Positions 1 to 64,000 of a stretch of 64,000 bases of DNA are shown here, piece by piece. The stretch comes from Sphaerochaeta halotolerans. Lineage in GTDB: Bacteria; Spirochaetota; Spirochaetia; Sphaerochaetales; Sphaerochaetaceae. The stretch covers positions 104,990-168,989 of the forward strand of contig NZ_QUWK01000002.1 in assembly GCF_003429665.1 (NCBI RefSeq), given 5' to 3'. The notes beneath the pieces were generated by a model, which saw only the letters and a list, made by a program, of their open reading frames with translations, was not told the DNA's origin and did no database searches. The translations under genes and the position numbers were made by a program. How positions within the stretch are numbered: the stretch's first letter is position 1; each line of letters begins with the position of its first letter.

Positions 1-953
1 CTCTGTCCTTGGAATCCTGCACAGATTGCATTGTGGCCAAGGGCCTCTTCCTTGAAGCCCCGTTTCTCAAGGTTCTTGTTCCCTACCATGAGGTCGCGAG
101 CAATCATGGTCATCTTGGTGCAGTACTCCCAATCCTTTGCGAGTTGCTCTTCACTTCTTTGATACTCAGGCGGGTTTGCAACATCCTCAGCCTGGATGCA
201 GTTCTCCTTCACCCACGCAATTGCTTTCTTGTACTCTTCAGGATCATAGATTTCTTCTGCGATACGGCGTTCTATTTCGCACATATCAACTACTTCACTC
301 CGCATTCCCAGGTAGGATTGCAAGAAATCCTGGTCAACGATTGATCCCGCAATTCCCATGGCCATACCACCAATGGAGAGGTAGCTCTTTCCCCTCATGG
401 TTGCAACAGCAAGTCCTGCGCGTGCAAAGCGGAGAATCTTTTCAGCTACATCCTCAGGGATGGAAGTGTCATCGTTGTCTTGTACGTCACGACCATAGAT
501 ACCAAAGGCGGGAAGTCCTTTCTGGGTGTGGGCTGCAAGGACTGCAGCAAGGTACACAGCACCCGGACGCTCTGTCCCGTTAAAACCCCAGACGCCCTTG
601 ACGGTCATAGGATCCATGTCAAATGTCTCGGTTCCATAACACCAGCAGGGAGTGACTGTCAGTGTAACTGCAACGCCTTCCTTGGTAAATTTTTCTGCAC
701 AGTCGGCACTCTCTCTGACACGTCCTATGGTGCCATCAGCAATAACACACTCAACCGGCTCCCCGGTTCCATGGAACACGTTCTCACTGATTAGCTTAGC
801 AGCAGCCTTTGCCATGTTCATGGTCTGCTCTTCCAAGGACTCGCGAACGCCTCGCTGTCTGCCATCAATTACCGGTCTGATTCCAATCTTGGGAAGGGAA
901 GAAGCATAGCGCTTCTCAGGCCCTACTGATTGCATTCCATTTGTATTTGCCAT
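1..953 (-). CDS. fucI: L-fucose isomerase, 3' end cut off by window edge
   Basis: Cytoplasmic isomerase converting L-fucose to L-fuculose. The reverse strand translates openly from an ATG at 953 to the window edge, about 317 residues. It has strong FucI signatures in order: [13 protein letters not shown] near the N-terminus, [59 protein letters not shown] and [15 protein letters not shown], ending near AICAGFQGQ. The family is about 590 residues, so roughly the C-terminal 45 percent is missing because of the window, not a mutation. It is divergent from the fucose mutarotase gene, with a LacI-type palindrome between them. The family call rests on recalled similarity to E. coli FucI. Confidence 0.93.
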
Positions 954-981
954 AGTATCCCCCTTGGTATATAATTACAAA

Positions 982-997
982 ATGTAATCGTTTACAT
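982..997. promoter_or_regulatory. LacI-family-type operator between fucI and fucU
   Basis: ATGTAATCGTTTACAT is a 16-bp palindrome with a central CG and one mismatched pair, lying 29 bp upstream of the fucI start and 59 bp upstream of fucU. It closely resembles TGTAAACGTTTACA at 29237-29250, which sits upstream of an operon that encodes a LacI regulator. It probably controls one or both divergent fucose genes. Which regulator binds is unknown. Confidence 0.55.
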
Positions 998-1056
998 CAT
1001 GCATAGTATTGCATAGAGAAGGTACAAATGCAATCCAAAATTTATAGGAGTCAACT

Positions 1057-1482
1057 ATGTTGAAAACAATTCCCTCTATCCTCAGTCCTGATCTGTTGAA
1101 GATTCTCATGGAAATGGGCCATGGTGATGAGCTCGTAATCGGGGACGGAAATTTTCCTGCTGCATCCATGAATGACCGGGTAGTCCGCTTGGATGGCCAT
1201 GGGGCCGATGAGGTATTGAAAGCAATCTTGCAGCTCTTTCCTCTTGATACCTATGCTGAGAATGCATTCCTGATGGATACAGCAGCAGGTGATACTGTGG
1301 AGACACCCATTTGGGATGTATATGAGAAAATCTGCAAGGAAGGCGATCCTGCATTCAAAGGGTTCAACCGTCTTGAGCGCTTTGCTTTCTATGAGCGGAG
1401 TAAGAAGGCCTATGCAATCGTTGCTACCGGTGAGACAGCGCTGTATGCAAACATCATTCTGAAGAAAGGTGTAGTGGTCTAA
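1057..1482 (+). CDS. fucU: L-fucose mutarotase (FucU/RbsD family)
   Basis: Interconverts the alpha and beta anomers of L-fucose, feeding the isomerase. The 141-residue length is normal for FucU. It carries the GHGDE motif with the probable catalytic His at residue 22, and the C-terminal RFAFYERSKKAYAIV and ANIILKKGV segments typical of FucU rather than RbsD. An AGGAG lies 6 bases before the ATG. It is divergent from fucI, and its 3' end overlaps the convergent AraC regulator gene by 4 bp. Fuculokinase and a dedicated fuculose-phosphate aldolase are not in the window, so later steps must be encoded elsewhere or shared with the rhamnose enzymes. Confidence 0.92.
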   Translation: MLKTIPSILSPDLLKILMEMGHGDELVIGDGNFPAASMNDRVVRLDGHGADEVLKAILQLFPLDTYAENAFLMDTAAGDTVETPIWDVYEKICKEGDPAFKGFNRLERFAFYERSKKAYAIVATGETALYANIILKKGVVV

Positions 1483-2348
1483 TCCTCTTTCGGTGTAGTC
1501 CACAGCTGTTTGTACTGCCGTGGACTCATCTGCATATGACTCCTGAACTGACGTGCGAAATAATTTGCATCTGAGAATCCGGTTTTCTCACTGATTCTCT
1601 CGATGCTCAGGTCGGTGGTCAAGAGCAGGTTTGAGGCATATGCAATACGTCTATGGATGTGGAAATCGACCGGCGACCAGCCGGTTGATAGCTTGAACTG
1701 TCGGTTGAGCGTGCTTGCACTCATGTTCGAAATTTCAACCAATTCGTTCAAGGGAATGCTGCGGTCTAGATTTTGCTCCATATAACTGATTACCTTTTCC
1801 AGACGTTGGTCATTCTGGAACGCGGAGCCTCTGCGAGCACTGTGGAATCTGCTGACCAGTATGAGGAATTGCAACAATTTTGAGTAGGTCATTGAAGTAG
1901 AACCTCTGTTGTAGTCCTGCTGCTCCGACTCTTCCTTGATTGCACTTACCAAGGCGACAATCTCAGCATGTTGGTGTGAGTTGAGTCGTACCAAAGGTAC
2001 TTCCCCTTCTGTTTGCATGAATGTCTCATGAAACCCTGCAACATCCTTGATCTCGGGGTAGAGGATTGAAAAAGCCTTCTTCCCGATAAGGAGGTTATAG
2101 AGGACCAGGTTCTCAATATCCGCATATCCATGGATTGTTCCTGGACGAATACAGAACACCATGCCTTCCTGTAGTTGCCGTTTGTTTTGTTCCGACAGAT
2201 GGGTTCCCTTTCCTGATACGACCACAACAATTTCATAGAAATCATGATTATGCAACGAGAAAGGAATCTCAGGGTCACGGAGTAATACTTTTACAGGAAG
2301 GTTGTTTCCCTTGAAGAACATGGTTTCATGCAGTGTGAAACTTGACAT
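1479..2348 (-). CDS. AraC-family transcriptional regulator, probable rhamnose regulator
   Basis: A 289-residue protein with an N-terminal cupin-like sensor region (residues ~1-150, including FYEIVVVVSGKGTH) and a C-terminal AraC-type double helix-turn-helix (~185-285). The second helix region reads ISEKTGFSDANYFARQFR, then SPRQYK. This is the RhaS/RhaR/MelR architecture. It is divergent from rhaA. The start codon at 2348 has no visible Shine-Dalgarno sequence and sits at the edge of a conserved 65-bp block repeated before rhaS. This suggests autoregulation or a leaderless or slightly later start (Met10 also lacks a strong site). The rhamnose role is inferred from neighbours. Confidence 0.85.
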   Translation of the reverse strand: MSSFTLHETMFFKGNNLPVKVLLRDPEIPFSLHNHDFYEIVVVVSGKGTHLSEQNKRQLQEGMVFCIRPGTIHGYADIENLVLYNLLIGKKAFSILYPEIKDVAGFHETFMQTEGEVPLVRLNSHQHAEIVALVSAIKEESEQQDYNRGSTSMTYSKLLQFLILVSRFHSARRGSAFQNDQRLEKVISYMEQNLDRSIPLNELVEISNMSASTLNRQFKLSTGWSPVDFHIHRRIAYASNLLLTTDLSIERISEKTGFSDANYFARQFRSHMQMSPRQYKQLWTTPKED

Positions 2349-2412
2349 GATAAAATCGTGCTATAATTTGACTATTCTGTCAAGGTAAAAATTGTAAATG
2401 GTGGCAAACTAA
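2348..2412 (+). promoter_or_regulatory. Conserved regulatory block upstream of rhaA (AraC operator candidate), copy 1
   Basis: A block starting TGATAAAATCGTGCTA, then TGACTATTC, and after a fixed gap AAATGGTG and ACTAA. The first 33 bases match the block at 5800-5832 in 29 positions, and the AAATGGTG element lies at exactly the same offset (48 bp) in both. It sits between araC and rhaA, 35 bp before the rhaA GTG. Two copies before two rhamnose transcription units fit activation by the adjacent AraC protein. The TTGACT at 2368-2373 may be part of a weak -35. Confidence 0.65.
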
Positions 2413-2446
2413 TAAGTAATAAATATGTAGCATGAGGAGGTCTGTC

Positions 2447-3697
2447 GTGTCTTACTATGAAGAAGCCAAGAAGATATATGAACAATATGGTGTCGATACC
2501 GACTCTGTCCTGGACCAGCTATCTGGTATTTCCCTCTCTGTCCATTGTTGGCAGGGAGATGATGTTGGCGGTTTCGAGCGCCCTGATGCCGAGCTAGCAG
2601 GTGGTGGAATCCAGGCCACAGGAAACTACCCCGGCAAGGCAAAGAACGTCGATCAGTTGCGCCAGGATTTGGAGGAGGTATTCTCCCTGGTTGGAGGCAG
2701 CCATAGGCTGAACCTGCATGCAAGCTATGGGGAGTTCGGTTCCACCTTTGTTGACCGTGACCAGATTGAAGAGAAGTATTATCAGGGTTGGGTTGACTGG
2801 GGAAAGAAGATGGGCATCCCATTGGATTTCAACGGAACCTTTTTCAGTCATCCTATGGCTGATGACGGCTATACCTTGGCGAGCAAGGATGAGCGGATCC
2901 GCAGGTTCTGGATTGAGCACGCAAAGCGGTGCAGAAAGATTGCTGCCTGGATAGGGGAGCAACAAGGGAGCCCCTGTATTCTTGATACTTGGATTCCTGA
3001 TGGTGCAAAAAACCTAACTGTTGACAAGTTCGGGTATCGTGCCATTCTCAAGGAAAGTCTTGATGAGATCTTTGAGACTGAATATCCAAAAGAGTTCATG
3101 CGTGATGCGCTGGAGACCAAGCTTTTCGGTATCGGAAGCGAAGCCTTCGTGGTTGGGTCCCATGAGTTCTATATGAACTATGCTGCACGAAACAACAAGA
3201 TGCTCTGTATCGATATGGGACACTTCCATACCGAGGAAGATATCTCTGATAAACTCTCGGCAATCCTTCTCTTCGACGATGAGATTCTCTTGCATGTCAG
3301 TCGCCCCATGCATTGGGACAGTGACCATGTGGTTCTGTTCAATGACAAGATTAAGATGGTTGCAGAGGAATTGGTGAGAAGCGGAAAACTAGAGACTTCC
3401 CATATTGGTTTGGACTTCTTTGATGCATCCATCAACCGTATCGGTGCTTGGGTTACCGGTATCAGGGCAATGCGCAAGGCCTTGCTTTTTGCACTGCTTG
3501 AGCCGATTGATCAACTCATTGAATATGAAGAGTCAGGAAATGGGTACGCAACCATGGCACTGCTCGAGCAGCAGAGTGTATTGCCCTTCGGTGCTATCTG
3601 GGATGAGTACTGCAGAAGAACCAACACCCCTCTGGAAGGTGAACTGATTGATTTGATTGGTTTATATGAAAGGGAAGTACTGGAGGAACGTTCATGA
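2447..3697 (+). CDS. rhaA: L-rhamnose isomerase
   Basis: Converts L-rhamnose to L-rhamnulose in the cytoplasm, using Mn/Zn ions. Taken from GTG 2447 the protein has 416 residues, about the length of E. coli RhaA (419). The in-frame ATG at 2432 is rejected because the AGGAGG at 2435-2440 then falls inside the gene; it is ideally placed for the GTG. Family marks include SVHCWQGDDVGGFE, LNLHASYGE, FNGTFFSHP, CIDMGHFHTEEDISDKLSA (metal-binding His/Asp), SRPMHWDSDHVV and HIGLDFFDASINRIGAW. The 3' end overlaps the aldolase gene by 4 bp, implying translational coupling. Confidence 0.95.
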   Translation: MSYYEEAKKIYEQYGVDTDSVLDQLSGISLSVHCWQGDDVGGFERPDAELAGGGIQATGNYPGKAKNVDQLRQDLEEVFSLVGGSHRLNLHASYGEFGSTFVDRDQIEEKYYQGWVDWGKKMGIPLDFNGTFFSHPMADDGYTLASKDERIRRFWIEHAKRCRKIAAWIGEQQGSPCILDTWIPDGAKNLTVDKFGYRAILKESLDEIFETEYPKEFMRDALETKLFGIGSEAFVVGSHEFYMNYAARNNKMLCIDMGHFHTEEDISDKLSAILLFDDEILLHVSRPMHWDSDHVVLFNDKIKMVAEELVRSGKLETSHIGLDFFDASINRIGAWVTGIRAMRKALLFALLEPIDQLIEYEESGNGYATMALLEQQSVLPFGAIWDEYCRRTNTPLEGELIDLIGLYEREVLEERS

Positions 3698-4773
3698 GTC
3701 TTACATCACTGATCACCCACTCCAAACGGTATGGGTCCGACCCCTCCTTCGTTCTGTTGGGAGGTGGAAATACCTCCTATAAAGAGGGAAATATCCTCTA
3801 TGTGAAGGCTAGTGGCTATGCGTTGGGAACCATAGATGAGTCGGGATTTGTCCGGATGGATCTAGGGAAGCTGGAGCATATCTGGGGAAAGCAGTACAGC
3901 AGCGATGATGAGGCGAGAGAGGATGAAGTCCTCAAGGACATGATGGACTGTCGTCTTGAGGGTGAAACAGCCCGTCCCTCTGTTGAGGCATTGCTTCATG
4001 CATTGCTTCCGTTCCCCTATGTCATCCACCTTCACCCTGCTCTGGTGAATGGACTTACCTGTGCACAAAAAGGAAAAGAGGCAGTTGCAAGGCTTTTCCC
4101 CGAGGCACTCTGGATTGAATTGGTTAAGCCTGGATTCATTCTTGCAAATACCGTTCGCACCCGGATGGCCGAACAGAAGAGGAAGACGGGGAGGGTGAGC
4201 TCCCTGATTTTTCTCCAAAATCATGGCATTTTTGTTGGAGGACAGAGCTTGGAGGAGATTGAAACCCTCTATGATTCATTGATGCAGAAGATTGCATCCC
4301 AATTAATCAGGAAACCTGATTTTACTCCCTTGAAAGCTGATGCCTCGAAAGTTGAAGTAATCAAGAGAGATCTTGGGCCCCTCACCTCTGAGCCAATTCT
4401 ATTTTCCTGGAACAAGGAGTTTGCCCACTATCTGCAGGATGAGAACCATTTTCATGCTGTTGGCTCTTCCTTTACTCCTGACTATATCGTATACGCTGGG
4501 TTTAAACCGTTATGGGTTGGTGAAGGCCAAGACGTGATTTCGGCTTTCGAGCAGTTTACGTCAGAGCACGGGGTAAGTCCAAAGATTGTCTGCGTGCAGA
4601 ACCTGGGGGTATTTTCCTTGGGAGAAAAGCCGATGCCACTCTTTTTGGATACCGTCTCTATCGCTGTATATACCGAGAGTTTCGGAGGTCCACGTTTCAT
4701 GGATGATGCCATGATTGACTTCATCAGGAACTGGGAAGTGGAGAAATATCGTTCTTCAGTAGCGGCAAAGTAG
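3694..4773 (+). CDS. Class II aldolase, probable rhamnulose-1-phosphate aldolase
   Basis: Likely splits L-rhamnulose-1-phosphate into dihydroxyacetone phosphate and L-lactaldehyde. The N-terminal ~200 residues are a class II aldolase/adducin domain: GGGNTSYK (23-30), a Glu-containing PSVEALLHALLP stretch, zinc ligands in HLHP (112-115) and QNHGIFVGG (His177). The last ~150 residues resemble the middle part of the large bifunctional RhaD/RhaEW-type aldolase-dehydrogenases, ending FGGP then NWEVEKYRSSVAAK where the fused enzymes would run on into a short-chain dehydrogenase. That dehydrogenase domain is absent here; a separate SDR gene lies at 18290-19450. It overlaps rhaA by 4 bp. Action on fuculose-1-phosphate is also possible. 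Confidence 0.85.
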   Translation: MSLTSLITHSKRYGSDPSFVLLGGGNTSYKEGNILYVKASGYALGTIDESGFVRMDLGKLEHIWGKQYSSDDEAREDEVLKDMMDCRLEGETARPSVEALLHALLPFPYVIHLHPALVNGLTCAQKGKEAVARLFPEALWIELVKPGFILANTVRTRMAEQKRKTGRVSSLIFLQNHGIFVGGQSLEEIETLYDSLMQKIASQLIRKPDFTPLKADASKVEVIKRDLGPLTSEPILFSWNKEFAHYLQDENHFHAVGSSFTPDYIVYAGFKPLWVGEGQDVISAFEQFTSEHGVSPKIVCVQNLGVFSLGEKPMPLFLDTVSIAVYTESFGGPRFMDDAMIDFIRNWEVEKYRSSVAAK

Positions 4774-4778
4774 GAAAG

Positions 4779-5732
4779 ATGGCATCACTGCAGGATATAA
4801 ACAAGCGTTTTAATGCGGTGATGCCGTTCATTACCCCGATAGGAGTGGTGCTGGGCCTGTTGCTTGGGCACCGTTTGGACCCCTATCGCTTTCTTGGTAC
4901 CTACTTATTTGCATTCATTACCTTTGTGGGGGCCTTGGGAGTAAGCTATCGCCAGTTTGCCCAAATTGTGCATAGAATGACCTCAGTATTGTTGGTCCTT
5001 TTTTGCGCGCATATTGTGCTACCGGTTTTGGTCGCACTGCTAGGCCGTGTGGTATTTCCCACACAACCAGATATTGTCACCGGTTTTATATTGCTTTCTT
5101 CAATCCCTATAGCGGTAACTGCATTCATATGGTCGACAATATACGATGGCGATGCTGCTCTTGCTCTCTCCCTCATCATTCTTGATACCTTGCTTTCTCC
5201 CCTTTTGACTCCACTTACCATACGAGTTCTTGCAGACACCTCGGTGGTTATCGACCAAGGGGGAATCATGTCCAGCTTGCTGGTGATGATAGTCCTCCCT
5301 TCACTTGTTGGGATGTTGGTTACCCAAACCATGCCCAAGGTTGCTAAGGGAGCAGTGCTCTATCTCAGTCCGATTACCAAGCCCTTGCTTATTGCAGTGG
5401 TGGTGATCAATGTGGGAGTCCTCGCAGGTTCTCTCTCTTTTTCTTGGGTCTATGTACCGTTGCTTCTGATGAATTTCTTCGTAATCGTCCTGGGATTCCT
5501 GCTTGTTTACGTACTCGCCAGATACGTCTTGAACGTCGACCGACCCAGCCTGGTCAGCATGACCTTCACTGGTGGGATGCGGAACATCAGTGCAGCCTTG
5601 GTGCTTGCGACCACATATTTCTCACCACTTGCAGCATTACCCGTCATACTGGGAATTCTCTTTCAGCAAACCTTTGTAGGCTTGCTTGGAGGGGTGCTGT
5701 TTGCAAGGCGGGGGAAGCATCTTTCTTCATAG
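4779..5732 (+). CDS. BASS/SBF-family (bile acid:sodium symporter-like) transporter
   Basis: A polytopic inner-membrane protein of 317 residues with about nine or ten hydrophobic segments and the SBF-family C-terminal signature SMTFTGGMRNISAALVLAT followed by LPVILGILFQQ. Members move organic anions with sodium. It starts 5 bp after the aldolase stop, so it belongs to the rhaA operon. The substrate cannot be read from the sequence. Given the neighbours it might export a rhamnose fermentation product such as lactate, or import a related acid. This is conjecture. Confidence 0.8.
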   Translation: MASLQDINKRFNAVMPFITPIGVVLGLLLGHRLDPYRFLGTYLFAFITFVGALGVSYRQFAQIVHRMTSVLLVLFCAHIVLPVLVALLGRVVFPTQPDIVTGFILLSSIPIAVTAFIWSTIYDGDAALALSLIILDTLLSPLLTPLTIRVLADTSVVIDQGGIMSSLLVMIVLPSLVGMLVTQTMPKVAKGAVLYLSPITKPLLIAVVVINVGVLAGSLSFSWVYVPLLLMNFFVIVLGFLLVYVLARYVLNVDRPSLVSMTFTGGMRNISAALVLATTYFSPLAALPVILGILFQQTFVGLLGGVLFARRGKHLSS

Positions 5733-5799
5733 ATATGGTTCCTTAGGTAGCTTCTTTTACCTTTCGATATTTAGGAAATATAGCTTCATATCTGTTTCG

Positions 5800-5864
5800 T
5801 GATAAAATCGTGCTAAAAAATGACTATTCAGTTATTGCAGATTTCTGAAATGGTGTCACACTAA
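5800..5864 (+). promoter_or_regulatory. Conserved regulatory block upstream of rhaS (AraC operator candidate), copy 2
   Basis: The second copy of the block at 2348-2412: TGATAAAATCGTGCTA, TGACTATTC and AAATGGTG with identical internal spacing. It ends about 107 bp before the ABC binding-protein gene. The 239-bp gap between the BASS transporter and rhaS holds nothing else clear except a Shine-Dalgarno sequence. Conserved spacing across both elements suggests the block includes the core promoter. Confidence 0.65.
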
Positions 5865-5971
5865 GAGTGATGGTAGTTGTGACAGTAGTTTTGCTGTTGG
5901 CCCTGGTGTTCTACCAGGTACAGATAGAATCCGGGTTTTCCCGGAAAAGATTTCTTAAAGGAGTGTTTGTT

Positions 5972-6985
5972 ATGAAGAAAACGTTGTTGTTTGTCCTCAT
6001 TATGACTATGGTTCTTGGCGGAATATTCGCCCAAGGTACCAAGGAAGCAGCCCCCGCGGGTGAAAAAGAGATTGTCATTCTCGGAAAGAGCATGGGCAAT
6101 GGATTCTTTGATGCAGTATTCAGAGGCAGTGAAGAAGCTGCTGCTGAAATCGGTGGGATCAAGACGACCTATATGGCACCTCCCCAGGCAACTGCAGAGG
6201 GACAGATTGAGATCATCGAGACCTTGATTGCACAGAGAGTTGATGGTATTGCCATCAGCGCAAACGATGCGGATGCATTGATTCCAGTAGCCAAGAAAGC
6301 CATGGCAGCCGGTATCAAGGTTATCAGTTATGACTCCGGCATCAACGTCGGTGGACGTATTGTTGACCTGTTGCCCAGTAACCCTGAACTGATCGGACGT
6401 CAGCAGGTGCAGCTTGCTGCTGAACTGACTGGCTACAAGGGTGATGTCGCAGTGCTTTCTGCTTCCGCGCAGGCTACCAACCAGAACCTCTGGATTGAGT
6501 GGATGAAGGAAGAAATCAAGAAAGCTGAGTATGCAAACATGAAGCTTGTTGAGGTTGTCTATGGTGATGATGCCCCTGATAAGAGCTATCGTGAAGCTGT
6601 CTCCTTGATGCAGAAGTATCCAAACCTGAAGGCTATCATCTGCCCGACCACTGTTGGTCTGCTTGCAACCGCACAGGCTGTCAAGGACGCTGGCAAGAGC
6701 GGCGTTGTCGAGGTAACCGGGCTTGGACTTCCTTCAGAGATGAAGGGCTACATCCTTGACGGCACCTGCCGCCAGATGGCTCTATGGAATCCGATCGACC
6801 TTGGATACAGCTCCACCTACATCCTCAATGGCCTTATTGAAGGTACCGTCGATGGTTCAACTGGTGAAGAGATTCCTGCCGGTCGCATGGGGGCCATCAA
6901 GATTGAAGAGAACGGTATTGCCTATATGAGTACACCCTATGTATTCAACAAGGACAACATCGAAGAGTTCGCAGAAATCTATTAA
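5972..6985 (+). CDS. rhaS: Rhamnose ABC transporter substrate-binding protein
   Basis: The periplasmic sugar-binding component of the RhaSTPQ importer, 337 residues. The start is the ATG at 5972, preceded by AAAGGAG. A longer in-frame reading from 5867 is rejected because it would bury the signal peptide. The N-terminus is a typical export signal (MKKTLLFVLIMTMVLGGIFAQG). The rest is a type I periplasmic binding fold (ribose/AI-2 group): GNGFFDAVFRGSEEAA, LIAQRVDGIAISANDADAL, VISYDSGI, then NPIDLGYSSTYI near the C-terminus. It starts the four-gene transporter run. A hairpin after it probably raises its expression over the membrane genes. Confidence 0.9.
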   Translation: MKKTLLFVLIMTMVLGGIFAQGTKEAAPAGEKEIVILGKSMGNGFFDAVFRGSEEAAAEIGGIKTTYMAPPQATAEGQIEIIETLIAQRVDGIAISANDADALIPVAKKAMAAGIKVISYDSGINVGGRIVDLLPSNPELIGRQQVQLAAELTGYKGDVAVLSASAQATNQNLWIEWMKEEIKKAEYANMKLVEVVYGDDAPDKSYREAVSLMQKYPNLKAIICPTTVGLLATAQAVKDAGKSGVVEVTGLGLPSEMKGYILDGTCRQMALWNPIDLGYSSTYILNGLIEGTVDGSTGEEIPAGRMGAIKIEENGIAYMSTPYVFNKDNIEEFAEIY

Positions 6986-6999
6986 TCGATTCAACCCCG

Positions 7000-7027
7000 G
7001 CTCCTGCTTCCCCTCGGAGGCAGGAGC
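7000..7027 (+). terminator. Hairpin after rhaS, partial terminator or mRNA-stabilising stem
   Basis: GCTCCTGC (7000-7007) pairs with GCAGGAGC (7020-7027) around a 12-base loop, followed by only three T. It lies between the binding-protein gene and the ATPase gene in one operon. Such stems commonly protect the binding-protein mRNA or cause partial termination. A similar hairpin follows the other sugar-binding-protein gene at 30631-30657. Confidence 0.6.
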
Positions 7028-7045
7028 TTTGCATAAGGAGGAACA

Positions 7046-8563
7046 ATGCAACAGGCATTGTTGGAAGTTCAACACGTAACAAAGGTGTTTCCCGGTATCA
7101 GGGCCTTGGATGATGTGCATCTCTCCCTTCGACGAGGTGAAGTACATGCCCTTATCGGTGAAAATGGAGCAGGGAAGTCCACGCTGGTGAAGATTCTTAC
7201 AGGAGTCTATTTCCCTACCAGTGGGTCGATGACCTTGGATGGTAAAAAGATTTCCTTTAAAAATGCAATCGACGCCCAACAGGCAGGGATTGTTGCTATC
7301 CACCAGGAAGCCTCCATGTTTCCCGAGCTCAGTGTCACAGAGAATATCTATATGGGACACCACCTTAGGAATCCAAAAACAAAGAAACTCGATTGGAAGA
7401 CCATGTATGAGAGAACCCAGGGGTTGCTCCTACGTATGCAACTTGATATCAATCCTGACTCCTTGGTCAAAAATCTGAGTGTTGCACAGAGACATATGGT
7501 AGAAATTGTAAAAGCACTCAGCCTTGATGCAGATCTGGTCATCATGGATGAGCCAACCAGTGCGTTGACCGGCCGCGAGGTCGATGATCTGTTCAGAATT
7601 GTCCGTTCTTTGAAGGAAGAGGGCAAAGCAATTCTCTTCATCTCCCATAAATTTGAAGAGATATTTGAGATTTGTGATTATTACACGGTTTTTCGTGATG
7701 GCCAATATATAGGGGAAGGAAAGGTAGCTGAGAGCGATGAAGATACCATCATCAATATGATGATTGGACGCTCGATTGACCAGATGTATCCCCACCATGA
7801 ACCGAAGATTGGCAAGAAGATACTTGAGGTCAAGCATCTCAGCCAGCTTGGTGCTTTCAAGGACATCTCCTTCGACTTGCATGAAGGAGAGATTTTGGGT
7901 CTGTTCGGTCTTGTTGGAGCTGGTCGCAGCGAGGTGGTCAGAACCATCTTTGGAATTGACAAGGCGAGTGAAGGGACCATGCATTTGCTGGGGAAACCTT
8001 TCATGCCGAAAGGTGCCATTGACAGCATGCGAAAAGGAATTGCCTTGGTACCCGAAGACCGTCAGAGGCAGGGTTTGGTGTTGAAAATGAGCCTTACCCA
8101 TAATATCAGCCTACCGGTGTTGACCAATCTTTGCTGGAAAGGTCTGGTGACCAATAAAAAGACAGAAGCCAAGTACGTGCAGGAACATGGTGATCAGATG
8201 GAGATTAAATCTGCAGGATACCATGTTGATGCTGAGACGCTCAGCGGTGGAAACCAACAGAAAGTCGTACTTGCCAAGTGGATCGGGACGAATCCCAAGA
8301 TTCTCATCCTTGATGAACCTACCAAAGGGATTGATGTTGCGACGAAGGCAGCAGTCCACGAATTTGTCTGCGAGATGGCAGACAAGGGTGTCGCAGTCAT
8401 ATTGATAAGTAGTGAGCTTCCTGAGATCTTGGGAATGTCAGACCGGATTGTCGTGATGCATGAAGGATACCAAACAGCCATTCTTGATGCAAAAGAAGCG
8501 ACAGCAGAGTCAGTAATGCGTTATGCAATCACAACCGTACAGATGGAGGCCTCCAATGCCTGA
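7046..8563 (+). CDS. rhaT: Rhamnose ABC transporter ATP-binding protein (two ATPase domains)
   Basis: Energises rhamnose import. At 505 residues it carries two fused nucleotide-binding domains, as in RbsA/MglA. Domain 1 has Walker A GENGAGKSTL, a signature reading LSVAQRHMVEI, and Walker B VIMDEPTSAL. Domain 2 has the usual degenerate Walker A GLVGAGRSE, signature LSGGNQQKVVLAKW and Walker B LILDEPTKGID. The ATG at 7046 is preceded by AAGGAGG. Its 3' end overlaps the next permease gene by 8 bp. The name follows the Rhizobium rhaSTPQ scheme and must not be confused with the enterobacterial RhaT symporter. Confidence 0.9.
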   Translation: MQQALLEVQHVTKVFPGIRALDDVHLSLRRGEVHALIGENGAGKSTLVKILTGVYFPTSGSMTLDGKKISFKNAIDAQQAGIVAIHQEASMFPELSVTENIYMGHHLRNPKTKKLDWKTMYERTQGLLLRMQLDINPDSLVKNLSVAQRHMVEIVKALSLDADLVIMDEPTSALTGREVDDLFRIVRSLKEEGKAILFISHKFEEIFEICDYYTVFRDGQYIGEGKVAESDEDTIINMMIGRSIDQMYPHHEPKIGKKILEVKHLSQLGAFKDISFDLHEGEILGLFGLVGAGRSEVVRTIFGIDKASEGTMHLLGKPFMPKGAIDSMRKGIALVPEDRQRQGLVLKMSLTHNISLPVLTNLCWKGLVTNKKTEAKYVQEHGDQMEIKSAGYHVDAETLSGGNQQKVVLAKWIGTNPKILILDEPTKGIDVATKAAVHEFVCEMADKGVAVILISSELPEILGMSDRIVVMHEGYQTAILDAKEATAESVMRYAITTVQMEASNA

Positions 8564-9557
8564 CCTATCCTTCTCCTCCTTTGTAAAGAAAGCACTGGCC
8601 CGTAGGGAGGCGGCTCTTACCCTGTTGTTGGTGGTGCTCCTTGTACCGATTTCCATCCGCTCCCCTCAGTTTCTTTCTGCGAAGAATATCTCCACAATCC
8701 TCAACGACATGGCAATCCTTTCCATTGTCGCCATTGGTGAGTTCTACGTTATTCTTGCAAACGGAATTGACCTTTCCGTTGGTTCCATCATTGCCTTTAC
8801 CGGTATGGCTACCGGTATGATCAATGAGGCAAATCCAACAGTGAGCCCTTTGCTCTTGTTGCTTGCTGGGATGGGCATCGGCATGGTGATGGGACTGTTC
8901 AATGGCGTGTTGGTCGCCTACGGGAAAATCCCCCCCATCATTACAACGCTGGGTACGGTGAATATCTATCGTGGTCTTACCTTCCTTCTGAGCGGCGGTA
9001 CATGGGTAACAGCACATGAAATGAGTAAAACCTACATTGACTTCCCTCGGAACACCTTTCTTGGTGTTTCAAACCTGCTCTGGATTGCAATCCTTGTTAT
9101 CGCTGTCTTCTATTATTTCAGCAGGTATACCCGTACCGGTCGTGAGGTATATGCAATCGGAGGAAATCCGACGGCAGCAAAGTTCGTAGGAGTGAATGAG
9201 AACAGGGTCAGGGTAGTGGTATTCCTTATCAGTGGTACCCTCTGTGGTCTAGCTGGTGCTCTTTGGACCGCTCGGTATGCTTCAGCGGTTAATGAGATGG
9301 CAACTGGTTTTGAGATGCAGGCAGTTGCCGCTTGTGTGCTAGGGGGTGTCAACTTTGCAGGTGGCTCTGGTGGTATTATCGGGGTAGTCATAGGTACGCT
9401 CTTCCTTGGTGTCGTCACCAACGCACTACCGGTTATCTACCTGTCGGTTTTCTGGCAGACGTTCGTCCAAGGCTTGATTATTCTCATCGCATTGACGCTC
9501 AACACCATCAGCGACCAGCGAAAGACGAAGAAGCTGCTTGCACAGAGGAGAGGCTAG
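8556..9557 (+). CDS. rhaP: Rhamnose ABC transporter permease 1
   Basis: An inner-membrane permease of the BPD_transp_2 (ribose/AI-2) family, 333 residues with about ten hydrophobic segments. Diagnostic stretches are ILANGIDLSVGSIIAF, VAYGKIPPIITTLGT, YAIGGNPTAAKFVGV and AVAACVLGGVNFAGGSGG. The start at 8556 overlaps the ATPase stop and has a GGAGG 8 bases upstream. The earlier in-frame ATG at 8523 lies inside the ATPase gene and lacks such a site. It probably pairs with the permease encoded next as a heterodimer. Confidence 0.88.
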   Translation: MPDLSFSSFVKKALARREAALTLLLVVLLVPISIRSPQFLSAKNISTILNDMAILSIVAIGEFYVILANGIDLSVGSIIAFTGMATGMINEANPTVSPLLLLLAGMGIGMVMGLFNGVLVAYGKIPPIITTLGTVNIYRGLTFLLSGGTWVTAHEMSKTYIDFPRNTFLGVSNLLWIAILVIAVFYYFSRYTRTGREVYAIGGNPTAAKFVGVNENRVRVVVFLISGTLCGLAGALWTARYASAVNEMATGFEMQAVAACVLGGVNFAGGSGGIIGVVIGTLFLGVVTNALPVIYLSVFWQTFVQGLIILIALTLNTISDQRKTKKLLAQRRG

Positions 9558-9559
9558 GT

Positions 9560-10597
9560 ATGGCTGAAAAGAGAGATTTGATGACAAAATCCCGGCTTAT
9601 CGACGAAATGTCGGTTAAGAATCGATTGATTGAATATTTCACACAGTGGGAAGTCCTGCTCTCCATCATTATCGTATTGGTGTTTATTTTCTTCACAACC
9701 AGAACCCCCTACTTTCTGGATTGGTTCAATTTGATGAATGCAACCTTTCAATTCAGTGAGAAGGCAATCATGGCACTTCCGATGATCTTCATCATCATGT
9801 GTGGTGACATCGATATTTCGATTGCATCCATCATTGCTCTTTGTGCGTATGTGGTAGGCAATGCTGCTCAAGGTGGGGCTTCCATTCCTTCCCTGATATT
9901 CCTCGCCCTGCTTGTTGGTACCCTTGCAGGTCTGTTCAATGGAGTGATGATTACCGCGCTTGAGATGCCGGCAATCGCTGTCACCCTTGCAACACAGTCA
10001 TTATTCAGGGGAATCGCAATTGGTTTGTTGGGAGATCAGGCACGCACGGATTTTCCAGAGAATTTTGGTTTCTTCGGCCAGCAATTCATACCAGGCACCA
10101 TCATTCCCTTTGAGTTCGTCCTCTACTTGGTGCTGGTATTACTCTTTGCTTTCATCTTGCATAAGACGACCTATGGAAGAAGGCTGTATGCAATCGGAAA
10201 CAGTGCTGAAGCAGCACGTTTCTCCGGTATCAAGGTAAAGACCATGAGGGTTATCAACTTTACCGTAACCGGATTCTTCTGTGGTCTTACCTCAATCTTG
10301 CTTGCAAGTCGTATTCTCTCTGTCCGCTCAAACATTGCTACCGGATGGGATTTGGAGATCATCACATTGGTAGTCCTTGGTGGTGTTGCCATCACGGGAG
10401 GCAAGGGGAGTGTCTATGGTGTTTTCATCGGTTCCATGCTGGTTGGGTACCTTAAATTTGGCATGGGGTTGTTGAAGTTCAGCGGAACCCTGATGACTAT
10501 CGTCATAGGATTACTCTTGATCATTGCTGTCCTGCTCCCACGTCTGCTTGACATGTACAAGGCGAACCGAAAGCTCCGGCTTCAGCAGCTGGGATGA
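9560..10597 (+). CDS. rhaQ: Rhamnose ABC transporter permease 2
   Basis: The second BPD_transp_2 permease, 345 residues from the ATG at 9560, two bases after the rhaP stop. Much longer in-frame readings into rhaP are artefacts. It has about ten membrane segments, with the family motifs MCGDIDISIASIIAL, EMPAIAVTLATQSLF, YAIGNSAEAARFSGI and ITLVVLGGVAITGGKGS. It differs from RhaP in sequence, so the channel is a heterodimer. It is followed 19 bases later by the rhamnose mutarotase, which is also the order in Rhizobium rhamnose loci. Confidence 0.88.
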   Translation: MAEKRDLMTKSRLIDEMSVKNRLIEYFTQWEVLLSIIIVLVFIFFTTRTPYFLDWFNLMNATFQFSEKAIMALPMIFIIMCGDIDISIASIIALCAYVVGNAAQGGASIPSLIFLALLVGTLAGLFNGVMITALEMPAIAVTLATQSLFRGIAIGLLGDQARTDFPENFGFFGQQFIPGTIIPFEFVLYLVLVLLFAFILHKTTYGRRLYAIGNSAEAARFSGIKVKTMRVINFTVTGFFCGLTSILLASRILSVRSNIATGWDLEIITLVVLGGVAITGGKGSVYGVFIGSMLVGYLKFGMGLLKFSGTLMTIVIGLLLIIAVLLPRLLDMYKANRKLRLQQLG

Positions 10598-10616
10598 ACT
10601 TAGGAGGAATCTAACG

Positions 10617-10931
10617 ATGAGAAGACAAGCATTCGTCATGCAGTTGAAGAAAGGGTATGAAGAAGAGTACAAGAAGCGTCATGACTCTATCTGGCCGGAA
10701 TTGAAGGCGCTGCTCAAGGAGAACGGGGTTTCGGACTACTCCATTTTCCTTGATCGGGACAGTGGCCGCCTCTTTGCTTTCCAGAAATCGGAGGGCGAAT
10801 CTGGGAGCCAGGATCTTGGCTCCAGCCCCATTATACAAAAGTGGTGGGCTTATATGGCCGATATTATGGACACAAATGAAGACAACTCCCCTGTCTCGCT
10901 TCCCCTGGAAGAAGTCTTTCATATGGATTAA
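10617..10931 (+). CDS. rhaM: L-rhamnose mutarotase
   Basis: Interconverts the alpha and beta anomers of L-rhamnose so that the isomerase receives its preferred form. The 104-residue length is standard. Family marks are RRQAFVMQLKKGYEEEYKKRH, SIWPELKALLKENG, DYSIFLD, IIQKWWAYMADIM and NEDNSPVSLPLEEVFHMD. The ATG at 10617 has TAGGAGGAAT upstream. It closes the transport operon. A 91-bp gap with a likely promoter separates it from the DeoR regulator. Confidence 0.93.
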   Translation: MRRQAFVMQLKKGYEEEYKKRHDSIWPELKALLKENGVSDYSIFLDRDSGRLFAFQKSEGESGSQDLGSSPIIQKWWAYMADIMDTNEDNSPVSLPLEEVFHMD

Positions 10932-10936
10932 CGATT

Positions 10937-10988
10937 CTCTTTCGGAAACACTTGAAATGTTCCTATTACTATAATAGAATCGAAAGAG
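10937..10988 (+). promoter_or_regulatory. Probable promoter and DeoR operator upstream of the regulator-dehydrogenase operon
   Basis: CTCTTTCG (10937-10944) and CGAAAGAG (10981-10988) are perfect inverted repeats flanking a consensus -10 TATAAT at 10970-10975; a clear -35 is not evident. GAAAG repeats again just downstream (GTAATGAAAGTG). CGAAA/TTTCG repeats are usual in DeoR-family operators, and the next gene is a DeoR protein, so autoregulation is likely. Confidence 0.5.
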
Positions 10989-11022
10989 TAATGAAAGTGA
11001 TAAGAAAGTAGGAGTGTATCAT

Positions 11023-11778
11023 ATGATAGGGCTTTCCCCTCGGGAAAAAAGCATCCTCGAGCTTCTGAAACGTGGTGAAGAGTATCCTGTATCTCGGCTC
11101 AGTGAAGAGCTTGGAGTTTCTGCGGTTACCATCCGGGGGGATTTGCGAGACCTTGACTCCAAAGGACTGGTGATACGGAGCCATGGCCGGGTAATAGTTG
11201 CATCTGCTCCACAGGCGGCATTCCGTGATGATACCAATACTCCCAAAAAAGATCTGATTGCGAAACTCGCTGCCACCTTGGTAAAGGATAATGACTTTAT
11301 TATGATTACCAATGGATCCACCTGTTCTTTGATCCCTCGCCATATCTTCGGGAAACGTAATGTACGGGTGGTAACCAATTCAACACTCATTCTGCCCTAT
11401 GCACGGGCAAATACCCAGTTGCAGGTTACCTTGGTGGGCGGAGAGTACCGAAGCGAAGCTGAAGCCCTTGTTGGACCTGCGGCCATTTCCCAAATTGAAA
11501 ACTACCATGTATCCACCACCTTTTTTGGTACGGATGGATTCACCATAGAACATGGTCTAACCACCAGTTTGATTGAAAATGCACAGGTGGTACAACGCAT
11601 GTGCGCACAAGCTACCCGGCGGGTGTTGTGTGTCGATTCCTCAAAAGTGGGGAATCGCGGTTTTGTACGGATCATGCCGGTAACAGAGATAGATACCATT
11701 GTCACAGACAGTGGTTTTCCTGCAGACCTGATCGTCCAGCTCGAGGAACAGGGCGTCGAGGTCCTTATTGCTAAGTAG
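11023..11778 (+). CDS. DeoR-family transcriptional regulator
   Basis: A 251-residue sugar-operon repressor. It has an N-terminal winged helix-turn-helix (SPREKSILELLKRGEEYPVSRLSEELGVSAVTIRGDLRDL) and a C-terminal DeoRC sensor domain with IMITNGSTC, VVTNSTLI, LVGGEYRSEAEALVG, FFGTDGFT and VLCVDSSKVGNRGF. The ATG at 11023 is chosen because GGAG ends 9 bases before it; the GTG at 11014 overlaps that site. It lies 12 bp before the E2 gene, so it heads the long operon running to rhaB. Sensor domains of this family usually bind phosphorylated sugars, so rhamnulose-1-phosphate is a plausible effector (inference). Confidence 0.88.
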   Translation: MIGLSPREKSILELLKRGEEYPVSRLSEELGVSAVTIRGDLRDLDSKGLVIRSHGRVIVASAPQAAFRDDTNTPKKDLIAKLAATLVKDNDFIMITNGSTCSLIPRHIFGKRNVRVVTNSTLILPYARANTQLQVTLVGGEYRSEAEALVGPAAISQIENYHVSTTFFGTDGFTIEHGLTTSLIENAQVVQRMCAQATRRVLCVDSSKVGNRGFVRIMPVTEIDTIVTDSGFPADLIVQLEEQGVEVLIAK

Positions 11779-11790
11779 AGGAGAGAACAC

Positions 11791-13125
11791 ATGGCACAAC
11801 AAGTTGTGATGCCCAAACAGGGTAATTCAGTGGAATCCTGCATTATTGTAGAATGGAACGTCCAAGTAGGCGACAAAGTCGCTGTAGGGGATGTCCTATG
11901 CTCAGCAGAAACAGATAAATCAACCATTGATGTAGAATCGACCGCTGAAGGTGTGGTACTGGCCATACTTTATGAGGAAGGGGATGATGTCCCTGTAATG
12001 GTCCCCATCGTCATAGTTGGAGAAGAAGGCGAGAAGTTCGAACTTCCCAAGAAAGAACCCAGTACAGAAAATCCAAAGGAAGAAAAGCAAGAAGCAACAG
12101 CTCCCGAAAACAAACAAGCAGAGAAAGCGGCCGCTGTTGTTACTGCAGGGGAGGCTCAGGGCTCCAGCCCTAGGGCACGGAACCTGGCATCTTCCCTGGG
12201 TGTCCCTCTTTCCTCTGTACAACCAACTGGTCCCAAGGGACGCATCATTGAACGTGATGTAGCATCTGCTAGTGGCCAGCCCCTTAGTCCGGTGGCAAGG
12301 CAGCAGGCTCTTGAGCAGGGAGTCCAAACACCACAACGTGGCAGTGGCATTGGTGGAAGAGTCCTCTCTTCTGATCTGCAGGAGAAACCAGCGATTGCTA
12401 CTCCGTCTCGCCTTGGTGAGGTTTCTGAAGAGATTCAGGAGATTCCTGTGAAGGGAATTCGCAAGGTGACCGCCAGACGGATGATGGAGTCCATCCATTC
12501 CACTTGCCAGCTTACCCTCCATGCCCAGGCTGATGCACGCGCCCTCAAACGTCTGAGAGCTGGATTCAAGAATGCAAAGAGTGAACTTGGTTTGAATAAG
12601 GTTACAATCAATGATCTGATCCTCTTCGCCGTCAGCAGAACCTTGCTGGAATTCCCTGCATTCAATGCACACTTTCTTGGTGACAAGATCCTACGGTTTG
12701 GCCACGTACATCTTGGTGTCGCTACTGACACACCGAAGGGGCTTCTGGTTCCTGTGGTGCGCAACAGTGATGTGCTTAGTCTCCGTCAACTCTCTGAAGA
12801 GACCAAAAGCTTGGTTGATAAGTGTAAAGAAGGAACCATACAACCTGATGAGCTCAGTGGTTCAACATTCACGGTAAGCAATGTAGGAGCCTTCGGGATT
12901 GAAGCGTTCACACCGGTGCTTAATGTTCCTGAGGTTGCAATCCTTGGTGTTGGAGGTATAAATCTCAAGCCGGTAGAGGATGAGGATGGGGATATCATCT
13001 TTGTTGAGAAGATTGGACTTTCGCTGACAATGGATCATCAGGCTGTCGATGGTGCAGACGCTGCACGCTTCCTAAAGGCTTTGATGGACAATATTGCTTC
13101 CATCGATCTCTTGTTGGCACTGTAG
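11791..13125 (+). CDS. 2-oxoacid dehydrogenase-type E2 (dihydrolipoamide acyltransferase)
   Basis: The core acyltransferase of a pyruvate/acetoin-dehydrogenase-like complex, 444 residues. Residues 1-80 form one lipoyl domain with the modified lysine at 43 (AETDKSTIDVES). A Lys/Glu/Ala-rich linker follows. Two peripheral-subunit-binding motifs then appear in tandem (SSPRARNLASSLGVPLSSV with GRIIERDV, and LSPVARQQALEQGV with GRVLSSDL), where one is usual. The catalytic domain ends with MDHQAVDGADAARF, containing the HxxxDG active site. It starts 12 bp after the DeoR gene and 8 bp before E3. The acyl group handled is not evident. Confidence 0.88.
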   Translation: MAQQVVMPKQGNSVESCIIVEWNVQVGDKVAVGDVLCSAETDKSTIDVESTAEGVVLAILYEEGDDVPVMVPIVIVGEEGEKFELPKKEPSTENPKEEKQEATAPENKQAEKAAAVVTAGEAQGSSPRARNLASSLGVPLSSVQPTGPKGRIIERDVASASGQPLSPVARQQALEQGVQTPQRGSGIGGRVLSSDLQEKPAIATPSRLGEVSEEIQEIPVKGIRKVTARRMMESIHSTCQLTLHAQADARALKRLRAGFKNAKSELGLNKVTINDLILFAVSRTLLEFPAFNAHFLGDKILRFGHVHLGVATDTPKGLLVPVVRNSDVLSLRQLSEETKSLVDKCKEGTIQPDELSGSTFTVSNVGAFGIEAFTPVLNVPEVAILGVGGINLKPVEDEDGDIIFVEKIGLSLTMDHQAVDGADAARFLKALMDNIASIDLLLAL

Positions 13126-13133
13126 GAGGATAC

Positions 13134-14486
13134 ATGAGTACCTATGATCTAATTGTCGTCGGTAGCGGTCCTGGTGGATACGTTGCTGCAGAAAGGGCAG
13201 GAGCACTTGGTAAAAAGGTCTTGCTGATAGAAAGAGGCTACCTTGGAGGAGTCTGCACCAACTGGGGATGTATTCCCACCAAGAGCCTTCTTAACAGTGC
13301 CAAACTCTATCATCATTCCCTTGATGGTGCCAAGCATGGCGTCCAGGCTGCATCGGTAACGTTCAACCTTCCCGATGCAATGACTTGGAAGAATGATACG
13401 GTCAAGACGCTGAGAAGCGGAATCGAGTTTCTGATGAAAGCAAACAAGGTGGAGACTGTTTTTGGTGAAGCCGAATTCGTCGACCCCCACCATGTGAAGG
13501 TGGGTGATACCGTCTATGAAGGATCCTACCTTGTGGTGGCCACAGGGTCTTCTGCTTTCGTTCCACCTCTCCCTGGCGCAAAACTGGAACATGTGCTTAC
13601 CAGTAACGAGATTCTGGACCTAGAGGAGGTTCCCGAGTCGCTGGTTATCATCGGTGGTGGAGTGATCGGGGTTGAATTTGCCTCCTTCTTCTCCATGATC
13701 GGGACCAAGGTCACTGTCATCGAGATGATGGATGAGATTCTTCCCATGATGGATGCAGAGTTCGCCAAGCTTATGAGACGTGAACTCAAGGAAGTGGACT
13801 TCCATCTTGGCTGCAAAGTAGAGGAAATTACCAAGGAAGCAGTATTCTATACTGATGCCAAGGGAAACAAACAGTCCACTGAAGCCTCCTTGGTCCTGAT
13901 GAGCGTTGGGCGTAGGCCAAACACTCAAGGGATGGAAAAACTTGGCTTGGATATTGACCGAAGAGGGCTTGTGGTAAACGACCGCCTCCAGACCAATGTT
14001 GCCAACATCTGGGCAATAGGAGATGTAAACGGTCGATCCCTTCTTGCACATAGCGCTTCCCGCATGGCAGAGGTTGCGATTTGCAACATCTTCGGATCAA
14101 AAGAGATGCGTATGCGTTACAACGCAATACCTTGGGCTGTCTATGGGAACCCAGAGGCAGCTGGTTGCGGTATCACAGAGAAGGAAGCCAAGGAACAAGG
14201 AATCCCAGTGAAGAGCGAAACCGTGCAGATGCGCTCAAACGGTCGGTTCCTCGCAGAGCAAGGAAAGCGTGCATCTGGTTTGGTGAAAGTGATCTGTCAC
14301 CAGGAAAGTGGTGCCATTCTTGGAGTCCACCTGCTGGGACCCTACAGCAGTGAAATCATCTGGGGCGCTTCTGCTCTTATCGAAGCAGAAATGAGAGTCC
14401 AGGATGTCAAAGAGATAGTATTTCCACACCCGAGTGTATCCGAGCTGATCAAGGATGCTTGCTTTGCACTCGACCATAGTCTGTAA
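13134..14486 (+). CDS. lpdA: Dihydrolipoamide dehydrogenase (E3)
   Basis: A flavoprotein that reoxidises the dihydrolipoyl arm of E2 with NAD+. It has 450 residues. Features in order: FAD-binding GSGPGGYVAAERA, the redox disulfide CTNWGC (Cys41, Cys46) within GGVCTNWGCIPTK, NAD-binding IIGGGVIGVEFA, FAD contact IWAIGDVNG, and the C-terminal His-Pro active site in VFPHPSVSELI. A strong AGGAGG precedes the ATG. It lies between E2 and E1, so it is dedicated to this complex rather than to a glycine-cleavage system. Confidence 0.92.
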   Translation: MSTYDLIVVGSGPGGYVAAERAGALGKKVLLIERGYLGGVCTNWGCIPTKSLLNSAKLYHHSLDGAKHGVQAASVTFNLPDAMTWKNDTVKTLRSGIEFLMKANKVETVFGEAEFVDPHHVKVGDTVYEGSYLVVATGSSAFVPPLPGAKLEHVLTSNEILDLEEVPESLVIIGGGVIGVEFASFFSMIGTKVTVIEMMDEILPMMDAEFAKLMRRELKEVDFHLGCKVEEITKEAVFYTDAKGNKQSTEASLVLMSVGRRPNTQGMEKLGLDIDRRGLVVNDRLQTNVANIWAIGDVNGRSLLAHSASRMAEVAICNIFGSKEMRMRYNAIPWAVYGNPEAAGCGITEKEAKEQGIPVKSETVQMRSNGRFLAEQGKRASGLVKVICHQESGAILGVHLLGPYSSEIIWGASALIEAEMRVQDVKEIVFPHPSVSELIKDACFALDHSL

Positions 14487-14497
14487 GGAGTAACGAC

Positions 14498-16951
14498 ATG
14501 TCCAAAACGATACCATTTGATCCAGCAAAATTGAGGGAACCATGTACTATTGAAACCCCCTCTATTCCTGTTAACCAATACAAGAGTGACTTCAAGAAAG
14601 AGCTCAAACAATACGGAAAGGAACGCCTCATCCGTGCCTACTACGATATGCTCTTGATCAGAAAATTTGAGACCATGTTGGATACCATCAAGAAAGAGGG
14701 TGTGTATCAGGGAATCTCCTACAATTACCGTGGGCCAGCCCACCTCTCTGCAGGTCAGGAAAGTGCCGCAGTCGGGCAAGCAATGGTACTCGACCCGGAA
14801 GACCAGATCTTTGGTTCGCACCGTAGCCATGGTGAGATTCTCGCCAAGAGCATGAGTGCCATCTACAAGATGGAGGACAAGGAGTTGCTTGCCATCATGG
14901 AGTCTTTCATGGATGGGGAGACCTACAAGGTTGTTGAGAAACACTTTCCCGGAACGAGTGTTCGCGATCTTGCAGAGAACTTCGTGCTCTACGGTGCCTT
15001 GGCAGAGATCTTTGCCAAAAAGACCGGATTCTCCGCTGGCATTGGGGGCTCAATGCACACCTTCTTCAAGCCTTTTGGAAGCATGCCAAACAACGCGATT
15101 GTTGGCGGTTCCTGCACGATTGCTGTTGGTGCTTCCCTCTATAAGAAGATCAACCACAAGAAAGGAATCGTCATTGCCAATATTGGTGATGGTGCCCTTG
15201 CACGTGGTCCAGTCTATGAAGGGTTGGTACTCTCCTCAATGGACCAGTACAAGACCCTTTGGGATGAAAACCCAGGGTATCCCCCCTTCATGCTGAATTG
15301 TTTTGACAACCTTTACGCTATGGGTGGGCAACCTATTGGGGAGACAATGGGGTACAAAGTGGCAGCAAGGGTCGCCTCGGCGATCAATGAGTACTCCATG
15401 CATACCGAACGTGTTGATGGATTCAATCCTCTAGCCGTAGCCGATGCAACGGCACGCAAGAAAGAGATTCTTCTCAAGGGAGAAGGCCCAGCCTTCATGG
15501 ATACCCTTACCTATCGCTACAGTGGTCACAGCCCCAGTGATGCGATGACGTACCGTACTAAGGAAGAGATGGAAGCGTTCCGCAAGCAGGATCCCATTGA
15601 GGCTTATGGAGATTACCTCCTTGAGAACAAGGTAGTAAGCAAGAAAGAACTCGACCAGTTTGATGCAATTCTTGAAGAGAAGATAAAAAAGACTCTCGAA
15701 ATTACTGCTGATCCAGTACTCAGCCCCATGGTTGATGAGCATTTCATTGAGTCAGTCATGTTCTCCAATGGCAGCGTTGAGAAGTTTGATGACAGAGAAC
15801 CGGTACTCCTCGAGAAACTGGAAGATAATGCAAGAGTGAAACAAATTGCCCGTAGAAGTCGCTATGCCTATGACGAAAACGGCAAGGAACTGCCTGCTGC
15901 AAAGCAGTACCAGTACCGTGATGCTGTCTTCGAAGCTATGGCCCACCGGTTCTCCATCGACCCGACAATGGTTGCCTATGGCGAGGATCATCGTGATTGG
16001 GGCGGGGCATTTGCCTGTTACCGAGGTCTCACCGAACTGCTTCCCCCTTCCCGTTTCTTCAACACCCCGATTGCTGAGTCAGCAATTGTGGGAAGTGGAG
16101 TAGGCTATGCAATGGCTGGTGGCCGTGCTGTTGTTGAATTGATGTACTGCGACTTCCTTGGTTGTGCAGGGGATGAGGTATTTAATCAAATGCCCAAATG
16201 GCAGGCGATGAGTGCCGGTGTCTTGAAGATGCCGCTTGTGCTCCGTGTATCGGTTGGAAACAAGTATGGTGCACAGCACTCTCAGGAATGGACCAGCATG
16301 GTCGCTTCCGTCCCTGGTTTGAAGGCAATGTATCCTGCGACTCCGTATGACGTTAAGGGAATGCTCAACTACGCACTTCGTGGTACCGACCCGGTGGTTT
16401 TCTTTGAGAGTCAGAAACTCTACGGAATTGGCGAGATGTTTGTCAAGGAAGGAGTTCCTGAGGGATACTATGAAATTCCAGAAGGAGAGCCGGTAATCAG
16501 GAGAGAAGGTAAGGATGTTACCCTCATTGCACTTGGACCCGCGCTCTATACTGCAACCAAGGCAGCCGAACAACTTGCTGAGAAAGGCCTTGAAGCAGAG
16601 GTGATCGACCTGAGATGGATTAATCCGCTCAAGTATGAGTTGCTCATTGAATCGGTAAAGAAAACTGGTAGAGCTGTCTTTGTAACCGATAGTGCTGAAC
16701 GAGGTAGTTATATGCATACCGTAAGCTCCAATCTGAGCAGGCTTGCTTTCGATTATCTCGATGCTCCGACAATCGTGGTAGGGTCGAGGAACTGGATCAC
16801 ACCACCTGCGGAGATGGAGGAGTACTACTTCGCACAGGCGTACTCAGTGCTGGATGCAATCCACGAACAGATTTTGCCGATCCCCGACTATGTTCCCAAG
16901 AGCAACTACACCGATGGTGAGTTCTTCAGAACCAGTCGACTTGGCGTCTGA
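14498..16951 (+). CDS. Fused alpha-beta E1 of a thiamine-diphosphate 2-oxoacid/acetoin-type dehydrogenase
   Basis: An 817-residue protein combining E1-alpha (about 30-450) and E1-beta (about 475-815), normally two polypeptides. The alpha part has HRSHG (108-112), GGSMHTFF and the ThDP motif GDGA (230-233). The beta part has GEDHRDWGGAF, FFNTPIAESAIVGSGVGYAMAG, QHSQEW and VPGLKAMYPATPYDVKGML. Compared with ordinary E1-alpha there are extra residues between HRSHG and GGSMH (about 40) and between GDG and its Asn partner, so it is a divergent member whose substrate cannot be assigned. Pyruvate, acetoin or a rhamnose-derived keto compound are all possible. It is 11 bp after E3. Confidence 0.85.
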   Translation: MSKTIPFDPAKLREPCTIETPSIPVNQYKSDFKKELKQYGKERLIRAYYDMLLIRKFETMLDTIKKEGVYQGISYNYRGPAHLSAGQESAAVGQAMVLDPEDQIFGSHRSHGEILAKSMSAIYKMEDKELLAIMESFMDGETYKVVEKHFPGTSVRDLAENFVLYGALAEIFAKKTGFSAGIGGSMHTFFKPFGSMPNNAIVGGSCTIAVGASLYKKINHKKGIVIANIGDGALARGPVYEGLVLSSMDQYKTLWDENPGYPPFMLNCFDNLYAMGGQPIGETMGYKVAARVASAINEYSMHTERVDGFNPLAVADATARKKEILLKGEGPAFMDTLTYRYSGHSPSDAMTYRTKEEMEAFRKQDPIEAYGDYLLENKVVSKKELDQFDAILEEKIKKTLEITADPVLSPMVDEHFIESVMFSNGSVEKFDDREPVLLEKLEDNARVKQIARRSRYAYDENGKELPAAKQYQYRDAVFEAMAHRFSIDPTMVAYGEDHRDWGGAFACYRGLTELLPPSRFFNTPIAESAIVGSGVGYAMAGGRAVVELMYCDFLGCAGDEVFNQMPKWQAMSAGVLKMPLVLRVSVGNKYGAQHSQEWTSMVASVPGLKAMYPATPYDVKGMLNYALRGTDPVVFFESQKLYGIGEMFVKEGVPEGYYEIPEGEPVIRREGKDVTLIALGPALYTATKAAEQLAEKGLEAEVIDLRWINPLKYELLIESVKKTGRAVFVTDSAERGSYMHTVSSNLSRLAFDYLDAPTIVVGSRNWITPPAEMEEYYFAQAYSVLDAIHEQILPIPDYVPKSNYTDGEFFRTSRLGV

Positions 16952-16963
16952 TAAGGAAAGCCA

Positions 16964-18280
16964 ATGGATTTGAAACAGCTTGAACAGAGCATCAATGCTA
17001 GAGATCTTGCTACTCGACGTACCTCGAGTAGTGAGATTGGCTTGCTGATTAGGCAAGGAAATCTTACCAGAATACCCCTTGAAGAGGTGAACAATCATGT
17101 GCATACCACCTATTCCTTTAGTCCCTACGAACCTTCTGCGGCAGCCTATGCTGCTTGGAAGGCAGGACTGGGAATTGTAGGAAGTATCGACCATGACAGT
17201 ATTGGTGCGGCTGAGGAGATGCTGGAAGCAGCACAGCATATAGGAATTGCGAGTACCGTGGGGTTTGAGCTGAGAACGAGTTTTCTCGATACCCCGCTGG
17301 GGGACAGAAAGCTCAACAATCCAGACAGCATCGGCATTGCCTATATGTGTGTCCATGGAGTTCCCAAGCAACACATCCCTACGGTAGTGGAGTTCTTGAA
17401 GCCGGTGCAGGCAATTCGCAACCAACGCAACGAAGCACAAGTGGAAGCCTTGCAGGCCTTGGTGGGGAAGTATGGATTCGACTTGGATTTTACAAGGGAT
17501 GTCTTGCCACTGAGTAGAGCTGACAAGGGAGGTTCTGTTACCGAGAGGCACATTCTCTATGCCATGGCAAATCAGAGTATCTCCATGTTTGGAAAAGGAG
17601 AAAAGCTGGTTCGCTTCTTGGAAAAGGACCTGGGGATCATACTTGCCGGTAAAGTACAACAGTGGTTACTGGAGGAAGATAATCCCCACTATGCATATGA
17701 TCTCTTGGGAGTCTATAAGAGTACATTCCTTCCTCGGTTCTTCATCCAACCCTCCAAGGAGGAGTGCTTGGATGTTCATGATGTGGTCGCCTTCGCAAAC
17801 AGCATTGGTGCCATTGCTGCCTATGCTTATCTCGGGGATGTGGCAGAGAGTGTGACGGGGGACAAGAAAGCAGAGAAGTTTGAGGATGAATTCCTCGAAG
17901 AATTACTGGATCTCCTGGTTGCCATAGGGTTCCCCGCGGTTACCTATATGCCTCCACGCAATACCAAGGAGCAGATGCTTCGCTTGCAAAAGCTTGCAAG
18001 GGAACGAAACTTGATGGAAATCAGCGGGGTGGATATCAACAGCAGCAGGCAAAGTATGAACTGTCCTGAGTTGTTGGAACCTACTGCAAGGCATCTTGTT
18101 GATGCTGCTTGGGCATTGGTAGCCCATGAGAAGCTTGCTTCCCGTAATGAGACGCTTGGTTTGTTCCATCCTGATAATCCTTTATCAGGGCTGTCTCTTG
18201 AGAAAAAGTTGAAACACTATGCAGCATTGGGAAGAGAGATGGATACACATGACCCATATTCTCTCATCGAACAGTTCTAA
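16964..18280 (+). CDS. PHP-domain metal-dependent phosphoesterase-like protein
   Basis: A 438-residue cytoplasmic protein with the PHP-superfamily HxH start NNHVHTTYSFSPYEP near residue 45, followed by GLGIVGSIDHDSIGAAEEM with further metal-ligand Asp/His. Later stretches (ISGVDINSSRQSM) may supply the remaining ligands. PHP proteins hydrolyse phosphate esters or related bonds. The substrate is not recognisable. It lies 12 bp after E1 and 9 bp before the SDR gene inside the putative rhamnose operon, so removal of phosphate from a pathway intermediate or dead-end product is a reasonable guess. Larger than typical stand-alone PHP phosphatases (~280 residues). Confidence 0.75.
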   Translation: MDLKQLEQSINARDLATRRTSSSEIGLLIRQGNLTRIPLEEVNNHVHTTYSFSPYEPSAAAYAAWKAGLGIVGSIDHDSIGAAEEMLEAAQHIGIASTVGFELRTSFLDTPLGDRKLNNPDSIGIAYMCVHGVPKQHIPTVVEFLKPVQAIRNQRNEAQVEALQALVGKYGFDLDFTRDVLPLSRADKGGSVTERHILYAMANQSISMFGKGEKLVRFLEKDLGIILAGKVQQWLLEEDNPHYAYDLLGVYKSTFLPRFFIQPSKEECLDVHDVVAFANSIGAIAAYAYLGDVAESVTGDKKAEKFEDEFLEELLDLLVAIGFPAVTYMPPRNTKEQMLRLQKLARERNLMEISGVDINSSRQSMNCPELLEPTARHLVDAAWALVAHEKLASRNETLGLFHPDNPLSGLSLEKKLKHYAALGREMDTHDPYSLIEQF

Positions 18281-18289
18281 GGAGGAATG

Positions 18290-19450
18290 ATGACTACATA
18301 TACTGAACAGATCAATTTTGAGATTCCCCCAGTGCTTCGTGGATTGACTTTCGATGGCCAGAAGGGCTTGTTTATCCATCGTGTTACTGGAAAAAAAGGG
18401 GACTTGCTGCTTCCATCTCCAAAAGAGTTTGCAAGCATAGAGGAAGCTTCTGAAGTATGGAAAAAACTGCTTGATGCCTATACAGCACAGAGAAGGGTAT
18501 TCCCTCCAGTGATAGAAATTGCAGGAATGGGCCTGCAGTATGGACTTGGGACCAACTATGATGAGGCCAGTAGGGCAGAAGGGGTAAGCCTGCTTCCCAC
18601 GCTTCCTCCCTCTGCTAGCCGTGCTGACGTGGTACGTGACAAGGTAGCCTTGGTTACCGGTGGCGCCCAGGGTTTCGGGGAGGGTATGGTCCGCTCCCTG
18701 GTGGAGAATGGGGCCTTTGTCTATATAGCTGACATGAATGCAGAGGGTGCAAAGAAACTCAGTGATGAGCTGAACTACGAAGCCTGTATAACTGTCTCCA
18801 AACCTCTTATGGTCAATGTGAGTGATGAGGAGAGTGTTGAGGCTATGATGAACCAGGTCGCTGAAGAGACTGGGGGATTGGATCTGTTTGTCTCCAATGC
18901 CGGTGTGCTTCGTGCCGGTTCTGTGAAGGTGATGGAGTTGAAGGATTTTCAGTTTGTAACCAACGTCGATTATACGGGGTTCTTTATCTGCACAAAGTTC
19001 GCCTCCAGGGTGATGGCCCTGCAAAATATACCCAGCTCTTCATATTTTACTGACATTATTGCCATCTCCAGCAAGTCCGGATTGGAAGGTTCGAACAAGA
19101 ATGGGGCCTATGCAGGTGCCAAATTTGGAACCATTGGACTTACACAGAGTTTTGCTTTGGAGTTGGTTGAGGATAACATAAAGGTCAATGCAATCTGTCC
19201 GGGCAACTTCCTTGACGGCCCGCTTTGGTCAGACCCGAAAAAAGGATTGTTTGTGCAGTACTTGGAAGCTGGAAAGGTTCCAGGAGCTAAGAGTATTGAT
19301 GATGTAAGAAAGTTCTATGAATCGAAGGTGCCGATGAATCGTGGATGTCGCACAGAAGACGTCATGAAGGCACTTCTCTACATAGTCGAACAGACCTACG
19401 AGACAGGTCAGGCGGTTCCTGTAACCGGTGGCCAGGTCATGCTTAATTAG
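18290..19450 (+). CDS. Short-chain dehydrogenase with N-terminal extension, possible lactaldehyde or sugar-phosphate dehydrogenase
   Basis: An NAD(P)-dependent oxidoreductase of 386 residues. The first ~115 residues are an unassigned extension. The SDR domain follows: cofactor motif TGGAQGFGEG, SNAGVLRAG, and the catalytic Tyr-Lys in GAYAGAKFG, then NAICPGNF. ATG 18290 is preferred over 18287 because GGAGG ends at 18285. Two relationships fit. One is the C-terminal dehydrogenase of fused rhamnulose-phosphate aldolase/dehydrogenases, making L-lactate from L-lactaldehyde, here split from the aldolase at 3694-4773. The other is SorD-like sorbitol-6-phosphate dehydrogenases, since a SorE-like gene is next. 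Confidence 0.8.
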   Translation: MTTYTEQINFEIPPVLRGLTFDGQKGLFIHRVTGKKGDLLLPSPKEFASIEEASEVWKKLLDAYTAQRRVFPPVIEIAGMGLQYGLGTNYDEASRAEGVSLLPTLPPSASRADVVRDKVALVTGGAQGFGEGMVRSLVENGAFVYIADMNAEGAKKLSDELNYEACITVSKPLMVNVSDEESVEAMMNQVAEETGGLDLFVSNAGVLRAGSVKVMELKDFQFVTNVDYTGFFICTKFASRVMALQNIPSSSYFTDIIAISSKSGLEGSNKNGAYAGAKFGTIGLTQSFALELVEDNIKVNAICPGNFLDGPLWSDPKKGLFVQYLEAGKVPGAKSIDDVRKFYESKVPMNRGCRTEDVMKALLYIVEQTYETGQAVPVTGGQVMLN

Positions 19451-19460
19451 GAGAATGGAA

Positions 19461-20735
19461 ATGAAAACACGTGCTATCCGTCTGTATGGAGTGAATGATC
19501 TTCGCCTCGAAGCGTTTGAACTTCCCCAGATTGCAGAGGATGAAATCCTCGCAAAAGTGATAACCAATAGTATTTGCATGAGCGACCATAAGGCCGCTGA
19601 ACAGGGTGCAAGCCATAAGAGAATTCCCAGTGATGTCGACAAGAACCCGATCATACTTGGCCATGAGTTCTGTGGAGAGATTGTGGAAGTTGGAAAGAAA
19701 TGGCAGGGCAAGTTCAAGGTAGGTTCACGCTTTTCGATTCAGCCAGCATTGAATTATAAGGGCACGCTTGATGCTCCTGGGTACTCGTTCCAATATATTG
19801 GGGGAGATTCCACGTATGTGGTAATTCCTCACCAGGTGATGGAGTTGGACTGCTTGCTCCCATACGATGGGGATGCCTTCTTCCTGGGAAGTCTTGCAGA
19901 ACCTGTTTCCTGTGTGGTGGGAACCTTCCATGCAATGTACCACACCACCAACGGTTCGTATGAGCACCAGATGGGAATCGTCGAGGGTGGCAATATGGCC
20001 ATTCTTGCCGGCGTAGGCCCCATGGGACTCTCTGCAATCGACTATGCAATCCATAATCCAGACCGTAAGCCTGGTCGTCTGGTCGTTACCGACATAGATG
20101 ATGCTCGCCTCAATCGTGCGCAGGACTTGTACAGCATTGAGGATGCTAAGCAGAACGGGGTGGAATTGATCTACCTCAATACGAAAAACAGTAGCGACCC
20201 AGTGGCATCCCTGCTGGATTGCACTGAGGGGAAGGGCTATGATGATGTGCTGGTCATGGCACCGGTACGTATGCTGGTTGAGCAGGCTGATGCGATTCTT
20301 GCAAAGAATGGTTGTCTGAACTTCTTTGCCGGTCCCAATAAGACCGATTTCACTGCAAGTTTGAACTTCTACAACGTGCACTATGCATCGACCCATATTG
20401 TGGGTACCAGTGGTGGTAATACCGACGATATGAGGGAGTCATTGCATCTGATGGAAAAGGGGTTGATCAACCCTGCCGCAATGGTAACCCATATCGGAGG
20501 GCTTTCAGCAGTTCCTGAGGCTGTAATAAACCTACCCAACATTCCTGGTGGAAAGAAGATGATGTATACCCACTTGGACTTCCCCCTCACTGCACTTAGT
20601 GATCTTGCTGAGCTCGGAAAGACCAATGAGATGGCTGCAGAACTTGCGAAGCTGGTGGACAAGCACAAAGGGCTGTGGTCAGCTGAAGCGGAATCCTACC
20701 TCTTGGAAAACTGCAAGAAGCGAATCGAGGAGTAA
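19461..20735 (+). CDS. Zinc-type medium-chain dehydrogenase, SorE (L-sorbose-1-phosphate reductase)-like
   Basis: A 424-residue medium-chain dehydrogenase. The N-terminal catalytic part has NSICMSDHKAAEQG and LGHEFCGEIVEVG (Cys/Asp-His and His-Glu zinc ligands). The Rossmann part has AILAGVGPMGLSAIDYAI. Length and motifs resemble the SorE group, which reduces ketose-1-phosphates. ATG 19461 is preferred to 19455 because AGGAG ends at 19453. It sits 10 bp after the SDR and 2 bp before rhamnulokinase. Acting on rhamnulose-1-phosphate or on lactaldehyde are both possible; context alone cannot decide. Confidence 0.78.
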   Translation: MKTRAIRLYGVNDLRLEAFELPQIAEDEILAKVITNSICMSDHKAAEQGASHKRIPSDVDKNPIILGHEFCGEIVEVGKKWQGKFKVGSRFSIQPALNYKGTLDAPGYSFQYIGGDSTYVVIPHQVMELDCLLPYDGDAFFLGSLAEPVSCVVGTFHAMYHTTNGSYEHQMGIVEGGNMAILAGVGPMGLSAIDYAIHNPDRKPGRLVVTDIDDARLNRAQDLYSIEDAKQNGVELIYLNTKNSSDPVASLLDCTEGKGYDDVLVMAPVRMLVEQADAILAKNGCLNFFAGPNKTDFTASLNFYNVHYASTHIVGTSGGNTDDMRESLHLMEKGLINPAAMVTHIGGLSAVPEAVINLPNIPGGKKMMYTHLDFPLTALSDLAELGKTNEMAAELAKLVDKHKGLWSAEAESYLLENCKKRIEE

Positions 20736-20737
20736 TC

Positions 20738-22162
20738 ATGAAAAAGCATATTGCCATCGACTTAGGTGCTTCGAATGGCCGGGTCCTCGTCGGGGATCTT
20801 GGAGAATTTGAAGTTGTACATCGGTTTGTCACCCAAAACGACCAGATACTTGGTGAGTTCTATTGGAACATCCAAAGCCTGTTCGCGGAGATCAAGGTGG
20901 GACTGAAGAAAGCTTTTACCAAGTATGGAAGTGAAATCACATCCATCGGCATTGACACCTGGGGCGTTGACTATGTGCTCACTGATGCAAAAGGGAGCTT
21001 GGTCTCCCTTTGCTATCACTATCGTGACAGCAGAACCGATGGGTTGATCGAGCAGGTATCGAAGCAACTGGGAGGAAAGATGCGGATCTATGAGAGAACC
21101 GGGATCGCCTTCCAACCCTTTAATACGCTCTATCAACTTGCTGCTATGCAGCGTGATCGCCCCGAGGCCTTGAGAGCGGCACGTCACTACCTCTCGGTAC
21201 CAGACCTGCTTGCCTACTGGTTGACCGGGATCATGAAGAATGAGAGGACCCATGCCTCCACCACGCAGTTGTATGATCCGATGAATCGAACCTGGGCATG
21301 GGATTTGATTGATGATATGGGTTTTGATCGTTCTCTCTTTGGTGATATCGTCGACAGTGGGACTGTCTTGGGGAGCCTGACAACAGATGTAGCGCACGAG
21401 GTGGGAGCCTCGAGTGAGGTTTCGGTTATCGCAAGTGCGGCTCATGATACTGCAAGTGCAGTAGCTGCCGTACCTGCCGCAGCAGGACAGACCCCACTGT
21501 ATATCTCCAGCGGTACCTGGTCACTTCTGGGCGTTGAACTTCCTGAACCCCGTACTGACCAAGCTTCTATGGAGAGTGGTTTCACCAATGAGGTGGCTGC
21601 CAGTGGAGGTATCCGATTTCTCAAGAACATTATGGGAATGTGGATACAGCAGGAGTGTGTGAGATACTGGGAAGGGGAAGGTCAGGAGATTCACTGGAAG
21701 GAGCTGGATGAGGAAACACTTCAGTGTGCAGCCTACCGGGGATACATCGACCCGGCTGATGCCCGCTTTCTCAAGCCCAACACCTATGACAATTTGATGA
21801 CTGACCGTATCGATGCCTGGTGCAGGGAACATGATCTTCCCAAGCCTTCCAGCAATGGGGAGTACATGGTTGCCATCTACCGCGGCCTTGCCAAGGCGTA
21901 TGCCAAGGCAATCAGTGATCTGGAATCGGTGATCGGGAAGAAATTTACTGCTCTGCACATAATTGGTGGAGGCTGTAAGAACGAGATTCTTGACCAGTGG
22001 GCGGCTAGTGAGACTGGGCTTACTGTCTATGCAGGACCAGTGGAAGCAACAGCCTTGGGCAACTTGGTTGTCCAGGCTTGGGCTACCGGTGAACTGGAAA
22101 GTCTGCAGGATGGTCGTGACCGAATCAAACGTGAGCAGAAGGTAAAGATCTTCAGACCGTAA
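20738..22162 (+). CDS. rhaB: Rhamnulokinase
   Basis: Phosphorylates L-rhamnulose at C1 using ATP. A 474-residue FGGY-family kinase with N-terminal phosphate-binding DLGASNGRVLVG, GIDTWGVDYVLTDAKG, YHYRDSRTDG and AFQPFNTLYQL, all typical of RhaB rather than FucK or XylB, and C-terminal IIGGGCKNEILDQWAA with GPVEATALGNLVVQAWA. AGGAGTAATC precedes the ATG. It is the last gene of the long operon and is followed by a stem-loop. Its position at the far end, after the dehydrogenase complex, ties those genes to rhamnose use. Confidence 0.93.
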   Translation: MKKHIAIDLGASNGRVLVGDLGEFEVVHRFVTQNDQILGEFYWNIQSLFAEIKVGLKKAFTKYGSEITSIGIDTWGVDYVLTDAKGSLVSLCYHYRDSRTDGLIEQVSKQLGGKMRIYERTGIAFQPFNTLYQLAAMQRDRPEALRAARHYLSVPDLLAYWLTGIMKNERTHASTTQLYDPMNRTWAWDLIDDMGFDRSLFGDIVDSGTVLGSLTTDVAHEVGASSEVSVIASAAHDTASAVAAVPAAAGQTPLYISSGTWSLLGVELPEPRTDQASMESGFTNEVAASGGIRFLKNIMGMWIQQECVRYWEGEGQEIHWKELDEETLQCAAYRGYIDPADARFLKPNTYDNLMTDRIDAWCREHDLPKPSSNGEYMVAIYRGLAKAYAKAISDLESVIGKKFTALHIIGGGCKNEILDQWAASETGLTVYAGPVEATALGNLVVQAWATGELESLQDGRDRIKREQKVKIFRP

Positions 22163-22165
22163 CCT

Positions 22166-22199
22166 GAAGACTACCAAGCAGTTCAGTATTGTAGTCTTC
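22166..22199 (+). terminator. Stem-loop after rhaB
   Basis: GAAGACTAC (22166-22174) and GTAGTCTTC (22191-22199) form a perfect 9-bp stem with a 16-base loop starting 3 bases after the rhaB stop. There is no T run, so it may be a weak terminator or a 3' stabiliser. It could also derive from the mobile-element remnant that begins just downstream. Confidence 0.45.
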
Positions 22200-22232
22200 T
22201 CTACAACGGTTCCATCATCAAGCGTTGTCTTT

Positions 22233-22502
22233 ATGGTGTATTCAACCCTTGCCATGTTCCTTCTGCAGAAGATCAACAACCTGCACAGCCGGCTGAAGGG
22301 CTTGCTGGCTCCCTTCAGGGGAGTCTCGACGAAATACCTCGACAACTACCTCGCCTGGAATGGCTTTGAGGCTGAGAACCCCGGTCTGAACCGTCTTGAT
22401 CTGAAAACATTGTTGCTGGGCAAGATGCAAACAATCTGCAAGTGCTCCACATATCTGGAAGTATTCCATAAGCCACCATTGCCATTTCCCGTTGCTGGGT
22501 AG
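22233..22502 (+). pseudogene. C-terminal remnant of an IS1595-type (ISXO2-like) transposase
   Basis: An open stretch of about 89 codons contains NNLHSRLKGLLAPFRGVSTK followed by YLDNYLAWNGF. This is the hallmark end of the DDE_Tnp_IS1595/ISXO2-like transposase domain (the Asn-His-Ser-Arg-Leu-Lys then Gly-Val-x-Thr-Lys-Tyr-Leu-x-x-Tyr-Leu pattern). The N-terminal two thirds and the active-site acidic residues are missing, and no terminal inverted repeats are obvious. It fills most of the 435-bp gap between rhaB and the GntP gene and marks an old insertion. The first codons are not part of a real start. Confidence 0.75.
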
Positions 22503-22597
22503 CAATTCACTACACGCCTAAAACAGAGCCTAAAAATAAAACCATTTCTATAAAAGACATGATATACTACCCCTAAAATATACTAAAGGAGAATCGT

Positions 22598-23974
22598 ATG
22601 TCTGGAATAGCGCTCATCATTACCTTCATCATTGCAATCGCAATCATGATTGTGGCAATTTCAAAATGGAATGTGCATCCTTTTTTGGCACTTATGGGGG
22701 TATCACTCATACTCGCCATTGTTGTCGGCATCCCGTTGGTGGATATCCCTGGCACCATTGGTTCCGGCTTCAGTGGCATATTCAGCAGTATCGGTATAGT
22801 CATCATCTTTGGAGCCCTTATCGGGACCATCCTGGAAAAGACCGGCGCCGCCTTGAAACTTGCTGAAATGGTGGTGCGCCTCGTCGGGCAGAAACGCCCC
22901 CAACTTGCCATGGAGATCATGGGCTGGGTCGTATCAATTCCCGTTTTCTGTGACAGTGGGTTTGTCATCCTCGACCCAATCAGGAAAGCGTTGAGGAAAA
23001 AGACCCAATTCTCCTCAGTCGCCATGACGGTGGCTCTCTCAGCCGGACTCTATACCTCTCATGTGTTCATCCCACCAACCCCTGGCCCCATTGCAGCAGC
23101 GGGAACTCTGGGAATTGGGGACAACCTGTTCATGGTCATTGTGCTGGGTGCAGTTGTCTCGATCCCATCCTTGCTCATCGCCTACTTCTATGCAAACTTC
23201 ATTGGCAAGCGAATCAAGAGTGCCGAGGAGGAGACTGAAGACCTTACCAGCCAGGATTATGATGAGCTGCTCAAGGGCTTTGGGGACCTCCCCAATGGCT
23301 TTATGGCCGTAGCCCCGATCCTCATCCCGATTCTCTGCATGGCACTGGGATCGCTTGCCAGTGCCATGGGGTGGAGCGGCAACATGGCTACCTTCAGCAA
23401 GTTTATTGGAAGTCCCATTATCGCCTTGACTGTAGGCCTTATCTTCGGCATCATCCTCCTTGGACAGAGCGGAAAAATACGTTTATTCAACGTCATGACT
23501 ACTGAGACACTCAGGGTTGTTGGCCCGATTCTCTTCATCACTGCTGCTGGTGGTGTACTTGGGAAGGTCATCTCCAGTGCAGGTTTTGTGGGATATATGA
23601 AGGAGAATGCCGCAGCCTTGAGCATGGTCGGCATCTTCTTCCCCTTCATTATCTCCGCTATCCTCAAGTCTGCTCAAGGTTCCTCCACGGTAGCCATTAC
23701 CACTACAGCTGGTATCCTGGGAAGCTTTGTTGACAGCGGGTCCATGATGACAGGTCTGGGCCTCACTACCCCAATAGCGGCAGTGCTTACAGTCATGGCA
23801 ATCGGAGCGGGAGCGATGACAGTTTCCCATGCAAATGACAGCTACTTCTGGGTTGTTACCAACTTTGGCCAATTGAAGCCTGAAGATGGCTATAAGACAC
23901 AAACCATGGTTACGTTGCTCATGGGTCTTGCATCTATGATTTTCATCTGGATTCTCTCCCTGTTTTTGCTGTAA
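22598..23974 (+). CDS. GntP-family gluconate/glycerate:H+ symporter
   Basis: An inner-membrane transporter of 458 residues with about 12-14 hydrophobic segments. GntP-family stretches include GSGFSGIFSSIGIVIIFGALIG, SIPVFCDSGFVILDPIRKAL, HVFIPPTPGPIAAAG and AQGSSTVAITTTAGI, then VSHANDSYFWVVTNF. AAAGGAG precedes the ATG. A broken glycerate kinase gene follows directly, so the ancestral operon probably imported and phosphorylated D-glycerate. Gluconate is the alternative substrate. With the kinase disrupted, uptake may now be uncoupled from use unless another kinase exists. Confidence 0.88.
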   Translation: MSGIALIITFIIAIAIMIVAISKWNVHPFLALMGVSLILAIVVGIPLVDIPGTIGSGFSGIFSSIGIVIIFGALIGTILEKTGAALKLAEMVVRLVGQKRPQLAMEIMGWVVSIPVFCDSGFVILDPIRKALRKKTQFSSVAMTVALSAGLYTSHVFIPPTPGPIAAAGTLGIGDNLFMVIVLGAVVSIPSLLIAYFYANFIGKRIKSAEEETEDLTSQDYDELLKGFGDLPNGFMAVAPILIPILCMALGSLASAMGWSGNMATFSKFIGSPIIALTVGLIFGIILLGQSGKIRLFNVMTTETLRVVGPILFITAAGGVLGKVISSAGFVGYMKENAAALSMVGIFFPFIISAILKSAQGSSTVAITTTAGILGSFVDSGSMMTGLGLTTPIAAVLTVMAIGAGAMTVSHANDSYFWVVTNFGQLKPEDGYKTQTMVTLLMGLASMIFIWILSLFLL

Positions 23975-23988
23975 GATAGAACAAAATC

Positions 23989-24050
23989 TGGAGGCACAAG
24001 CCTCCAACACCATCATAGTAGCTGCCCCTCTAAGGGCAGCTGCTATGATG
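23989..24050 (+). terminator. Two tandem stem-loops after the GntP gene
   Basis: TGGAGGC/GCCTCCA (23989-23995, 24000-24006, 4-base loop) is followed by a 17-bp stem beginning CATCATAGTAGCTGCCC (24011-24027) paired with 24034-24050 through one G-U pair and a 6-base loop. Neither has a T run. They lie between gntP and the glycerate kinase remnant and may act as a processing or partial termination site. Confidence 0.55.
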
Positions 24051-24064
24051 TATAGGAGAAGAAA

Positions 24065-24336
24065 TTGAAAAACATTCTCTTGATTCCCGAGCGAGTGCAG
24101 GGAAAGCAAGGTGAGATACCCCGTCCCTTGGGGCGGAAAAGGAGGCAACGCCTCCTGAGTCCAGGGCTTGCCCTGGGGTATTGATACCTTTCATTCCCGA
24201 TTCCTTTAAGGGAACCATGTGTTACGAAGAGATCTGCACCATAATGGACAAAGCCATCAAGAACCACCATCCAGATGCACAGGTTAAGCAGATTCCCGTT
24301 GCCGATGGTGGGAGAAGGAAGTGTTGACGTTTTCTT
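24065..24336 (+). pseudogene. Glycerate kinase fragment, interrupted and truncated
   Basis: After an AGGAG at 24054-24058, codons from TTG 24065 read (M)KNILLIP. Then a structured repeat (24085-24195) intervenes, and the reading resumes at 24193 as IPDSFKGTM, CYEEICTIMDKAIKNHHPDA, QVKQIPVADGG. These are the opening residues of GlxK/GarK glycerate kinases. Close to 24309 one extra G shifts the frame; removing it restores GEGSVDVFLQAL. The rest of the ~380-residue kinase is gone. So this is a pseudogene with an unusual TTG start, an insertion, a frameshift and a 3' deletion. Its position after gntP explains its origin. Confidence 0.85.
24085..24195 (+). repeat. Dispersed structured repeat, copy 1 (inserted in glycerate kinase)
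   Basis: A 111-bp element running from TCCCGAGCGAGTGC to GATACCTTTCATT. It differs from copy 3 (29361-29471) at one position. It can fold into an outer stem (GATACCCC with GGGGTATTGATAC) enclosing three hairpins: CCGTCCC/GGGGCGG, GGAGGC-AAC-GCCTCC and CCAGGGC-TT-GCCCTGG. The 8 bases ATTCCCGA occur at both edges (24083-24090 and 24193-24200), consistent with either a target duplication or chance overlap with the element's own end. No coding capacity is evident. Confidence 0.85.
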
Positions 24337-24364
24337 ACAAGCCCTTCCCCATCGAAGGGCTTGT
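24337..24364 (-). terminator. Stem-loop at the end of the SNF2 helicase gene
   Basis: ACAAGCCCTT (24337-24346) pairs perfectly with AAGGGCTTGT (24355-24364) around an 8-base loop. It touches the stop codon of the minus-strand helicase gene and also follows the glycerate kinase remnant on the plus strand. No T run flanks it on either strand, so efficiency is uncertain. Confidence 0.55.
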
Positions 24365-27300
24365 TATGTATGACTTTCCCTCAAAGCAATGAGATTCTTC
24401 AACTGTGTTGCAGAAAGCTCGGTAATCCAATTTTCTCCTGTCGCTATGACACTGTCAGCCAAATCTTTTTTGGAAGTGAGCATCTCATTGATACGTTCCT
24501 CAAAGGTTCCTTCGGTGATCAGTCGATGAACAGTCACCTGTTTATCCTGTCCAATTCTGAAGGCGCGATCAGTTGCCTGGTTCTCCACAGCTGGATTCCA
24601 CCAGAGATCATAGTGAATTACATGGCTGGCTGCAGTAAGGTTCAATCCAGTTCCACCAGCTCGAATTGAGAGAATCATGAGCCAGCATTCAGGATCAGAT
24701 TGAAATTGTTCCACCATGGCATCGCGCTGTGCCCTGGTCGATCCTCCATGCAGGAATGGGGCATCCAGTGAGAATGGTTCTTTTACCAAATCTTGAAGCA
24801 GGAAGCCCATCTGGGCGTACTGGGTGAAAACCAAAACTTTCTCGTTCCGTTGGTGTATTGACTCAAGCAAGTCCATCAGGAGGGTTGCCTTACCGGAGTT
24901 TTCAAGTTCTTTCTTACTGGTGTCGCAATACAGGGCAGGGTGGCAACAGACTTGTTTGAGGGCGGTCATTAGTTTGAATACTGCACCTTTCTTTGCAATT
25001 CCCTCTGCTTCTTCAAGTGTTTTTTCGGTTTGTTTGACGATTTCCTTGTAGAGCACTTTCTGTTCCAAGGATAGGGTTGCGTACCGTTCAAGTACCAGTT
25101 TCTCAGGTAGGTCGTTGATGATTGAGGTATCGGTTTTGACTCGACGAAGCATCAAGGGGGCAGTGAGGGAACGGAATGCCTTCAAGGCAGCTTGGTCATG
25201 GTACCGTTCGATCGGGATGGCAAAGTGTGTCTTGAAGCTGGATTGATTGCCCAAGTACCCCTTCATGACACAATCAATGATGCTCCAGTAATCAAGTAGT
25301 CGGTTTTCCACCGGGGTACCAGTCATGGCAATGGTATGATCGCTTTTTAGTTTGGCAACAGACTTTGCCTGGGCTGAATCCCTGTTCTTGATTGCTTGAG
25401 CCTCATCAAGGATGGTCACAGAGAAACGGGTTTTCTGCAAGAGTTCAGTGTCCCTTCTCACCGTAGCATAGGTGGTGATGATGCAGTCACTTCCCTTTTC
25501 AAGCTGCCGGTTCTGCCCATGGTACACAAAGGTGGTGAGAGCGGGTGCAAAGCGGGATATCTCATGTTCCCAGTTTGTCATCAAAGAGGCTGGTACAACG
25601 ATCAAGACCGGCTTTTTTGGTGTGATGATGTTCTTGTTTTTCAGAGCAACCAGAAATGCTATCACCTGGACTGTCTTACCCAAGCCCATGTCATCAGCCA
25701 AGAGAGATCCCAGGCCGATTGCATGATTGTGTATCAACCACTGATACCCGCGCTCTTGGTAAGGACGCAGTGTAGTCTTAAGTTCAGAAGGGATAGGCGT
25801 TGGGGCAATGTGCAAGAGGGAGTTGAACAATTCCTTTACGCCATCTTCCATGATCACTGGTTGTTCATCATAGGTACCCAGCAGGTTTACCTTCAAGAGA
25901 TCGAGTGCCGAGAGTTTGATCGTCTTTTCCAGCCGGCGATTGATTTTCTCAATTTCCTTCTTATCCAGCACGACGTATTGATCCTTGAATGCGACATACT
26001 TCCGACCTTGATCCATCATGGTCTGCAATGTCTCAGGATCGATGGAATCATCTCCTAAAACAATAGTCCATGAGACATCCAAGAGATCCTGTAGAGAGAG
26101 AAAACGTTCAGCTGTGCTTTCTCCAGAGGTGCTCATCCGCACCGAGACGCGTGGGGAGAGTGTTTTCTGCAAGCTTCTGGGTATAATCATGCTGACCCCG
26201 AGGGCTTTCAATGCGGGAAGGGCGTTGAACCAAGCGTCGAGGAATTCATCACCAGAAACGGTAGCTACTCCTCGTGCCCTTAGTGCTTTCTGGATGGGGC
26301 GGAAGTAGGTTCCCAGATAACTGAGGTCTTGAAGAATTGCAGCAGTCTCCGTATGTTTTGAAAGAAATGAGGAGAGTGCAATCGGTGCCTCTTCTGCCTT
26401 CTGTACTTGGATGTTGCATAGGTATGTGTCGTTCCCTTTTTCCTGCATCCAAAGTACCGGCCGATGAGAGCGGGTGCTGAGCATGAGCCTTCCAAGCCAG
26501 TGATGTATTGCAAGAGGATTCCCCCTTTGGGCAAGAGTTCTGCATTCATAGAGAGCACCTGCAAAGAACAATGCATGCTCGTCAGTCTCTGGTAGTTTTG
26601 TTGCATCCCCTAAGAGCTTGCTGTAGGAGCGTACAAACAGTGAAACCAAAAGGAAAATCTGTTGGAGCTTGTCTGCTGGTCGGGTATCAATGAAAACAAG
26701 GTCTCTATCCTGCAACCTTGATGCGAGAAAATCTGTTATAGCCTTGACCTCTGGGTTGAAATAGGCAGGTATCCAACGAAGAACATACTGTTCTTTGCCA
26801 AGAGCCAATAAGCTTGGTATAGCCCCATGGGTTTGCAGAAGACGAAGCGCAAAGTTGTGTGTAAAGAGCAAGAGGGCAAGGACCGGGGGGTATTCCTCGG
26901 TTGAGCCGATTGGAAAGGATTGGAGGTAGGAGAGACACTCATCCATCTCTTCCGATGAAAAGGAGAGCTTGTTTTTTCCCTGTTTGAGTACTCCATGTAC
27001 CTTTTTTCCCTGGTAGATGATAGAACACTCATCATAGAGGATACTTGGTGTCTGTTGGGGAATCTCCATTTGATTGACAAACGTTGTGGTGTTTTTCGCA
27101 AGGTTTGTGATGAATGAGAGATAGTCACGCTTGAAGTTGCATTGAGGAGCAAAGAGTGGGGAGTCAGTAAGTACTCGCTCCAGTACCGGCTTCATGTCTG
27201 GGACCAGTTGCAAATCTGGCTCTCCTTCACCTGAAGAAGAGCTCTGCCATGTGTTCTCGGTAAGGGAATCCAAGGTTGGTATCTGTTCTTCAGCAATCCC

Positions 27301-27813
27301 CTCGGCGTTCTGGAACAACGATTCCACATCCAGTCCATGGAGACGAAAGACCAAAAAGGGGTCCTTGTCGATTTCATTTGCAATCATATAGATGACTGCA
27401 GCCAAATGTTTGCAGGGGACAGCCCAGTCAGGGCAGCTGCATTGCATACTCAAATCTTTCCATGAACGGGGAAACAGCATAATCCCGATATCCTGGCACT
27501 CCTGCTCAATCTCCGGGGGGAGTTCTCCTGTTTGCAGACTTCCTAGGTAATATGGATTCTCCTTGATGAGGGAGATCAGTTTCATGTTGTCTTCTGTAGT
27601 GTATTGATGGATACCTATGGCTACTTTGTAGGGAGTTGGCCGTGTGCCCTGCACCCGTGCAGTTACCTTACCCTTATCGATCGTAATAGAGCGAACGGAG
27701 CCATTACGTGCGTATCGCTTCCCTCTGGGGAGCCGGTTTGAGTAATCAATTTCTGTGAGGGCATCAAGCCAACGATTGCCCCACCAAGTATTTCCATATT
27801 CTGTGTATGCCAT
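24364..27813 (-). CDS. SNF2-family helicase with N-terminal SWIM zinc finger
   Basis: A 1149-residue DNA-dependent ATPase/translocase. Near the N-terminus a SWIM zinc finger reads CSCPDWAVPCKH (Cys125, Cys127, Cys134, His136). The C-terminal half is the SNF2 motor: motif I LADDMGLGKTVQVIAF, motif II DEAQAIKN, TGTPVENRLLDYWSI, and motifs V-VI SIRAGGTGLNLTAASHVIHYD with NQATDRAFRIGQ. The start is taken at Met 27813 (MAYTEYGNTWWG), which begins the conserved N-terminus. The longer reading to 28011 only adds translated repeat sequence. It stands alone. Bacterial members are linked to transcription, repair or phage defence, but nothing here selects among these. Confidence 0.87.
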   Translation of the reverse strand: MAYTEYGNTWWGNRWLDALTEIDYSNRLPRGKRYARNGSVRSITIDKGKVTARVQGTRPTPYKVAIGIHQYTTEDNMKLISLIKENPYYLGSLQTGELPPEIEQECQDIGIMLFPRSWKDLSMQCSCPDWAVPCKHLAAVIYMIANEIDKDPFLVFRLHGLDVESLFQNAEGIAEEQIPTLDSLTENTWQSSSSGEGEPDLQLVPDMKPVLERVLTDSPLFAPQCNFKRDYLSFITNLAKNTTTFVNQMEIPQQTPSILYDECSIIYQGKKVHGVLKQGKNKLSFSSEEMDECLSYLQSFPIGSTEEYPPVLALLLFTHNFALRLLQTHGAIPSLLALGKEQYVLRWIPAYFNPEVKAITDFLASRLQDRDLVFIDTRPADKLQQIFLLVSLFVRSYSKLLGDATKLPETDEHALFFAGALYECRTLAQRGNPLAIHHWLGRLMLSTRSHRPVLWMQEKGNDTYLCNIQVQKAEEAPIALSSFLSKHTETAAILQDLSYLGTYFRPIQKALRARGVATVSGDEFLDAWFNALPALKALGVSMIIPRSLQKTLSPRVSVRMSTSGESTAERFLSLQDLLDVSWTIVLGDDSIDPETLQTMMDQGRKYVAFKDQYVVLDKKEIEKINRRLEKTIKLSALDLLKVNLLGTYDEQPVIMEDGVKELFNSLLHIAPTPIPSELKTTLRPYQERGYQWLIHNHAIGLGSLLADDMGLGKTVQVIAFLVALKNKNIITPKKPVLIVVPASLMTNWEHEISRFAPALTTFVYHGQNRQLEKGSDCIITTYATVRRDTELLQKTRFSVTILDEAQAIKNRDSAQAKSVAKLKSDHTIAMTGTPVENRLLDYWSIIDCVMKGYLGNQSSFKTHFAIPIERYHDQAALKAFRSLTAPLMLRRVKTDTSIINDLPEKLVLERYATLSLEQKVLYKEIVKQTEKTLEEAEGIAKKGAVFKLMTALKQVCCHPALYCDTSKKELENSGKATLLMDLLESIHQRNEKVLVFTQYAQMGFLLQDLVKEPFSLDAPFLHGGSTRAQRDAMVEQFQSDPECWLMILSIRAGGTGLNLTAASHVIHYDLWWNPAVENQATDRAFRIGQDKQVTVHRLITEGTFEERINEMLTSKKDLADSVIATGENWITELSATQLKNLIALRESHT

Positions 27814-27911
27814 ACGCTCGATTATGCAATATACAGGAAAGATTATCCAGTCATTTTCATGGTTGAGAACGTTCCAGTGATGCATGCTATGGGTTATGTT
27901 CAATATAGCTT

Positions 27912-28012
27912 TGCATGAGAAAGCAAGGTTAGATACCCCGTTCCTTGGGGTGGAAAAGGAGGCAACGCCTCCTGAGTCCATGGCTTGCCCCGGGGTATTG
28001 ATACCTTTCATT
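27912..28012 (+). repeat. Dispersed structured repeat, copy 2 (diverged)
   Basis: About 100 bp from GAGAAAGCAAGG to TACCTTTCATT, lacking the leftmost part of copies 1 and 3. It has several substitutions. Two C-to-T changes in the first hairpin keep G-U pairing, but two changes in the third hairpin (CCATGGC against GCCCCGG) break pairs. It lies between the divergent SNF2 and nadE genes and has caused over-long start predictions for both. Confidence 0.85.
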
Positions 28013-28030
28013 ACGTTCTCTTTTCATGTA

Positions 28031-28039
28031 TGGTATAAT
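28031..28039 (+). promoter_or_regulatory. Extended -10 promoter for nadE, probably leaderless transcript
   Basis: TGGTATAAT is a perfect extended -10 (TGn plus TATAAT at 28034-28039). The expected transcription start, about 7 bases downstream, coincides with the nadE ATG at 28046. No Shine-Dalgarno sequence precedes that ATG, which fits a leaderless mRNA. No good -35 is seen, as is common with extended -10 promoters. Confidence 0.6.
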
Positions 28040-28045
28040 AATGCT

Positions 28046-28948
28046 ATGAAATCAATATCTATTGAAACATTGCAGATTGATCCGGGTGATGCTGTTGAGA
28101 GGATTAAAGATTTTATCATCTCCTCCTGCACCCGTGACGGAGTTGTCGTCCCGATATCCGGAGGACTCGATTCAAGTGTCGTTGCTACTCTGTGCGTAGC
28201 TGCTCTGGGGAAGGCAAAGGTGACAGGCCTGCAGTTGCCTGAAAAACAGGGCAATCCGGATGCTGAATACTACGCTAACATGCTGGCAAAACACCTCGAC
28301 ATTACAAGTGTACGCATTGATATCTCCCCAATGCTCAAAGCGTTCGGCACCTACTCCTATATCCTCTCTTATTTTCCGACACGACGTTGGAAGGAACGGC
28401 TTGTTAGGCGGTTCATGACCTCAGCAGAGGGGGAGAGTAATTATGTGAGGGTGTTGAACGGACAGGGGGATACGCTGATTCGAAAGGGCCTTGCTTCTTT
28501 CTTTACGAAACAGCGGGTGCGACTTGTAGCAGCCTATTCCTATGCGGAAAAGAACAACCTACAAGTGGTCGGGTGTGCCCACAAATCAGAGGAACTCACC
28601 GGTTTGTGCGTGAAATACGGCATTGATGATGCGGCTGACTTGATGCCTATAGGACATCTCTACAGGACCCAGATCATGCAGCTGGCACAGACGCTCGGTA
28701 TTCCAGGAGAGATCCTTGAACGTACCCCAAACCCTGACATCATCCCTGGTATTACTGATAAGTATCAGGATGTTCTTGGTGTAACTGCAGAAAATGTGGA
28801 TCTCGTACTGTATGCCTTAGAAAACCAGTTCCCAGAATCGGAGATTGCAGAGGCCACCGGCGTAGCTGAGGATGGGGTAGCGCGAATTGTTGAACTCTAC
28901 CGCGTAGCCAAGCGAAACTCGGAGCATGCAAAAAAGGTAGAAGACTAA
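28046..28948 (+). CDS. nadE: NAD+ synthase (ammonia-dependent type)
   Basis: Makes NAD+ from deamido-NAD+, ATP and ammonia. A 300-residue protein with the N-type ATP pyrophosphatase P-loop VVPISGGLDSSVVATL (SGGLDSS at 38-44) and later KSEELTGLCVKYGIDDAADLMPIGHLYRTQ, the NH3-binding/NAD+ site region. It has no nitrilase glutaminase domain, so it uses free ammonia. Only the ATG at 28046 gives the family N-terminus; the upstream in-frame extension to 27884 is repeat and promoter sequence. It is transcribed alone, divergent from the SNF2 gene. Confidence 0.88.
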   Translation: MKSISIETLQIDPGDAVERIKDFIISSCTRDGVVVPISGGLDSSVVATLCVAALGKAKVTGLQLPEKQGNPDAEYYANMLAKHLDITSVRIDISPMLKAFGTYSYILSYFPTRRWKERLVRRFMTSAEGESNYVRVLNGQGDTLIRKGLASFFTKQRVRLVAAYSYAEKNNLQVVGCAHKSEELTGLCVKYGIDDAADLMPIGHLYRTQIMQLAQTLGIPGEILERTPNPDIIPGITDKYQDVLGVTAENVDLVLYALENQFPESEIAEATGVAEDGVARIVELYRVAKRNSEHAKKVED

Positions 28949-29159
28949 TACAGGGCAATGGCAGGTAAAATCTATCTTCCTAAATCTCCCACTTGTGGAT
29001 GCTCCCTTCCGTTGGCCGTCAACCCTGGTTCCTAAACTTGTCTGAAGTGACAACGATTGTGTTGCTCTGCTCAATCTGTTTTTGCGACTGCGTTTTCTGC
29101 ATGCAATATGTAGTACGCGATTATCATTGATTGCAATTCTCTACAAATAATGAATTTTT

Positions 29160-29173
29160 TGTAAAGGTTTACA
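29160..29173. promoter_or_regulatory. LacI-type operator, upstream site
   Basis: TGTAAAGGTTTACA has perfect 6-bp arms and an imperfect centre. Its centre is 77 bp from the centre of the perfect site at 29237-29250, a spacing compatible with DNA looping between two repressor dimers. Confidence 0.55.
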
Positions 29174-29236
29174 CCTTTCTTAAAGTACAGAAATAATGAT
29201 AATTTATTACCAAAAGCTATATTAATAAAGAAAAAC

Positions 29237-29250
29237 TGTAAACGTTTACA
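29237..29250. promoter_or_regulatory. LacI-type operator, main site
   Basis: TGTAAACGTTTACA is a perfect 14-bp palindrome with the central CG typical of LacI-family sites, 8 bp before a TTGACA. It would block the promoter of the sugar ABC operon, whose last gene is a LacI-family regulator. A near match lies before fucI at 982-997. Confidence 0.7.
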
Positions 29251-29257
29251 TTTTTTC

Positions 29258-29286
29258 TTGACAAACGAAATTTCCAGTGTAAAGAT
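29258..29286 (+). promoter_or_regulatory. Probable promoter of the second sugar ABC operon
   Basis: A consensus -35 TTGACA at 29258-29263 lies just downstream of the perfect LacI-type palindrome. The -10 is poor: AAAGAT at 29281-29286 with a 17-base spacer, or a slightly shifted alternative. The -35 and operator are clear; the exact -10 is not. Confidence 0.45.
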
Positions 29287-29360
29287 ACTACGAACGCTGC
29301 CACTAGTGGTGTCCATTCCCCAACGGAGCGAGAGGAAAGGAATCAGCATGATGGTTTCTC

Positions 29361-29471
29361 TCCCGAGCGAGTGCCGGGAAAGCAAGGTGAGATACCCCGT
29401 CCCTTGGGGCGGAAAAGGAGGCAACGCCTCCTGAGTCCAGGGCTTGCCCTGGGGTATTGATACCTTTCATT
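29361..29471 (+). repeat. Dispersed structured repeat, copy 3
   Basis: 111 bp, identical to copy 1 except for one base (GTGCCGGG against GTGCAGGG), with the same three-hairpin fold. It lies in the 5' leader of the sugar ABC operon, after the probable promoter. ATGATGG occurs at 29348-29354 and again at 29473-29479, a possible but unproven insertion duplication. Confidence 0.85.
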
Positions 29472-29543
29472 GATGATGGATGCCTATTGTGGATAGTACG
29501 CTTACCAGGAGGCGAATCCTGGAATTACCCAAAAGGAGTTTTT

Positions 29544-30620
29544 ATGAAGAAGACAGTAGCTATTTTGTTGGTATTGGCACTTGTCTGTACTGGTCTTTTC
29601 GCACAAGGCGGAAAAGAAGCAACCGATGACACGGTGAAAATCGGTGCGCTTATTAGAAATCTGAATGAACAATTTGTTAAGGACTATGCTGACAATCTTC
29701 GCAAGCTTGCTGAAGAAAACGGTGTTGAATTGAATCTACAGGATGCACAGGGAGACGTAGCCCGTCAGCTCGACCAGCTCAATACCCTGATCACCCAAGG
29801 ATACAAGTATTTTGTAATCATTCCTCAGGACACAAGTGTGACTGAGCAGATGGCACAGCAGATCCAGGCTGTTGGTGGTGGTGCGGCATTCTCCAATATC
29901 CAGCCTTCTGTCGATGCTCTAAAAGTAGGCAAGGATTTTTACCTTGCTTCCTCACCTGAGTTGGTTGCCGGTCAGTACCAGGCACAGATAGTAGACGACT
30001 ACTTCACCCAGTATCCTGAAAAGGCTCCTGGCAAAGTGTTGAATATTCTGTATTTGCAGGGACAACTTGGTCACCCCGCTCAGATCAGTCGTGAAGCTGG
30101 TTTTATCGATACCCTTGAGAGCCTCGGCTACACAGTGAACTTCGTTGCGAAAGACACTGCTGACTGGACTCCAGACAAGGCTCAGGAAAAGATGGACACC
30201 TGGCTTGCAGCACACCGTGGTAAGTTCAATCTCGTGGTTGCGCAGAATGACGGTATGGCTCTCGGTGCTGTTGAATCGTTGATCACCAATGGGTTGGTTG
30301 ATAATGATCCCAGTGATGGTACCATCCTCAGTTTCCCTGTCCTCGGTATCGATGCTACTGCTGATGCATTGAATTCCATGGATCAAGACAAGCTGTATGC
30401 TACCGTTCTGCAGGACTCTGTTGGGCAGAGCAGCACCGCATTCGAGCTGGCCTATGCAATGGCCACCAAGGGTACTGCACAGGGAGTTACTGCTTGGGGT
30501 ATCGAACCTGCCAAGGAAGTCATCAGTGAAGCTCCGGCAAATGACCCAGCTGTCATTTCCCAGTGCTATCTGGTTCCTTTCAAGCCGATTACCAAGGAAA
30601 ATTACAAAGATTTGATGTAA
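29544..30620 (+). CDS. Sugar ABC transporter substrate-binding protein (galactose/ribose-type)
   Basis: A periplasmic sugar-binding protein of 358 residues. It has a signal peptide MKKTVAILLVLALVCTGLFAQGG, then a type I periplasmic binding fold (Peripla_BP_4) with LIRNLNEQFVKDYADNLRKL, LDQLNTLITQGYKYFVIIPQD and VVAQNDGMALGAVESLI. The last stretch resembles the MglB NDGMA motif. ATG 29544 is placed by AAAAGGAG; the longer reading to 29457 is leader sequence. It is followed by a hairpin, an ATPase and one permease. The sugar is not identifiable from sequence. A hexose or pentose is likely. Confidence 0.85.
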   Translation: MKKTVAILLVLALVCTGLFAQGGKEATDDTVKIGALIRNLNEQFVKDYADNLRKLAEENGVELNLQDAQGDVARQLDQLNTLITQGYKYFVIIPQDTSVTEQMAQQIQAVGGGAAFSNIQPSVDALKVGKDFYLASSPELVAGQYQAQIVDDYFTQYPEKAPGKVLNILYLQGQLGHPAQISREAGFIDTLESLGYTVNFVAKDTADWTPDKAQEKMDTWLAAHRGKFNLVVAQNDGMALGAVESLITNGLVDNDPSDGTILSFPVLGIDATADALNSMDQDKLYATVLQDSVGQSSTAFELAYAMATKGTAQGVTAWGIEPAKEVISEAPANDPAVISQCYLVPFKPITKENYKDLM

Positions 30621-30630
30621 GACAAAATGG

Positions 30631-30657
30631 TCTCCTGCCGCCGTTAGTGGCAGGAGA
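30631..30657 (+). terminator. Hairpin after the binding-protein gene
   Basis: TCTCCTGCC (30631-30639) and GGCAGGAGA (30649-30657) form a perfect 9-bp stem with a 9-base loop inside the operon. It has no long T run. Like the hairpin at 7000-7027, whose stem has a near-identical sequence (CTCCTGC), it probably keeps binding-protein mRNA abundant. Confidence 0.6.
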
Positions 30658-30701
30658 TACTTTATGAACGACGATTGCAAAATAGGGAAAGAGGAAGACA
30701 G

Positions 30702-32204
30702 ATGGACACAACATTTGCCCTGGAAATGGAAGGAATTACCAAAACCTTCCCTGGTGTTAAGGCTCTGGATGAAGTTACTCTCCGGGTAAAACCGGGAACA
30801 GTACACGCCTTGATGGGCGAGAATGGTGCAGGCAAATCGACGTTGATGAAGTGTTTGTTCGGTATTTATCAGGAAGATAGAGGGATCATCAAACTCAAAG
30901 GGAAAGAGCACCGCTTCAAGGACTCTCATGATGCGTTAAACCAAGGAGTGTCGATGATTCACCAGGAACTCAGCAATGTACCTGAGCGCTCGGTAGCTGA
31001 GAACCTCTATCTAGGTAGGGAACCTCTGAACAAGATTGGTTTGATCGACCACAAGAAAATGAATGACGAAACGCGCTCCCTGCTCGAGAATTTGGAAATC
31101 AATGTGAAACCAGAAGTTCGCATCGGTTCGTTGTCCATTTCCATGCAACAGACTTGTGAGATTGCCAAAGCGGTCAGCTACAATGCTTCGGTGGTCGTCA
31201 TGGATGAACCAACCAGTTCACTAACGGACAATGAGGTACAGCACCTGTTCAAGATCATCAATCGATTGAGGGAACAGAATGTAGCAGTAATATACATCTC
31301 CCATAAGATGGAAGAGATTTTCACCATTGCTGATGAAGTGAGCGTCATGCGTGACGGCCAGATGATTGGGACCTATGACGTTACAGAGATGACCAACGAG
31401 AAACTCATTTCTCTTATGGTTGGTCGGGATGCAACACTTCGATTCCCTGAGTTCAAGAGTAAAGTGGGAGAAGTTCTGTTGAAGGTGGAAAATCTAAGTT
31501 CACCTAACCCCAGAAGCTTCCAAGATGTTTCATTTGAGGTGCATCGCGGAGAAATCCTTGGCATAGGTGGTCTTGTAGGGGCGCAACGCACCGAATTGAT
31601 GGAAGCCATCTTCGGTGTACGCGCAATACGTGAGGGGAAGATTTATGTAGATGGTGATGAGATTCTGAACATGACTCCCCGAAAAGCCATCGAACATGGT
31701 ATTGGGATGATAACAGAGGATAGACGAGGCAGCGGTATTTTCCCCCTGATGGATATATCCAATAACACTTCTATCGCCTCCTTGAAAGAGTATCTGAACA
31801 AGTTGCACTTGCTTAAGCACAAAGAAATGAAGGAAGAGTCAGTTCGGTACAACAAAGCCCTCAGGACCAAGACACCAACCATGGAAACATTGATCCAGAA
31901 CCTCTCAGGAGGTAATCAGCAAAAGGTGATTATCAGCCGATGGTTGATGACCTTGCCAGATGTTTTGATTATGGATGAGCCGACCAGGGGTATTGATGTC
32001 GGGGCAAAATATGAAATCTACCAGATTATGGGACAGCTGGTTGAGCAGGGAAAGGCCATTATCATGGTCTCCTCAGAAATGCCGGAATTGATTGGAATGT
32101 CCCACCGTGTAATGGTTCTTTGTTCTGGGAAATGCACTGGCGTGTTGGACAAGTCTGAGTGTACCCAAGAGAATATCATGCGTCTTGCAACGAAGTTCAT
32201 GTAA
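30702..32204 (+). CDS. Sugar ABC transporter ATP-binding protein (MglA/RbsA type)
   Basis: A 500-residue double ATPase energising sugar uptake. Domain 1 has Walker A GENGAGKSTLMKCLFG, a signature at SLSISMQQTCEIAKAVSY, and Walker B VVMDEPTSSL. Domain 2 has the degenerate GLVGAQRTELMEAIFG, signature LSGGNQQKVIISRWL and Walker B LIMDEPTRGIDVG. ATG 30702 has GAGGAAG upstream and begins the conserved N-terminus; the longer reading from 30675 does not. It lies between the binding protein and permease genes, transcribed with them. Confidence 0.88.
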   Translation: MDTTFALEMEGITKTFPGVKALDEVTLRVKPGTVHALMGENGAGKSTLMKCLFGIYQEDRGIIKLKGKEHRFKDSHDALNQGVSMIHQELSNVPERSVAENLYLGREPLNKIGLIDHKKMNDETRSLLENLEINVKPEVRIGSLSISMQQTCEIAKAVSYNASVVVMDEPTSSLTDNEVQHLFKIINRLREQNVAVIYISHKMEEIFTIADEVSVMRDGQMIGTYDVTEMTNEKLISLMVGRDATLRFPEFKSKVGEVLLKVENLSSPNPRSFQDVSFEVHRGEILGIGGLVGAQRTELMEAIFGVRAIREGKIYVDGDEILNMTPRKAIEHGIGMITEDRRGSGIFPLMDISNNTSIASLKEYLNKLHLLKHKEMKEESVRYNKALRTKTPTMETLIQNLSGGNQQKVIISRWLMTLPDVLIMDEPTRGIDVGAKYEIYQIMGQLVEQGKAIIMVSSEMPELIGMSHRVMVLCSGKCTGVLDKSECTQENIMRLATKFM

Positions 32205-32226
32205 AAAAGAGGGAGAAAAACCTACC

Positions 32227-33219
32227 ATGGAAATGAAAAAACTACTAAAAGACAGCAAAAAAGTTGCCACACAATATACCACTTGGGTCACTTTCGTTGG
32301 ATTGTTGCTATTGCTCTCCATTCTGACCAACGGTCAGGCGCTTCGCTGGGGCAGTATCAGGAATCTCCTGATTGCAGAGTCAGTCAGATCCTTTGCTGCA
32401 TTGGGTGTTGGCATGATCATCATCACCAAGGGAATCGACCTTTCTATCGGGTATGTGGTCTGTCTGACCGCAAGTGTTGCAGCTTCCTTCGCACAGAATC
32501 CGGATTATAGCTCGGCTGTCTATGCAGGCCAGAGTTTCCCCTTGATTATTCCCATCGTCGCAGCAGTTGCAGCCGGTGGTCTGTTCGGTCTTTTCAACGG
32601 TTACTTGATCGCGTATGGAAAACTTCCTCCGTTCATCGCAACACTTGGTTCAATGTCGATTGCGAAAGGCTTGCAGCTTATCTATACCAAAGCTGCTGTT
32701 GTCGGTTCCTTGAACCAGAACTTCAAGAACATTAGCCAGGGAAGCGTAGGACCTGTTCCCAATCTCATCATCTATGTTGCAATTGCTGCTTTCATTGTCT
32801 GGATACTGCTCAAGCATACCCGTCAAGGAACGCACTTCTATGCCATTGGTGGCAATGCACAGGCAGCTCGGGTAAGTGGAATCAATGTGGAACGTGACCT
32901 CATGATGGTCTACTTCTATGCTGGATTGCTGTATGGTACTGCTGGGACACTTTTGGCAAGTCGTCTTGGCCTTGCAAACTCGCTTACCGCAAACGGTATG
33001 GAGCTGGACGCCATTGCTGCAGTTACTGTCGGTGGTGTTTCCCAGAATGGTGGTGTTGGTAAGGTCAGTGGTATGATGGTTGGTGTCTTTACCATGGGCT
33101 TGATCAACTATGGAATGTCCTTCCTGGGTGTTGACAGCTACTACCAGCAATTGGTAAAAGGCTTTATCATTATCATTGCGGTCTACTTCGACATGAAGAA
33201 ATACGCACGCCGCGCATAG
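32227..33219 (+). CDS. Sugar ABC transporter permease (MglC/RbsC type)
   Basis: A 330-residue inner-membrane permease of the BPD_transp_2 family with about ten hydrophobic segments. Motifs: IITKGIDLSIGYVV, IAYGKLPPFIATLGS, YAIGGNAQAARVSGI and IAAVTVGGVSQNGGVG. It is the only permease in this operon, so a homodimer is expected, unlike the rhamnose system with two. The start at 32227 follows the ATPase stop by 22 bases. The final residues MKKYARR resemble MglC-type tails. Confidence 0.87.
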   Translation: MEMKKLLKDSKKVATQYTTWVTFVGLLLLLSILTNGQALRWGSIRNLLIAESVRSFAALGVGMIIITKGIDLSIGYVVCLTASVAASFAQNPDYSSAVYAGQSFPLIIPIVAAVAAGGLFGLFNGYLIAYGKLPPFIATLGSMSIAKGLQLIYTKAAVVGSLNQNFKNISQGSVGPVPNLIIYVAIAAFIVWILLKHTRQGTHFYAIGGNAQAARVSGINVERDLMMVYFYAGLLYGTAGTLLASRLGLANSLTANGMELDAIAAVTVGGVSQNGGVGKVSGMMVGVFTMGLINYGMSFLGVDSYYQQLVKGFIIIIAVYFDMKKYARRA

Positions 33220-33231
33220 GAAGGTTACAAG

Positions 33232-34317
33232 ATGGGCAAACGGGAAGCTGCAACTATCAAGGATGTCGCGAATCTTGCAGGCGTCTCCATTGCCACTGTC
33301 AGCCGAGTCCTGAATAATCTTGGTGTGGTGAATCCTGAGACGGAAAGGAAAGTGCTTTCTGCCGTAAATATGTTGCACTATCAGCGCAATGCGGTGGCAC
33401 GTTCCTTGAAACTCAGGGTCACAAAGAGTATTGGAATCATTGTCCCAGAAATTTCGAATACCTTCTTCACTGAAATCGTCGAGCAACTGGAAAAGTTGCT
33501 TGGCCCACTCGGGTATGCATTGTTGCTCTGTAGCTCAGAGAACTCCGTGCATGAAGAGAAACGAAAACTTGCCTTCCTGCTGGAACGTAATGTTGATGCA
33601 CTTCTTGTTATTCCCGTCAGTGATGTGGGCGCACATTTTACCTCCCCTGCAATTTCAAACACCCCTTTGGTCATGCTTGACCGAAAGATTGAAGGGTTGT
33701 GTTGTGATGTGGTTCTGACAGATAACCGCAAAGGTGCGTACGATGTGACCTGCGCCTTGATCAGGGAAGGGAAAACCAATATTGGATTCCTTGGTGGAGA
33801 CAATCATGTACACACCTCTGTTGAACGTCTCCATGGGTTTTTGGATGCAATGCATGCACACCAGAAAGAGGTCGATCCCAACTTCATCCTACTTGGTGGA
33901 ATGACCCAGAAGTCTGGGTACACCCTAATGCAAAAAGCTTTGACGATGCCAAAATGTCCTGATACTTTTTTTGTGGTAAATGACATGGTGCACATCGGGG
34001 CAACCAGTTATCTGATGAGTCAGGCTTCCAGGGAGGTCCGTTCTAACATGGTGTTCTCCACGTTTGACTATCTCTACTACGCCCCGCTGCTCAAATTCTG
34101 TCATTATGCAGTGGCACAGCCGCTTGTCCAAATGGGTGAAACGGCTGCACAACTCTTGATCCGTCGCCTCGATGGTGATTTGGAAGGATTTCCTGCAACC
34201 GTTGTAATCGAACCAACCATCTGTGTATTGGAAGACAACGGTGGGGTCGTGACCGATGAAAAGTCAAAAGTTGCTTTCAACGAGCACTCCCCACAGTTCA
34301 ATCGCGTTTTCAGTTAG
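33232..34317 (+). CDS. LacI-family transcriptional regulator
   Basis: A 361-residue repressor. The N-terminal helix-turn-helix and hinge read ATIKDVANLAGVSIATVSRVLNN and AVARSLKLRVTKSIGIIVPEI. The rest is a periplasmic-binding-protein-like sensor domain (NPLVMLDR-type segment TPLVMLDRKIEG, GFLGGDNH, then PLVQMGETAAQLLIRRLDG). The last ~30 residues extend past the usual end. It is 12 bp after the permease and thus in the transporter operon. The paired TGTAAA-TTTACA palindromes upstream of that operon are its obvious sites, and the fucI site may also be bound. Its 3' end overlaps the convergent dehydrogenase gene by 8 bp. Confidence 0.9.
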   Translation: MGKREAATIKDVANLAGVSIATVSRVLNNLGVVNPETERKVLSAVNMLHYQRNAVARSLKLRVTKSIGIIVPEISNTFFTEIVEQLEKLLGPLGYALLLCSSENSVHEEKRKLAFLLERNVDALLVIPVSDVGAHFTSPAISNTPLVMLDRKIEGLCCDVVLTDNRKGAYDVTCALIREGKTNIGFLGGDNHVHTSVERLHGFLDAMHAHQKEVDPNFILLGGMTQKSGYTLMQKALTMPKCPDTFFVVNDMVHIGATSYLMSQASREVRSNMVFSTFDYLYYAPLLKFCHYAVAQPLVQMGETAAQLLIRRLDGDLEGFPATVVIEPTICVLEDNGGVVTDEKSKVAFNEHSPQFNRVFS

Positions 34318-35380
34318 GAAGCTCTTCGTCAAAACAAACAGCTACCTTCCCACAAGCACCGCTTGCCATCAAGGCATATGCTTCATCAGCTTTTTCCAAC
34401 GGGAAACGGTGTGTGATGAGCGCTTCCGGGTGAATGCCCCAGCGAACCAAACGCTCCACCAGATCCTCCATCTTCCAGATACTGGTTACCCAGCTTCCAT
34501 ACACTGTTTTCTGGTCATGGAGCATGTCTTCACTTGGGTTGAAGTGTACCGTGCCACCTTCTCCAACAAGTGCAATCTTGCCCCATTTACGTGTGGCTCT
34601 GATTGCTGTAGCGCGGCCTGCATCACTTGCTGAACAATCGAAAGCTCGCTCAACGCCATTTCCTCCGGTAAGTGCCTTGATTTGTGCCACATTATCCTCT
34701 GCAGGGGTTAACACGTGGTCGGCAAGGCCAAGCTGCTTTGCAAGCTCAATACGGGCACTCTGGGATTCAATACCAATAAGCTTGTTTGCTCCCATTGTCT
34801 TTGCAAGCATCAGGGTAGCCAGTCCTACTGGACCAAGGCCGACAACCAGTACAGCATCGTTCCCACTTACCCCGACTTTCTCGATGGCTTCATAGACCGT
34901 ACCAAAACCACAAGCTACCTGCGCGCCATCTGCATAGGTCAGTTCATCTGGAAGATAGACAAGATCTTTCTCATCGCAAAGGATATACTCTGCCATGCCA
35001 CCATCTCGCTGCCAACCATAGGCTGCTCTCTTGTCGCTGGTGCAGCTGATCATATAGCCCTGACGGCATTCATGGCAGACTCCGCAGCCGCTGATGTGAT
35101 ATACAACCACACGATCCCCTTTCTTGAACCGCTTCAAGCCTTCACCCTCTTCAACAATCTGACCGCAAGGCTCATGTCCTGCAATGACGTTCTGGTATCC
35201 TTCAGGTCCTTTTCCGAGGTGTTCCCGGTAGATTGCCCTGATATCACTCCCACAGATGGTACTGCACTTCGTCTTTACCAATACCTGGCCATATCCTGGC
35301 TTGGGAATCTCAAATTCACCGAATGCAACCGTACTGTTTCCAGGAAGCTTTGCCCCCTTCATCATCTTTTTTCCCATCAT
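34310..35380 (-). CDS. Zinc-dependent medium-chain alcohol dehydrogenase
   Basis: A 356-residue NAD(P)-dependent alcohol/polyol dehydrogenase. Catalytic zinc site: Cys in CSTICGSDIR and GHEPCGQIVEEG. Structural zinc cluster: CGVCHECRQGYMISC. Cofactor site: VLVVGLGPVGLATLMLA. ATG 35380 forms an ATGA overlap with the preceding gene's stop, and an AAGGAGG lies just upstream; a second ATG three bases later is equally usable. It is paired with an aldo/keto reductase, a typical arrangement for oxidation/reduction of a sugar or polyol. The substrate is not assignable. Confidence 0.85.
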   Translation of the reverse strand: MMGKKMMKGAKLPGNSTVAFGEFEIPKPGYGQVLVKTKCSTICGSDIRAIYREHLGKGPEGYQNVIAGHEPCGQIVEEGEGLKRFKKGDRVVVYHISGCGVCHECRQGYMISCTSDKRAAYGWQRDGGMAEYILCDEKDLVYLPDELTYADGAQVACGFGTVYEAIEKVGVSGNDAVLVVGLGPVGLATLMLAKTMGANKLIGIESQSARIELAKQLGLADHVLTPAEDNVAQIKALTGGNGVERAFDCSASDAGRATAIRATRKWGKIALVGEGGTVHFNPSEDMLHDQKTVYGSWVTSIWKMEDLVERLVRWGIHPEALITHRFPLEKADEAYALMASGACGKVAVCFDEELPN

Positions 35381-36387
35381 TTTCCTCCTTTTCGATATCT
35401 TTCCGGACAGGGGATGATTCCATCCTCGTCCCATAGGTCGTGCCATGATTCGGCGCCCTCCCATAGGAAGACCTGTCCCTTGATCAAGCGATTATTGCAA
35501 TCTGCACCCCTGAGGGTGAGAATCTCCTCCTCAGTGAGTGGGTCCGAAAGCACGCTCTCCAGGTTGCTTCTCAAATTTCTTTCCTTTGTGGATTGGGGAA
35601 TGGGTATCACCCCATTGGCTTGGGCCCACTTCAAGCAGATTGCAGCAGGGTGGCAGTTGTGCCTCTTGGCGATCTCAACCACAAGTGGATGTTGCATGTC
35701 GATGACATCCTCTGGAGTTGTGTCTCTCTCAGGCCTGTTGGGAGAGCCCAGGGGGCTGTACCCAATAGGGATGATACCCTCTTCCTTGATGTAGGAAAGT
35801 AGCTCGGGTTGCTGGAAACAGGGATGGAGCTCCATCTCGTTGAATGCCGGCCTGATAGAACAGGAGGCAAGTAATAATTCCATCTTTGCTTTACTCATAT
35901 TGCTGGTGCCTATATGCCGAACAAGACCCATGGATACAAGTTCCTCCATGGCAGACCATGTTTCCATGAACTCCTCATGGAAGTAGGGCCTTGCATTAGG
36001 ACTGCGACTGGTTACATCACAGTGTGGTGGATGATAGTTCGGGAACGGCCAGTGAACGAGATAGAGGTCAAGGTAGTCCAGTTGCAAATCTTTGAGAGAC
36101 TGTTTTGCTGATGCAATGACTTGATTTCTAGCATGGGAATCATTCCATACCTTGCTTGTGATCCATAGCTCTTCGCGCTTGATTCCACAGGTTTTCAGTA
36201 CTTCTCCAATCTCTTTCTCATTGTTGTATACACTCGCACAGTCAATGTTTCTGTACCCTATCTGCAAAGCAGTTCGTACTGCTTCAGCCATTTCACTGCT
36301 GGAAATGTGGTCAGAACCAAACGTTCCCACGCCGATAATGGGTATCTCAGCTTTGGTGCTTGCAATAGTTCGTGTAGGTAGTTGCAT
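35377..36387 (-). CDS. Aldo/keto reductase
   Basis: A 336-residue NADPH-dependent reductase of the AKR fold. It has GVGTFGSD near the start, the catalytic Asp-Tyr in GYRNIDCASVYNNEKEIG, the Lys in WITSKVWND, the His in LVHWPFPNY, GTSNMSKAKME, and the cofactor loop IPIPQSTKERNLRSN. The start at 36387 follows GGAGGA; the upstream in-frame ATG at 36426 does not have a site. It is divergent from a XylR-like regulator, with a palindrome between them, which suggests induction by a sugar or polyol. Confidence 0.88.
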   Translation of the reverse strand: MQLPTRTIASTKAEIPIIGVGTFGSDHISSSEMAEAVRTALQIGYRNIDCASVYNNEKEIGEVLKTCGIKREELWITSKVWNDSHARNQVIASAKQSLKDLQLDYLDLYLVHWPFPNYHPPHCDVTSRSPNARPYFHEEFMETWSAMEELVSMGLVRHIGTSNMSKAKMELLLASCSIRPAFNEMELHPCFQQPELLSYIKEEGIIPIGYSPLGSPNRPERDTTPEDVIDMQHPLVVEIAKRHNCHPAAICLKWAQANGVIPIPQSTKERNLRSNLESVLSDPLTEEEILTLRGADCNNRLIKGQVFLWEGAESWHDLWDEDGIIPCPERYRKGGK

Positions 36388-36462
36388 AGTACTCCTCCTA
36401 ATATGTATACCGTATCCTGTTTGCAATCATTGGCAATGCTTAATATGCGAAAAGATAGTATC

Positions 36463-36476
36463 AAAATGCGCATTTT
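36463..36476. promoter_or_regulatory. Perfect palindrome between aldo/keto reductase and XylR-like regulator
   Basis: AAAATGCGCATTTT is a perfect 14-bp palindrome, followed at 36476-36481 by TATAGT. A partial half-site (ATGCGAAAAG) lies at about 36445-36454. Its position in the 106-bp divergent gap makes it an operator candidate for the adjacent regulator. Confidence 0.5.
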
Positions 36477-36493
36477 ATAGTATAGTGGAGATA

Positions 36494-37630
36494 ATGACAC
36501 AGATAGGTTTAAAATTACGGTTCCAAGATGGCTATGACATGGCGGTTGCAAATGGGGTGGTACAGTATGCCCGCACAAAATTTGACTGGCAGGTACGTGG
36601 GCAAGGACCTTGGTTCTTTTCCCTCGATAAGGAAGCACTTCTTTCCTGTGATGCCTTGATTGCCCGAATCGAGGACGATGAGGATGCACGGTTTTGTGCA
36701 ACGCTTGGTATCCCTGTGGTGGATATTGCTGGTGCCACTTCGTTGAAGCTTTTCAGCCAAGTCAGAAATGATGATTACCAGACTGGGGTAAGTGCCGGTG
36801 CCTACCTGAAAAAATTGGGAAGCCAGCATCTTGCTTGGTGCGGTGTAGAACAGGTGCACTGGGCACGTGAGCGATTCATCGGTTTTTGCAGTGCCACGTC
36901 CTCCATCCCTGAAATGATGCCGAGTTTTTCTCGGTCTTTGTCCTGGTGGAGGCACCTCTACGACTCAGACGCACAGCTGGAGGCGTGGCTGACTGAACTT
37001 CCAAAACCCTGCAGTCTATTCTGTTGCAACGACCTCTCTGCAATGAAAGTTGAGCTCGTATGCCAACGACTTGGCATTGCAATACCTGAGGAGATCATGG
37101 TATTGGGGGTGGATAATGAGACGTTGCTCTGTGAGCTGGCCAGTCCTTCGATTTCCAGCATTCAACCCGATTGCGAGACGATTGGATACCAAGCTTCGGC
37201 AATGCTTGATTCAATGCTCAATGATGAAACACACGGGGTACATATACGTCGTATAGCTCCAGGGCCTGTAAGGGAGCGAGAGAGTACCCGTGTAATCTAC
37301 TGTGAGGATGAGCATGTTGCAAAGGCGATGCAGTTGATCAAGGCAGAAGCAACGAGTGGATTGCAGGCGAGTGAGGTGGCTCGTCAGGCTGCCATCTGCA
37401 GACGTTCTTTGGAGATGCGCTTTCGTTCCTTACGAGGAACCACTATCTGGGAAGAGATCACTACGGAAAAACTCTCCAGGGCAGCGTCGTTGCTCTCCCA
37501 TTCACAGCAGAGTATTGCTACTGTTGCCCAGCAGTCTGGTTTTTCTTCAATACATAGGTTTTATAGTTTATTCAAACGCAACTATCATATGACGCCTCAA
37601 CAATATCGGGAAAAAAAGGCCCGAACATAA
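36494..37630 (+). CDS. XylR-type regulator (LacI-like sensor fused to AraC DNA-binding domain)
   Basis: A 378-residue activator. Residues ~1-260 resemble a periplasmic-binding sensor (CNDLSAMKVELVCQRLGIAIPEE, then VLGVDNETLLCELASPSISSI, typical of XylR). The C-terminal ~105 residues are an AraC double helix-turn-helix (TSGLQASEVARQAAICRRSLEMRFR; QSIATVAQQSGFSSIHRFYSLFKRNYHMTPQQYR). ATG 36494 follows TGGAG. The N-terminus is divergent from XylR, so the ligand may be another sugar. It is divergent from the aldo/keto reductase pair, which it probably controls. Confidence 0.87.
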   Translation: MTQIGLKLRFQDGYDMAVANGVVQYARTKFDWQVRGQGPWFFSLDKEALLSCDALIARIEDDEDARFCATLGIPVVDIAGATSLKLFSQVRNDDYQTGVSAGAYLKKLGSQHLAWCGVEQVHWARERFIGFCSATSSIPEMMPSFSRSLSWWRHLYDSDAQLEAWLTELPKPCSLFCCNDLSAMKVELVCQRLGIAIPEEIMVLGVDNETLLCELASPSISSIQPDCETIGYQASAMLDSMLNDETHGVHIRRIAPGPVRERESTRVIYCEDEHVAKAMQLIKAEATSGLQASEVARQAAICRRSLEMRFRSLRGTTIWEEITTEKLSRAASLLSHSQQSIATVAQQSGFSSIHRFYSLFKRNYHMTPQQYREKKART

Positions 37631-37679
37631 GCTTTCCTACAACCACCGTTTTATGGCATGATGGAGAGCGAGGTATAGT

Positions 37680-38357
37680 ATGGAACTTATGCTCGATACA
37701 GCTAACTTGGAAGAAATCAAGAAAGGTTTGGAAATATACCCAATCAATGGGGTTACCTCCAATCCTTCCATCATCAAGGCAGAAGGAAAGATTGATTTTT
37801 TCAATCATATGCATCAGATCCGTAGTCTCATTGGGGAAGAGCGAAGCCTTCATGTGCAGGTGGTAGCCCACGATGCAGAACACATCATTGCCGAGGCAGA
37901 GAGAATTCTCAAGATTCTTGGTAGCAATACATTTATAAAGATTCCTGTGACTGAAGAGGGCCTGAAAGCCATAAAAATACTGGCTTCCCGGCAGGTTAAC
38001 ATTACAGCCACTGCCATCTATACCACCATGCAGGGAATTCTGGCCATGCTCGCTGGTGCCAGGTATCTCGCTGTCTACTATAACAGGATGCTGAACATTG
38101 ATATTGATGCGGCTAAGGTGATCAGGGAGCTCAGTAGTTTGCTCTGGGCAAACAGTACCAACTGCCAGATACTTGCCGCCAGTTTTAAGAATCTCAGTGA
38201 GATAACCACTAGTTATGCCAATGGGGCAAGCTGTTGCACCGTTCCCTATGCGCTGTTGCAGACCGGACTACATATGCCTTCCATAACCAAGGCTGTCCAC
38301 GATTTTTCTGAAAATTGGGAAAAGATATATGGGAACAGAACGCTACTCGATTTCTAA
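37680..38357 (+). CDS. Transaldolase / fructose-6-phosphate aldolase-like protein
   Basis: A 225-residue class I aldolase of the small transaldolase (TalC/FSA) group. The conserved N-terminus is MLDTANLEEIKKGLEIYPINGVTSNPSI. The Schiff-base Lys lies in NTFIKIPVTEEGLKAI, and NITATAIYTTMQGI matches the group. In true FSA and TalC the following part is well conserved, whereas here the RYLAVYYNRMLN segment is more divergent, so activity on dihydroxyacetone, erythrose phosphate or another ketose cannot be fixed. It overlaps the downstream SGNH gene by 29 bp. Confidence 0.85.
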   Translation: MELMLDTANLEEIKKGLEIYPINGVTSNPSIIKAEGKIDFFNHMHQIRSLIGEERSLHVQVVAHDAEHIIAEAERILKILGSNTFIKIPVTEEGLKAIKILASRQVNITATAIYTTMQGILAMLAGARYLAVYYNRMLNIDIDAAKVIRELSSLLWANSTNCQILAASFKNLSEITTSYANGASCCTVPYALLQTGLHMPSITKAVHDFSENWEKIYGNRTLLDF

Positions 38358-39324
38358 AAATGACCTGTTTGCCCTTGCACATAATGCACTGTCGGTTGAA
38401 CTTCTTGAAGATGGATATTATTGCGCTCTGCGTTTTGCAAAAGAACAGGAACCAGGGTATAGCACCCATCCACTCTATCGGGCAATGGCTAAGACCAGTG
38501 CTTCGGTGTGTCTTCGCTTTCAATCTCTCTCCGACGTTACGATTCACCTGAAACGGTATAATCAGTCACTGCTTCCCAAGAAAGGGGAGCCGGTGATTGA
38601 TTTTACAACGCTTTACCCCCACGCTCTGGATCTATCTGAGACCTTCGACCTCATCTACGCTGGCAATGATGTAGTGCATCTCCCTTTGCAGAGTGACCAG
38701 ATTCCCATCGCAAAAGGGAATCTGGTGAGTCTCTACCTTCCCATGCATCACCAAATAGGGTTTCGGATAGAAGGGGCTGTGCAACCTGTCGCAAAAGAAG
38801 GTAAGACACTGCTTTGTATCGGTGATTCAATTGTCCAAGGAGTGGGGGTACGCCATCCCTCTGCATCTTTATGCGAGCAACTCTCATCTCTCAAGGGCGT
38901 ACAGGTTATAAACCAAGGCATTGCCGGAGCTTTGGTGAATTCAAAACTCATCCAGAAATTGGATATTCCCATTCATAGCATTCTCGTGGCACTTGGTACC
39001 AATGATTGGTCCATACGTGAAACCCTTGCAGATTTGCGTGGGGAGATGTTCGCGTTGCTCGGGAGAATCAGAAAGTTCTATCCTTTGGTGCCCGTTACGG
39101 TACTTACTCCGCTGTGGAGATCTGACATCCAGCAGACACAGAGCATGGGGAGCTTTTCTGAGATGCAGAAGACCCTGGAGTATACAACTTACTGCTTCCC
39201 CAGGGTCCGTGTAGTGAATGGGCTCTCCCTATCGCTGCGCGATGCATATGATGATGGATTCATCCACCCCGATGAGCGAGGGATCAGGTTCTTGGCAAAA
39301 GGGTTGGTCTCTCAGCTTCTATAG
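38329..39324 (+). CDS. SGNH/GDSL-type hydrolase
   Basis: A 331-residue probable esterase. The first ~155 residues form an unassigned beta-rich region like that found before some carbohydrate-active SGNH esterases. The catalytic domain follows, with nucleophile Ser in CIGDSIVQGVG, the block III GTNDW, and Asp-x-x-His in DGFIHPDERG near the C-terminus. No signal peptide is visible, so it is cytoplasmic. It starts inside the transaldolase gene (29-bp overlap), so translation is coupled. The 3' end overlaps the convergent MalY-type gene by 13 bp. Deacylation of an imported sugar is plausible but unproven. Confidence 0.78.
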   Translation: MGTERYSISKNDLFALAHNALSVELLEDGYYCALRFAKEQEPGYSTHPLYRAMAKTSASVCLRFQSLSDVTIHLKRYNQSLLPKKGEPVIDFTTLYPHALDLSETFDLIYAGNDVVHLPLQSDQIPIAKGNLVSLYLPMHHQIGFRIEGAVQPVAKEGKTLLCIGDSIVQGVGVRHPSASLCEQLSSLKGVQVINQGIAGALVNSKLIQKLDIPIHSILVALGTNDWSIRETLADLRGEMFALLGRIRKFYPLVPVTVLTPLWRSDIQQTQSMGSFSEMQKTLEYTTYCFPRVRVVNGLSLSLRDAYDDGFIHPDERGIRFLAKGLVSQLL

Positions 39325-40562
39325 TCATTTTTCAGTGTATCCACTGCTGAGATGATCCTTTCCATCGCTTGTTCAATATTGCTCCGTTGGGTCCCGAAGT
39401 TGATTCTCACAAACCTGCGGTACTCCTCTCCTCCAAACCACGTTCCATCATTGAAGGCAACACTAGCTCTTTGGCCGAAAAACCTGGATAGTATTCCTCC
39501 TCCTGGGCTTTTCTTGGTCTCATAAAGCTCTGGATGTGCCTCCCTATCCTTTTCAACCAGAGGGATCAGCGCTGAGCAATCGAGTAGGGTGATGAATGAA
39601 GCTTTTGGCCTAATACATATGATTTCTGGGACATGGTTTTGCAATGTCTCCTCGATATAGGTGAGATTATCCTGTAAATAGGCAAGTAACTCCGTCAGCC
39701 ATGATTCTCCACTCTGGTAGGCAGTGGTGGCCAATGTAGTGGCAAAGGTGGAATTACCTGTAAGGAAGAGTTGCTGCAGCCGCTTCTCATAAGACTGCTT
39801 CAAGGTTTGATTATTGAATAATGTAACGGAGTAGTGTTCTCCAGCCATATTGAAGGTTTTGGAAGGGGCCATGCAGACAATGCTCTCACACCCAGTTTTC
39901 TTCCCTACTTCGAGAAGACTTACAAAGGACTCATAGCGAAGATCAGCATGAATTTCGTCGCTGATGATTGTCACCTCATGCTTTTTGGCTATACGGCAGA
40001 GTTTGGTAAGTTCTTCTTCACTGAAGACCAGACCCGATGGATTATGGGGGCTGCAGAAGAGTAAGATCTTTGCCTTCTGACAGAGTTTCTCAAATTGATC
40101 CCAATCAAGAGAAAACTGGTGTTGCTGTTCATCATAGGACAACGGCCAGGGGCTCAATGTCCTATTGAGATTGTTCACCATGGTCACGAACGGTTGGTAG
40201 GAAGGAAAAGGGACAATGACCTCGTCCTGCTCTTCGCTGAGAAGATCCAGGAGTATTGCGATACTGTTCAATACCCCTTGGCTGAGTACTACTTGATTAG
40301 GTGACAACTCCATCTGATGCCATACCTTTACCCACCTTAGGAAAGCGCCCTTTTGCCCTGGGGCATAAGGATACCCGTAGATGGCCTGCTCAGCAAGTAA
40401 ACGTGCCTGCTCAGAAACTTCCGGGACTACAGGGAAATCCATGTCTGCAACCCAAAACGGTATTGCTTCAGGATTGCCACACATGGATGCGATGGCTTCC
40501 TTGTTCCATTTGACGGACAAGGAAGAACGACGGTCAGTGATTTGATTAAACAATGATTGCAT
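39312..40562 (-). CDS. MalY/PatB-type aminotransferase (cystathionine beta-lyase-like)
   Basis: A 416-residue PLP enzyme of fold type I. Family marks: PFWVADMDFPVVPEV, YGYPYAPGQKGAFLRWV, SQGVLNSIAILLDL, CSPHNPSGLVFSEEEL, SDEIHADL, and the PLP lysine in MAPSKTFNMAGEHYS. A substrate carboxylate Arg lies near FVRINFGTQR. Such enzymes release H2S or homocysteine from cystathionine or cysteine. The start overlaps the preceding gene's stop (TAATG). It is the last gene of an overlapping trio with threonine aldolase and a ferredoxin-like protein, suggesting linked amino-acid breakdown. Confidence 0.88.
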   Translation of the reverse strand: MQSLFNQITDRRSSLSVKWNKEAIASMCGNPEAIPFWVADMDFPVVPEVSEQARLLAEQAIYGYPYAPGQKGAFLRWVKVWHQMELSPNQVVLSQGVLNSIAILLDLLSEEQDEVIVPFPSYQPFVTMVNNLNRTLSPWPLSYDEQQHQFSLDWDQFEKLCQKAKILLFCSPHNPSGLVFSEEELTKLCRIAKKHEVTIISDEIHADLRYESFVSLLEVGKKTGCESIVCMAPSKTFNMAGEHYSVTLFNNQTLKQSYEKRLQQLFLTGNSTFATTLATTAYQSGESWLTELLAYLQDNLTYIEETLQNHVPEIICIRPKASFITLLDCSALIPLVEKDREAHPELYETKKSPGGGILSRFFGQRASVAFNDGTWFGGEEYRRFVRINFGTQRSNIEQAMERIISAVDTLKNDYRS

Positions 40563-41350
40563 TACGAACGATACTCCACTTGATAACCAGAACGCGGATT
40601 GGGGTAATACCCTTCTCGTACCTTTCTGGTTTTAAATACGATTGCATGTTCTGGGCAGCGATGATAACACCCAAGGCATCCAGTACAGGCCCGGTCGAAG
40701 ACAGGTTTGCCATCCTTCATTTCAATGTTGGCAGATGGACACATACGGTAACAAATTCCACAGGAAGTACACGCATCGGTAACGGCGAAATCGAGTGCTG
40801 TATCCATGAAAGAACGATGGATCGGGAGCATTACATGGTTGATTGCAAAACGAGAGAGGGGAGGGCGATGCGGAAGTCTGATAACCTCCGTTGTAATGTC
40901 CTGAGCAATTTCTGCAACCTTCCTGTCAGCTTTTGTATAGAGGTCCTCAATCTTCTCCTCACTTGGCGCATTGAGTAGAGGAATATATCCATCGGGCATC
41001 ACCACATGATTTGCATAGCTTACCACAGCCCCAGCTTCCTTCAGCAGGACCTCCATCGTTTGGAAGGTATATGCTTGAAATAGATAGCGAGTCGTGACAA
41101 GAAAGAGATATTTCAATGGGGAGAGATCTTGTTTTTGAAATACCTCCTCAATGAAATGGGGAACCAGATTGGGTGGAAATCCCTTGTAAACTGGAAAAAC
41201 AAACCCTACTTGTTCAGTAATGGTGAAGGTTGGTGTTTCCATCAAGGAAGGAATCATCAGTACCTGGCAGTCTCCGAGTTCACTACAGAGCTTCTGTGCT
41301 ATATAGTAGCTATTGCCTGTACCAGAGAAGCAGAGAAGTGTAGTTTTCAT
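40562..41350 (-). CDS. Flavodoxin-ferredoxin fusion (EFR1-type ferredoxin protein)
   Basis: A 262-residue electron carrier. The N-terminal ~150 residues have a flavodoxin-like FMN loop (LCFSGTGNSYYIAQKL) and VGFVFPVYKGFPP. The C-terminus has two 4Fe-4S clusters, CTSCGICYRMCP and CTGCLGCYHRCPEHAI. It overlaps threonine aldolase by 4 bp upstream and the MalY-type gene by 1 bp downstream, so all three are translationally coupled. The electron partner is unknown. The pairing with PLP enzymes of amino-acid breakdown is unusual. Confidence 0.85.
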   Translation of the reverse strand: MKTTLLCFSGTGNSYYIAQKLCSELGDCQVLMIPSLMETPTFTITEQVGFVFPVYKGFPPNLVPHFIEEVFQKQDLSPLKYLFLVTTRYLFQAYTFQTMEVLLKEAGAVVSYANHVVMPDGYIPLLNAPSEEKIEDLYTKADRKVAEIAQDITTEVIRLPHRPPLSRFAINHVMLPIHRSFMDTALDFAVTDACTSCGICYRMCPSANIEMKDGKPVFDRACTGCLGCYHRCPEHAIVFKTRKVREGYYPNPRSGYQVEYRS

Positions 41351-42372
41351 GCATCGACCTCGAGTGGGAAGTGCTCAAGACGGGTGCATAGTTCAGTAAT
41401 ATCTTCATCATGCAGATCAAGGTTGGTTACCAATCGTATCATTTCCCCTTCAGAATTTGCCAAGATTCCTTGCTTTGCTAATTGGCTTACTACTTCAGAA
41501 CTCGAAAGTGAGGGCACCCGGAAGAAGATGATATTGGTTTGGACTCCTTCGACGTCTACCTCAGCCCAACCCCCCTTTGCCAAGGCATCAGCCAAAGCCT
41601 TGGCATGTGCATGGTCATCTGCCAGTCGATCTACATGGTTCTCGAGCGCATAGATTCCGGCAGCTGCAAGCACCCCAGTCTGCCGCATTCCTCCTCCCAG
41701 CATCTTACGAATCGTGAGTGCCTTGTTGATGAACGCTTCATCCCCACAGAGCACGCTCCCTACTGGACATCCAAGTCCTTTGGAAAGACAGAAGGTAATG
41801 GTATCCGCATAGTTCGCATAGGTCTTGACCGGGATCCCAGTGGCTACCTGTGCATTGAAGATTCTTGCTCCATCCATATGTACTTTCAAATCATGAGTGG
41901 ATGCAAAATCCTTGATGCCTTCCAGGTTTTCCAATGGATAACAGTATCCTCCAATCGTGTTTTCTACCTCGATAAGGGTGGTGGTTGCCATATCATAGTC
42001 ACCCTGTTTTACTTTTCCGATAAATATATCAGCGTTGAGAATACCACGAGGAACATCGAAGGAAATCGGAAGTACCCCAGCAATTGCCGAAAGCGAACCT
42101 ATTTCATGCTGGATGATATGGCTATTGGCTGCCGTGAATACCTCATTGCTTCTTCCTCCATTGATATAGAGGCTGATAAGGTTACCCATCGAACCGGAGG
42201 AGACAAACAATCCACGTTCCTTCCCGGTCAGTTCAGCTGCCATTGCTTCCAGTCTAGTGGTTGTAGGGTCTTCTCGGTAGACATCATCACCTACTTCTGC
42301 TGAAGCCATGGCTTTTCGCATTGCTTCAGTTGGTTTTGTGATAGTGTCACTTCTCAGATCATAGTATTTCAT
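41347..42372 (-). CDS. ltaE: Low-specificity L-threonine aldolase
   Basis: A PLP enzyme splitting L-threonine or allo-threonine into glycine and acetaldehyde. 341 residues with the family start YDLRSDTITKPTEAMRKAM, VGDDVYREDPTTTRLE, HIIQHEIGS, ENTIGGYCYPLE, HMDGARIFNA and the PLP lysine in FCLSKGLGCPVGSVLCG, then RKMLGGGMRQTGVLAA. AAGGAG precedes the ATG. It is the first gene of the overlapping three-gene unit. Some members act on phenylserine or beta-hydroxy amino acids in general. Confidence 0.92.
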   Translation of the reverse strand: MKYYDLRSDTITKPTEAMRKAMASAEVGDDVYREDPTTTRLEAMAAELTGKERGLFVSSGSMGNLISLYINGGRSNEVFTAANSHIIQHEIGSLSAIAGVLPISFDVPRGILNADIFIGKVKQGDYDMATTTLIEVENTIGGYCYPLENLEGIKDFASTHDLKVHMDGARIFNAQVATGIPVKTYANYADTITFCLSKGLGCPVGSVLCGDEAFINKALTIRKMLGGGMRQTGVLAAAGIYALENHVDRLADDHAHAKALADALAKGGWAEVDVEGVQTNIIFFRVPSLSSSEVVSQLAKQGILANSEGEMIRLVTNLDLHDEDITELCTRLEHFPLEVDA

Positions 42373-42436
42373 CGGTCATCTCCTTGTTACTACCTGAAAC
42401 TATAGCGGAGAGCGAGCGTTCAGTCCAGCATACAGA

Positions 42437-42462
42437 AGGTCCCTGGACGAATCCAGGGACCT
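42437..42462 (-). terminator. Stem-loop after oppA
   Basis: AGGTCCCTGG (42437-42446) and CCAGGGACCT (42453-42462) form a perfect 10-bp stem with a 6-base loop, 20 bp past the oppA stop. There is no strong T run in the minus direction. It is still the likely transcription end for oppA. Confidence 0.6.
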
Positions 42463-42482
42463 GTGCTTGTCGAGTGAAACAA

Positions 42483-44204
42483 CTACTTGAGGTAGATGTC
42501 CTTGACCGGATGATAATCCATGGTGTTTGGATACCAACCGCCCCACTTGTTAGTATCAATCATGTTGATTGCTACGTAGTAGTAGAGAGGCATGATACCC
42601 ATATCCTGGTTAATCATGATGTCTTCAGCGGTCTTGAGAACACCGAAGCGATCCTCGCCAGCCGGCATTCTTGCTGCTTCATTGATCAACAGGTCATAGA
42701 CCTCATTTGAGTACCTACCACCGTTCATACCGGCACCGGTAATGAACATGTCAAGGAAGGTATTCGGATCCTGGTAGTCACCAACCCATCCTGCACGAGC
42801 AATTTCAAAGTTGCCTTGGTTACGGTTGGAGAGGTAGGTCTGCCATTCCTGGTTCTCAAGAGTTACTGTGATCCCAAGGTTGTCTTTCCATTCCTGCTGG
42901 ATGAATTCAGCAATCTGCTTGTGACCTTCGTTGGTGTTGTACAGAATAGTGGTGGTCGGGAATCCAGCACCGTTGGGGTAACCAGCTCTAGCCAAGAGAT
43001 CCTGTGCCTCGGCAATCATGTCATCAATGTTGTCGTGGGGGAACTCAAGTGCTTCGTAACCGGCCATCGGGGGTACGATGCCCCATGCGGGAATCTGTCC
43101 AGCTCTGGTTACGCCTTCAACAAGTGCCTCTCTGTCGACAGCCAATGACAGCGCACGGCGGACATCGGGGTTGTCAAACGGAGCAATCTCGTTCTGGAAA
43201 ACGTAGTAGTAGGTGGACAACTGTGGGGAGGACTGGAAGTCAGCGCGCATCTGAGCAGCTGAAAGCTGATCATTCGGCACGTTGGTTGCCCAGTCAATTT
43301 CACCATTGAGGTACATGTTGTAGTTGGTGGTATCGCTGTCAGAGGAGTAGAAGATGACCTTGTCAAGCTTCACATTCTCCTTGTCCCAGTATGTGTCACT
43401 CTTGACGACAGTAAGGGAAGTCTGGGGAATTCTCTCAGTGAGTACGAAAGGACCATTACCTACGAAGTTCTCGGGGGTGGTCCATTCATCTCCAAATGCT
43501 TCAATGGCATGCTTGGGAACGATGGAGAAACTGTAGTGAGTCAGTGCATCAATTGCATAAGGGAGGGGACCGATGAGATCCATCTGGAAGGTACGGTCGT
43601 CGAGAGCGCGGATTCCCACGGCCTCAGGACCAGCTTCCCCAGCATTGAACTCCGTTGCACCTTGAAGGAACATGCAGGGGAACCAGGCATAGGGACCTGC
43701 AGTCATTGGATCAAGGAGTCTCAACCAGCTGTAGACAACGTCATCTGCAGTGATGGGAACGCCATCGGACCAGACGGCATCTTCACGAAGCTTGAAGGTA
43801 TACTGGGTGCCATCTTCGTTGACTTCCCAGCTCTCTGCAACGCCAGGTACTGCAAGAGCAGTCTCAGGGTCAATTGCTACCAAACCTTCGAAAAGAGCTT
43901 CGAAAATTCTATGTTCGGGAACTCCTTGGATGAGAGCGGGGTCAAGTGACTCAGGCTCAGCACCGTTGGAAATGCGGAACACGATCTCTTCCTTTGCTGG
44001 AGCAACGGGTGCTGGAGCGGCAGGAGCCGGTGCAGCAGGTTCTGCTACAGCTTTTGGAGCCGGAGCCGGAGTTTCCGGAGCAGTCGTTGCTGCCGGAGCC
44101 GGCGTCGTGGTAGCGGCTGGTGCAGGTTCTTCTTTGTTTCCACAGGAAATAAAGAGAGCACTGACAAGCAGCACACTAAGCATGATAGCCAGAAATTTCT
44201 TCAT
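42483..44204 (-). CDS. oppA: Oligopeptide ABC transporter substrate-binding lipoprotein
   Basis: A peptide-binding protein of the SBP_bac_5 family, 573 residues. The N-terminus is a lipoprotein signal (MKKFLAIMLSVLLVSALFISC, lipid-linked Cys at 21). An unusually long Ala/Pro/Thr-rich linker follows to about residue 75. The binding domain has NGAEPESLDPALIQGVPEHRI, AESWEVNEDGTQYTFKLREDAVWSDG-type motifs, NPDVRRALSLAVDREALV and GWVGDYQDPNTFLDMF. Met 44204 is preferred to 44210 because the AAGGAG is then 8 bases away. It has its own promoter and lies 818 bp from oppF, separated by an oppositely oriented gene. Confidence 0.9.
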   Translation of the reverse strand: MKKFLAIMLSVLLVSALFISCGNKEEPAPAATTTPAPAATTAPETPAPAPKAVAEPAAPAPAAPAPVAPAKEEIVFRISNGAEPESLDPALIQGVPEHRIFEALFEGLVAIDPETALAVPGVAESWEVNEDGTQYTFKLREDAVWSDGVPITADDVVYSWLRLLDPMTAGPYAWFPCMFLQGATEFNAGEAGPEAVGIRALDDRTFQMDLIGPLPYAIDALTHYSFSIVPKHAIEAFGDEWTTPENFVGNGPFVLTERIPQTSLTVVKSDTYWDKENVKLDKVIFYSSDSDTTNYNMYLNGEIDWATNVPNDQLSAAQMRADFQSSPQLSTYYYVFQNEIAPFDNPDVRRALSLAVDREALVEGVTRAGQIPAWGIVPPMAGYEALEFPHDNIDDMIAEAQDLLARAGYPNGAGFPTTTILYNTNEGHKQIAEFIQQEWKDNLGITVTLENQEWQTYLSNRNQGNFEIARAGWVGDYQDPNTFLDMFITGAGMNGGRYSNEVYDLLINEAARMPAGEDRFGVLKTAEDIMINQDMGIMPLYYYVAINMIDTNKWGGWYPNTMDYHPVKDIYLK

Positions 44205-44227
44205 AGACATATCTCCTTGTAGTTCTA

Positions 44228-44257
44228 AGTATACATATTCAACTTAGCTTACGTCAC
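44228..44257 (-). promoter_or_regulatory. Promoter of oppA
   Basis: On the minus strand GTGACG (44252-44257) and TATACT (44228-44233) are separated by 18 bases, with TG one base before the -10. Transcription would begin near 44221, giving a leader of about 17 bases with the AAGGAG site. Confidence 0.5.
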
Positions 44258-44427
44258 ATTAAACCACGAATCAAGAGAAAACGCAAATAGGTTTCTCTAA
44301 AACAGCCTTTAGAATGCATATATCGTGTTTATTCATACAAAATTTACAGAGACTGTATTTGTAAGGAGGTACCTGTTTTTTCTGTTACTTTCGAGTATAT
44401 TGGAAGTGAAGAACAGGAGAAGTTACC

Positions 44428-44988
44428 GTGGTACGACATGCTACCTATATAAAACCTAATGGAATCCAATACCGTGTTACCAACATGTTTCATGGTATAT
44501 GTGGATTTTTCTCACTATTTCTGATCTGGGGTCTTGTGTTAAACCTCTCAGAAGGGGTCAGTTTGTTCAGCATGATTCATATTCTGATTCTGTTACTGCT
44601 TACCCTAGCAGGGACATTCTACCGTGACACTTGGATTTTTAATAAGCAAGACCAGATCATCACCAGCATCTATGGTTTTGGCCCTTTATGCAGACGTGAA
44701 CAATTCACTTTTTCTGAGGTCCATCAGTTGGAGTTGACTCACTTTGTCAGGGGAACCACTGATAAGGATGCAAAACCGACAAAACGTCGATTTCGCGCCA
44801 TGATTGTGTTTTCGCTTTCTCTAGGGGAGAACGATACGCGGGATATTGAAATCATAGCCGAGAAAACCAGTGCTGGGAGAACCGAGTCGGCAGTTCAGGC
44901 TATCTCTGCTGTAACAGGTCTTCCCTTATACGTCGATCGTCCCAGGGATCTCGACCTACATGTATCCTATAAAGATATGAAATGGTAA
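44428..44988 (+). CDS. Conserved-style membrane protein of unknown function
   Basis: A 186-residue protein I do not recognise. It begins at a GTG with AGGAG 8 bases upstream. Two hydrophobic segments (about residues 25-45 and 48-65) form a hairpin near the N-terminus. The remaining ~115 residues are soluble and contain WIFNKQDQIITSIYGFGPLCRRE, reminiscent of PH-like or YdbT-type membrane-associated domains. It lies alone between oppA and the oppFDCB unit, in the opposite direction, and ends at the bidirectional-looking terminator. A role with the peptide transporter is not supported by the sequence. Confidence 0.6.
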   Translation: MVRHATYIKPNGIQYRVTNMFHGICGFFSLFLIWGLVLNLSEGVSLFSMIHILILLLLTLAGTFYRDTWIFNKQDQIITSIYGFGPLCRREQFTFSEVHQLELTHFVRGTTDKDAKPTKRRFRAMIVFSLSLGENDTRDIEIIAEKTSAGRTESAVQAISAVTGLPLYVDRPRDLDLHVSYKDMKW

Positions 44989-45015
44989 AAAAGAGCCACC
45001 GCATTCGGTGGCTCT
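44986..45015 (-). terminator. Rho-independent terminator of the oppBCDF operon
   Basis: AGAGCCACCG (44992-45001) pairs with CGGTGGCTCT (45006-45015) around a 4-base loop. In the minus direction it is followed by TTTTTT, so it is a textbook terminator placed 8 bases past the oppF stop. On the plus strand it begins 4 bases after the stop of the unknown membrane protein and could also serve that gene, though without a close T run. Confidence 0.88.
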
Positions 45016-45022
45016 ATGTTGC

Positions 45023-46105
45023 TCAGGTTTTTTCACTTGCCGTCTTTGCTGCATCGGCTTCAGCTTCTTCCATCGTGACCTTGCTGAGATCTCTTTTGTC
45101 ATAGAGCCAGCAGGCAACCTGTTGCTTCTCATTGATGTCCAACATCGGTGGAATGTGGCAGGAACACCAAGGCATTTTCTTGGGACAACGGTCATAGAAG
45201 TAACAACCAATACGCTCCTTGTCAGGGGAAGGGACATCACCGGTGAGGATGATTCGCTTTCTTTCTCTTTCTATCTTCGGGTCAGGAATCGGAGCAGCAC
45301 TAAGCAATGCAATGGTGTATGGGTGCAACGGATTGTCGTAGAGTTGTACAGCCTCACTAATTTCAACAATCTTACCCAGGTACATAACCGCCACACGCGT
45401 AGAAATATGCTGAATTACTGCCAGGTCATGAGCAATGAAGATGTAAGTCAGTCCGAACTCTTTTTGCAGATCTGCCATCAGATTGAGAATTTGCGACTGG
45501 ATGGATACATCCAAAGCCGATACCGGCTCATCGGCAAGGATGATCTTTGGGTTCAACGCCAACGCACGTGCAATTCCTATTCTCTGTCTCTGTCCACCAC
45601 TGAACTCATGAGGATAACGGTTCTTGAATGCTTTGTTTAATCCAACCCGTTCCATCAATTCCTCAACACGACGTTCAATATCCATTGGACTCATTGGGGT
45701 TTCGAGCAGTCTTCGGTTATTGTAAATTACCATTGGCTCAGCAATGATTGAACGAACCGTCATTCTGGGATCCAGTGATGCATAGGGATCCTGGAAGATC
45801 ATTTGGATATCAAGTCTAGCTTTGAGCATGGTCCGGGTATCAGCTTTTACCAGATCAATGCCATTGAATATGACACTTCCACTGGTTGGTTTGTTGAGCT
45901 GGCTGATAGAACGTACCGTAGTAGACTTTCCACAACCGGACTCGCCTACGATGCCCAGTGTTTCTCCGGGATATACATCAAAGGAGATTCCATCTACTGC
46001 ACGGATTGCTCCAACTTGTTTCTGAAGGATTGCTCCGCTGGTGATGGGGAAGTGTTGTTTTAGATCCCTGACTTCCAACAGGGGCTTTCTTTTTTCTATA
46101 CTCAT
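45023..46105 (-). CDS. oppF: Oligopeptide ABC transporter ATP-binding protein OppF
   Basis: A 360-residue ATPase with Walker A GESGCGKSTTVRSISQL, signature FSGGQRQRIGIARALAL, Walker B IILADEPVSALD, and the C-terminal oligopeptide domain with cluster-type Cys residues CYFYDRCPKKMPWC. The start overlaps the oppD stop as ATGA. The C-terminus is extended by a charged tail (TMEEAEADAAKTASEKT). It pairs with OppD to drive peptide uptake and is the last gene of the operon. Confidence 0.92.
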   Translation of the reverse strand: MSIEKRKPLLEVRDLKQHFPITSGAILQKQVGAIRAVDGISFDVYPGETLGIVGESGCGKSTTVRSISQLNKPTSGSVIFNGIDLVKADTRTMLKARLDIQMIFQDPYASLDPRMTVRSIIAEPMVIYNNRRLLETPMSPMDIERRVEELMERVGLNKAFKNRYPHEFSGGQRQRIGIARALALNPKIILADEPVSALDVSIQSQILNLMADLQKEFGLTYIFIAHDLAVIQHISTRVAVMYLGKIVEISEAVQLYDNPLHPYTIALLSAAPIPDPKIERERKRIILTGDVPSPDKERIGCYFYDRCPKKMPWCSCHIPPMLDINEKQQVACWLYDKRDLSKVTMEEAEADAAKTASEKT

Positions 46106-47154
46106 TCGGCCTTCTCCTTGATGTTAGCTTCGTTCAGTGCCCGTTGCTTTTCACTCTCTTCAGCGAATAGCCAGCAAGCTACCTCATGTCCTTTTCCAAG
46201 ATCTTTTACCAGGGGATAGGCCTGTCGACATACTTCCATTGCCTTATGGCAACGTGGGTGGAACGGACAGCAGGGGGGCAGGTCGATGACATTGGGTGGT
46301 TGTCCTTCGATGGAGAAGAGGCGGTTACCCTTCTTTGTGGTGTCCATGCGGGGCACACTCTTGATCAAACCTTCCGTATACGGATGGCTTGGTCTTGCAT
46401 ACAACTCATCAGTTGTGGCTTTTTCGACGATTCTGCCTGCATACATGACACATACTTGGTCACACATGCCAGCCACAACACCCAAGTCATGGGTGATGAG
46501 GATGACTGCCGTTCCCATTTGGTTGCTAAGCTTGGCAATCAATTCAAGAATTTGTGCCTGGATGGTGACATCAAGGGCAGTTGTTGGCTCATCAGCAATC
46601 AGCACCTCAGCATTGCAACTCAACGCTTGAGCAATCATTACACGCTGTCGCATACCGCCAGAGAACTGATGGGGATAGTTCTGGATGCGTTTTTCTGCAG
46701 AGGGGATACCTACCAGCTTAAGCATATCGATGGAACGTTCAAGTGCTTCCTGCTTGGAAACGTCCTTCTCATGGAGACGGATGGTTTCCACCATCTGTGT
46801 GGAAATCTTGAGGAAGGGATTCAAGCTGGTCATCGGGTCCTGGAAGATCATGGAGATTTTCTTGCCTCTGATGCTTCGCATCTGTTTCTCAGACAGCTTG
46901 AGAATGTCCTTCCCTTCAAAAATGACCTCTCCACCAACGATTTTTCCTGGAGGGGAGGGGATAAGTCGCATTAAGGAAAGGTTGGTAACGCTCTTACCGC
47001 TTCCGCTTTCTCCTACAATACCGATGGTCTCTCCTTCTCTTACCGAGAACGAGACCCCATCAACTGCCTTTACGATTCCGGCATCGGTCTTGAAATATGT
47101 TTGAAGGTCCTTTACGTCAAGGACTGTCTTTGCATTGGGTTTCATACTCATCAT
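46102..47154 (-). CDS. oppD: Oligopeptide ABC transporter ATP-binding protein OppD
   Basis: A 350-residue ATPase with Walker A GESGSGKSVTNLSLMRL, signature FSGGMRQRVMIAQALSC, Walker B VLIADEPTTALDV, H-loop ITHDLGVVAGM, and the C-terminal motif CCPFHPRCHKAMEVC. Three ATG codons (47154, 47151, 47145) follow an AGGAGG that overlaps the oppC stop; the outermost is listed here. The in-frame reading up to 47196 lies within oppC and is not used. Confidence 0.92.
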   Translation of the reverse strand: MMSMKPNAKTVLDVKDLQTYFKTDAGIVKAVDGVSFSVREGETIGIVGESGSGKSVTNLSLMRLIPSPPGKIVGGEVIFEGKDILKLSEKQMRSIRGKKISMIFQDPMTSLNPFLKISTQMVETIRLHEKDVSKQEALERSIDMLKLVGIPSAEKRIQNYPHQFSGGMRQRVMIAQALSCNAEVLIADEPTTALDVTIQAQILELIAKLSNQMGTAVILITHDLGVVAGMCDQVCVMYAGRIVEKATTDELYARPSHPYTEGLIKSVPRMDTTKKGNRLFSIEGQPPNVIDLPPCCPFHPRCHKAMEVCRQAYPLVKDLGKGHEVACWLFAEESEKQRALNEANIKEKAE

Positions 47155-47161
47155 GTTCCTC

Positions 47162-48769
47162 CTAGAGCTGGTTCTTGCTTTGTGGATCAAACGCATCCCT
47201 CAGTCCGTCACCAAAGAAGTTCATGGCGAAGAGGAAGATGGTCATGGCGATTGCGGGGAAGACAAGCTTCCACGGATACAGGGTCATGCCGTTGACAGCA
47301 TCACCTACCAAGGATCCCCATGAAGCGTACGGGGCCTGGACTCCGAGACCCAGGAAGGAGAGGAAGGACTCTTGCATGATGAATGCAGGAACCCTGAGTG
47401 TTGAATATACGATGATGACAGAGAGTGAGTTTGGTACCATGTGACGGAAAATGATTCTCCCCGTTGATGCACCCATGCTGCGGGCAGCCTCGACATACTC
47501 ACTGTTTTTCAAACTCATTACCTGTCCACGTACCATACGAGCAACGGTCAGCCAGCTTACCATGGCTAATGCCACAAAAAGATTCATGATGTTACGTCCG
47601 AAGATGGCCATGAAGATAATGACCAAAAGCATGTACGGTAGTCCATACATGATATCGACCAGACGCATCAGGAAGAAGTCAATCTTGCCTCCGGCATACC
47701 CTGCTATTGCACCCAGTACAATGCCGATCAACACACTGGTGATTGTTCCCACCAAGCCAATTGCGATGGAGACCTGTCCACCGTAGATGATACGGCTGAG
47801 CATGTCACGTCCACTGTAGTCGGTCCCAAGGTAATAGTGTCTCTCATGCTTCAAGTCAGCAGTAATATCAGCAGAAAGCGACTCATTTACCGTTATCTCA
47901 CGATTAATAGGGAACTGAGCCTTCCCATCCTTGATCTCCTGCTTCAGTCCGCGTTCGATGGATCTGCTGATTGCTGTTTTTAAGTTGATCAACAGGTTGG
48001 TCTTACCAATGGATGCGATACCTTTCTCTCCAAGGCTCTGCAGCTCAAGTTCAAGATTTGCCTCATACTCTTCAGCAGTGAGACCAGGAGTGGCAGCCTT
48101 TACTGTGTTGAGTACTTGGCTTCTCACTTCATTCTGTATCTGGTTTGCGATAACAGATTCCTCTACTCCTATGTATTCAGCGTAGATTCTCTGGATATCC
48201 AAGAAATCCATGCGGGCAATATTCTTGCGTTTACCCGTCTCGGAATCGGTATAGAACATTTTATCAATGTTAATCAGGAACTCTGTATCAATTTTTTCCT
48301 GCAAACGGTCGATGGTACGCTGATCAGCGGAACTGAAGGTAAACGTACCTGCCTCTCTCTGTGCCTCACCTTCAGCATAAAGGAAATCCCAGACCTTGTT
48401 GGTTTCGTTTTGGGAGATCCAGTTTTCAATCTGCTGACTTTCCGCTTCTGTCACTACCAAGCTTCCAGACCTCCAAGCTTTGAAGTACAAGTCTTTCAAC
48501 TTGGATTCCATCATCAGATCCCCTGCAGTCTTACTGAAGGAAGGGCGCAGGTGCTGGTGATCGAGGATTATTTGATCATATGGATGGATGGGAAGGAACA
48601 TTGCTGAAGCAGCAAGCAGTGAATAGATGGCTACAATAACCATTCCCAGTACAGCCATCTTGTTTTTTTTCAGGCGCTTCCAAGCGTCTTTCCCTAGGCT
48701 ATTGCCTTCTACGACCTGGTCAAACTCATTGAGGGCCGCTTCTTTTGGTTGTTTTCGTTTGAAGAACAT
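47162..48769 (-). CDS. oppC: Oligopeptide ABC permease OppC with large extra domain
   Basis: A 535-residue permease where about 300 is usual. The first membrane segment lies at about residues 38-60. Then comes an extra charged, helix-rich region of roughly 235 residues (about 75-308), before the standard OppC core resumes at YYLGTDYSGRDMLSRIIYGG. The core continues with AGYAGGKIDFFLMRLVDIMYGLPYMLL, the EAA loop EYVEAARSMGASTGRIIFRHMVPN and PYASWGSLVGDAV. The extra part should face the periplasm, where it could contact OppA. The reading frame is intact across the insertion. Confidence 0.88.
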   Translation of the reverse strand: MFFKRKQPKEAALNEFDQVVEGNSLGKDAWKRLKKNKMAVLGMVIVAIYSLLAASAMFLPIHPYDQIILDHQHLRPSFSKTAGDLMMESKLKDLYFKAWRSGSLVVTEAESQQIENWISQNETNKVWDFLYAEGEAQREAGTFTFSSADQRTIDRLQEKIDTEFLINIDKMFYTDSETGKRKNIARMDFLDIQRIYAEYIGVEESVIANQIQNEVRSQVLNTVKAATPGLTAEEYEANLELELQSLGEKGIASIGKTNLLINLKTAISRSIERGLKQEIKDGKAQFPINREITVNESLSADITADLKHERHYYLGTDYSGRDMLSRIIYGGQVSIAIGLVGTITSVLIGIVLGAIAGYAGGKIDFFLMRLVDIMYGLPYMLLVIIFMAIFGRNIMNLFVALAMVSWLTVARMVRGQVMSLKNSEYVEAARSMGASTGRIIFRHMVPNSLSVIIVYSTLRVPAFIMQESFLSFLGLGVQAPYASWGSLVGDAVNGMTLYPWKLVFPAIAMTIFLFAMNFFGDGLRDAFDPQSKNQL

Positions 48770-48781
48770 GGTCCTCTCCTC

Positions 48782-49711
48782 TTATTTATACGTAATTCGT
48801 GGGTCGAGCTGTGCATAGACGATGTCTACCAGGAAGTTCATCACAATCAAGATGGCCGAGTAGACGATAACTACCCCAACGATGAGGGTGTAGTCACGGT
48901 TGAACGAGCTCTGTACGAAGAACTTGCCCAAGCCGGGTACGCGGAAAATCTGTTCTACAACGATGGATCCGGTAATGATTCCGGCGAATGCAGGACCAAG
49001 ATAACTTACGACGGGAAGCATTGCACCTTTCATTGCATGCTTGAAAATGATGGTGGTGTTTTTCATGCCCTTGGCCTTAGCCGTACGGATATAGTCGCTC
49101 CTGAGTGTTTCCAGCATCGATGAACGGGTCAAGCGTGCAATATTTGCGAAATATGCAAAGGAGAGGGATACTGCAGGAAGAATAACGGTCGTCCACCCTT
49201 CTCCTGTGGTGTACCAGCCACTGGTAGGTAGCCACTTCAGTTTCATTGCGAAAATGAGCTGCAAGACTGGGGCTATGACAAATAGCGGTACCGAGATGCC
49301 AATGACGGCCACCCCCATGCTAAGGTAGTCCAACCAAGTGTTCTGTCGAACCGCCGCTATAATCCCAGCGGAGATGCCGAAAACCAAAGCGAGCAGCATT
49401 GCATAGCTTCCCAGCACTACAGACTTCGGGAGGCTGTTTGCGATGTAGTAGTTTACATCATAGTCCTTATACTTGAAGGAGGGGCCGAGATCGCCACGTA
49501 AAATATCAAACATATATCGGCCGTACTGTTGGATCAACGGTTCGTCCAAATGATATTTTGCGTTTATGTTTCTCTCAACTACTTCAGGAAGCTTGCGTTC
49601 TGTGGCAAATGGGCCACCAGGGGCAATACGGACAATGAAAAAACTCAACGTGATAATAATTAAAAGCGTGGGAATCATCCCCAATAGTCGGTTCACGATA
49701 TATTTTGTCAT
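48782..49711 (-). CDS. oppB: Oligopeptide ABC permease OppB
   Basis: A 309-residue inner-membrane permease with about six membrane segments. It has OppB marks IPTLLIIITLSFFIVRIAPGGPF, PLIQQYGRYMFDILRGDLGPSFKY and the EAA loop LRSDYIRTAKAKGMKNTTIIFKHAMKGAMLPVVSYLG, ending with VDIVYAQLDPRITYK. GAGGAAACGA precedes the ATG. It is the first gene of the oppBCDF operon, 12 bp before oppC. The binding protein is transcribed separately downstream. Confidence 0.92.
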   Translation of the reverse strand: MTKYIVNRLLGMIPTLLIIITLSFFIVRIAPGGPFATERKLPEVVERNINAKYHLDEPLIQQYGRYMFDILRGDLGPSFKYKDYDVNYYIANSLPKSVVLGSYAMLLALVFGISAGIIAAVRQNTWLDYLSMGVAVIGISVPLFVIAPVLQLIFAMKLKWLPTSGWYTTGEGWTTVILPAVSLSFAYFANIARLTRSSMLETLRSDYIRTAKAKGMKNTTIIFKHAMKGAMLPVVSYLGPAFAGIITGSIVVEQIFRVPGLGKFFVQSSFNRDYTLIVGVVIVYSAILIVMNFLVDIVYAQLDPRITYK

Positions 49712-49787
49712 TCGTTTCCTCGTCTGTGAGTTTTGCTACATAGGAGAAAGGCAGAAAGGTGTACCTATGTACATACAGCATTCTGAT

Positions 49788-49796
49788 ACTATACCA
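49788..49796 (-). promoter_or_regulatory. Probable extended -10 promoter of oppB
   Basis: On the minus strand TGGTATAGT gives an extended -10 about 75 bp before the oppB start. A weak -35 (TTCTTG) lies 18 bases upstream. It is located in the 308-bp divergent gap between oppB and rimO. Confidence 0.45.
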
Positions 49797-49899
49797 AGAT
49801 GTTCATTTATGCAAGAATGATGTAAAACCCAAAAAAGTACATCTTACTGGTATTACGTAATCATATTGTATATAATAAGATGTGTATCAATTATAAAGC

Positions 49900-49913
49900 A
49901 TGTAAATTTACAT
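49900..49913. promoter_or_regulatory. Palindrome in the oppB-rimO gap
   Basis: ATGTAAATTTACAT is a perfect 14-bp palindrome just downstream of a TATAAT (49871-49876). It shares TGTAAA/TTTACA arms with the LacI-type sites elsewhere in the window but lacks the central CG, so it may be bound by another regulator or be fortuitous in this AT-rich stretch. Apart from this and the candidate promoters, the rest of the 308-bp gap shows nothing clear. Confidence 0.3.
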
Positions 49914-50019
49914 AAAATTTCATAGTGTCAACAACCAAGCATGAGTGAGGAGAGGTAGGAAAGAGTACTGGATTTATGATACCCTGCTCTTCTGTATAGA
50001 TGCCGGGAGAGAAATAAGA

Positions 50020-51369
50020 ATGAAGAAATTTTACATAGAAAATCTTGGATGTTCCAAGAACCAAGTAGATGCAGAACTGTTGATCAAACAGCTCGAAGAG
50101 GATGATCTGCAGCTGACAGAGACTGCAAGTGAGGCTGATCTCATCCTGGTCAATACCTGTGGATTCATCGAGTCAGCACGTGAACAGTCGATTGATACTT
50201 TCTTTGCTTTGCATGAAGCAAACCCAGATGCGAAAATTATTCTCAGTGGATGCATGGCTCAACGCTACGCAGATGAGTTACAAGAACAGTTGCCGGAGGC
50301 TTCGGCCATTTTTGGCAACCGCAATCTTTCGGCGATCAAGGACGTGGTAAGAAAGGTCTTTGCAGGGGACAGGGTTGTCGAGGTTCCTTCCTATCCAGCT
50401 CCAGAAAAAGAGGTATATGAACGGAATGAGCTGCTCTCCTTCCCCGGTAGTGCATACTTGAAGATTAGTGAAGGGTGTAATCACTGGTGTGCCTATTGTG
50501 CCATTCCCCTGATCAGAGGAAATTTGAGAAGCAGACCAAAGCAGACCATTCTCTCTGATGCAAAGGCATTGATTAAACGAGGAGTGAGGGAGATCAATCT
50601 CATTGCCCAGGACCTTGCATCGTACGGAACCGACAGCGCTGATCATACAAGCCGTTTCATGGAATTGCTTGCCGACTTGGTAACACTCGAAGGGGATTTC
50701 GTGGTGAGGCTTCTCTATATACATCCCGATGCATTCCCCACTGAATTGCCTGCATTTATCAAGCAGCATAAAAAAGTGTTGCCTTATTTTGATATTCCCT
50801 TCCAACATGCGGACACAGCCATCCTGAGGAGTATGGGCAGAAAAGGGGATAAGGAGCAACACTTGGCTATGATCGAACATATCAGGGAAGTGCTTCCTGA
50901 AGCAGTATTTCGTACTACGATACTTCTAGGATATCCTGGAGAAGATGAGGAGGCTTTTGCTGAGGTCCTTGATTTCCTCACTCGTGCTCGCCTTGATTGG
51001 GTGGGATCCTTCTTGTACAGCCGTGAGGAAGGAACCAGGGCCTATGCGCTCCGAGGAGAGAAGGAGCATGCAAAAGCCTTAAAACGTGCACAAGGATTCC
51101 AGAAGCAACTTGAAGCATTGCAAAGTCCCATTACACGTGAGAACCTCAAGCGGTTTATCGGTAAGGAGTATGATGTGTTGATTGAAGAACCGGTGAAGGG
51201 GGAAGACCTGGCAATTGGCCGCATGTACGCCCAGGCACCGGAGGTCGATGGACTTACGGTGGTAATGGGTCGTGACTTGAAAGCTGGAGCAATGCTCCGC
51301 TGTGGAATTCGCAGGGCCAATGGTCTTGACCTTGAGGCCATCCCCTTGAATGGAGTGACGCATGGCTGA
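50020..51369 (+). CDS. rimO: Ribosomal protein S12 methylthiotransferase
   Basis: A radical-SAM enzyme that methylthiolates the conserved aspartate of ribosomal protein S12. 449 residues: an N-terminal UPF0004 domain with Cys ligands (ENLGCSKNQVD, NTCGFIESAREQ, LSGCMAQRY), the radical-SAM cluster motif CNHWCAYC in KISEGCNHWCAYCAIPLIRG, and a C-terminal TRAM domain. ENLGCSKN and the LRSRP segment separate it from MiaB. The ATG at 50020 is the family start; the longer in-frame reading from 49945 is upstream sequence. It overlaps the helicase gene by 8 bp. Confidence 0.94.
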   Translation: MKKFYIENLGCSKNQVDAELLIKQLEEDDLQLTETASEADLILVNTCGFIESAREQSIDTFFALHEANPDAKIILSGCMAQRYADELQEQLPEASAIFGNRNLSAIKDVVRKVFAGDRVVEVPSYPAPEKEVYERNELLSFPGSAYLKISEGCNHWCAYCAIPLIRGNLRSRPKQTILSDAKALIKRGVREINLIAQDLASYGTDSADHTSRFMELLADLVTLEGDFVVRLLYIHPDAFPTELPAFIKQHKKVLPYFDIPFQHADTAILRSMGRKGDKEQHLAMIEHIREVLPEAVFRTTILLGYPGEDEEAFAEVLDFLTRARLDWVGSFLYSREEGTRAYALRGEKEHAKALKRAQGFQKQLEALQSPITRENLKRFIGKEYDVLIEEPVKGEDLAIGRMYAQAPEVDGLTVVMGRDLKAGAMLRCGIRRANGLDLEAIPLNGVTHG

Positions 51370-53644
51370 GCTGCAGGAACTAATGGATCAACTCAATGAA
51401 GCACAAAGGGAAGCGGTGCTTGAGAACAGCCATCCCTTGCTTGTTCTCGCTGGAGCAGGAAGTGGTAAGACACGCGTGATTACCACCAAAATTGCCTATG
51501 CCATTGAGCAACTGGGCATCCCTCCATACAAGATTCTTGCTGTAACCTTTACCAACAAGGCAGCAAACGAGATGAAAGAACGGGTAGGAGAGATGCTGGA
51601 AGGTCGCTCTGATGTCAATGATTGCAATATTCGTACCTTCCACTCCTTTGGGGCTTGGTTTTTGCGCAGGTTTGGCTCAGAAATTGGCCTTGATTCCAAC
51701 TTCACCATCTATGATGATAATGACTCGCTGAGTTTGCTCGCTTCTTGTTTCCCGAATTACAAGAAACGGGAACTTGACCCCATCATGAGAAAAATCAGCT
51801 ATGCAAAAGACCGGGGACTTACCTATACCGACAACTTGCAGTCTCTCAAGGTCGACTCCACCTTCAAGCGAATGTTTGAAGCATACGAAAGAAAGCTGCA
51901 TCAAGTAGGAAATGTGGATTTTGCCGATTTGATCGGCCGCAGTATTGAGCTTCTCGAGACCAAAAGTGAAATACAACAGTGGGTTCACCGCCGTTTCAGC
52001 ATGATCCTTGTGGATGAGTATCAGGATTCAAATGCTGCGCAGTTCAAATTGTTGCATCGTCTGGTAGGCCCTAGTACCTTTATCTGCGTCGTTGGTGATG
52101 ACGACCAATCCATCTATCGATTTCGTGGGGCGGAGGTACAGAATATTCTCAGCTTCCCGGACCAGTATCCAATGGCCAGGACTGTCAAACTTGAGCAGAA
52201 CTACCGCTCAACACAGAATATCCTGGAAATTGCCAATAGTGTCATCAAGAACAACAAGGGAAGACACGAAAAACAGCTTTGGACTGCAAATCGAAAGGGA
52301 GGAAAGCCCCACCTGTCCTATGTCCAGGACGAGCAGGATGAAGCCCTGCGTATTGCTACAATTGTTAAGAAAGACCGACGTTTCAATGAGAGTGCAATAC
52401 TGTACCGGACCAATGCGCAGTCCGTAGCCTTTGAGACGATGTTCAAACGTGCAGGCATTCCCTACAAGGTAGTTGGCGCGCTGCAGTTCTATGAACGTGA
52501 AGAGGTAAAAGATGCCCTGGCGTTGCTCTTCTTGCTTACCAACACAAAGGACGAAGTCAATTTCAAGCGCATGATCAACAAGCCTGCCCGGGGCATAGGC
52601 CCTGGAAGCCAGGATACCATCCTTGCCTATGGACCGGAAGCAAATGGTGACTTGCTTGCAATGTTGCGGCTTGCTACGGAGAAAAATGGGCTTTCCAATA
52701 AAGCAAGAGAGGGAGCTAAACACTTTTTACGGATGTACGAGCATGCCCAGAAGATGCTTCAGGAAGGTGAGCTGGTTGACTGTGCCTATTTCCTTATCAG
52801 GGAATCAGGGCTTCTCGATTACTACCGGAAGCTTGACCAGCAGAATACCACCGCCAAGGTGGAGAACTTGGAAGCCTTGGTCAATGCACTTTCTTCCTAT
52901 GAATCCTCCCTTGAAGGGTTGTTGCTCTTTCTTGAGCAACTCTCTCTCGACCCAACCACCCTGGGACAGGAAGACCCCAGGGATAAGGATGGAGTGACCC
53001 TTATCACCATGCACAATACCAAAGGTTTGGAGTTTGACAGGGTATTTGTAGCGGGCCTCGAAGATGAACTGTTTCCCGGTCGTTCTGTAGAGAGCGATGA
53101 GGACATCGAGGAAGAGCGTCGTATCTTCTATGTAGCGGTGACACGGGCAAGGGAGGAGTTGTATCTTCTCAGCGCCAGTGCACGTAAGATATGGGGGAAA
53201 ACCAGTTATAACCATCCCAGCCGTTTCCTCGATGAGATCGATCCTTCGCTTCTTACTGTGCAAGGAATTCGCCCCGGCACAGATTCTGGTGGATTTGGCT
53301 ACCAAGGTCTCTCCAGTCTACAGGAGAAACGAAAGCGACATGATGCTGCATCCCCCTCTCGATCCTCTTCGTCTTCGTGGGGAGCCAGTGGAGCTCCGAT
53401 CATTCAAAAAGGATTCGGCAGCAAAGCCAAGACTTTTACCATGAAGACGGTACATGAGGCGAAGGAAGGGGAGCCCCTATTCCCGGTAGGGCAACGTGTT
53501 TATAGTGACAGCTATGGGGAAGGGGAAGTGATAACCCTTCGGATGAGTGGGGATCGTGAGGTCATTGAAGTCAGGTTTTTCAATGGCAAGAAAACCACAT
53601 TCATAAGCAAGTTTGCCCAGCTTGAGAAAATCGGGGGTGAGTGA
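51362..53644 (+). CDS. UvrD/Rep/PcrA-family DNA helicase
   Basis: A 760-residue superfamily 1A helicase for DNA repair and replication restart. Motifs: the Q-motif LNEAQREAVLEN, Walker A LAGAGSGKTRVITTKIA, motif Ia VTFTNKAANEMKERV, motif II LVDEYQDSNAAQF, motif III GDDDQSIYRFRGAE, motif IV LEQNYRSTQNIL, motif V VTLITMHNTKGLEFDRVFVAGLED and motif VI FYVAVTRAREELYL. The C-terminus has a PcrA/UvrD-like tail ending in a small domain with GEGEVITLR. PcrA-type seems more likely than Rep because of that tail. Translation is coupled to rimO and the next gene. Confidence 0.92.
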   Translation: MAELQELMDQLNEAQREAVLENSHPLLVLAGAGSGKTRVITTKIAYAIEQLGIPPYKILAVTFTNKAANEMKERVGEMLEGRSDVNDCNIRTFHSFGAWFLRRFGSEIGLDSNFTIYDDNDSLSLLASCFPNYKKRELDPIMRKISYAKDRGLTYTDNLQSLKVDSTFKRMFEAYERKLHQVGNVDFADLIGRSIELLETKSEIQQWVHRRFSMILVDEYQDSNAAQFKLLHRLVGPSTFICVVGDDDQSIYRFRGAEVQNILSFPDQYPMARTVKLEQNYRSTQNILEIANSVIKNNKGRHEKQLWTANRKGGKPHLSYVQDEQDEALRIATIVKKDRRFNESAILYRTNAQSVAFETMFKRAGIPYKVVGALQFYEREEVKDALALLFLLTNTKDEVNFKRMINKPARGIGPGSQDTILAYGPEANGDLLAMLRLATEKNGLSNKAREGAKHFLRMYEHAQKMLQEGELVDCAYFLIRESGLLDYYRKLDQQNTTAKVENLEALVNALSSYESSLEGLLLFLEQLSLDPTTLGQEDPRDKDGVTLITMHNTKGLEFDRVFVAGLEDELFPGRSVESDEDIEEERRIFYVAVTRAREELYLLSASARKIWGKTSYNHPSRFLDEIDPSLLTVQGIRPGTDSGGFGYQGLSSLQEKRKRHDAASPSRSSSSSWGASGAPIIQKGFGSKAKTFTMKTVHEAKEGEPLFPVGQRVYSDSYGEGEVITLRMSGDREVIEVRFFNGKKTTFISKFAQLEKIGGE

Positions 53645-53645
53645 G

Positions 53646-54485
53646 ATGGAGAGTAGGGGGAAAGCCACTAGACAAGATTGGCCGGAAGGTTATACAATGC
53701 CTACCGTTGTCCGCGCTCGCGACTTCCATGTATATGATCGTTACGGGGAGCGGTATACTGATTTTTTTCAGAATTATGGCAGAGCCATCCTTGGCCATCG
53801 ACCAGAGAGGATCCAACAGGCTATTAAGTCTACGGTAAGTCGCGGGTTGATTGCAGAATACCCATCGGTATACACAGGAAGGCTCGAAAAGCTATTGGTG
53901 AACCTGTTTCCAAGCTTTCCGGTTGTACGTTATTATACAGACCCCCGGAAGGTCATGCAGGCGGTAAGTGCAGTTTCGGATGATGAAATATTCGACCCTG
54001 CGGTTTCTGCTGAGCATGCAAGCCGTACAGTGTCCTATTGGCGACCGTTCCTAGGTTTTGGCGGGGCAGAATCCGTGATGCTCTTCCCTATCCTACCTTT
54101 CCCAGGGAGTTTCGTACCTCAGGTCGTTTGCCTCAAGGAAGCATTCTGTACAGCTCAGGTCCCGCCTTCAGATGTGGTTTCTCCGTTGTTGCTTGATTTG
54201 CTCGTCAAGACAACTGTGAGTTTGATCCAAGTTTTGAAGTCGGAGGAGACAGTTGCAAAACGTATGGACAATCCACTGAGTGGTGTGTTCAAGACACGAG
54301 GACCGTACGGATTAACCGGTCTCAGTGAAGAGCGTTATGCGGCCTTTGCCAGGGAAGCACTCACAAAACAGATGGTGTTTCCCCCAACAGCGGATATTCC
54401 ATTCATTATCCCGGGTTCCTATACCAAGGGTGAGATGGGTCCACTGATGGAATTGGCCAGCCGATATGCCGATGCTGTAACATAG
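53646..54485 (+). CDS. Degenerate class III aminotransferase-like protein, function unknown
   Basis: A 279-residue protein starting one base after the helicase stop. Residues ~15-90 read like the start of glutamate-1-semialdehyde/class III aminotransferases (VVRARDFHVYDRYGERYTDF then NYGRAILGHRPERIQQAIKS). Beyond that the normal features are missing: no glycine-rich PLP phosphate loop, no conserved Asp, and no PLP lysine of the usual context, and it is about 150 residues too short. The reading frame is intact, so it may be a stable non-catalytic protein rather than a recent pseudogene. The context, between a helicase and rplM, does not reveal a role. Confidence 0.6.
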   Translation: MESRGKATRQDWPEGYTMPTVVRARDFHVYDRYGERYTDFFQNYGRAILGHRPERIQQAIKSTVSRGLIAEYPSVYTGRLEKLLVNLFPSFPVVRYYTDPRKVMQAVSAVSDDEIFDPAVSAEHASRTVSYWRPFLGFGGAESVMLFPILPFPGSFVPQVVCLKEAFCTAQVPPSDVVSPLLLDLLVKTTVSLIQVLKSEETVAKRMDNPLSGVFKTRGPYGLTGLSEERYAAFAREALTKQMVFPPTADIPFIIPGSYTKGEMGPLMELASRYADAVT

Positions 54486-54522
54486 AAATGGTAGTAGGAA
54501 ATACGCCATGCACAAAACACAC

Positions 54523-54539
54523 GCAAGGTACAACCTTGC
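54523..54539 (+). promoter_or_regulatory. Hairpin in the rplM leader, possible L13 autoregulatory element
   Basis: GCAAGGT (54523-54529) and ACCTTGC (54533-54539) form a 7-bp stem with a 3-base loop, ending about 16 bases before the rplM start. Ribosomal protein operons beginning with L13 often carry a leader hairpin bound by L13. The resemblance is structural only and was not checked against a covariance model. Confidence 0.35.
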
Positions 54540-54555
54540 AGAACAGGATGAATAG

Positions 54556-54984
54556 ATGAAGACTATTTTTGTGAAACCGCTGACGATTCAGAAGAAATGG
54601 TATCTGATTGATGCAGAGGGAAAGGAGCTTGGCAAGGTAGCAGTTGCCGCTGCACGCATCCTCCGCGGGAAGAACAAGCCCGAATTTGTCCCACACCAGG
54701 ACATGGGCGACTATGTGATTATCATCAATGCTGAGAAAGCTGCTCTTTCGGGCAACAAGTATCAGGATAAAATGTATTATCGCCACTCCAACTACCCCGG
54801 TGGGCTTCGGCAAACCAGCTATGCTGATATGGTCAAGCGCAACCCGGTGTACCCGATGGAGCGCGCCGTTCATGGTATGCTTCCCCGAGGTCCCCTCGGT
54901 CGCAAGCTGTACACTAACATGAAGGTCTATGCAGGTAATAAGCACCAGCATCAGGCACAGCAGCCCATCAAGGTCGAAATTTAA
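54556..54984 (+). CDS. rplM: 50S ribosomal protein L13
   Basis: A component of the large ribosomal subunit, 142 residues, the usual length. Signatures: MKTIFVKPLTIQKKWYLIDAEGKELGKVA, AARILRGKNKPEFVPHQDMGDYVIIINAEK, YRHSNYPGGLRQTSY and HGMLPRGPLGRKLYTNMKVYAGNKHQHQAQQP. It forms the classical rplM-rpsI pair with S9 14 bases downstream. Confidence 0.97.
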   Translation: MKTIFVKPLTIQKKWYLIDAEGKELGKVAVAAARILRGKNKPEFVPHQDMGDYVIIINAEKAALSGNKYQDKMYYRHSNYPGGLRQTSYADMVKRNPVYPMERAVHGMLPRGPLGRKLYTNMKVYAGNKHQHQAQQPIKVEI

Positions 54985-54998
54985 GGTAGGAGCGAAAA

Positions 54999-55412
54999 AT
55001 GGCAAAGAAAGAAGTAAAGAAAGTGGAAAATCTTGGTCATGGTGTTGGACGCCGTAAGACCGCCGTTGCTCGTGTCTACCTTAGGGAAGGCGAGGGCAAG
55101 ATTGTAATCAATGGTAGGGATATCGATACCTACTTTGGTAACCCGATGCTCACCTATATCGTGAAGCAGCCGCTCGAGACCACTGAGACTACCGGCAAGT
55201 ATGACTTGCTCATCAACGTTGGTGGTGGTGGTCCTTCCGGTCAGGCAGGTGCCTGCCGCCACGGTATCGCACGTGCTCTCTGTGCCCATGATGAGGGTTT
55301 CAGACCAGCACTGCACGCTGCTGGATTCATGACTCGTGACTCCCGTATGGTTGAACGTAAGAAATATGGTCAGCCTGGTGCACGTCGCAAGTTCCAGTTC
55401 TCCAAGCGTTAA
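54999..55412 (+). CDS. rpsI: 30S ribosomal protein S9
   Basis: A small-subunit protein whose C-terminal tail reaches the P-site tRNA. 137 residues with [45 protein letters not shown] and the conserved basic tail [24 protein letters not shown] ending in Lys-Arg. TAGGAGC precedes the ATG. Its stop is immediately followed by the listed recX start, and a terminator-like hairpin lies just after. Confidence 0.97.
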
Positions 55413-56009
55413 ATGGCATTTGCTCACATCGAAAAGGAACCCTCTCGTGGCGGCTACATGGCCGTACCTCAGGAGGGTTCTCCTTTTTCTATACCCAGTG
55501 AACTCTTTGTCTCAAATCAGCTCTACATAGGTCAGGAATTATCTCATGAAGAGTTCCTGCATCTCAAGGATCTTCAGGAGCAGCATCTTTGCAGGATGCA
55601 AGCAATGACATATCTGGCCCGTAGGGAACATACTGCCTTTGAACTGAAGGTCAAATTGCAGAGGAAGTCATTCTCACCACATTGTATCCAGAATGTGCTG
55701 GATGTATTGAAAGAGGAAAACCTCCTTAGTGAGATGCGCTACGCCCGGCAATACATTGAGTCTCGCCAGAGGAAGAATCCAGAGGGGAGAGCACTGATGG
55801 CCCAGCGTCTTGCAAGTAAGGGTGTAGAACGAGAGGCGGCAGAGAGGGCTCTTGATGAACTCTATAGTGAGGAACAGATCATTGACTATGTGCAGAGAGC
55901 CTACGCCTTGGCGGTGAAGAAAATGGGCAAGGACAAAGCAAGAATGGCGCTCTCACGGAAGGGATTTTCTTCCTATGAAGTTCGTCTCGGTCTTGAGAGC
56001 CTCATGTGA
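55413..56009 (+). CDS. recX: Regulatory protein RecX
   Basis: A modulator of RecA filaments. The recognisable RecX part starts near residue 65 with AMTYLARREHTAFELKVKLQRKSF, then VLDVLKEENLLSEMRYARQYIESR, MAQRLASKGVEREAAERAL and KARMALSRKGFSSYEVRLGL: the three three-helix repeats of the family. The start is uncertain. The ATG at 55413 directly abuts the rpsI stop without its own Shine-Dalgarno sequence, and the first ~25 codons overlap the probable rpsI terminator. A later start (for example Met 55458) is also possible. Total length is 198 residues with the first start. Confidence 0.82.
   Translation: MAFAHIEKEPSRGGYMAVPQEGSPFSIPSELFVSNQLYIGQELSHEEFLHLKDLQEQHLCRMQAMTYLARREHTAFELKVKLQRKSFSPHCIQNVLDVLKEENLLSEMRYARQYIESRQRKNPEGRALMAQRLASKGVEREAAERALDELYSEEQIIDYVQRAYALAVKKMGKDKARMALSRKGFSSYEVRLGLESLM
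55437..55489 (+). terminator. Probable rplM-rpsI terminator overlapping the recX 5' end
   Basis: GAACCCTC (55437-55444) pairs with GAGGGTTC (55473-55480). An inner stem CGGC/GCCG (55451-55454, 55461-55464) lies inside the loop, and TCCTTTTTCT follows. It is 24 bases past the rpsI stop, the expected place for the ribosomal operon terminator, yet lies inside the longest recX reading frame. Confidence 0.6.
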
Positions 56010-56047
56010 TACCACTATACTTTTCAGTGGTAAATAGGGGGAATTTG

Positions 56048-56671
56048 ATGGGCAAGAAATGTATTCTGGTGCTTACACTACTGTTTTCTCTTTCAGCCTC
56101 GGGGCTCTATGCGCTCCAGTTCCCCTATGATGAGAATCTCTCAAAAGTAAGCGATGTCACCCTGGCTATGACAATGGCCACTCCTGGACTCCTCGTCTTC
56201 GAGGCTCCAGTCTCAGACTATCTTACATTCGGTGGCAGCTATGGTATAACCATGGCTACAGCGTATTTCGGCGTTCGTACCCCGCTTAAGGCAATTATTG
56301 ATAGACCACGTCCCTATGTTGGAGAGCCGCTGAGTCCTGTGGATACCTCTGAAGACTATGACTCTTTTCCCTCCGGCCATGCCTTGATGGCCTTTGCTTC
56401 TGCTGCCTACACCCAGACCGTTACCAGTCTCTGGTATCCCGAGTCTGAGGTGATGAAGGCTACGAGTATTGCAGCCTGGTCATTAGCAACTGCTACGGCT
56501 GTACTGCGTGTGGCAAGTGGAAACCACTATCCAACAGATGTACTTGCAGGGGCAGCAATTGGAGGCGCGTTAGGGTTTCTCGGGCCTTACCTCACAAACA
56601 AACTCTTCCCGCAAGATGATTCTGTGCAGATCCTAGCTGGTCCAATGGTAGGTATAGGGGTAACGTTCTAG
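56048..56671 (+). CDS. PAP2-superfamily phosphatase, exported
   Basis: A 207-residue lipid-phosphatase-type protein with a probable signal peptide (MGKKCILVLTLLFSLSASGLYA). The three PAP2 motifs are present: KAIIDRPRP, FPSGHALMAFASAA (PSGH) and RVASGNHYPTDVLAGAAIG (R-x5-H-x3-D). The start at 56048 follows a purine-rich AGGGGGA; the in-frame reading from 56006 is discarded. Substrates in this family include phosphatidate, undecaprenyl pyrophosphate and other phosphate esters. It is the last gene before a clear terminator. Confidence 0.87.
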   Translation: MGKKCILVLTLLFSLSASGLYALQFPYDENLSKVSDVTLAMTMATPGLLVFEAPVSDYLTFGGSYGITMATAYFGVRTPLKAIIDRPRPYVGEPLSPVDTSEDYDSFPSGHALMAFASAAYTQTVTSLWYPESEVMKATSIAAWSLATATAVLRVASGNHYPTDVLAGAAIGGALGFLGPYLTNKLFPQDDSVQILAGPMVGIGVTF

Positions 56672-56717
56672 CACTTAGCATTCTCCTCTATCGTATTTAT
56701 TTCTACTTTATTTTCAG

Positions 56718-56742
56718 CCTCCGTGTATTCAACGGAGGTTTT
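56718..56742 (+). terminator. Rho-independent terminator after the PAP2 gene
   Basis: CCTCCGT (56718-56724) and ACGGAGG (56732-56738) with a 7-base loop, followed by TTTTG. It lies 47 bp past the PAP2 stop. The rest of the 252-bp gap to the TAXI gene is AT-rich and holds a promoter. Confidence 0.75.
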
Positions 56743-56867
56743 GTCTGTTTCTGTTGTGAAGATTGATAACTTAGTAACTGTAACTATTATATGTCTTTAT
56801 ATGTTACTTATGCTAAGAGTGTTTTTGTGTCACTTAAAGCGTAGAACAATATTGTTATACAAAATTG

Positions 56868-56896
56868 TTGACAACTGGTGTATCACAGTTTACGAT
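56868..56896 (+). promoter_or_regulatory. Promoter of the TRAP-TAXI/dicarboxylate operon
   Basis: A consensus -35 TTGACA (56868-56873) is 17 bases from TACGAT (56891-56896), giving a start near 56903 and a short leader with AAAGGAG. Short inverted repeats TGTAT/ATACA (56879-56883, 56899-56903) flank the -10 and might serve the GntR regulator encoded downstream, but this is weak. Confidence 0.6.
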
Positions 56897-56923
56897 TTAT
56901 ACATCTAGTAAAAGGAGTATGGT

Positions 56924-57895
56924 ATGAATCTAATGAAAAAGTGTTTGATGATTTCCTTGATTTCAATCATGGCTCTCTCCTTCGTTTTTGCACAGGGAGA
57001 GAATGAAGAAAGTGGTGCTGCAAGGCCCGCTTTTATCTCAATCGGAACTGCCTCTGCAGCAGGAGCCTATTATCCAATCGGTGTTGCCTTGGCTGATGTC
57101 TGGAACAAGACACTGCCGGGTACTCGCTTCAGTTCCCAGGAGACTGGCGGAAGTGTTGCAAACCTTAATATGATCGCCAGTGGAGAATTGGAAATGGGCA
57201 TGTCCAATGAGAACGTTGCCTATACTGCAGGGCTTGGCCAAGATCCCTTCAAGAATCCAATTGATTTGAAAGGTGGTTGGATCCTGAACAACAGTAATGC
57301 AATCATCGTGGCGATGGGAGATTCTGGAATTACCAGTGTTTCACAGTTAAAGGGAAAGAAAGTGTCACTTGGCGCTCCTGGATCCTCAGCCAATGTCTTT
57401 GGTGAGCTCATTCTTGCTTCCGAGGGACTGGAGAAGGGTGACTATGAGCAGGTGTTCATGGGCTGGCAGGAATCAGCAGATGCAATGAATGATGGGTTTA
57501 TTGATGCTGCACTGATGGTTGGTGGTCAACCATTCCCAGCAGTTACCTCTCTGTCGGTCAGATCTGATGTACAGGTACTTACCTTCAATACAAAGCGCTT
57601 CAGGGAATTGAGTAGCTATCCTTATGCTACCGATAAGATTCCTGCAGATATGTATGACATGAAACAGGATGGCGATTCAGTAATCATTCGTTCTGTTGTG
57701 TACATCAGTCCAGATCTTTCTGATGAGATTGTGTATGACATGGTAAAACAGGTATTTGAGAATATCCCAACGCTTGTCTCTGCACACCCCTCCGCTTCTG
57801 GAACCCGTCTGTTCTCTGAAGAGGCTGCAAAGGATATTAGTCTTGAAATCCATCCTGGCGTAATTCGCTATGCAACAGAAGTAGGTGAATGGTAA
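56924..57895 (+). CDS. TRAP transporter TAXI-family solute-binding protein
   Basis: The periplasmic receptor of a TRAP transporter, 323 residues, with a signal peptide MKKCLMISLISIMALSFVFAQG. TAXI-family marks are ISIGTASAAGAYYPIGVALADVWNK, FSSQETGGSVANLNMIASGELEMGM and LKGKKVSLGAPGSSANVFGELIL, ending with IHPGVIRYATEVGEW. It overlaps the permease gene by one base (TAATG) and is followed by enzymes for 2-pyrone-4,6-dicarboxylate breakdown. A di- or tricarboxylate ligand is therefore likely, though not visible in the sequence. Confidence 0.92.
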   Translation: MNLMKKCLMISLISIMALSFVFAQGENEESGAARPAFISIGTASAAGAYYPIGVALADVWNKTLPGTRFSSQETGGSVANLNMIASGELEMGMSNENVAYTAGLGQDPFKNPIDLKGGWILNNSNAIIVAMGDSGITSVSQLKGKKVSLGAPGSSANVFGELILASEGLEKGDYEQVFMGWQESADAMNDGFIDAALMVGGQPFPAVTSLSVRSDVQVLTFNTKRFRELSSYPYATDKIPADMYDMKQDGDSVIIRSVVYISPDLSDEIVYDMVKQVFENIPTLVSAHPSASGTRLFSEEAAKDISLEIHPGVIRYATEVGEW

Positions 57896-59772
57896 TGACA
57901 AGATTTCGTGAAACAATAGCAAAGGTGTCATGGTTGCTGACTTTGGTGTTTATCACCTTTGTTCAGCCACTGTATCTCCTTCCAATAGAGCAACAGCTTC
58001 CAATTACCCTGATGCTCGTCATGATTGGCCTCTTCTATCATAGGCCGTTCATAAAAATGAAGGAGGAAATGGGAAAGCAAGGTTCTATCCCAATGCTGAT
58101 CCTCGACTCATTATTCGTCGTTGCAGCGATTGTGGTAGGTCTCTACATCACGCTCAACTATCATGCCATTATCTATCGCCAGGGAGCATTCACTGCGATG
58201 GATGCAGTAATCTCTGTGGTTGCTGTGGTGCTGGTATTTGATGCAGTGAGAAGAGCTGTAGGTTGGCCACTGACCATTGTGTGTCTTGTTGCGCTTGCCT
58301 ATGCACTTCTTGGAAGGTTGATGCCGGGAGCTCTGTTTCACCGGGGTTATTCAGTAAACAGAATTTCCCTCCAGCTCGCCCTGAGTTATTCCGGAATCTA
58401 CGGAATACCCCTGCAGATCATGGTCCGTTACGTAATTCTCTTCATCGTCTTCGGAGCCTTGTTGCAGGTGAGCGGGGCAGCTGATTTCTTAGTCAGATTT
58501 TCTACATCCTTCGCTGGTAGGTATACCGGAGGACTTGGAAAGGTAGCTGTAGTTGCCAGTGGACTGGTCGGTAGTATCTCTGGAAGTGCTGCTGGCAATG
58601 TTGCTACAACTGGAAGTGTCACTATTCCTGCTATGAAAGGTTCCGGGTATGAACCTCATTTTGCCGCTTCGGTTGAGGCAGTCGCCTCTACCGGGGGGCA
58701 GATCATGCCACCAATCATGGGAGCGGCAGCATTCCTCATGGCAGACTATCTGGGTATTCCCTATATTCAGGTCGTGAAAGCTGCGGTGATTCCTGCTCTC
58801 CTGTATTTCTTCAGCGCAGGTGCGGCGATTGATATCTATGCAAGGTCCAAAGGAATTGTGGGCCTGCCCAAGGACAAGATTCCGCCATTTTGGAATGTGA
58901 TCAAAACAGGATGGGTATTTCTTGCATTGATTCTGCTGGTCTATGGAATGCTTATTGCAGGAGTTTCCCCAACGCTTGCGGCTTTCGCTGGTACCATGGC
59001 AACTGCGTTGTTGATCGTCGTGAGAAGAGTAGGGCTGAAAGCGCTGATTGATGCACTGTATGATGGGGCTCAATCTGCAGCCAAACTGTGTGCAGTGACA
59101 GCAGGAGCAGGTATTGTGGTGGGAATCATCCAGTTGACTGGACTGGGAGCCCAGCTCGCCAGCTTCATGGTTGAAGTGTCACAAGGGCATGTGTTTGTCC
59201 TGCTCATCCTGGTAATGGTTGCATCCATCATCATGGGAATGGGTATGCCTACGACCGTAGTGTATGTGTTGCTGGCTGCCCTCGTAGCCCCAGCACTGGT
59301 TGCACTCGGCATCGATGTGGTTGGAGCACACTTCTTCTTCTTCTATTTTGGTGTACTGGCCGCTATCACACCACCGGTTGCACTTGCTTCCTATGCAGCT
59401 GCCTCCATTGCAAAAAGTGATTTTGACAAGACGGGTTGGACAGCGTTCAAGATGGCCCTTCCGGCTTTCATTGTTCCCTTCTTCTTTGTCATGAACCCGG
59501 CGCTTTTGATGAATGGCTCGGTGCTGGAAATCATTTATGCTGCCTTTACCTCCGCGATAGGGGTATGGATGATCTCGGTTGCAACCATGAACTATTTCAG
59601 AGGAAAACTTCCACTCTGGGCAAGAGCTGTGATCATCCTTGGAGCGATATCGCTCATTGGACATAGCTTGGTAACTGATATTGCCGGGTACTTGGTCCTT
59701 GTAGGTTTGATTTTCTTTGGAATGCGGAGAAAGCAAGTACCCCCAAAGCAGTCTGAGCCTTTGAAAGCGTAA
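57895..59772 (+). CDS. TRAP transporter fused small and large permease (TAXI type)
   Basis: A 625-residue membrane protein combining the 4-helix DctQ-like and 12-helix DctM-like parts, as normal for TAXI systems. Characteristic stretches: FGALLQVSGAADFLVRF, SGSAAGNVATTGSVTIPAMK, FAASVEAVASTGGQIMPPIMGAAAFLMADY, and MGMGMPTTVVYVLLAALVAPALV. The start at 57895 overlaps the receptor's stop and has AGGTGA 6 bases upstream; an ATG two codons earlier is also in frame. It uses an ion gradient for import. It is separated by 79 bp from the first catabolic enzyme. Confidence 0.92.
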   Translation: MTRFRETIAKVSWLLTLVFITFVQPLYLLPIEQQLPITLMLVMIGLFYHRPFIKMKEEMGKQGSIPMLILDSLFVVAAIVVGLYITLNYHAIIYRQGAFTAMDAVISVVAVVLVFDAVRRAVGWPLTIVCLVALAYALLGRLMPGALFHRGYSVNRISLQLALSYSGIYGIPLQIMVRYVILFIVFGALLQVSGAADFLVRFSTSFAGRYTGGLGKVAVVASGLVGSISGSAAGNVATTGSVTIPAMKGSGYEPHFAASVEAVASTGGQIMPPIMGAAAFLMADYLGIPYIQVVKAAVIPALLYFFSAGAAIDIYARSKGIVGLPKDKIPPFWNVIKTGWVFLALILLVYGMLIAGVSPTLAAFAGTMATALLIVVRRVGLKALIDALYDGAQSAAKLCAVTAGAGIVVGIIQLTGLGAQLASFMVEVSQGHVFVLLILVMVASIIMGMGMPTTVVYVLLAALVAPALVALGIDVVGAHFFFFYFGVLAAITPPVALASYAAASIAKSDFDKTGWTAFKMALPAFIVPFFFVMNPALLMNGSVLEIIYAAFTSAIGVWMISVATMNYFRGKLPLWARAVIILGAISLIGHSLVTDIAGYLVLVGLIFFGMRRKQVPPKQSEPLKA

Positions 59773-59851
59773 AGGAAAAAGGAGAAGGAAAAAGAGTTTT
59801 TATTGCAGGACACATGCAAGGAAATTAATTAAAATACAAGGAGAGAGTTTT

Positions 59852-60721
59852 ATGGTCTCACCAGGATATATTCCGTTTCACCCAAATCCAAGCAAACCAG
59901 AATTTACGCTACCGAAAGGTTCCGTTGATTCCCATTGCCATGTCTTTGGCCCAGGCGATGTCTTCCCTTATGCTGCAACGAGCAGCTATGTACCGGTAGA
60001 TGCTCCCAAGGAGTTGCTGTTCCAGAGGCACCAACATCTGGGAATCGATCGCGCTGTCATTGTCCAGGCAAGCTGCCATGGGACAGACAACAGGGCTATG
60101 ATTGATGCCTTGAAGACTGCCGGAGATACCTACCGAGGGATAGCAATTGTCAATTCCGAGATAACTGAGGATGAGCTCAAACAGATGGATGAGGTCGGAG
60201 TGAGAGGGGTCCGTTTCAATTTTGTGAAACGGTTGAAGGCTCGCCAGCCAATCGAAGTACGAATGAATATCCTTGAGAAAATCAAACAGCTGCCTTGGCA
60301 TCTGGTGGTGTACTTCGAACCAGCAGATCTCCCTGAAATCAAGGATTTCCTTATGCAGGTACCTGTTCCTGTGGTAATTGACCATATGGGATGCATTCCC
60401 TCTGACAAGGGAGTGTCGAGCAAAGAGTTCGAGGAGCTTGCAGAGTTGCTACGGGATGACCGGTTTTGGATAAAAGTCAGTTGTCCTGAGCGTTTCAGCA
60501 AACAAGGAGCCCCGTATCTTGATATGGATGAGGTTGCCTCAGAGCTGATCAGAATGATTCCCGATAGGGTTCTGTGGGGAACAGATTGGCCACATCCCAA
60601 CATGAAGAGGGAAGCACCGGATGATGGAATACTTGTAGACAGAATTGCAAGGATTTGTCCTGATGAACAGCAGCAAAAAGCGCTGCTGATCGAAAACCCA
60701 ACCCGCTTGTACTGGGGTTGA
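59852..60721 (+). CDS. ligI: 2-pyrone-4,6-dicarboxylate hydrolase (amidohydrolase family)
   Basis: Opens the lactone ring of 2-pyrone-4,6-dicarboxylate (PDC) to 4-oxalomesaconate. 289 residues. Close agreement with Sphingobium LigI along the chain: GSVDSHCHVFGPGDVFPYA (HxH), RAVIVQASCHGTDNRAMIDAL, GVRGVRFNFVKRLKARQP, VPVPVVIDHMGCIPSDKG and RVLWGTDWPHPNMKREAPDDG with the catalytic Asp. AAGGAGAG precedes the ATG. A related enzyme, 4-sulfomuconolactone hydrolase, is a less likely alternative. The neighbouring hydratase, tautomerase and aldolase support the assignment. Confidence 0.87.
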   Translation: MVSPGYIPFHPNPSKPEFTLPKGSVDSHCHVFGPGDVFPYAATSSYVPVDAPKELLFQRHQHLGIDRAVIVQASCHGTDNRAMIDALKTAGDTYRGIAIVNSEITEDELKQMDEVGVRGVRFNFVKRLKARQPIEVRMNILEKIKQLPWHLVVYFEPADLPEIKDFLMQVPVPVVIDHMGCIPSDKGVSSKEFEELAELLRDDRFWIKVSCPERFSKQGAPYLDMDEVASELIRMIPDRVLWGTDWPHPNMKREAPDDGILVDRIARICPDEQQQKALLIENPTRLYWG

Positions 60722-60747
60722 TGTATTGAATGATTGAGAGGAATAGT

Positions 60748-61482
60748 ATGGGTAACAATAAAAGCGCTCTAGTCATGAGTGCACATGCAGCAGATTTTGT
60801 TTGGAGAGCTGGTGGAGCAATTGCTCTGCACCAGAAGGCAGGCTATGATGTCACTGTTGTCTGTCTCAGTTATGGAGAACGAGGTGAAAGTGCCAAATAT
60901 TGGAAGAAGGGAGATGTGACAATCGAGCAGGTAAAGCGTGAGAGAAGGAAAGAGTCGGAAGCGGCGGCAAAGGCGCTGAATGTCCACGATATCCAATTCT
61001 TTGATCTGGGAGACTATCCCCTTGAAATGGACAGGGAAGCAAAGTATCGACTCGTTGATGTCATTAGAAAAGTACAGCCAGATTTCATAATGAGCCACTC
61101 CTTCTATGATCCGTACAACACGGACCATGCGTACGTTACCAAAGCACTTCTTGAGTGCAGGATGATCGCCCAGGCTTGGGGGCATAATCCAGGCGAGAAA
61201 ATTCTCGGGGCTCCTCAGGTCTATCTGTTCGAACCACACCAGACTGAGCAAATGCAGTGGAAACCAGATGTATTCCTTGATATCACAGAAGTGTGGGATC
61301 AGAAGAGAGCCGCGATTGAGTGTATGCAGGGCCAGGAACATCTTTGGAACTACTACACAAATCTGGCACAAAACAGGGCAAACCATTTTAGACGGAATTC
61401 CGGAGGGCAGGCTGGTGGAAAAGACGCCAAGTATGCTGAAGGGTTCCAATCGGTATTCCCTCGAACAGTGTCCTCTTTGTAG
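60748..61482 (+). CDS. galB: 4-oxalomesaconate hydratase (PIG-L/LmbE family, GalB-like)
   Basis: Hydrates 4-oxalomesaconate to 4-carboxy-4-hydroxy-2-oxoadipate. 244 residues of the PIG-L deacetylase fold. It matches Pseudomonas GalB rather than sugar deacetylases: MSAHAADFVWRAGGAIALH, VVCLSYGERGESAKYWKKG, FDLGDYPLEMD, SHSFYDPYNTDH, GAPQVYLFEPHQTEQ, DITEVWDQKRAAIECMQGQE and YAEGFQSVFPR. The usual AHPDD of deacetylases is AHAAD here, as in GalB. ATG 60748 is preferred to 60730 because GAGAGG is 6 bases upstream. Confidence 0.86.
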   Translation: MGNNKSALVMSAHAADFVWRAGGAIALHQKAGYDVTVVCLSYGERGESAKYWKKGDVTIEQVKRERRKESEAAAKALNVHDIQFFDLGDYPLEMDREAKYRLVDVIRKVQPDFIMSHSFYDPYNTDHAYVTKALLECRMIAQAWGHNPGEKILGAPQVYLFEPHQTEQMQWKPDVFLDITEVWDQKRAAIECMQGQEHLWNYYTNLAQNRANHFRRNSGGQAGGKDAKYAEGFQSVFPRTVSSL

Positions 61483-61536
61483 CATAATAAGGATGTATGA
61501 GTAATAATATTAACCAGTACAATAAACGGAGAGCAT

Positions 61537-62184
61537 ATGAAAGGTAATGGTCCTTCAGCAGCAGTATATGAAAGTCTTAAGAAAAAGATTGAGGTAGGCT
61601 CATTGTCTCCCAGTGAAAATCTCCGGGAAGTGGAACTGGCAAATCAGTACAAGGTAAGTCGAAATACCATCAAGAAGGCACTCTTGATGTTGGAGCGGGA
61701 TACCCTTGTTACCATTGAGCAGAATAAAGGAGCGAAAGTTCGCTCCTATTCGCTTGACGAGGTACTTGATTTCCTGGAGCTAAGGAGTGTGCTTGAAGGA
61801 TTTATCATTCGTCTCTCCTGTGCTGTGTTGAGTGAGACTGATATTGAGAATATGAAACGTATTCTGGATACGATGAGAGTACTGAAAGATCGGCAGGAGC
61901 TGGTTTCCTATTCTCAACACAACCAGAAGTTCCACCAGGTCATCTATGATGCTTGTCCCAATAAGACAGCAACCAATCTGCTCATGAATCTTAAGAACCA
62001 GATGAAAAAGTATAACACCAAAACCATCCTGATTCCCAAGAGATCTGATCAATCGTTTGGTGAACATGAGGCGATTTTTGAAGCAGTGAAAAACGGTGAT
62101 TGTCAGGGAGCTGAGTCACTCATGATTACTCATATCATGAATGTCAGGAAGGTGTTTCAGGAAAACTATCAGCTCCTGTTATAG
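61537..62184 (+). CDS. GntR-family regulator (FCD-type)
   Basis: A 215-residue regulator. The N-terminal winged helix-turn-helix reads VYESLKKKIEVGSLSPSENLREVELANQYKVSRNTIKKALLMLERDTLV. A C-terminal all-helical FCD/FadR-like ligand domain follows (LELRSVLEGFIIRLSCAVLS; HNQKFHQVIYDAC; EHEAIFEAVKNGD; ITHIMNVRKVF) with His residues suited to metal and carboxylate binding. It sits inside the dicarboxylate cluster between the hydratase and tautomerase genes, 54 bp after the former, and probably senses a pathway acid. Confidence 0.88.
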   Translation: MKGNGPSAAVYESLKKKIEVGSLSPSENLREVELANQYKVSRNTIKKALLMLERDTLVTIEQNKGAKVRSYSLDEVLDFLELRSVLEGFIIRLSCAVLSETDIENMKRILDTMRVLKDRQELVSYSQHNQKFHQVIYDACPNKTATNLLMNLKNQMKKYNTKTILIPKRSDQSFGEHEAIFEAVKNGDCQGAESLMITHIMNVRKVFQENYQLLL

Positions 62185-62198
62185 GAAAGGAAACAGTA

Positions 62199-63293
62199 AT
62201 GCAGAAAGCAATTCCCTATATGCAAATCCGGGGAGGGAGTTCAAAGGGACTCTACTTCAACGCCGCAGCTCTTCCTCAGAATACAGAAGAGAAGGACCGA
62301 ATCCTCATCGCAGCCATGTGCGGTCGTGGCCCAACAGATATAAGACAGATTGATGGGTTGGGCGGTGCAGACCCGCTTACAAGCAAGGTAGGTATCGTAT
62401 CCCTCTCAAAACGGGATGATGCAGACCTTGAGTATGAATTTGTACAGGTTGTGCTGGGGGAAGGGAAAACCGACAGAACCCAGAACTGTGGAAACATTCT
62501 AGCAGGGATCGTTCCGTTTGCGTTGGAGACAGGCATGCTTCCTTCCCAGGATCCAATCACAGAATACCGGGTTTTTATGATTAACAGCGAATCGCTTTGC
62601 AAAGTGAGAGTCTCAACACCGAATGGGAAGATTACCTATGCAGGGGATGCTTCAATTGATGGCGTTCCAGGGACTTCAGCCCCGATCAGTTGCCTGTATG
62701 AAGGCATAACCGGAGCAATTTGTGGAGCTTTGCTTCCTACAGGAAACAAGATTGATGTCATTGATGATATTCCTGTTACCTGTCTCGATAACGGAATGCC
62801 GGTAGTGCTTATACGAGCAGAAGACCTTGGCAGGAGCGGGTATGAGTCCCCCAATGAACTTTCTGATGACCTAGAGCTTAAAAAACGGTTAGAGAGCATC
62901 AGACTGAAAGCAGGTCACATGATGAATCTGGGGGATGTGAGCGAGAAAGTGGTTCCCAAGATGACACTCATAGCCCCCCCACGAGCTGGAGGGATTGTCA
63001 CTACAAGAAGTTTCATTCCCCATCGGGTACATGCAGCGGTTGGTGTCCTTGCTGCCGTTACCGTAGCAACAGGGTGTCTTGTACCTGGAACCGTTGCAGA
63101 AACGGTTGCGGTACTGCCAGAAAATTACAAAGGAGATTCATATCTTCTAGAGCACCCTTCGGGGAACATCGCGGTAAGTCTTGAACTTGAAGCAGGGGCA
63201 GATATCCCTGTCGTCAAGAGTGCAGGAGTTATTAGGACTGCCCGTGCACTGAGCCGTGGCGAAATATTACTTCCAGAAGAGGATTATGTATGA
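62199..63293 (+). CDS. galD: 4-oxalomesaconate tautomerase (PrpF family, GalD-like)
   Basis: Interconverts the keto and enol forms of 4-oxalomesaconate. 364 residues of the PrpF/DAP-epimerase fold. Marks: PYMQIRGGSSKGLYFNAAALP, GRGPTDIRQIDGLGGADPLTSKVGIVS, FVQVVLGEGKTDRTQNCGNILAGIVPFAL with the conserved Cys, and APPRAGGIVTTRSFIPHRVHAAVGVLAAVTVATGCLVPGTV. The motif order matches GalD rather than methylaconitate isomerase PrpF, though the two are related. It overlaps the aldolase gene by 4 bp, confirming a shared pathway. Confidence 0.85.
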   Translation: MQKAIPYMQIRGGSSKGLYFNAAALPQNTEEKDRILIAAMCGRGPTDIRQIDGLGGADPLTSKVGIVSLSKRDDADLEYEFVQVVLGEGKTDRTQNCGNILAGIVPFALETGMLPSQDPITEYRVFMINSESLCKVRVSTPNGKITYAGDASIDGVPGTSAPISCLYEGITGAICGALLPTGNKIDVIDDIPVTCLDNGMPVVLIRAEDLGRSGYESPNELSDDLELKKRLESIRLKAGHMMNLGDVSEKVVPKMTLIAPPRAGGIVTTRSFIPHRVHAAVGVLAAVTVATGCLVPGTVAETVAVLPENYKGDSYLLEHPSGNIAVSLELEAGADIPVVKSAGVIRTARALSRGEILLPEEDYV

Positions 63294-63997
63294 AAACAGT
63301 AGCAGTAAAAAATATTGAACGCGCAAATAGTGAAACGATAGATGCCCTCGGTAAACTTGGTGTTGCCACAGTGCATGAAGCCCAGGGAAGAATAGGGTAT
63401 CTGAAACCCTATATCAGGCCAGTCTATCCTCATGCGCAGATTGCAGGTAGTGCAGTCACGGTCTTGTTGCAGCCAGGAGATAACTGGATGATTCATGTGG
63501 CAATGGAACTTTGCCAACCAGGTGATGTGCTTATTGCTGCCTGCACTGCTGACTGTGACAGTGGATTCTTTGGGGATCTCCTAGCTGAGTCGGCAATGGC
63601 ACGGGGTGTGAGAGGTCTTGTCATAGAAGGTGGGGTGCGAGACACTGCATCCTTCCAGGATATGGGATTCCCTGTATGGTCCAAAGCCGTAAGTGCGCAA
63701 GGTACGGTGAAGGAGACCCTCGGTGCTGTCAATATTCCTATTGTATGTGCAGGGCAAGTGGTAAACCCGGGCGACGTTGTGGTGGCTGACGATGATGGTG
63801 TGGTCATTGTAGATCGTCAGGATGCTGAAAAAGTGCTCAAGAAAGGCTTGGAGCGTGAGAGGAAGGAAGCAGAGAAGCGAGCAATGTTTGCTGAAGGCAC
63901 ACTCGGTCTTGATATCTACAACATGCGTCCCCGTTTGCAGGAGAAGGGCCTGGTATATCTGGATAACCTGGAGGAGTATTTTCAGTTCAAAGGATAG
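63290..63997 (+). CDS. galC: 4-carboxy-4-hydroxy-2-oxoadipate (CHA) aldolase, LigK/GalC type
   Basis: Splits 4-carboxy-4-hydroxy-2-oxoadipate into pyruvate and oxaloacetate. 235 residues, RraA-like fold. Class II pyruvate aldolase marks: LGVATVHEAQGRIGYLKPYIRPVYP, GDNWMIHVAMELCQPGDVLI, GFFGDLLAESAMARGVRGLVIEGGVRDT with the catalytic Arg-Asp, and VNPGDVVVADDDGVVIVDR. The Gly-Asp-Leu-Leu then Arg-Asp spacing is the signature of active aldolases, whereas RraA regulators differ. It starts by ATGA overlap with the tautomerase gene and is the last gene visible. Confidence 0.9.
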   Translation: MKTVAVKNIERANSETIDALGKLGVATVHEAQGRIGYLKPYIRPVYPHAQIAGSAVTVLLQPGDNWMIHVAMELCQPGDVLIAACTADCDSGFFGDLLAESAMARGVRGLVIEGGVRDTASFQDMGFPVWSKAVSAQGTVKETLGAVNIPIVCAGQVVNPGDVVVADDDGVVIVDRQDAEKVLKKGLERERKEAEKRAMFAEGTLGLDIYNMRPRLQEKGLVYLDNLEEYFQFKG

Positions 63998-64000
63998 ATA

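What the first reader, a model, noticed from the sequence alone, without database searches (positions are those of the whole stretch)
56924..63997. A PDC/4-oxalomesaconate degradation operon with its own TRAP-TAXI importer and no ring-cleaving oxygenase
The sequence encodes a TAXI receptor, a fused TRAP permease, PDC hydrolase (LigI), 4-oxalomesaconate hydratase (GalB), a GntR regulator, a tautomerase (GalD) and a CHA aldolase (LigK/GalC). From family knowledge these enzymes carry PDC to pyruvate plus oxaloacetate. In known bacteria they follow oxygen-dependent cleavage of protocatechuate or gallate. Nothing in the window supplies that step, and the inferred host group is anaerobic. Inference: the cell scavenges PDC or a related tricarboxylate released by aerobic lignin degraders, or makes it by an unknown anaerobic route, and ferments it. 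A TAXI receptor for PDC would be a new specificity.
Basis: partly seen in the sequence, partly recalled or inferred. Interest (0 to 1): 0.82.

Follow-up and report, generated by a model that had tools for sequence, protein, structure and literature searches.

The report
Oxygen-free PDC import-and-breakdown operon
A bacterium of the anaerobic genus Sphaerochaeta carries a conserved seven-gene cluster that likely imports 2-pyrone-4,6-dicarboxylate (PDC, an acid reported from rose-family plants) and is predicted to split it into pyruvate and oxaloacetate, in a genome where the oxygen-using LigAB enzyme that normally leads to PDC was not found, so that PDC would be food for cells living without oxygen.

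Summary
Seven co-directional genes (56924-63997) encode a TAXI receptor, a fused TRAP permease, LigI, GalB, a GntR/FCD regulator, GalD and LigK. GalD and LigK exceed curated NCBIfam cut-offs; all four enzymes match solved enzymes of the PDC/oxalomesaconate pathway (E 1e-80 to 1e-109). The next gene beyond 63997 is convergent. LigA, COX1 and cytochrome bd have no hit in the whole genome; its one LigB-fold gene is DODA-like and common in the genus. The operon is in 7 of 26 same-genus genomes, after the same upstream gene; two of four operon-free genomes read show the empty site. All seven genes are under purifying selection (dN/dS 0.015-0.082).

Of 81 ligI genomes, LigA is missing from 9 of 11 with adjacent TAXI-TRAP and from 2 of 70 without. 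LigI kept without LigAB points to PDC as the imported substrate. (2) PDC need not come from aerobic lignin degraders: it is reported at 0.1-2% in eleven Rosoideae genera. Ligand and enzyme activities are inferred, not measured.

The parts
56716..56740 (+). intrinsic-terminator-like hairpin with T-rich tail, after the upstream (PAP2-phosphatase-like, by eye) gene
   Evidence: Terminator scan: 1 found against 0.1 expected; hairpin recognisable by eye in the 7 aligned operon-bearing genomes, with changes in G512
56844..56857 (.). predicted regulator (GntR) operator, palindrome GAACAATATTGTTA; the other six genomes read GAACAAAATTGTTC
   Evidence: Block nearly invariant across 7 aligned genomes. 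The 12-base core occurs at 2 places in the genome, 0 for the reversed control. In the window alone 2 matches with up to 2 mismatches is no more than chance (mean 1.74), so the case rests on conservation and place. Binding by this GntR is inferred
56859..56870 (.). second, adjacent part of the predicted operator (ACAAAATTGTTG), overlapping the -35 hexamer
   Evidence: Same 12 bases in 5 of 7 genomes, one base different in G508 and G509
56868..56896 (+). predicted sigma-70-type promoter TTGACA-17-TACGAT
   Evidence: Promoter scan, 10 of 12 matches; 3 sites found against 1.3 expected in the region, so weak alone; both hexamers the same in the 7-genome alignment
56924..57895 (+). TAXI-family TRAP solute receptor (predicted PDC receptor)
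57889..59772 (+). fused TRAP permease
   Evidence: TIGR02123 603.9 bits; overlaps the TAXI gene; dN/dS 0.022-0.028
59852..60721 (+). LigI, 2-pyrone-4,6-dicarboxylate hydrolase
   Evidence: 274.5 bits to PDC hydrolase 4d8l; the aspartate mutated in 4dia/4di8 is kept as D245; dN/dS 0.027-0.032
60730..61482 (+). GalB, PIG-L-type 4-oxalomesaconate hydratase
   Evidence: 320.3 bits to 5cgz, next hit 53.6 bits
61537..62184 (+). GntR-family regulator with FCD domain
   Evidence: Pfam GntR 58.5 bits and FCD 95.2 bits
62199..63293 (+). GalD, 4-oxalomesaconate tautomerase
   Evidence: NF033377 469.9 bits, cut-off 440; 367.9 bits to 6p3j
63290..63997 (+). LigK/GalC, 4-carboxy-4-hydroxy-2-oxoadipate aldolase / oxaloacetate decarboxylase
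   Evidence: TIGR02798 350.2 bits, cut-off 304.5; 306.1 bits to 3noj

Best explanation
These seven genes form a likely operon that is predicted to take up PDC from outside the cell and convert it, without oxygen, to pyruvate and oxaloacetate, which the cell would ferment. Predicted steps: the TAXI receptor binds PDC and the fused TRAP permease carries it in on an ion gradient. LigI opens the lactone to 4-oxalomesaconate, GalD makes the enol tautomer, GalB hydrates it to 4-carboxy-4-hydroxy-2-oxoadipate, and LigK splits that to pyruvate and oxaloacetate. The sum is C7H4O6 + 2 H2O -> C3H4O3 + C4H4O5 (my arithmetic), with no oxidation, oxygen or ATP needed. The GntR/FCD protein is predicted to repress the operon from palindromes over the -35 box until the substrate arrives. 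Shown here: gene content, order, conservation, site of insertion, and no hit for LigA, COX1 and bd oxidase. Inferred: one transcript, substrate, activities, regulation, and that plant-derived PDC is the natural source.
For: Enzyme identities. No LigA hit in the genome; its only LigB-fold gene is DODA-like (140 bits to PRK10628, cut-off 233) and common in the genus, in 7 of 7 operon carriers and 13 of 19 genomes without ligI, so it is probably not part of the system. No COX1 in 7 of 7 carriers, no bd oxidase in 11 of 11. All 7 genes under purifying selection, dN/dS 0.015-0.082 in 4 comparisons. TAXI-TRAP beside ligI goes with loss of LigA: absent in 9 of 11 genomes with, 2 of 70 without (Fisher p 1e-8; Sphaerochaeta counted once 4e-7; loci with at least 4.5 kb on both sides 7 of 9 vs 0 of 42). 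Unlike TAXI receptors (4 measured, 21-26% identity to this one) stand beside ligI elsewhere. TAXI and LigI homologues sit on contigs of the same length in 8 cases (120 LigI by 78 TAXI rows; jittered control mean 0.42) and diverge together (r 0.82, 0 of 5000 permutations); five of those lengths recur among 120 GalD rows. TAXI-TRAPs are reported to carry o-phthalate and 2-oxoglutarate (PMC11574862, passages). PDC is reported at 0.1-2% in eleven Rosoideae genera (PMC9415522, passages).
Against: No binding, growth or enzyme data. Two genomes with adjacent TAXI-TRAP (L064, L068) keep LigA, and two without it (L032, L041) lack LigA, so the replacement is not strict; L070, with a TAXI-TRAP about 8 kb from ligI, keeps LigA and was counted as without (p 4e-8 if counted as with). 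The 11 TAXI-TRAP genomes are not independent. Contigs were matched by length, not read. Synonymous divergence of TAXI, TRAP, GalB and GntR (dS 0.23-0.51) is lower than that of LigI, GalD, LigK and the downstream neighbours (0.52-1.04); I read this as codon bias, but later exchange between strains is possible. The habitat of this strain, and whether it meets PDC, is unknown.
Confidence: 0.72

Rival explanations
1. The importer brings in an open-chain relative (4-oxalomesaconate, 4-carboxy-2-hydroxymuconate or CHA), and PDC is only a side substrate.
For: GalD, GalB and LigK alone would suffice for these acids; the TAXI ligand is untested and its pocket is shared with receptors not seen linked to LigI.
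Against: LigI is kept in all 7 carriers found and is under strong constraint (dN/dS 0.027-0.032), and it would be idle on these substrates. TAXI and LigI co-diverge. PDC is the compound reported in plants.
Confidence: 0.12
2. The DODA-like LigB-fold gene or another oxygenase makes the ring-cleavage product inside the cell under traces of oxygen, so the operon is the lower half of an ordinary protocatechuate or gallate pathway with a distant upper half.
For: One PF02900 gene exists in the genome, and in all 7 carriers.
Against: It is DODA-like, below even the DODA cut-off, present in 13 of 19 genus members without ligI, and about 197 kb from the operon in the single-contig genome G509. LigA has no hit, and no ligC-like gene lies in the operon. 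Carriers lack COX1 and bd oxidase.
Confidence: 0.06
3. The operon is a recent or decaying horizontal import of little use to the host.
For: Patchy: 7 of 26 genomes of the genus, 0 of 113 others of the family. Nearest ligI outside the genus among named records is alphaproteobacterial, 66%; nearer ones of unknown organism reach 86%. The empty site is seen in G494 and G325. dS of TAXI, TRAP, GalB and GntR is lower than that of the downstream neighbours.
Against: All genes intact in the own genome, same order after the same upstream gene in 7 genomes, dN/dS 0.015-0.082, synonymous divergence of LigI, GalD and LigK close to that of neighbouring genes, conserved promoter block.
Confidence: 0.03
4. 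The operon degrades a different lactone or unsaturated tricarboxylate (for example a tannin-derived acid) with LigI-like, GalB-like and GalD-like enzymes of shifted specificity.
For: LigI of this lineage sits in a clade separated from the larger clade of the other loci by a long, fully supported branch. NCBIfam's nearest named hydrolase is another lactonase.
Against: GalD and LigK exceed equivalog cut-offs for the OMA/CHA steps, GalB's next hit after the OMA hydratase is 267 bits weaker, and the same LigI clade includes loci whose genomes have LigA, for example L033 and L037.
Confidence: 0.07

Closest known systems
Protocatechuate 4,5-cleavage pathway, lower half (LigI, LigU/GalD, LigJ or GalB, LigK; Sphingobium SYK-6, Comamonas pmd genes; recalled)
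   Same: The same four chemical steps from PDC to pyruvate and oxaloacetate, by homologous enzymes
   Different: No LigAB or LigC in the operon and no LigA hit in the genome; preceded by a TAXI-TRAP importer; hydratase is the PIG-L type; host lacks COX1 and bd oxidase
Gallate degradation gal cluster of Pseudomonas putida (GalA, GalB, GalC, GalD; recalled)
   Same: GalB, GalC/LigK and GalD homologues
   Different: Has LigI, which the gallate dioxygenase route does not need (recalled); no gallate dioxygenase beside it, and the genome's one PF02900 gene is DODA-like
TAXI-TRAP transporters (VcGluP, o-phthalate system of Azoarcus, opaLN of Pseudomonas PTH10)
   Same: TAXI receptor plus single fused permease; o-phthalate is likewise a ring dicarboxylate (passages of PMC11574862 and PMC6362003)
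   Different: Pocket residues that hold glutamate's amino group in VcGluP (Q93, E125) are N95 and S124 here; linked to PDC hydrolase; ligand untested
TAXI-TRAP/ligI clusters in Alphaproteobacteria (Cohaesibacter celericrescens L050, Roseibium aestuarii L077, Thalassospira povalilytica L051, Afifella L052)
   Same: ligI, galB, ligK and galD beside a TAXI-TRAP, no LigA hit in the genome
   Different: Unlike TAXI receptor (L050 26% identity; the others of these four not measured in that call) and gene order; COX1 present

Membership tests
PDC hydrolase LigI (amidohydrolase superfamily) | Sequence match to characterised LigI over full length | tested here: met
   274.5 bits, residues 8-288, to 4d8l; next different protein 110.4 bits
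PDC hydrolase LigI (amidohydrolase superfamily) | Metal/catalytic residues HxH, His in DHMG, Asp in GTDWPHPN (recalled; the Asp is the one mutated in 4dia/4di8) | tested here: met
   H28, H30, DHMG from 177, D245 present
PDC hydrolase LigI (amidohydrolase superfamily) | Hydrolysis of PDC | not testable with these tools
   needs purified enzyme
4-oxalomesaconate tautomerase GalD/LigU | NCBIfam equivalog cut-off | tested here: met
   469.9 vs 440 bits
4-oxalomesaconate tautomerase GalD/LigU | Lys mutated in 6p3h and Cys in QNCGN (roles recalled) | tested here: met
   Lys in LTSK and Cys in QNCGN kept
4-oxalomesaconate hydratase GalB (PIG-L type) | Match to 5cgz and N-terminal SAH..D and C-side DH motif (roles recalled) | tested here: met
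   320.3 bits; motifs present at 17 and 128
CHA aldolase LigK | NCBIfam equivalog cut-off; GVRD motif (role recalled) | tested here: met
   350.2 vs 304.5 bits; GGVRD at 114
TAXI-type TRAP transporter | TAXI receptor plus single fused permease | tested here: met
TAXI-type TRAP transporter, glutamate-specific (VcGluP) | Pocket Q93 and E125 for the amino group | tested here: not met
   N95 and S124 by the phmmer alignment
Protocatechuate 4,5-cleavage pathway, complete | LigAB ring-cleaving dioxygenase | tested here: not met
   PF07746 0 hits in the genome; the only PF02900 gene is DODA-like
Anaerobic fermentative host | No terminal oxidase (COX1 or bd); genus described as anaerobic, fermentative | tested here: met
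   PF00115 0 of 7 carriers, PF01654 0 of 11 including the 7 carriers; PMC6284720 passages

The most novel reading that the evidence does not exclude
PDC is a plant nutrient with its own microbial guild: bacteria without LigAB, anaerobic Sphaerochaeta among them, eat ready-made PDC from rose-family leaves and decaying plants through dedicated TAXI-TRAP importers recruited at least three times, and anaerobes ferment it with no oxygen or redox step before pyruvate.
Probability: 0.5. Interest if true: 0.8.

Novelty: new variant of a known kind. Interest (0 to 1): 0.66.

Why it matters
The PDC/oxalomesaconate enzymes are known as the tail of oxygen-dependent ring cleavage. Here the tail is coupled to an importer and stands alone in an anaerobe, so a compound thought of as an aerobic lignin intermediate would be an anaerobic food. 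It gives PDC, reported as abundant in rose-family plants, a candidate anaerobic consumer; my searches turned up none by name. It also offers a testable new ligand for TAXI receptors and possible parts (importer, predicted PDC-responsive repressor and operator) for the PDC bioplastics field.

Tried and rejected
Rejected: a dioxygenase just beyond the window (next gene convergent). Rejected: the genome's LigB-family gene as the missing step (DODA-like, common in the genus). Rejected: operon as assembly artefact or contamination (same order after the same upstream gene in 7 genomes, two of them single contigs). Rejected: 4-sulfomuconolactone hydrolase for LigI (215.9 vs cut-off 500 bits).

Led nowhere: looking for near relatives outside the genus by class (6 of 394, all same genus) and by OMA tautomerase in the phylum (17 of 392 at E <= 0.001, only this genome over cut-off); the seven fetched neighbourhoods L022-L028 held PrpF-like genes without a LigI match. 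The organisms behind the more distant TAXI-LigI contigs could not be found out. Foldseek and VIA-align rows gave the TAXI fold but no clue to the ligand. Paper searches: pyrone-4 with PDC uptake/transporter/import phrases, 0 papers; pyrone-4, TAXI, TRAP transporter, 42 papers held at least two, 20 seen as a listing, none of those titles about a PDC-linked TAXI-TRAP; PDC, TRAP transporter, LigI, protocatechuate, 15 listed, of which the one holding all four (PMC13406360) was checked by passages and links TRAP transporters to other aromatic acids, not to PDC; Sphaerochaeta with gallate (8 listed) and Sphaerochaeta/protocatechuate/tannin (7 listed), none on this by title; one search was too broad to be useful. 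So 'not described' covers only these searches of an open-licence library.

Weak points of the LigA count: the 80 loci are the best 80 of 562 relatives, near the query; 29 of 80 had less than 4.5 kb on at least one side; two genomes counted as LigA-positive have only weak hits (G694, G716), and counting them as absent gives p 1.4e-7. The gene caller for neighbourhoods was crude, and cluster names LigA, LigB, LigC, LigJ for other loci are by eye. Names of flanking genes (PAP2, RecX, trpB, glycerate kinase and so on) are by eye.


Full report
WHAT IS THERE. Seven intact, co-directional genes fill 56924-63997: TAXI receptor, fused TRAP permease, LigI, GalB, GntR/FCD regulator, GalD, LigK. Overlaps (TAXI/TRAP, GalD/LigK) and gaps of 8 to 79 bases suggest one transcription unit. 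A terminator-like hairpin at 56716-56740 follows the upstream gene. The next gene after LigK, trpB-like by eye, is on the other strand, so no dioxygenase follows.

ENZYME IDENTITY. NCBIfam places GalD (469.9 bits, cut-off 440) and LigK (350.2, cut-off 304.5) over equivalog cut-offs, and the transporter over the TRAP_TAXI and TRAP_fused cut-offs. LigI and GalB pass no curated cut-off there, but against solved structures LigI scores 274.5 bits to PDC hydrolase, the next different protein 110.4, and GalB 320.3 bits to 4-oxalomesaconate hydratase, the next 53.6. GalD and LigK match 6p3j and 3noj. Residues that I recall as catalytic are kept.

NO RING-CLEAVING STEP. LigA (PF07746) has no hit in the whole genome. 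PF02900 (LigB fold) has one, a DODA-like gene below even that family's cut-off. In the genus it occurs in 7 of 7 genomes with the operon and 13 of 19 without, so it is unlikely to belong to the operon. COX1 is missing in 7 of 7 carriers and cytochrome bd in 11 of 11 genus members tested, 7 of them carriers. The genus is described as anaerobic and fermentative (PMC6284720, passages read).

DISTRIBUTION AND HISTORY. By LigI protein search (E <= 1e-40) the operon is in 7 of 26 same-genus genomes and in none of 113 other family members, and in 6 of 394 class genomes, all same genus. Contig lengths tie two carriers to Sphaerochaeta sp. S2 and Sphaerochaetaceae bacterium bin_16. In all 7 carriers it follows a PAP2-phosphatase-like gene; the trpB-like gene follows in 6, and the contig of the seventh (G506) ends inside ligK. 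Of four operon-free genomes read, G325 and G494 have these two genes next to each other (62 and 657 bases apart), G386 has the trpB-like gene without a detected PAP2-like gene, and G357 did not show the trpB-like gene in the stretch read. dN/dS is 0.015-0.082 for the seven genes in four comparisons; the flanking trpB- and glycerate-kinase-like genes give 0.022-0.040, ribosomal genes 0.057-0.100, RecX- and PAP2-like 0.112-0.183. dS of LigI, GalD and LigK (0.52-1.04) is like that of the downstream neighbours (0.62-0.92); TAXI, TRAP, GalB and GntR are lower (0.23-0.51), which may be codon bias or later exchange between strains. The operon is selected, and most of its genes are not a very recent arrival.

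REGULATION (predicted). The upstream alignment of 7 genomes shows a nearly invariant block with a palindrome, GAACAAAATTGTTC in six and GAACAATATTGTTA here, followed by ACAAAATTGTTG (one base different in two genomes), which runs into the -35 hexamer TTGACA. The 12-base core AACAAWATTGTT is found at two places in the genome, here and on contig C43. Within the window the looser pattern is no rarer than chance; conservation and position carry the argument.

THE WIDER PATTERN. A genome scan with LigI returned 80 loci, the best of 562 relatives: two Sphaerochaeta, the rest Pseudomonadota or bacteria without a group name. In eight of the latter a TAXI receptor and fused TRAP permease lie within about 7 kb of ligI. 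L050 and L077 read galB-ligK-galD-TAXI-TRAP-ligI, and L051 galB-ligK-galD-TRAP-TAXI-ligI. In L031 and L034 only TRAP-TAXI-ligI are together, but both genomes have ligK elsewhere. LigA was sought in the whole genome behind every locus plus the own genome, 81 in all. It is absent in 9 of 11 with adjacent TAXI-TRAP (own, L029, L030, L031, L034, L050, L051, L052, L077; present in L064, L068) and in 2 of 70 without (L032, L041). Fisher p is 1e-8; 4e-7 with Sphaerochaeta counted once; 3e-6 with Proteobacteria alone; and 7 of 9 against 0 of 42 for loci with at least 4.5 kb on both sides. L070, with a TAXI-TRAP about 8 kb from ligI and LigA present, was counted as without; moving it gives 9 of 12 against 2 of 69, p 4e-8. 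The six LigA-less alphaproteobacterial genomes have at most DODA-strength LigB hits (93-119 bits, none in L050's genome), against 224-280 bits for the strong LigB hits in three LigA-bearing ones; all six have COX1. Four TAXI receptors from these clusters share only 21-26% identity with the Sphaerochaeta one, and the eight fall into three further similarity clusters, one of them (L068) seen only in a LigA-bearing genome, so unlike receptors have joined the same enzymes.

SOURCE OF PDC. PMC9415522 (passages) reports PDC at 1-1.7% of dry matter in strawberry leaves and cites 0.1-2% in eleven Rosoideae genera, calling it a chemotaxonomic marker; its origin in strawberry leaves is said to be unsettled. 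PMC8622385 (passages) lists it in leaves, flowers and roots of a wild rose. In PMC11794788 (passages) two peaks tentatively assigned to PDC isomers are listed for the Alchemilla extract and for none of three 24-h anaerobic faecal incubations. That is qualitative, the passages do not show the cell-free control for these peaks, and the microbes are unknown, but it fits anaerobic use of PDC.

VERDICT. A real, conserved, selected gene cluster that most likely imports and degrades PDC without oxygen; a new variant (importer-fed, dioxygenase-free, anaerobic) of a known pathway, and one case of a wider TAXI-TRAP/ligI association. Nothing biochemical has been shown.

Noticed in passing
L003:4876-5811 (genome contig C38): A DODA-like LigB-fold gene is carried by 20 of 26 genomes of this anaerobic genus, an oxygen-type enzyme fold of unknown use there.
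   Followed up: partly
G000:C43:200719-200730: The only other exact genomic copy of the predicted operator core AACAAWATTGTT; a possible second target of the regulator. Its surroundings were not read.
   Followed up: no
L025:7134-11475 and L026:7283-11587: In two other genomes of the class, one of the same genus, a PrpF-like gene (33% to GalD) lies near an RraA-like stretch (34% to LigK) without a LigI match: perhaps a different acid-degradation cluster.
   Followed up: no
L051:10001-10858 and L050:10001-10867: LigI of two LigA-less TAXI-TRAP Alphaproteobacteria sits on long branches (0.87 and 0.67) in the LigI tree, as if evolving faster without LigAB.
   Followed up: no
L002:15476-17081: By eye, a nucleotidyltransferase-like and an AbiEi-like gene pair (toxin-antitoxin or abortive-infection type) about 6.5 kb downstream of the operon; no match in the stretches read of the other operon-bearing genomes, some of which end near there.
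   Followed up: no
window 56924-57895: The TAXI subfamily keeps nearly the same predicted pocket residues from about 46 to 100% identity, including a protein named from Limnochorda pilosa and a Firmicutes MAG; its ligand class may be wider than PDC.
   Followed up: partly
L040, L046, L047, L053, L054, L058, L059, L061, L067, L071, L079, L089, L096: Several LigA-bearing ligI loci carry a DctP-type (not TAXI) receptor, often with a DctM-like permease, within 10 kb of ligI; what they import was not studied.
   Followed up: no
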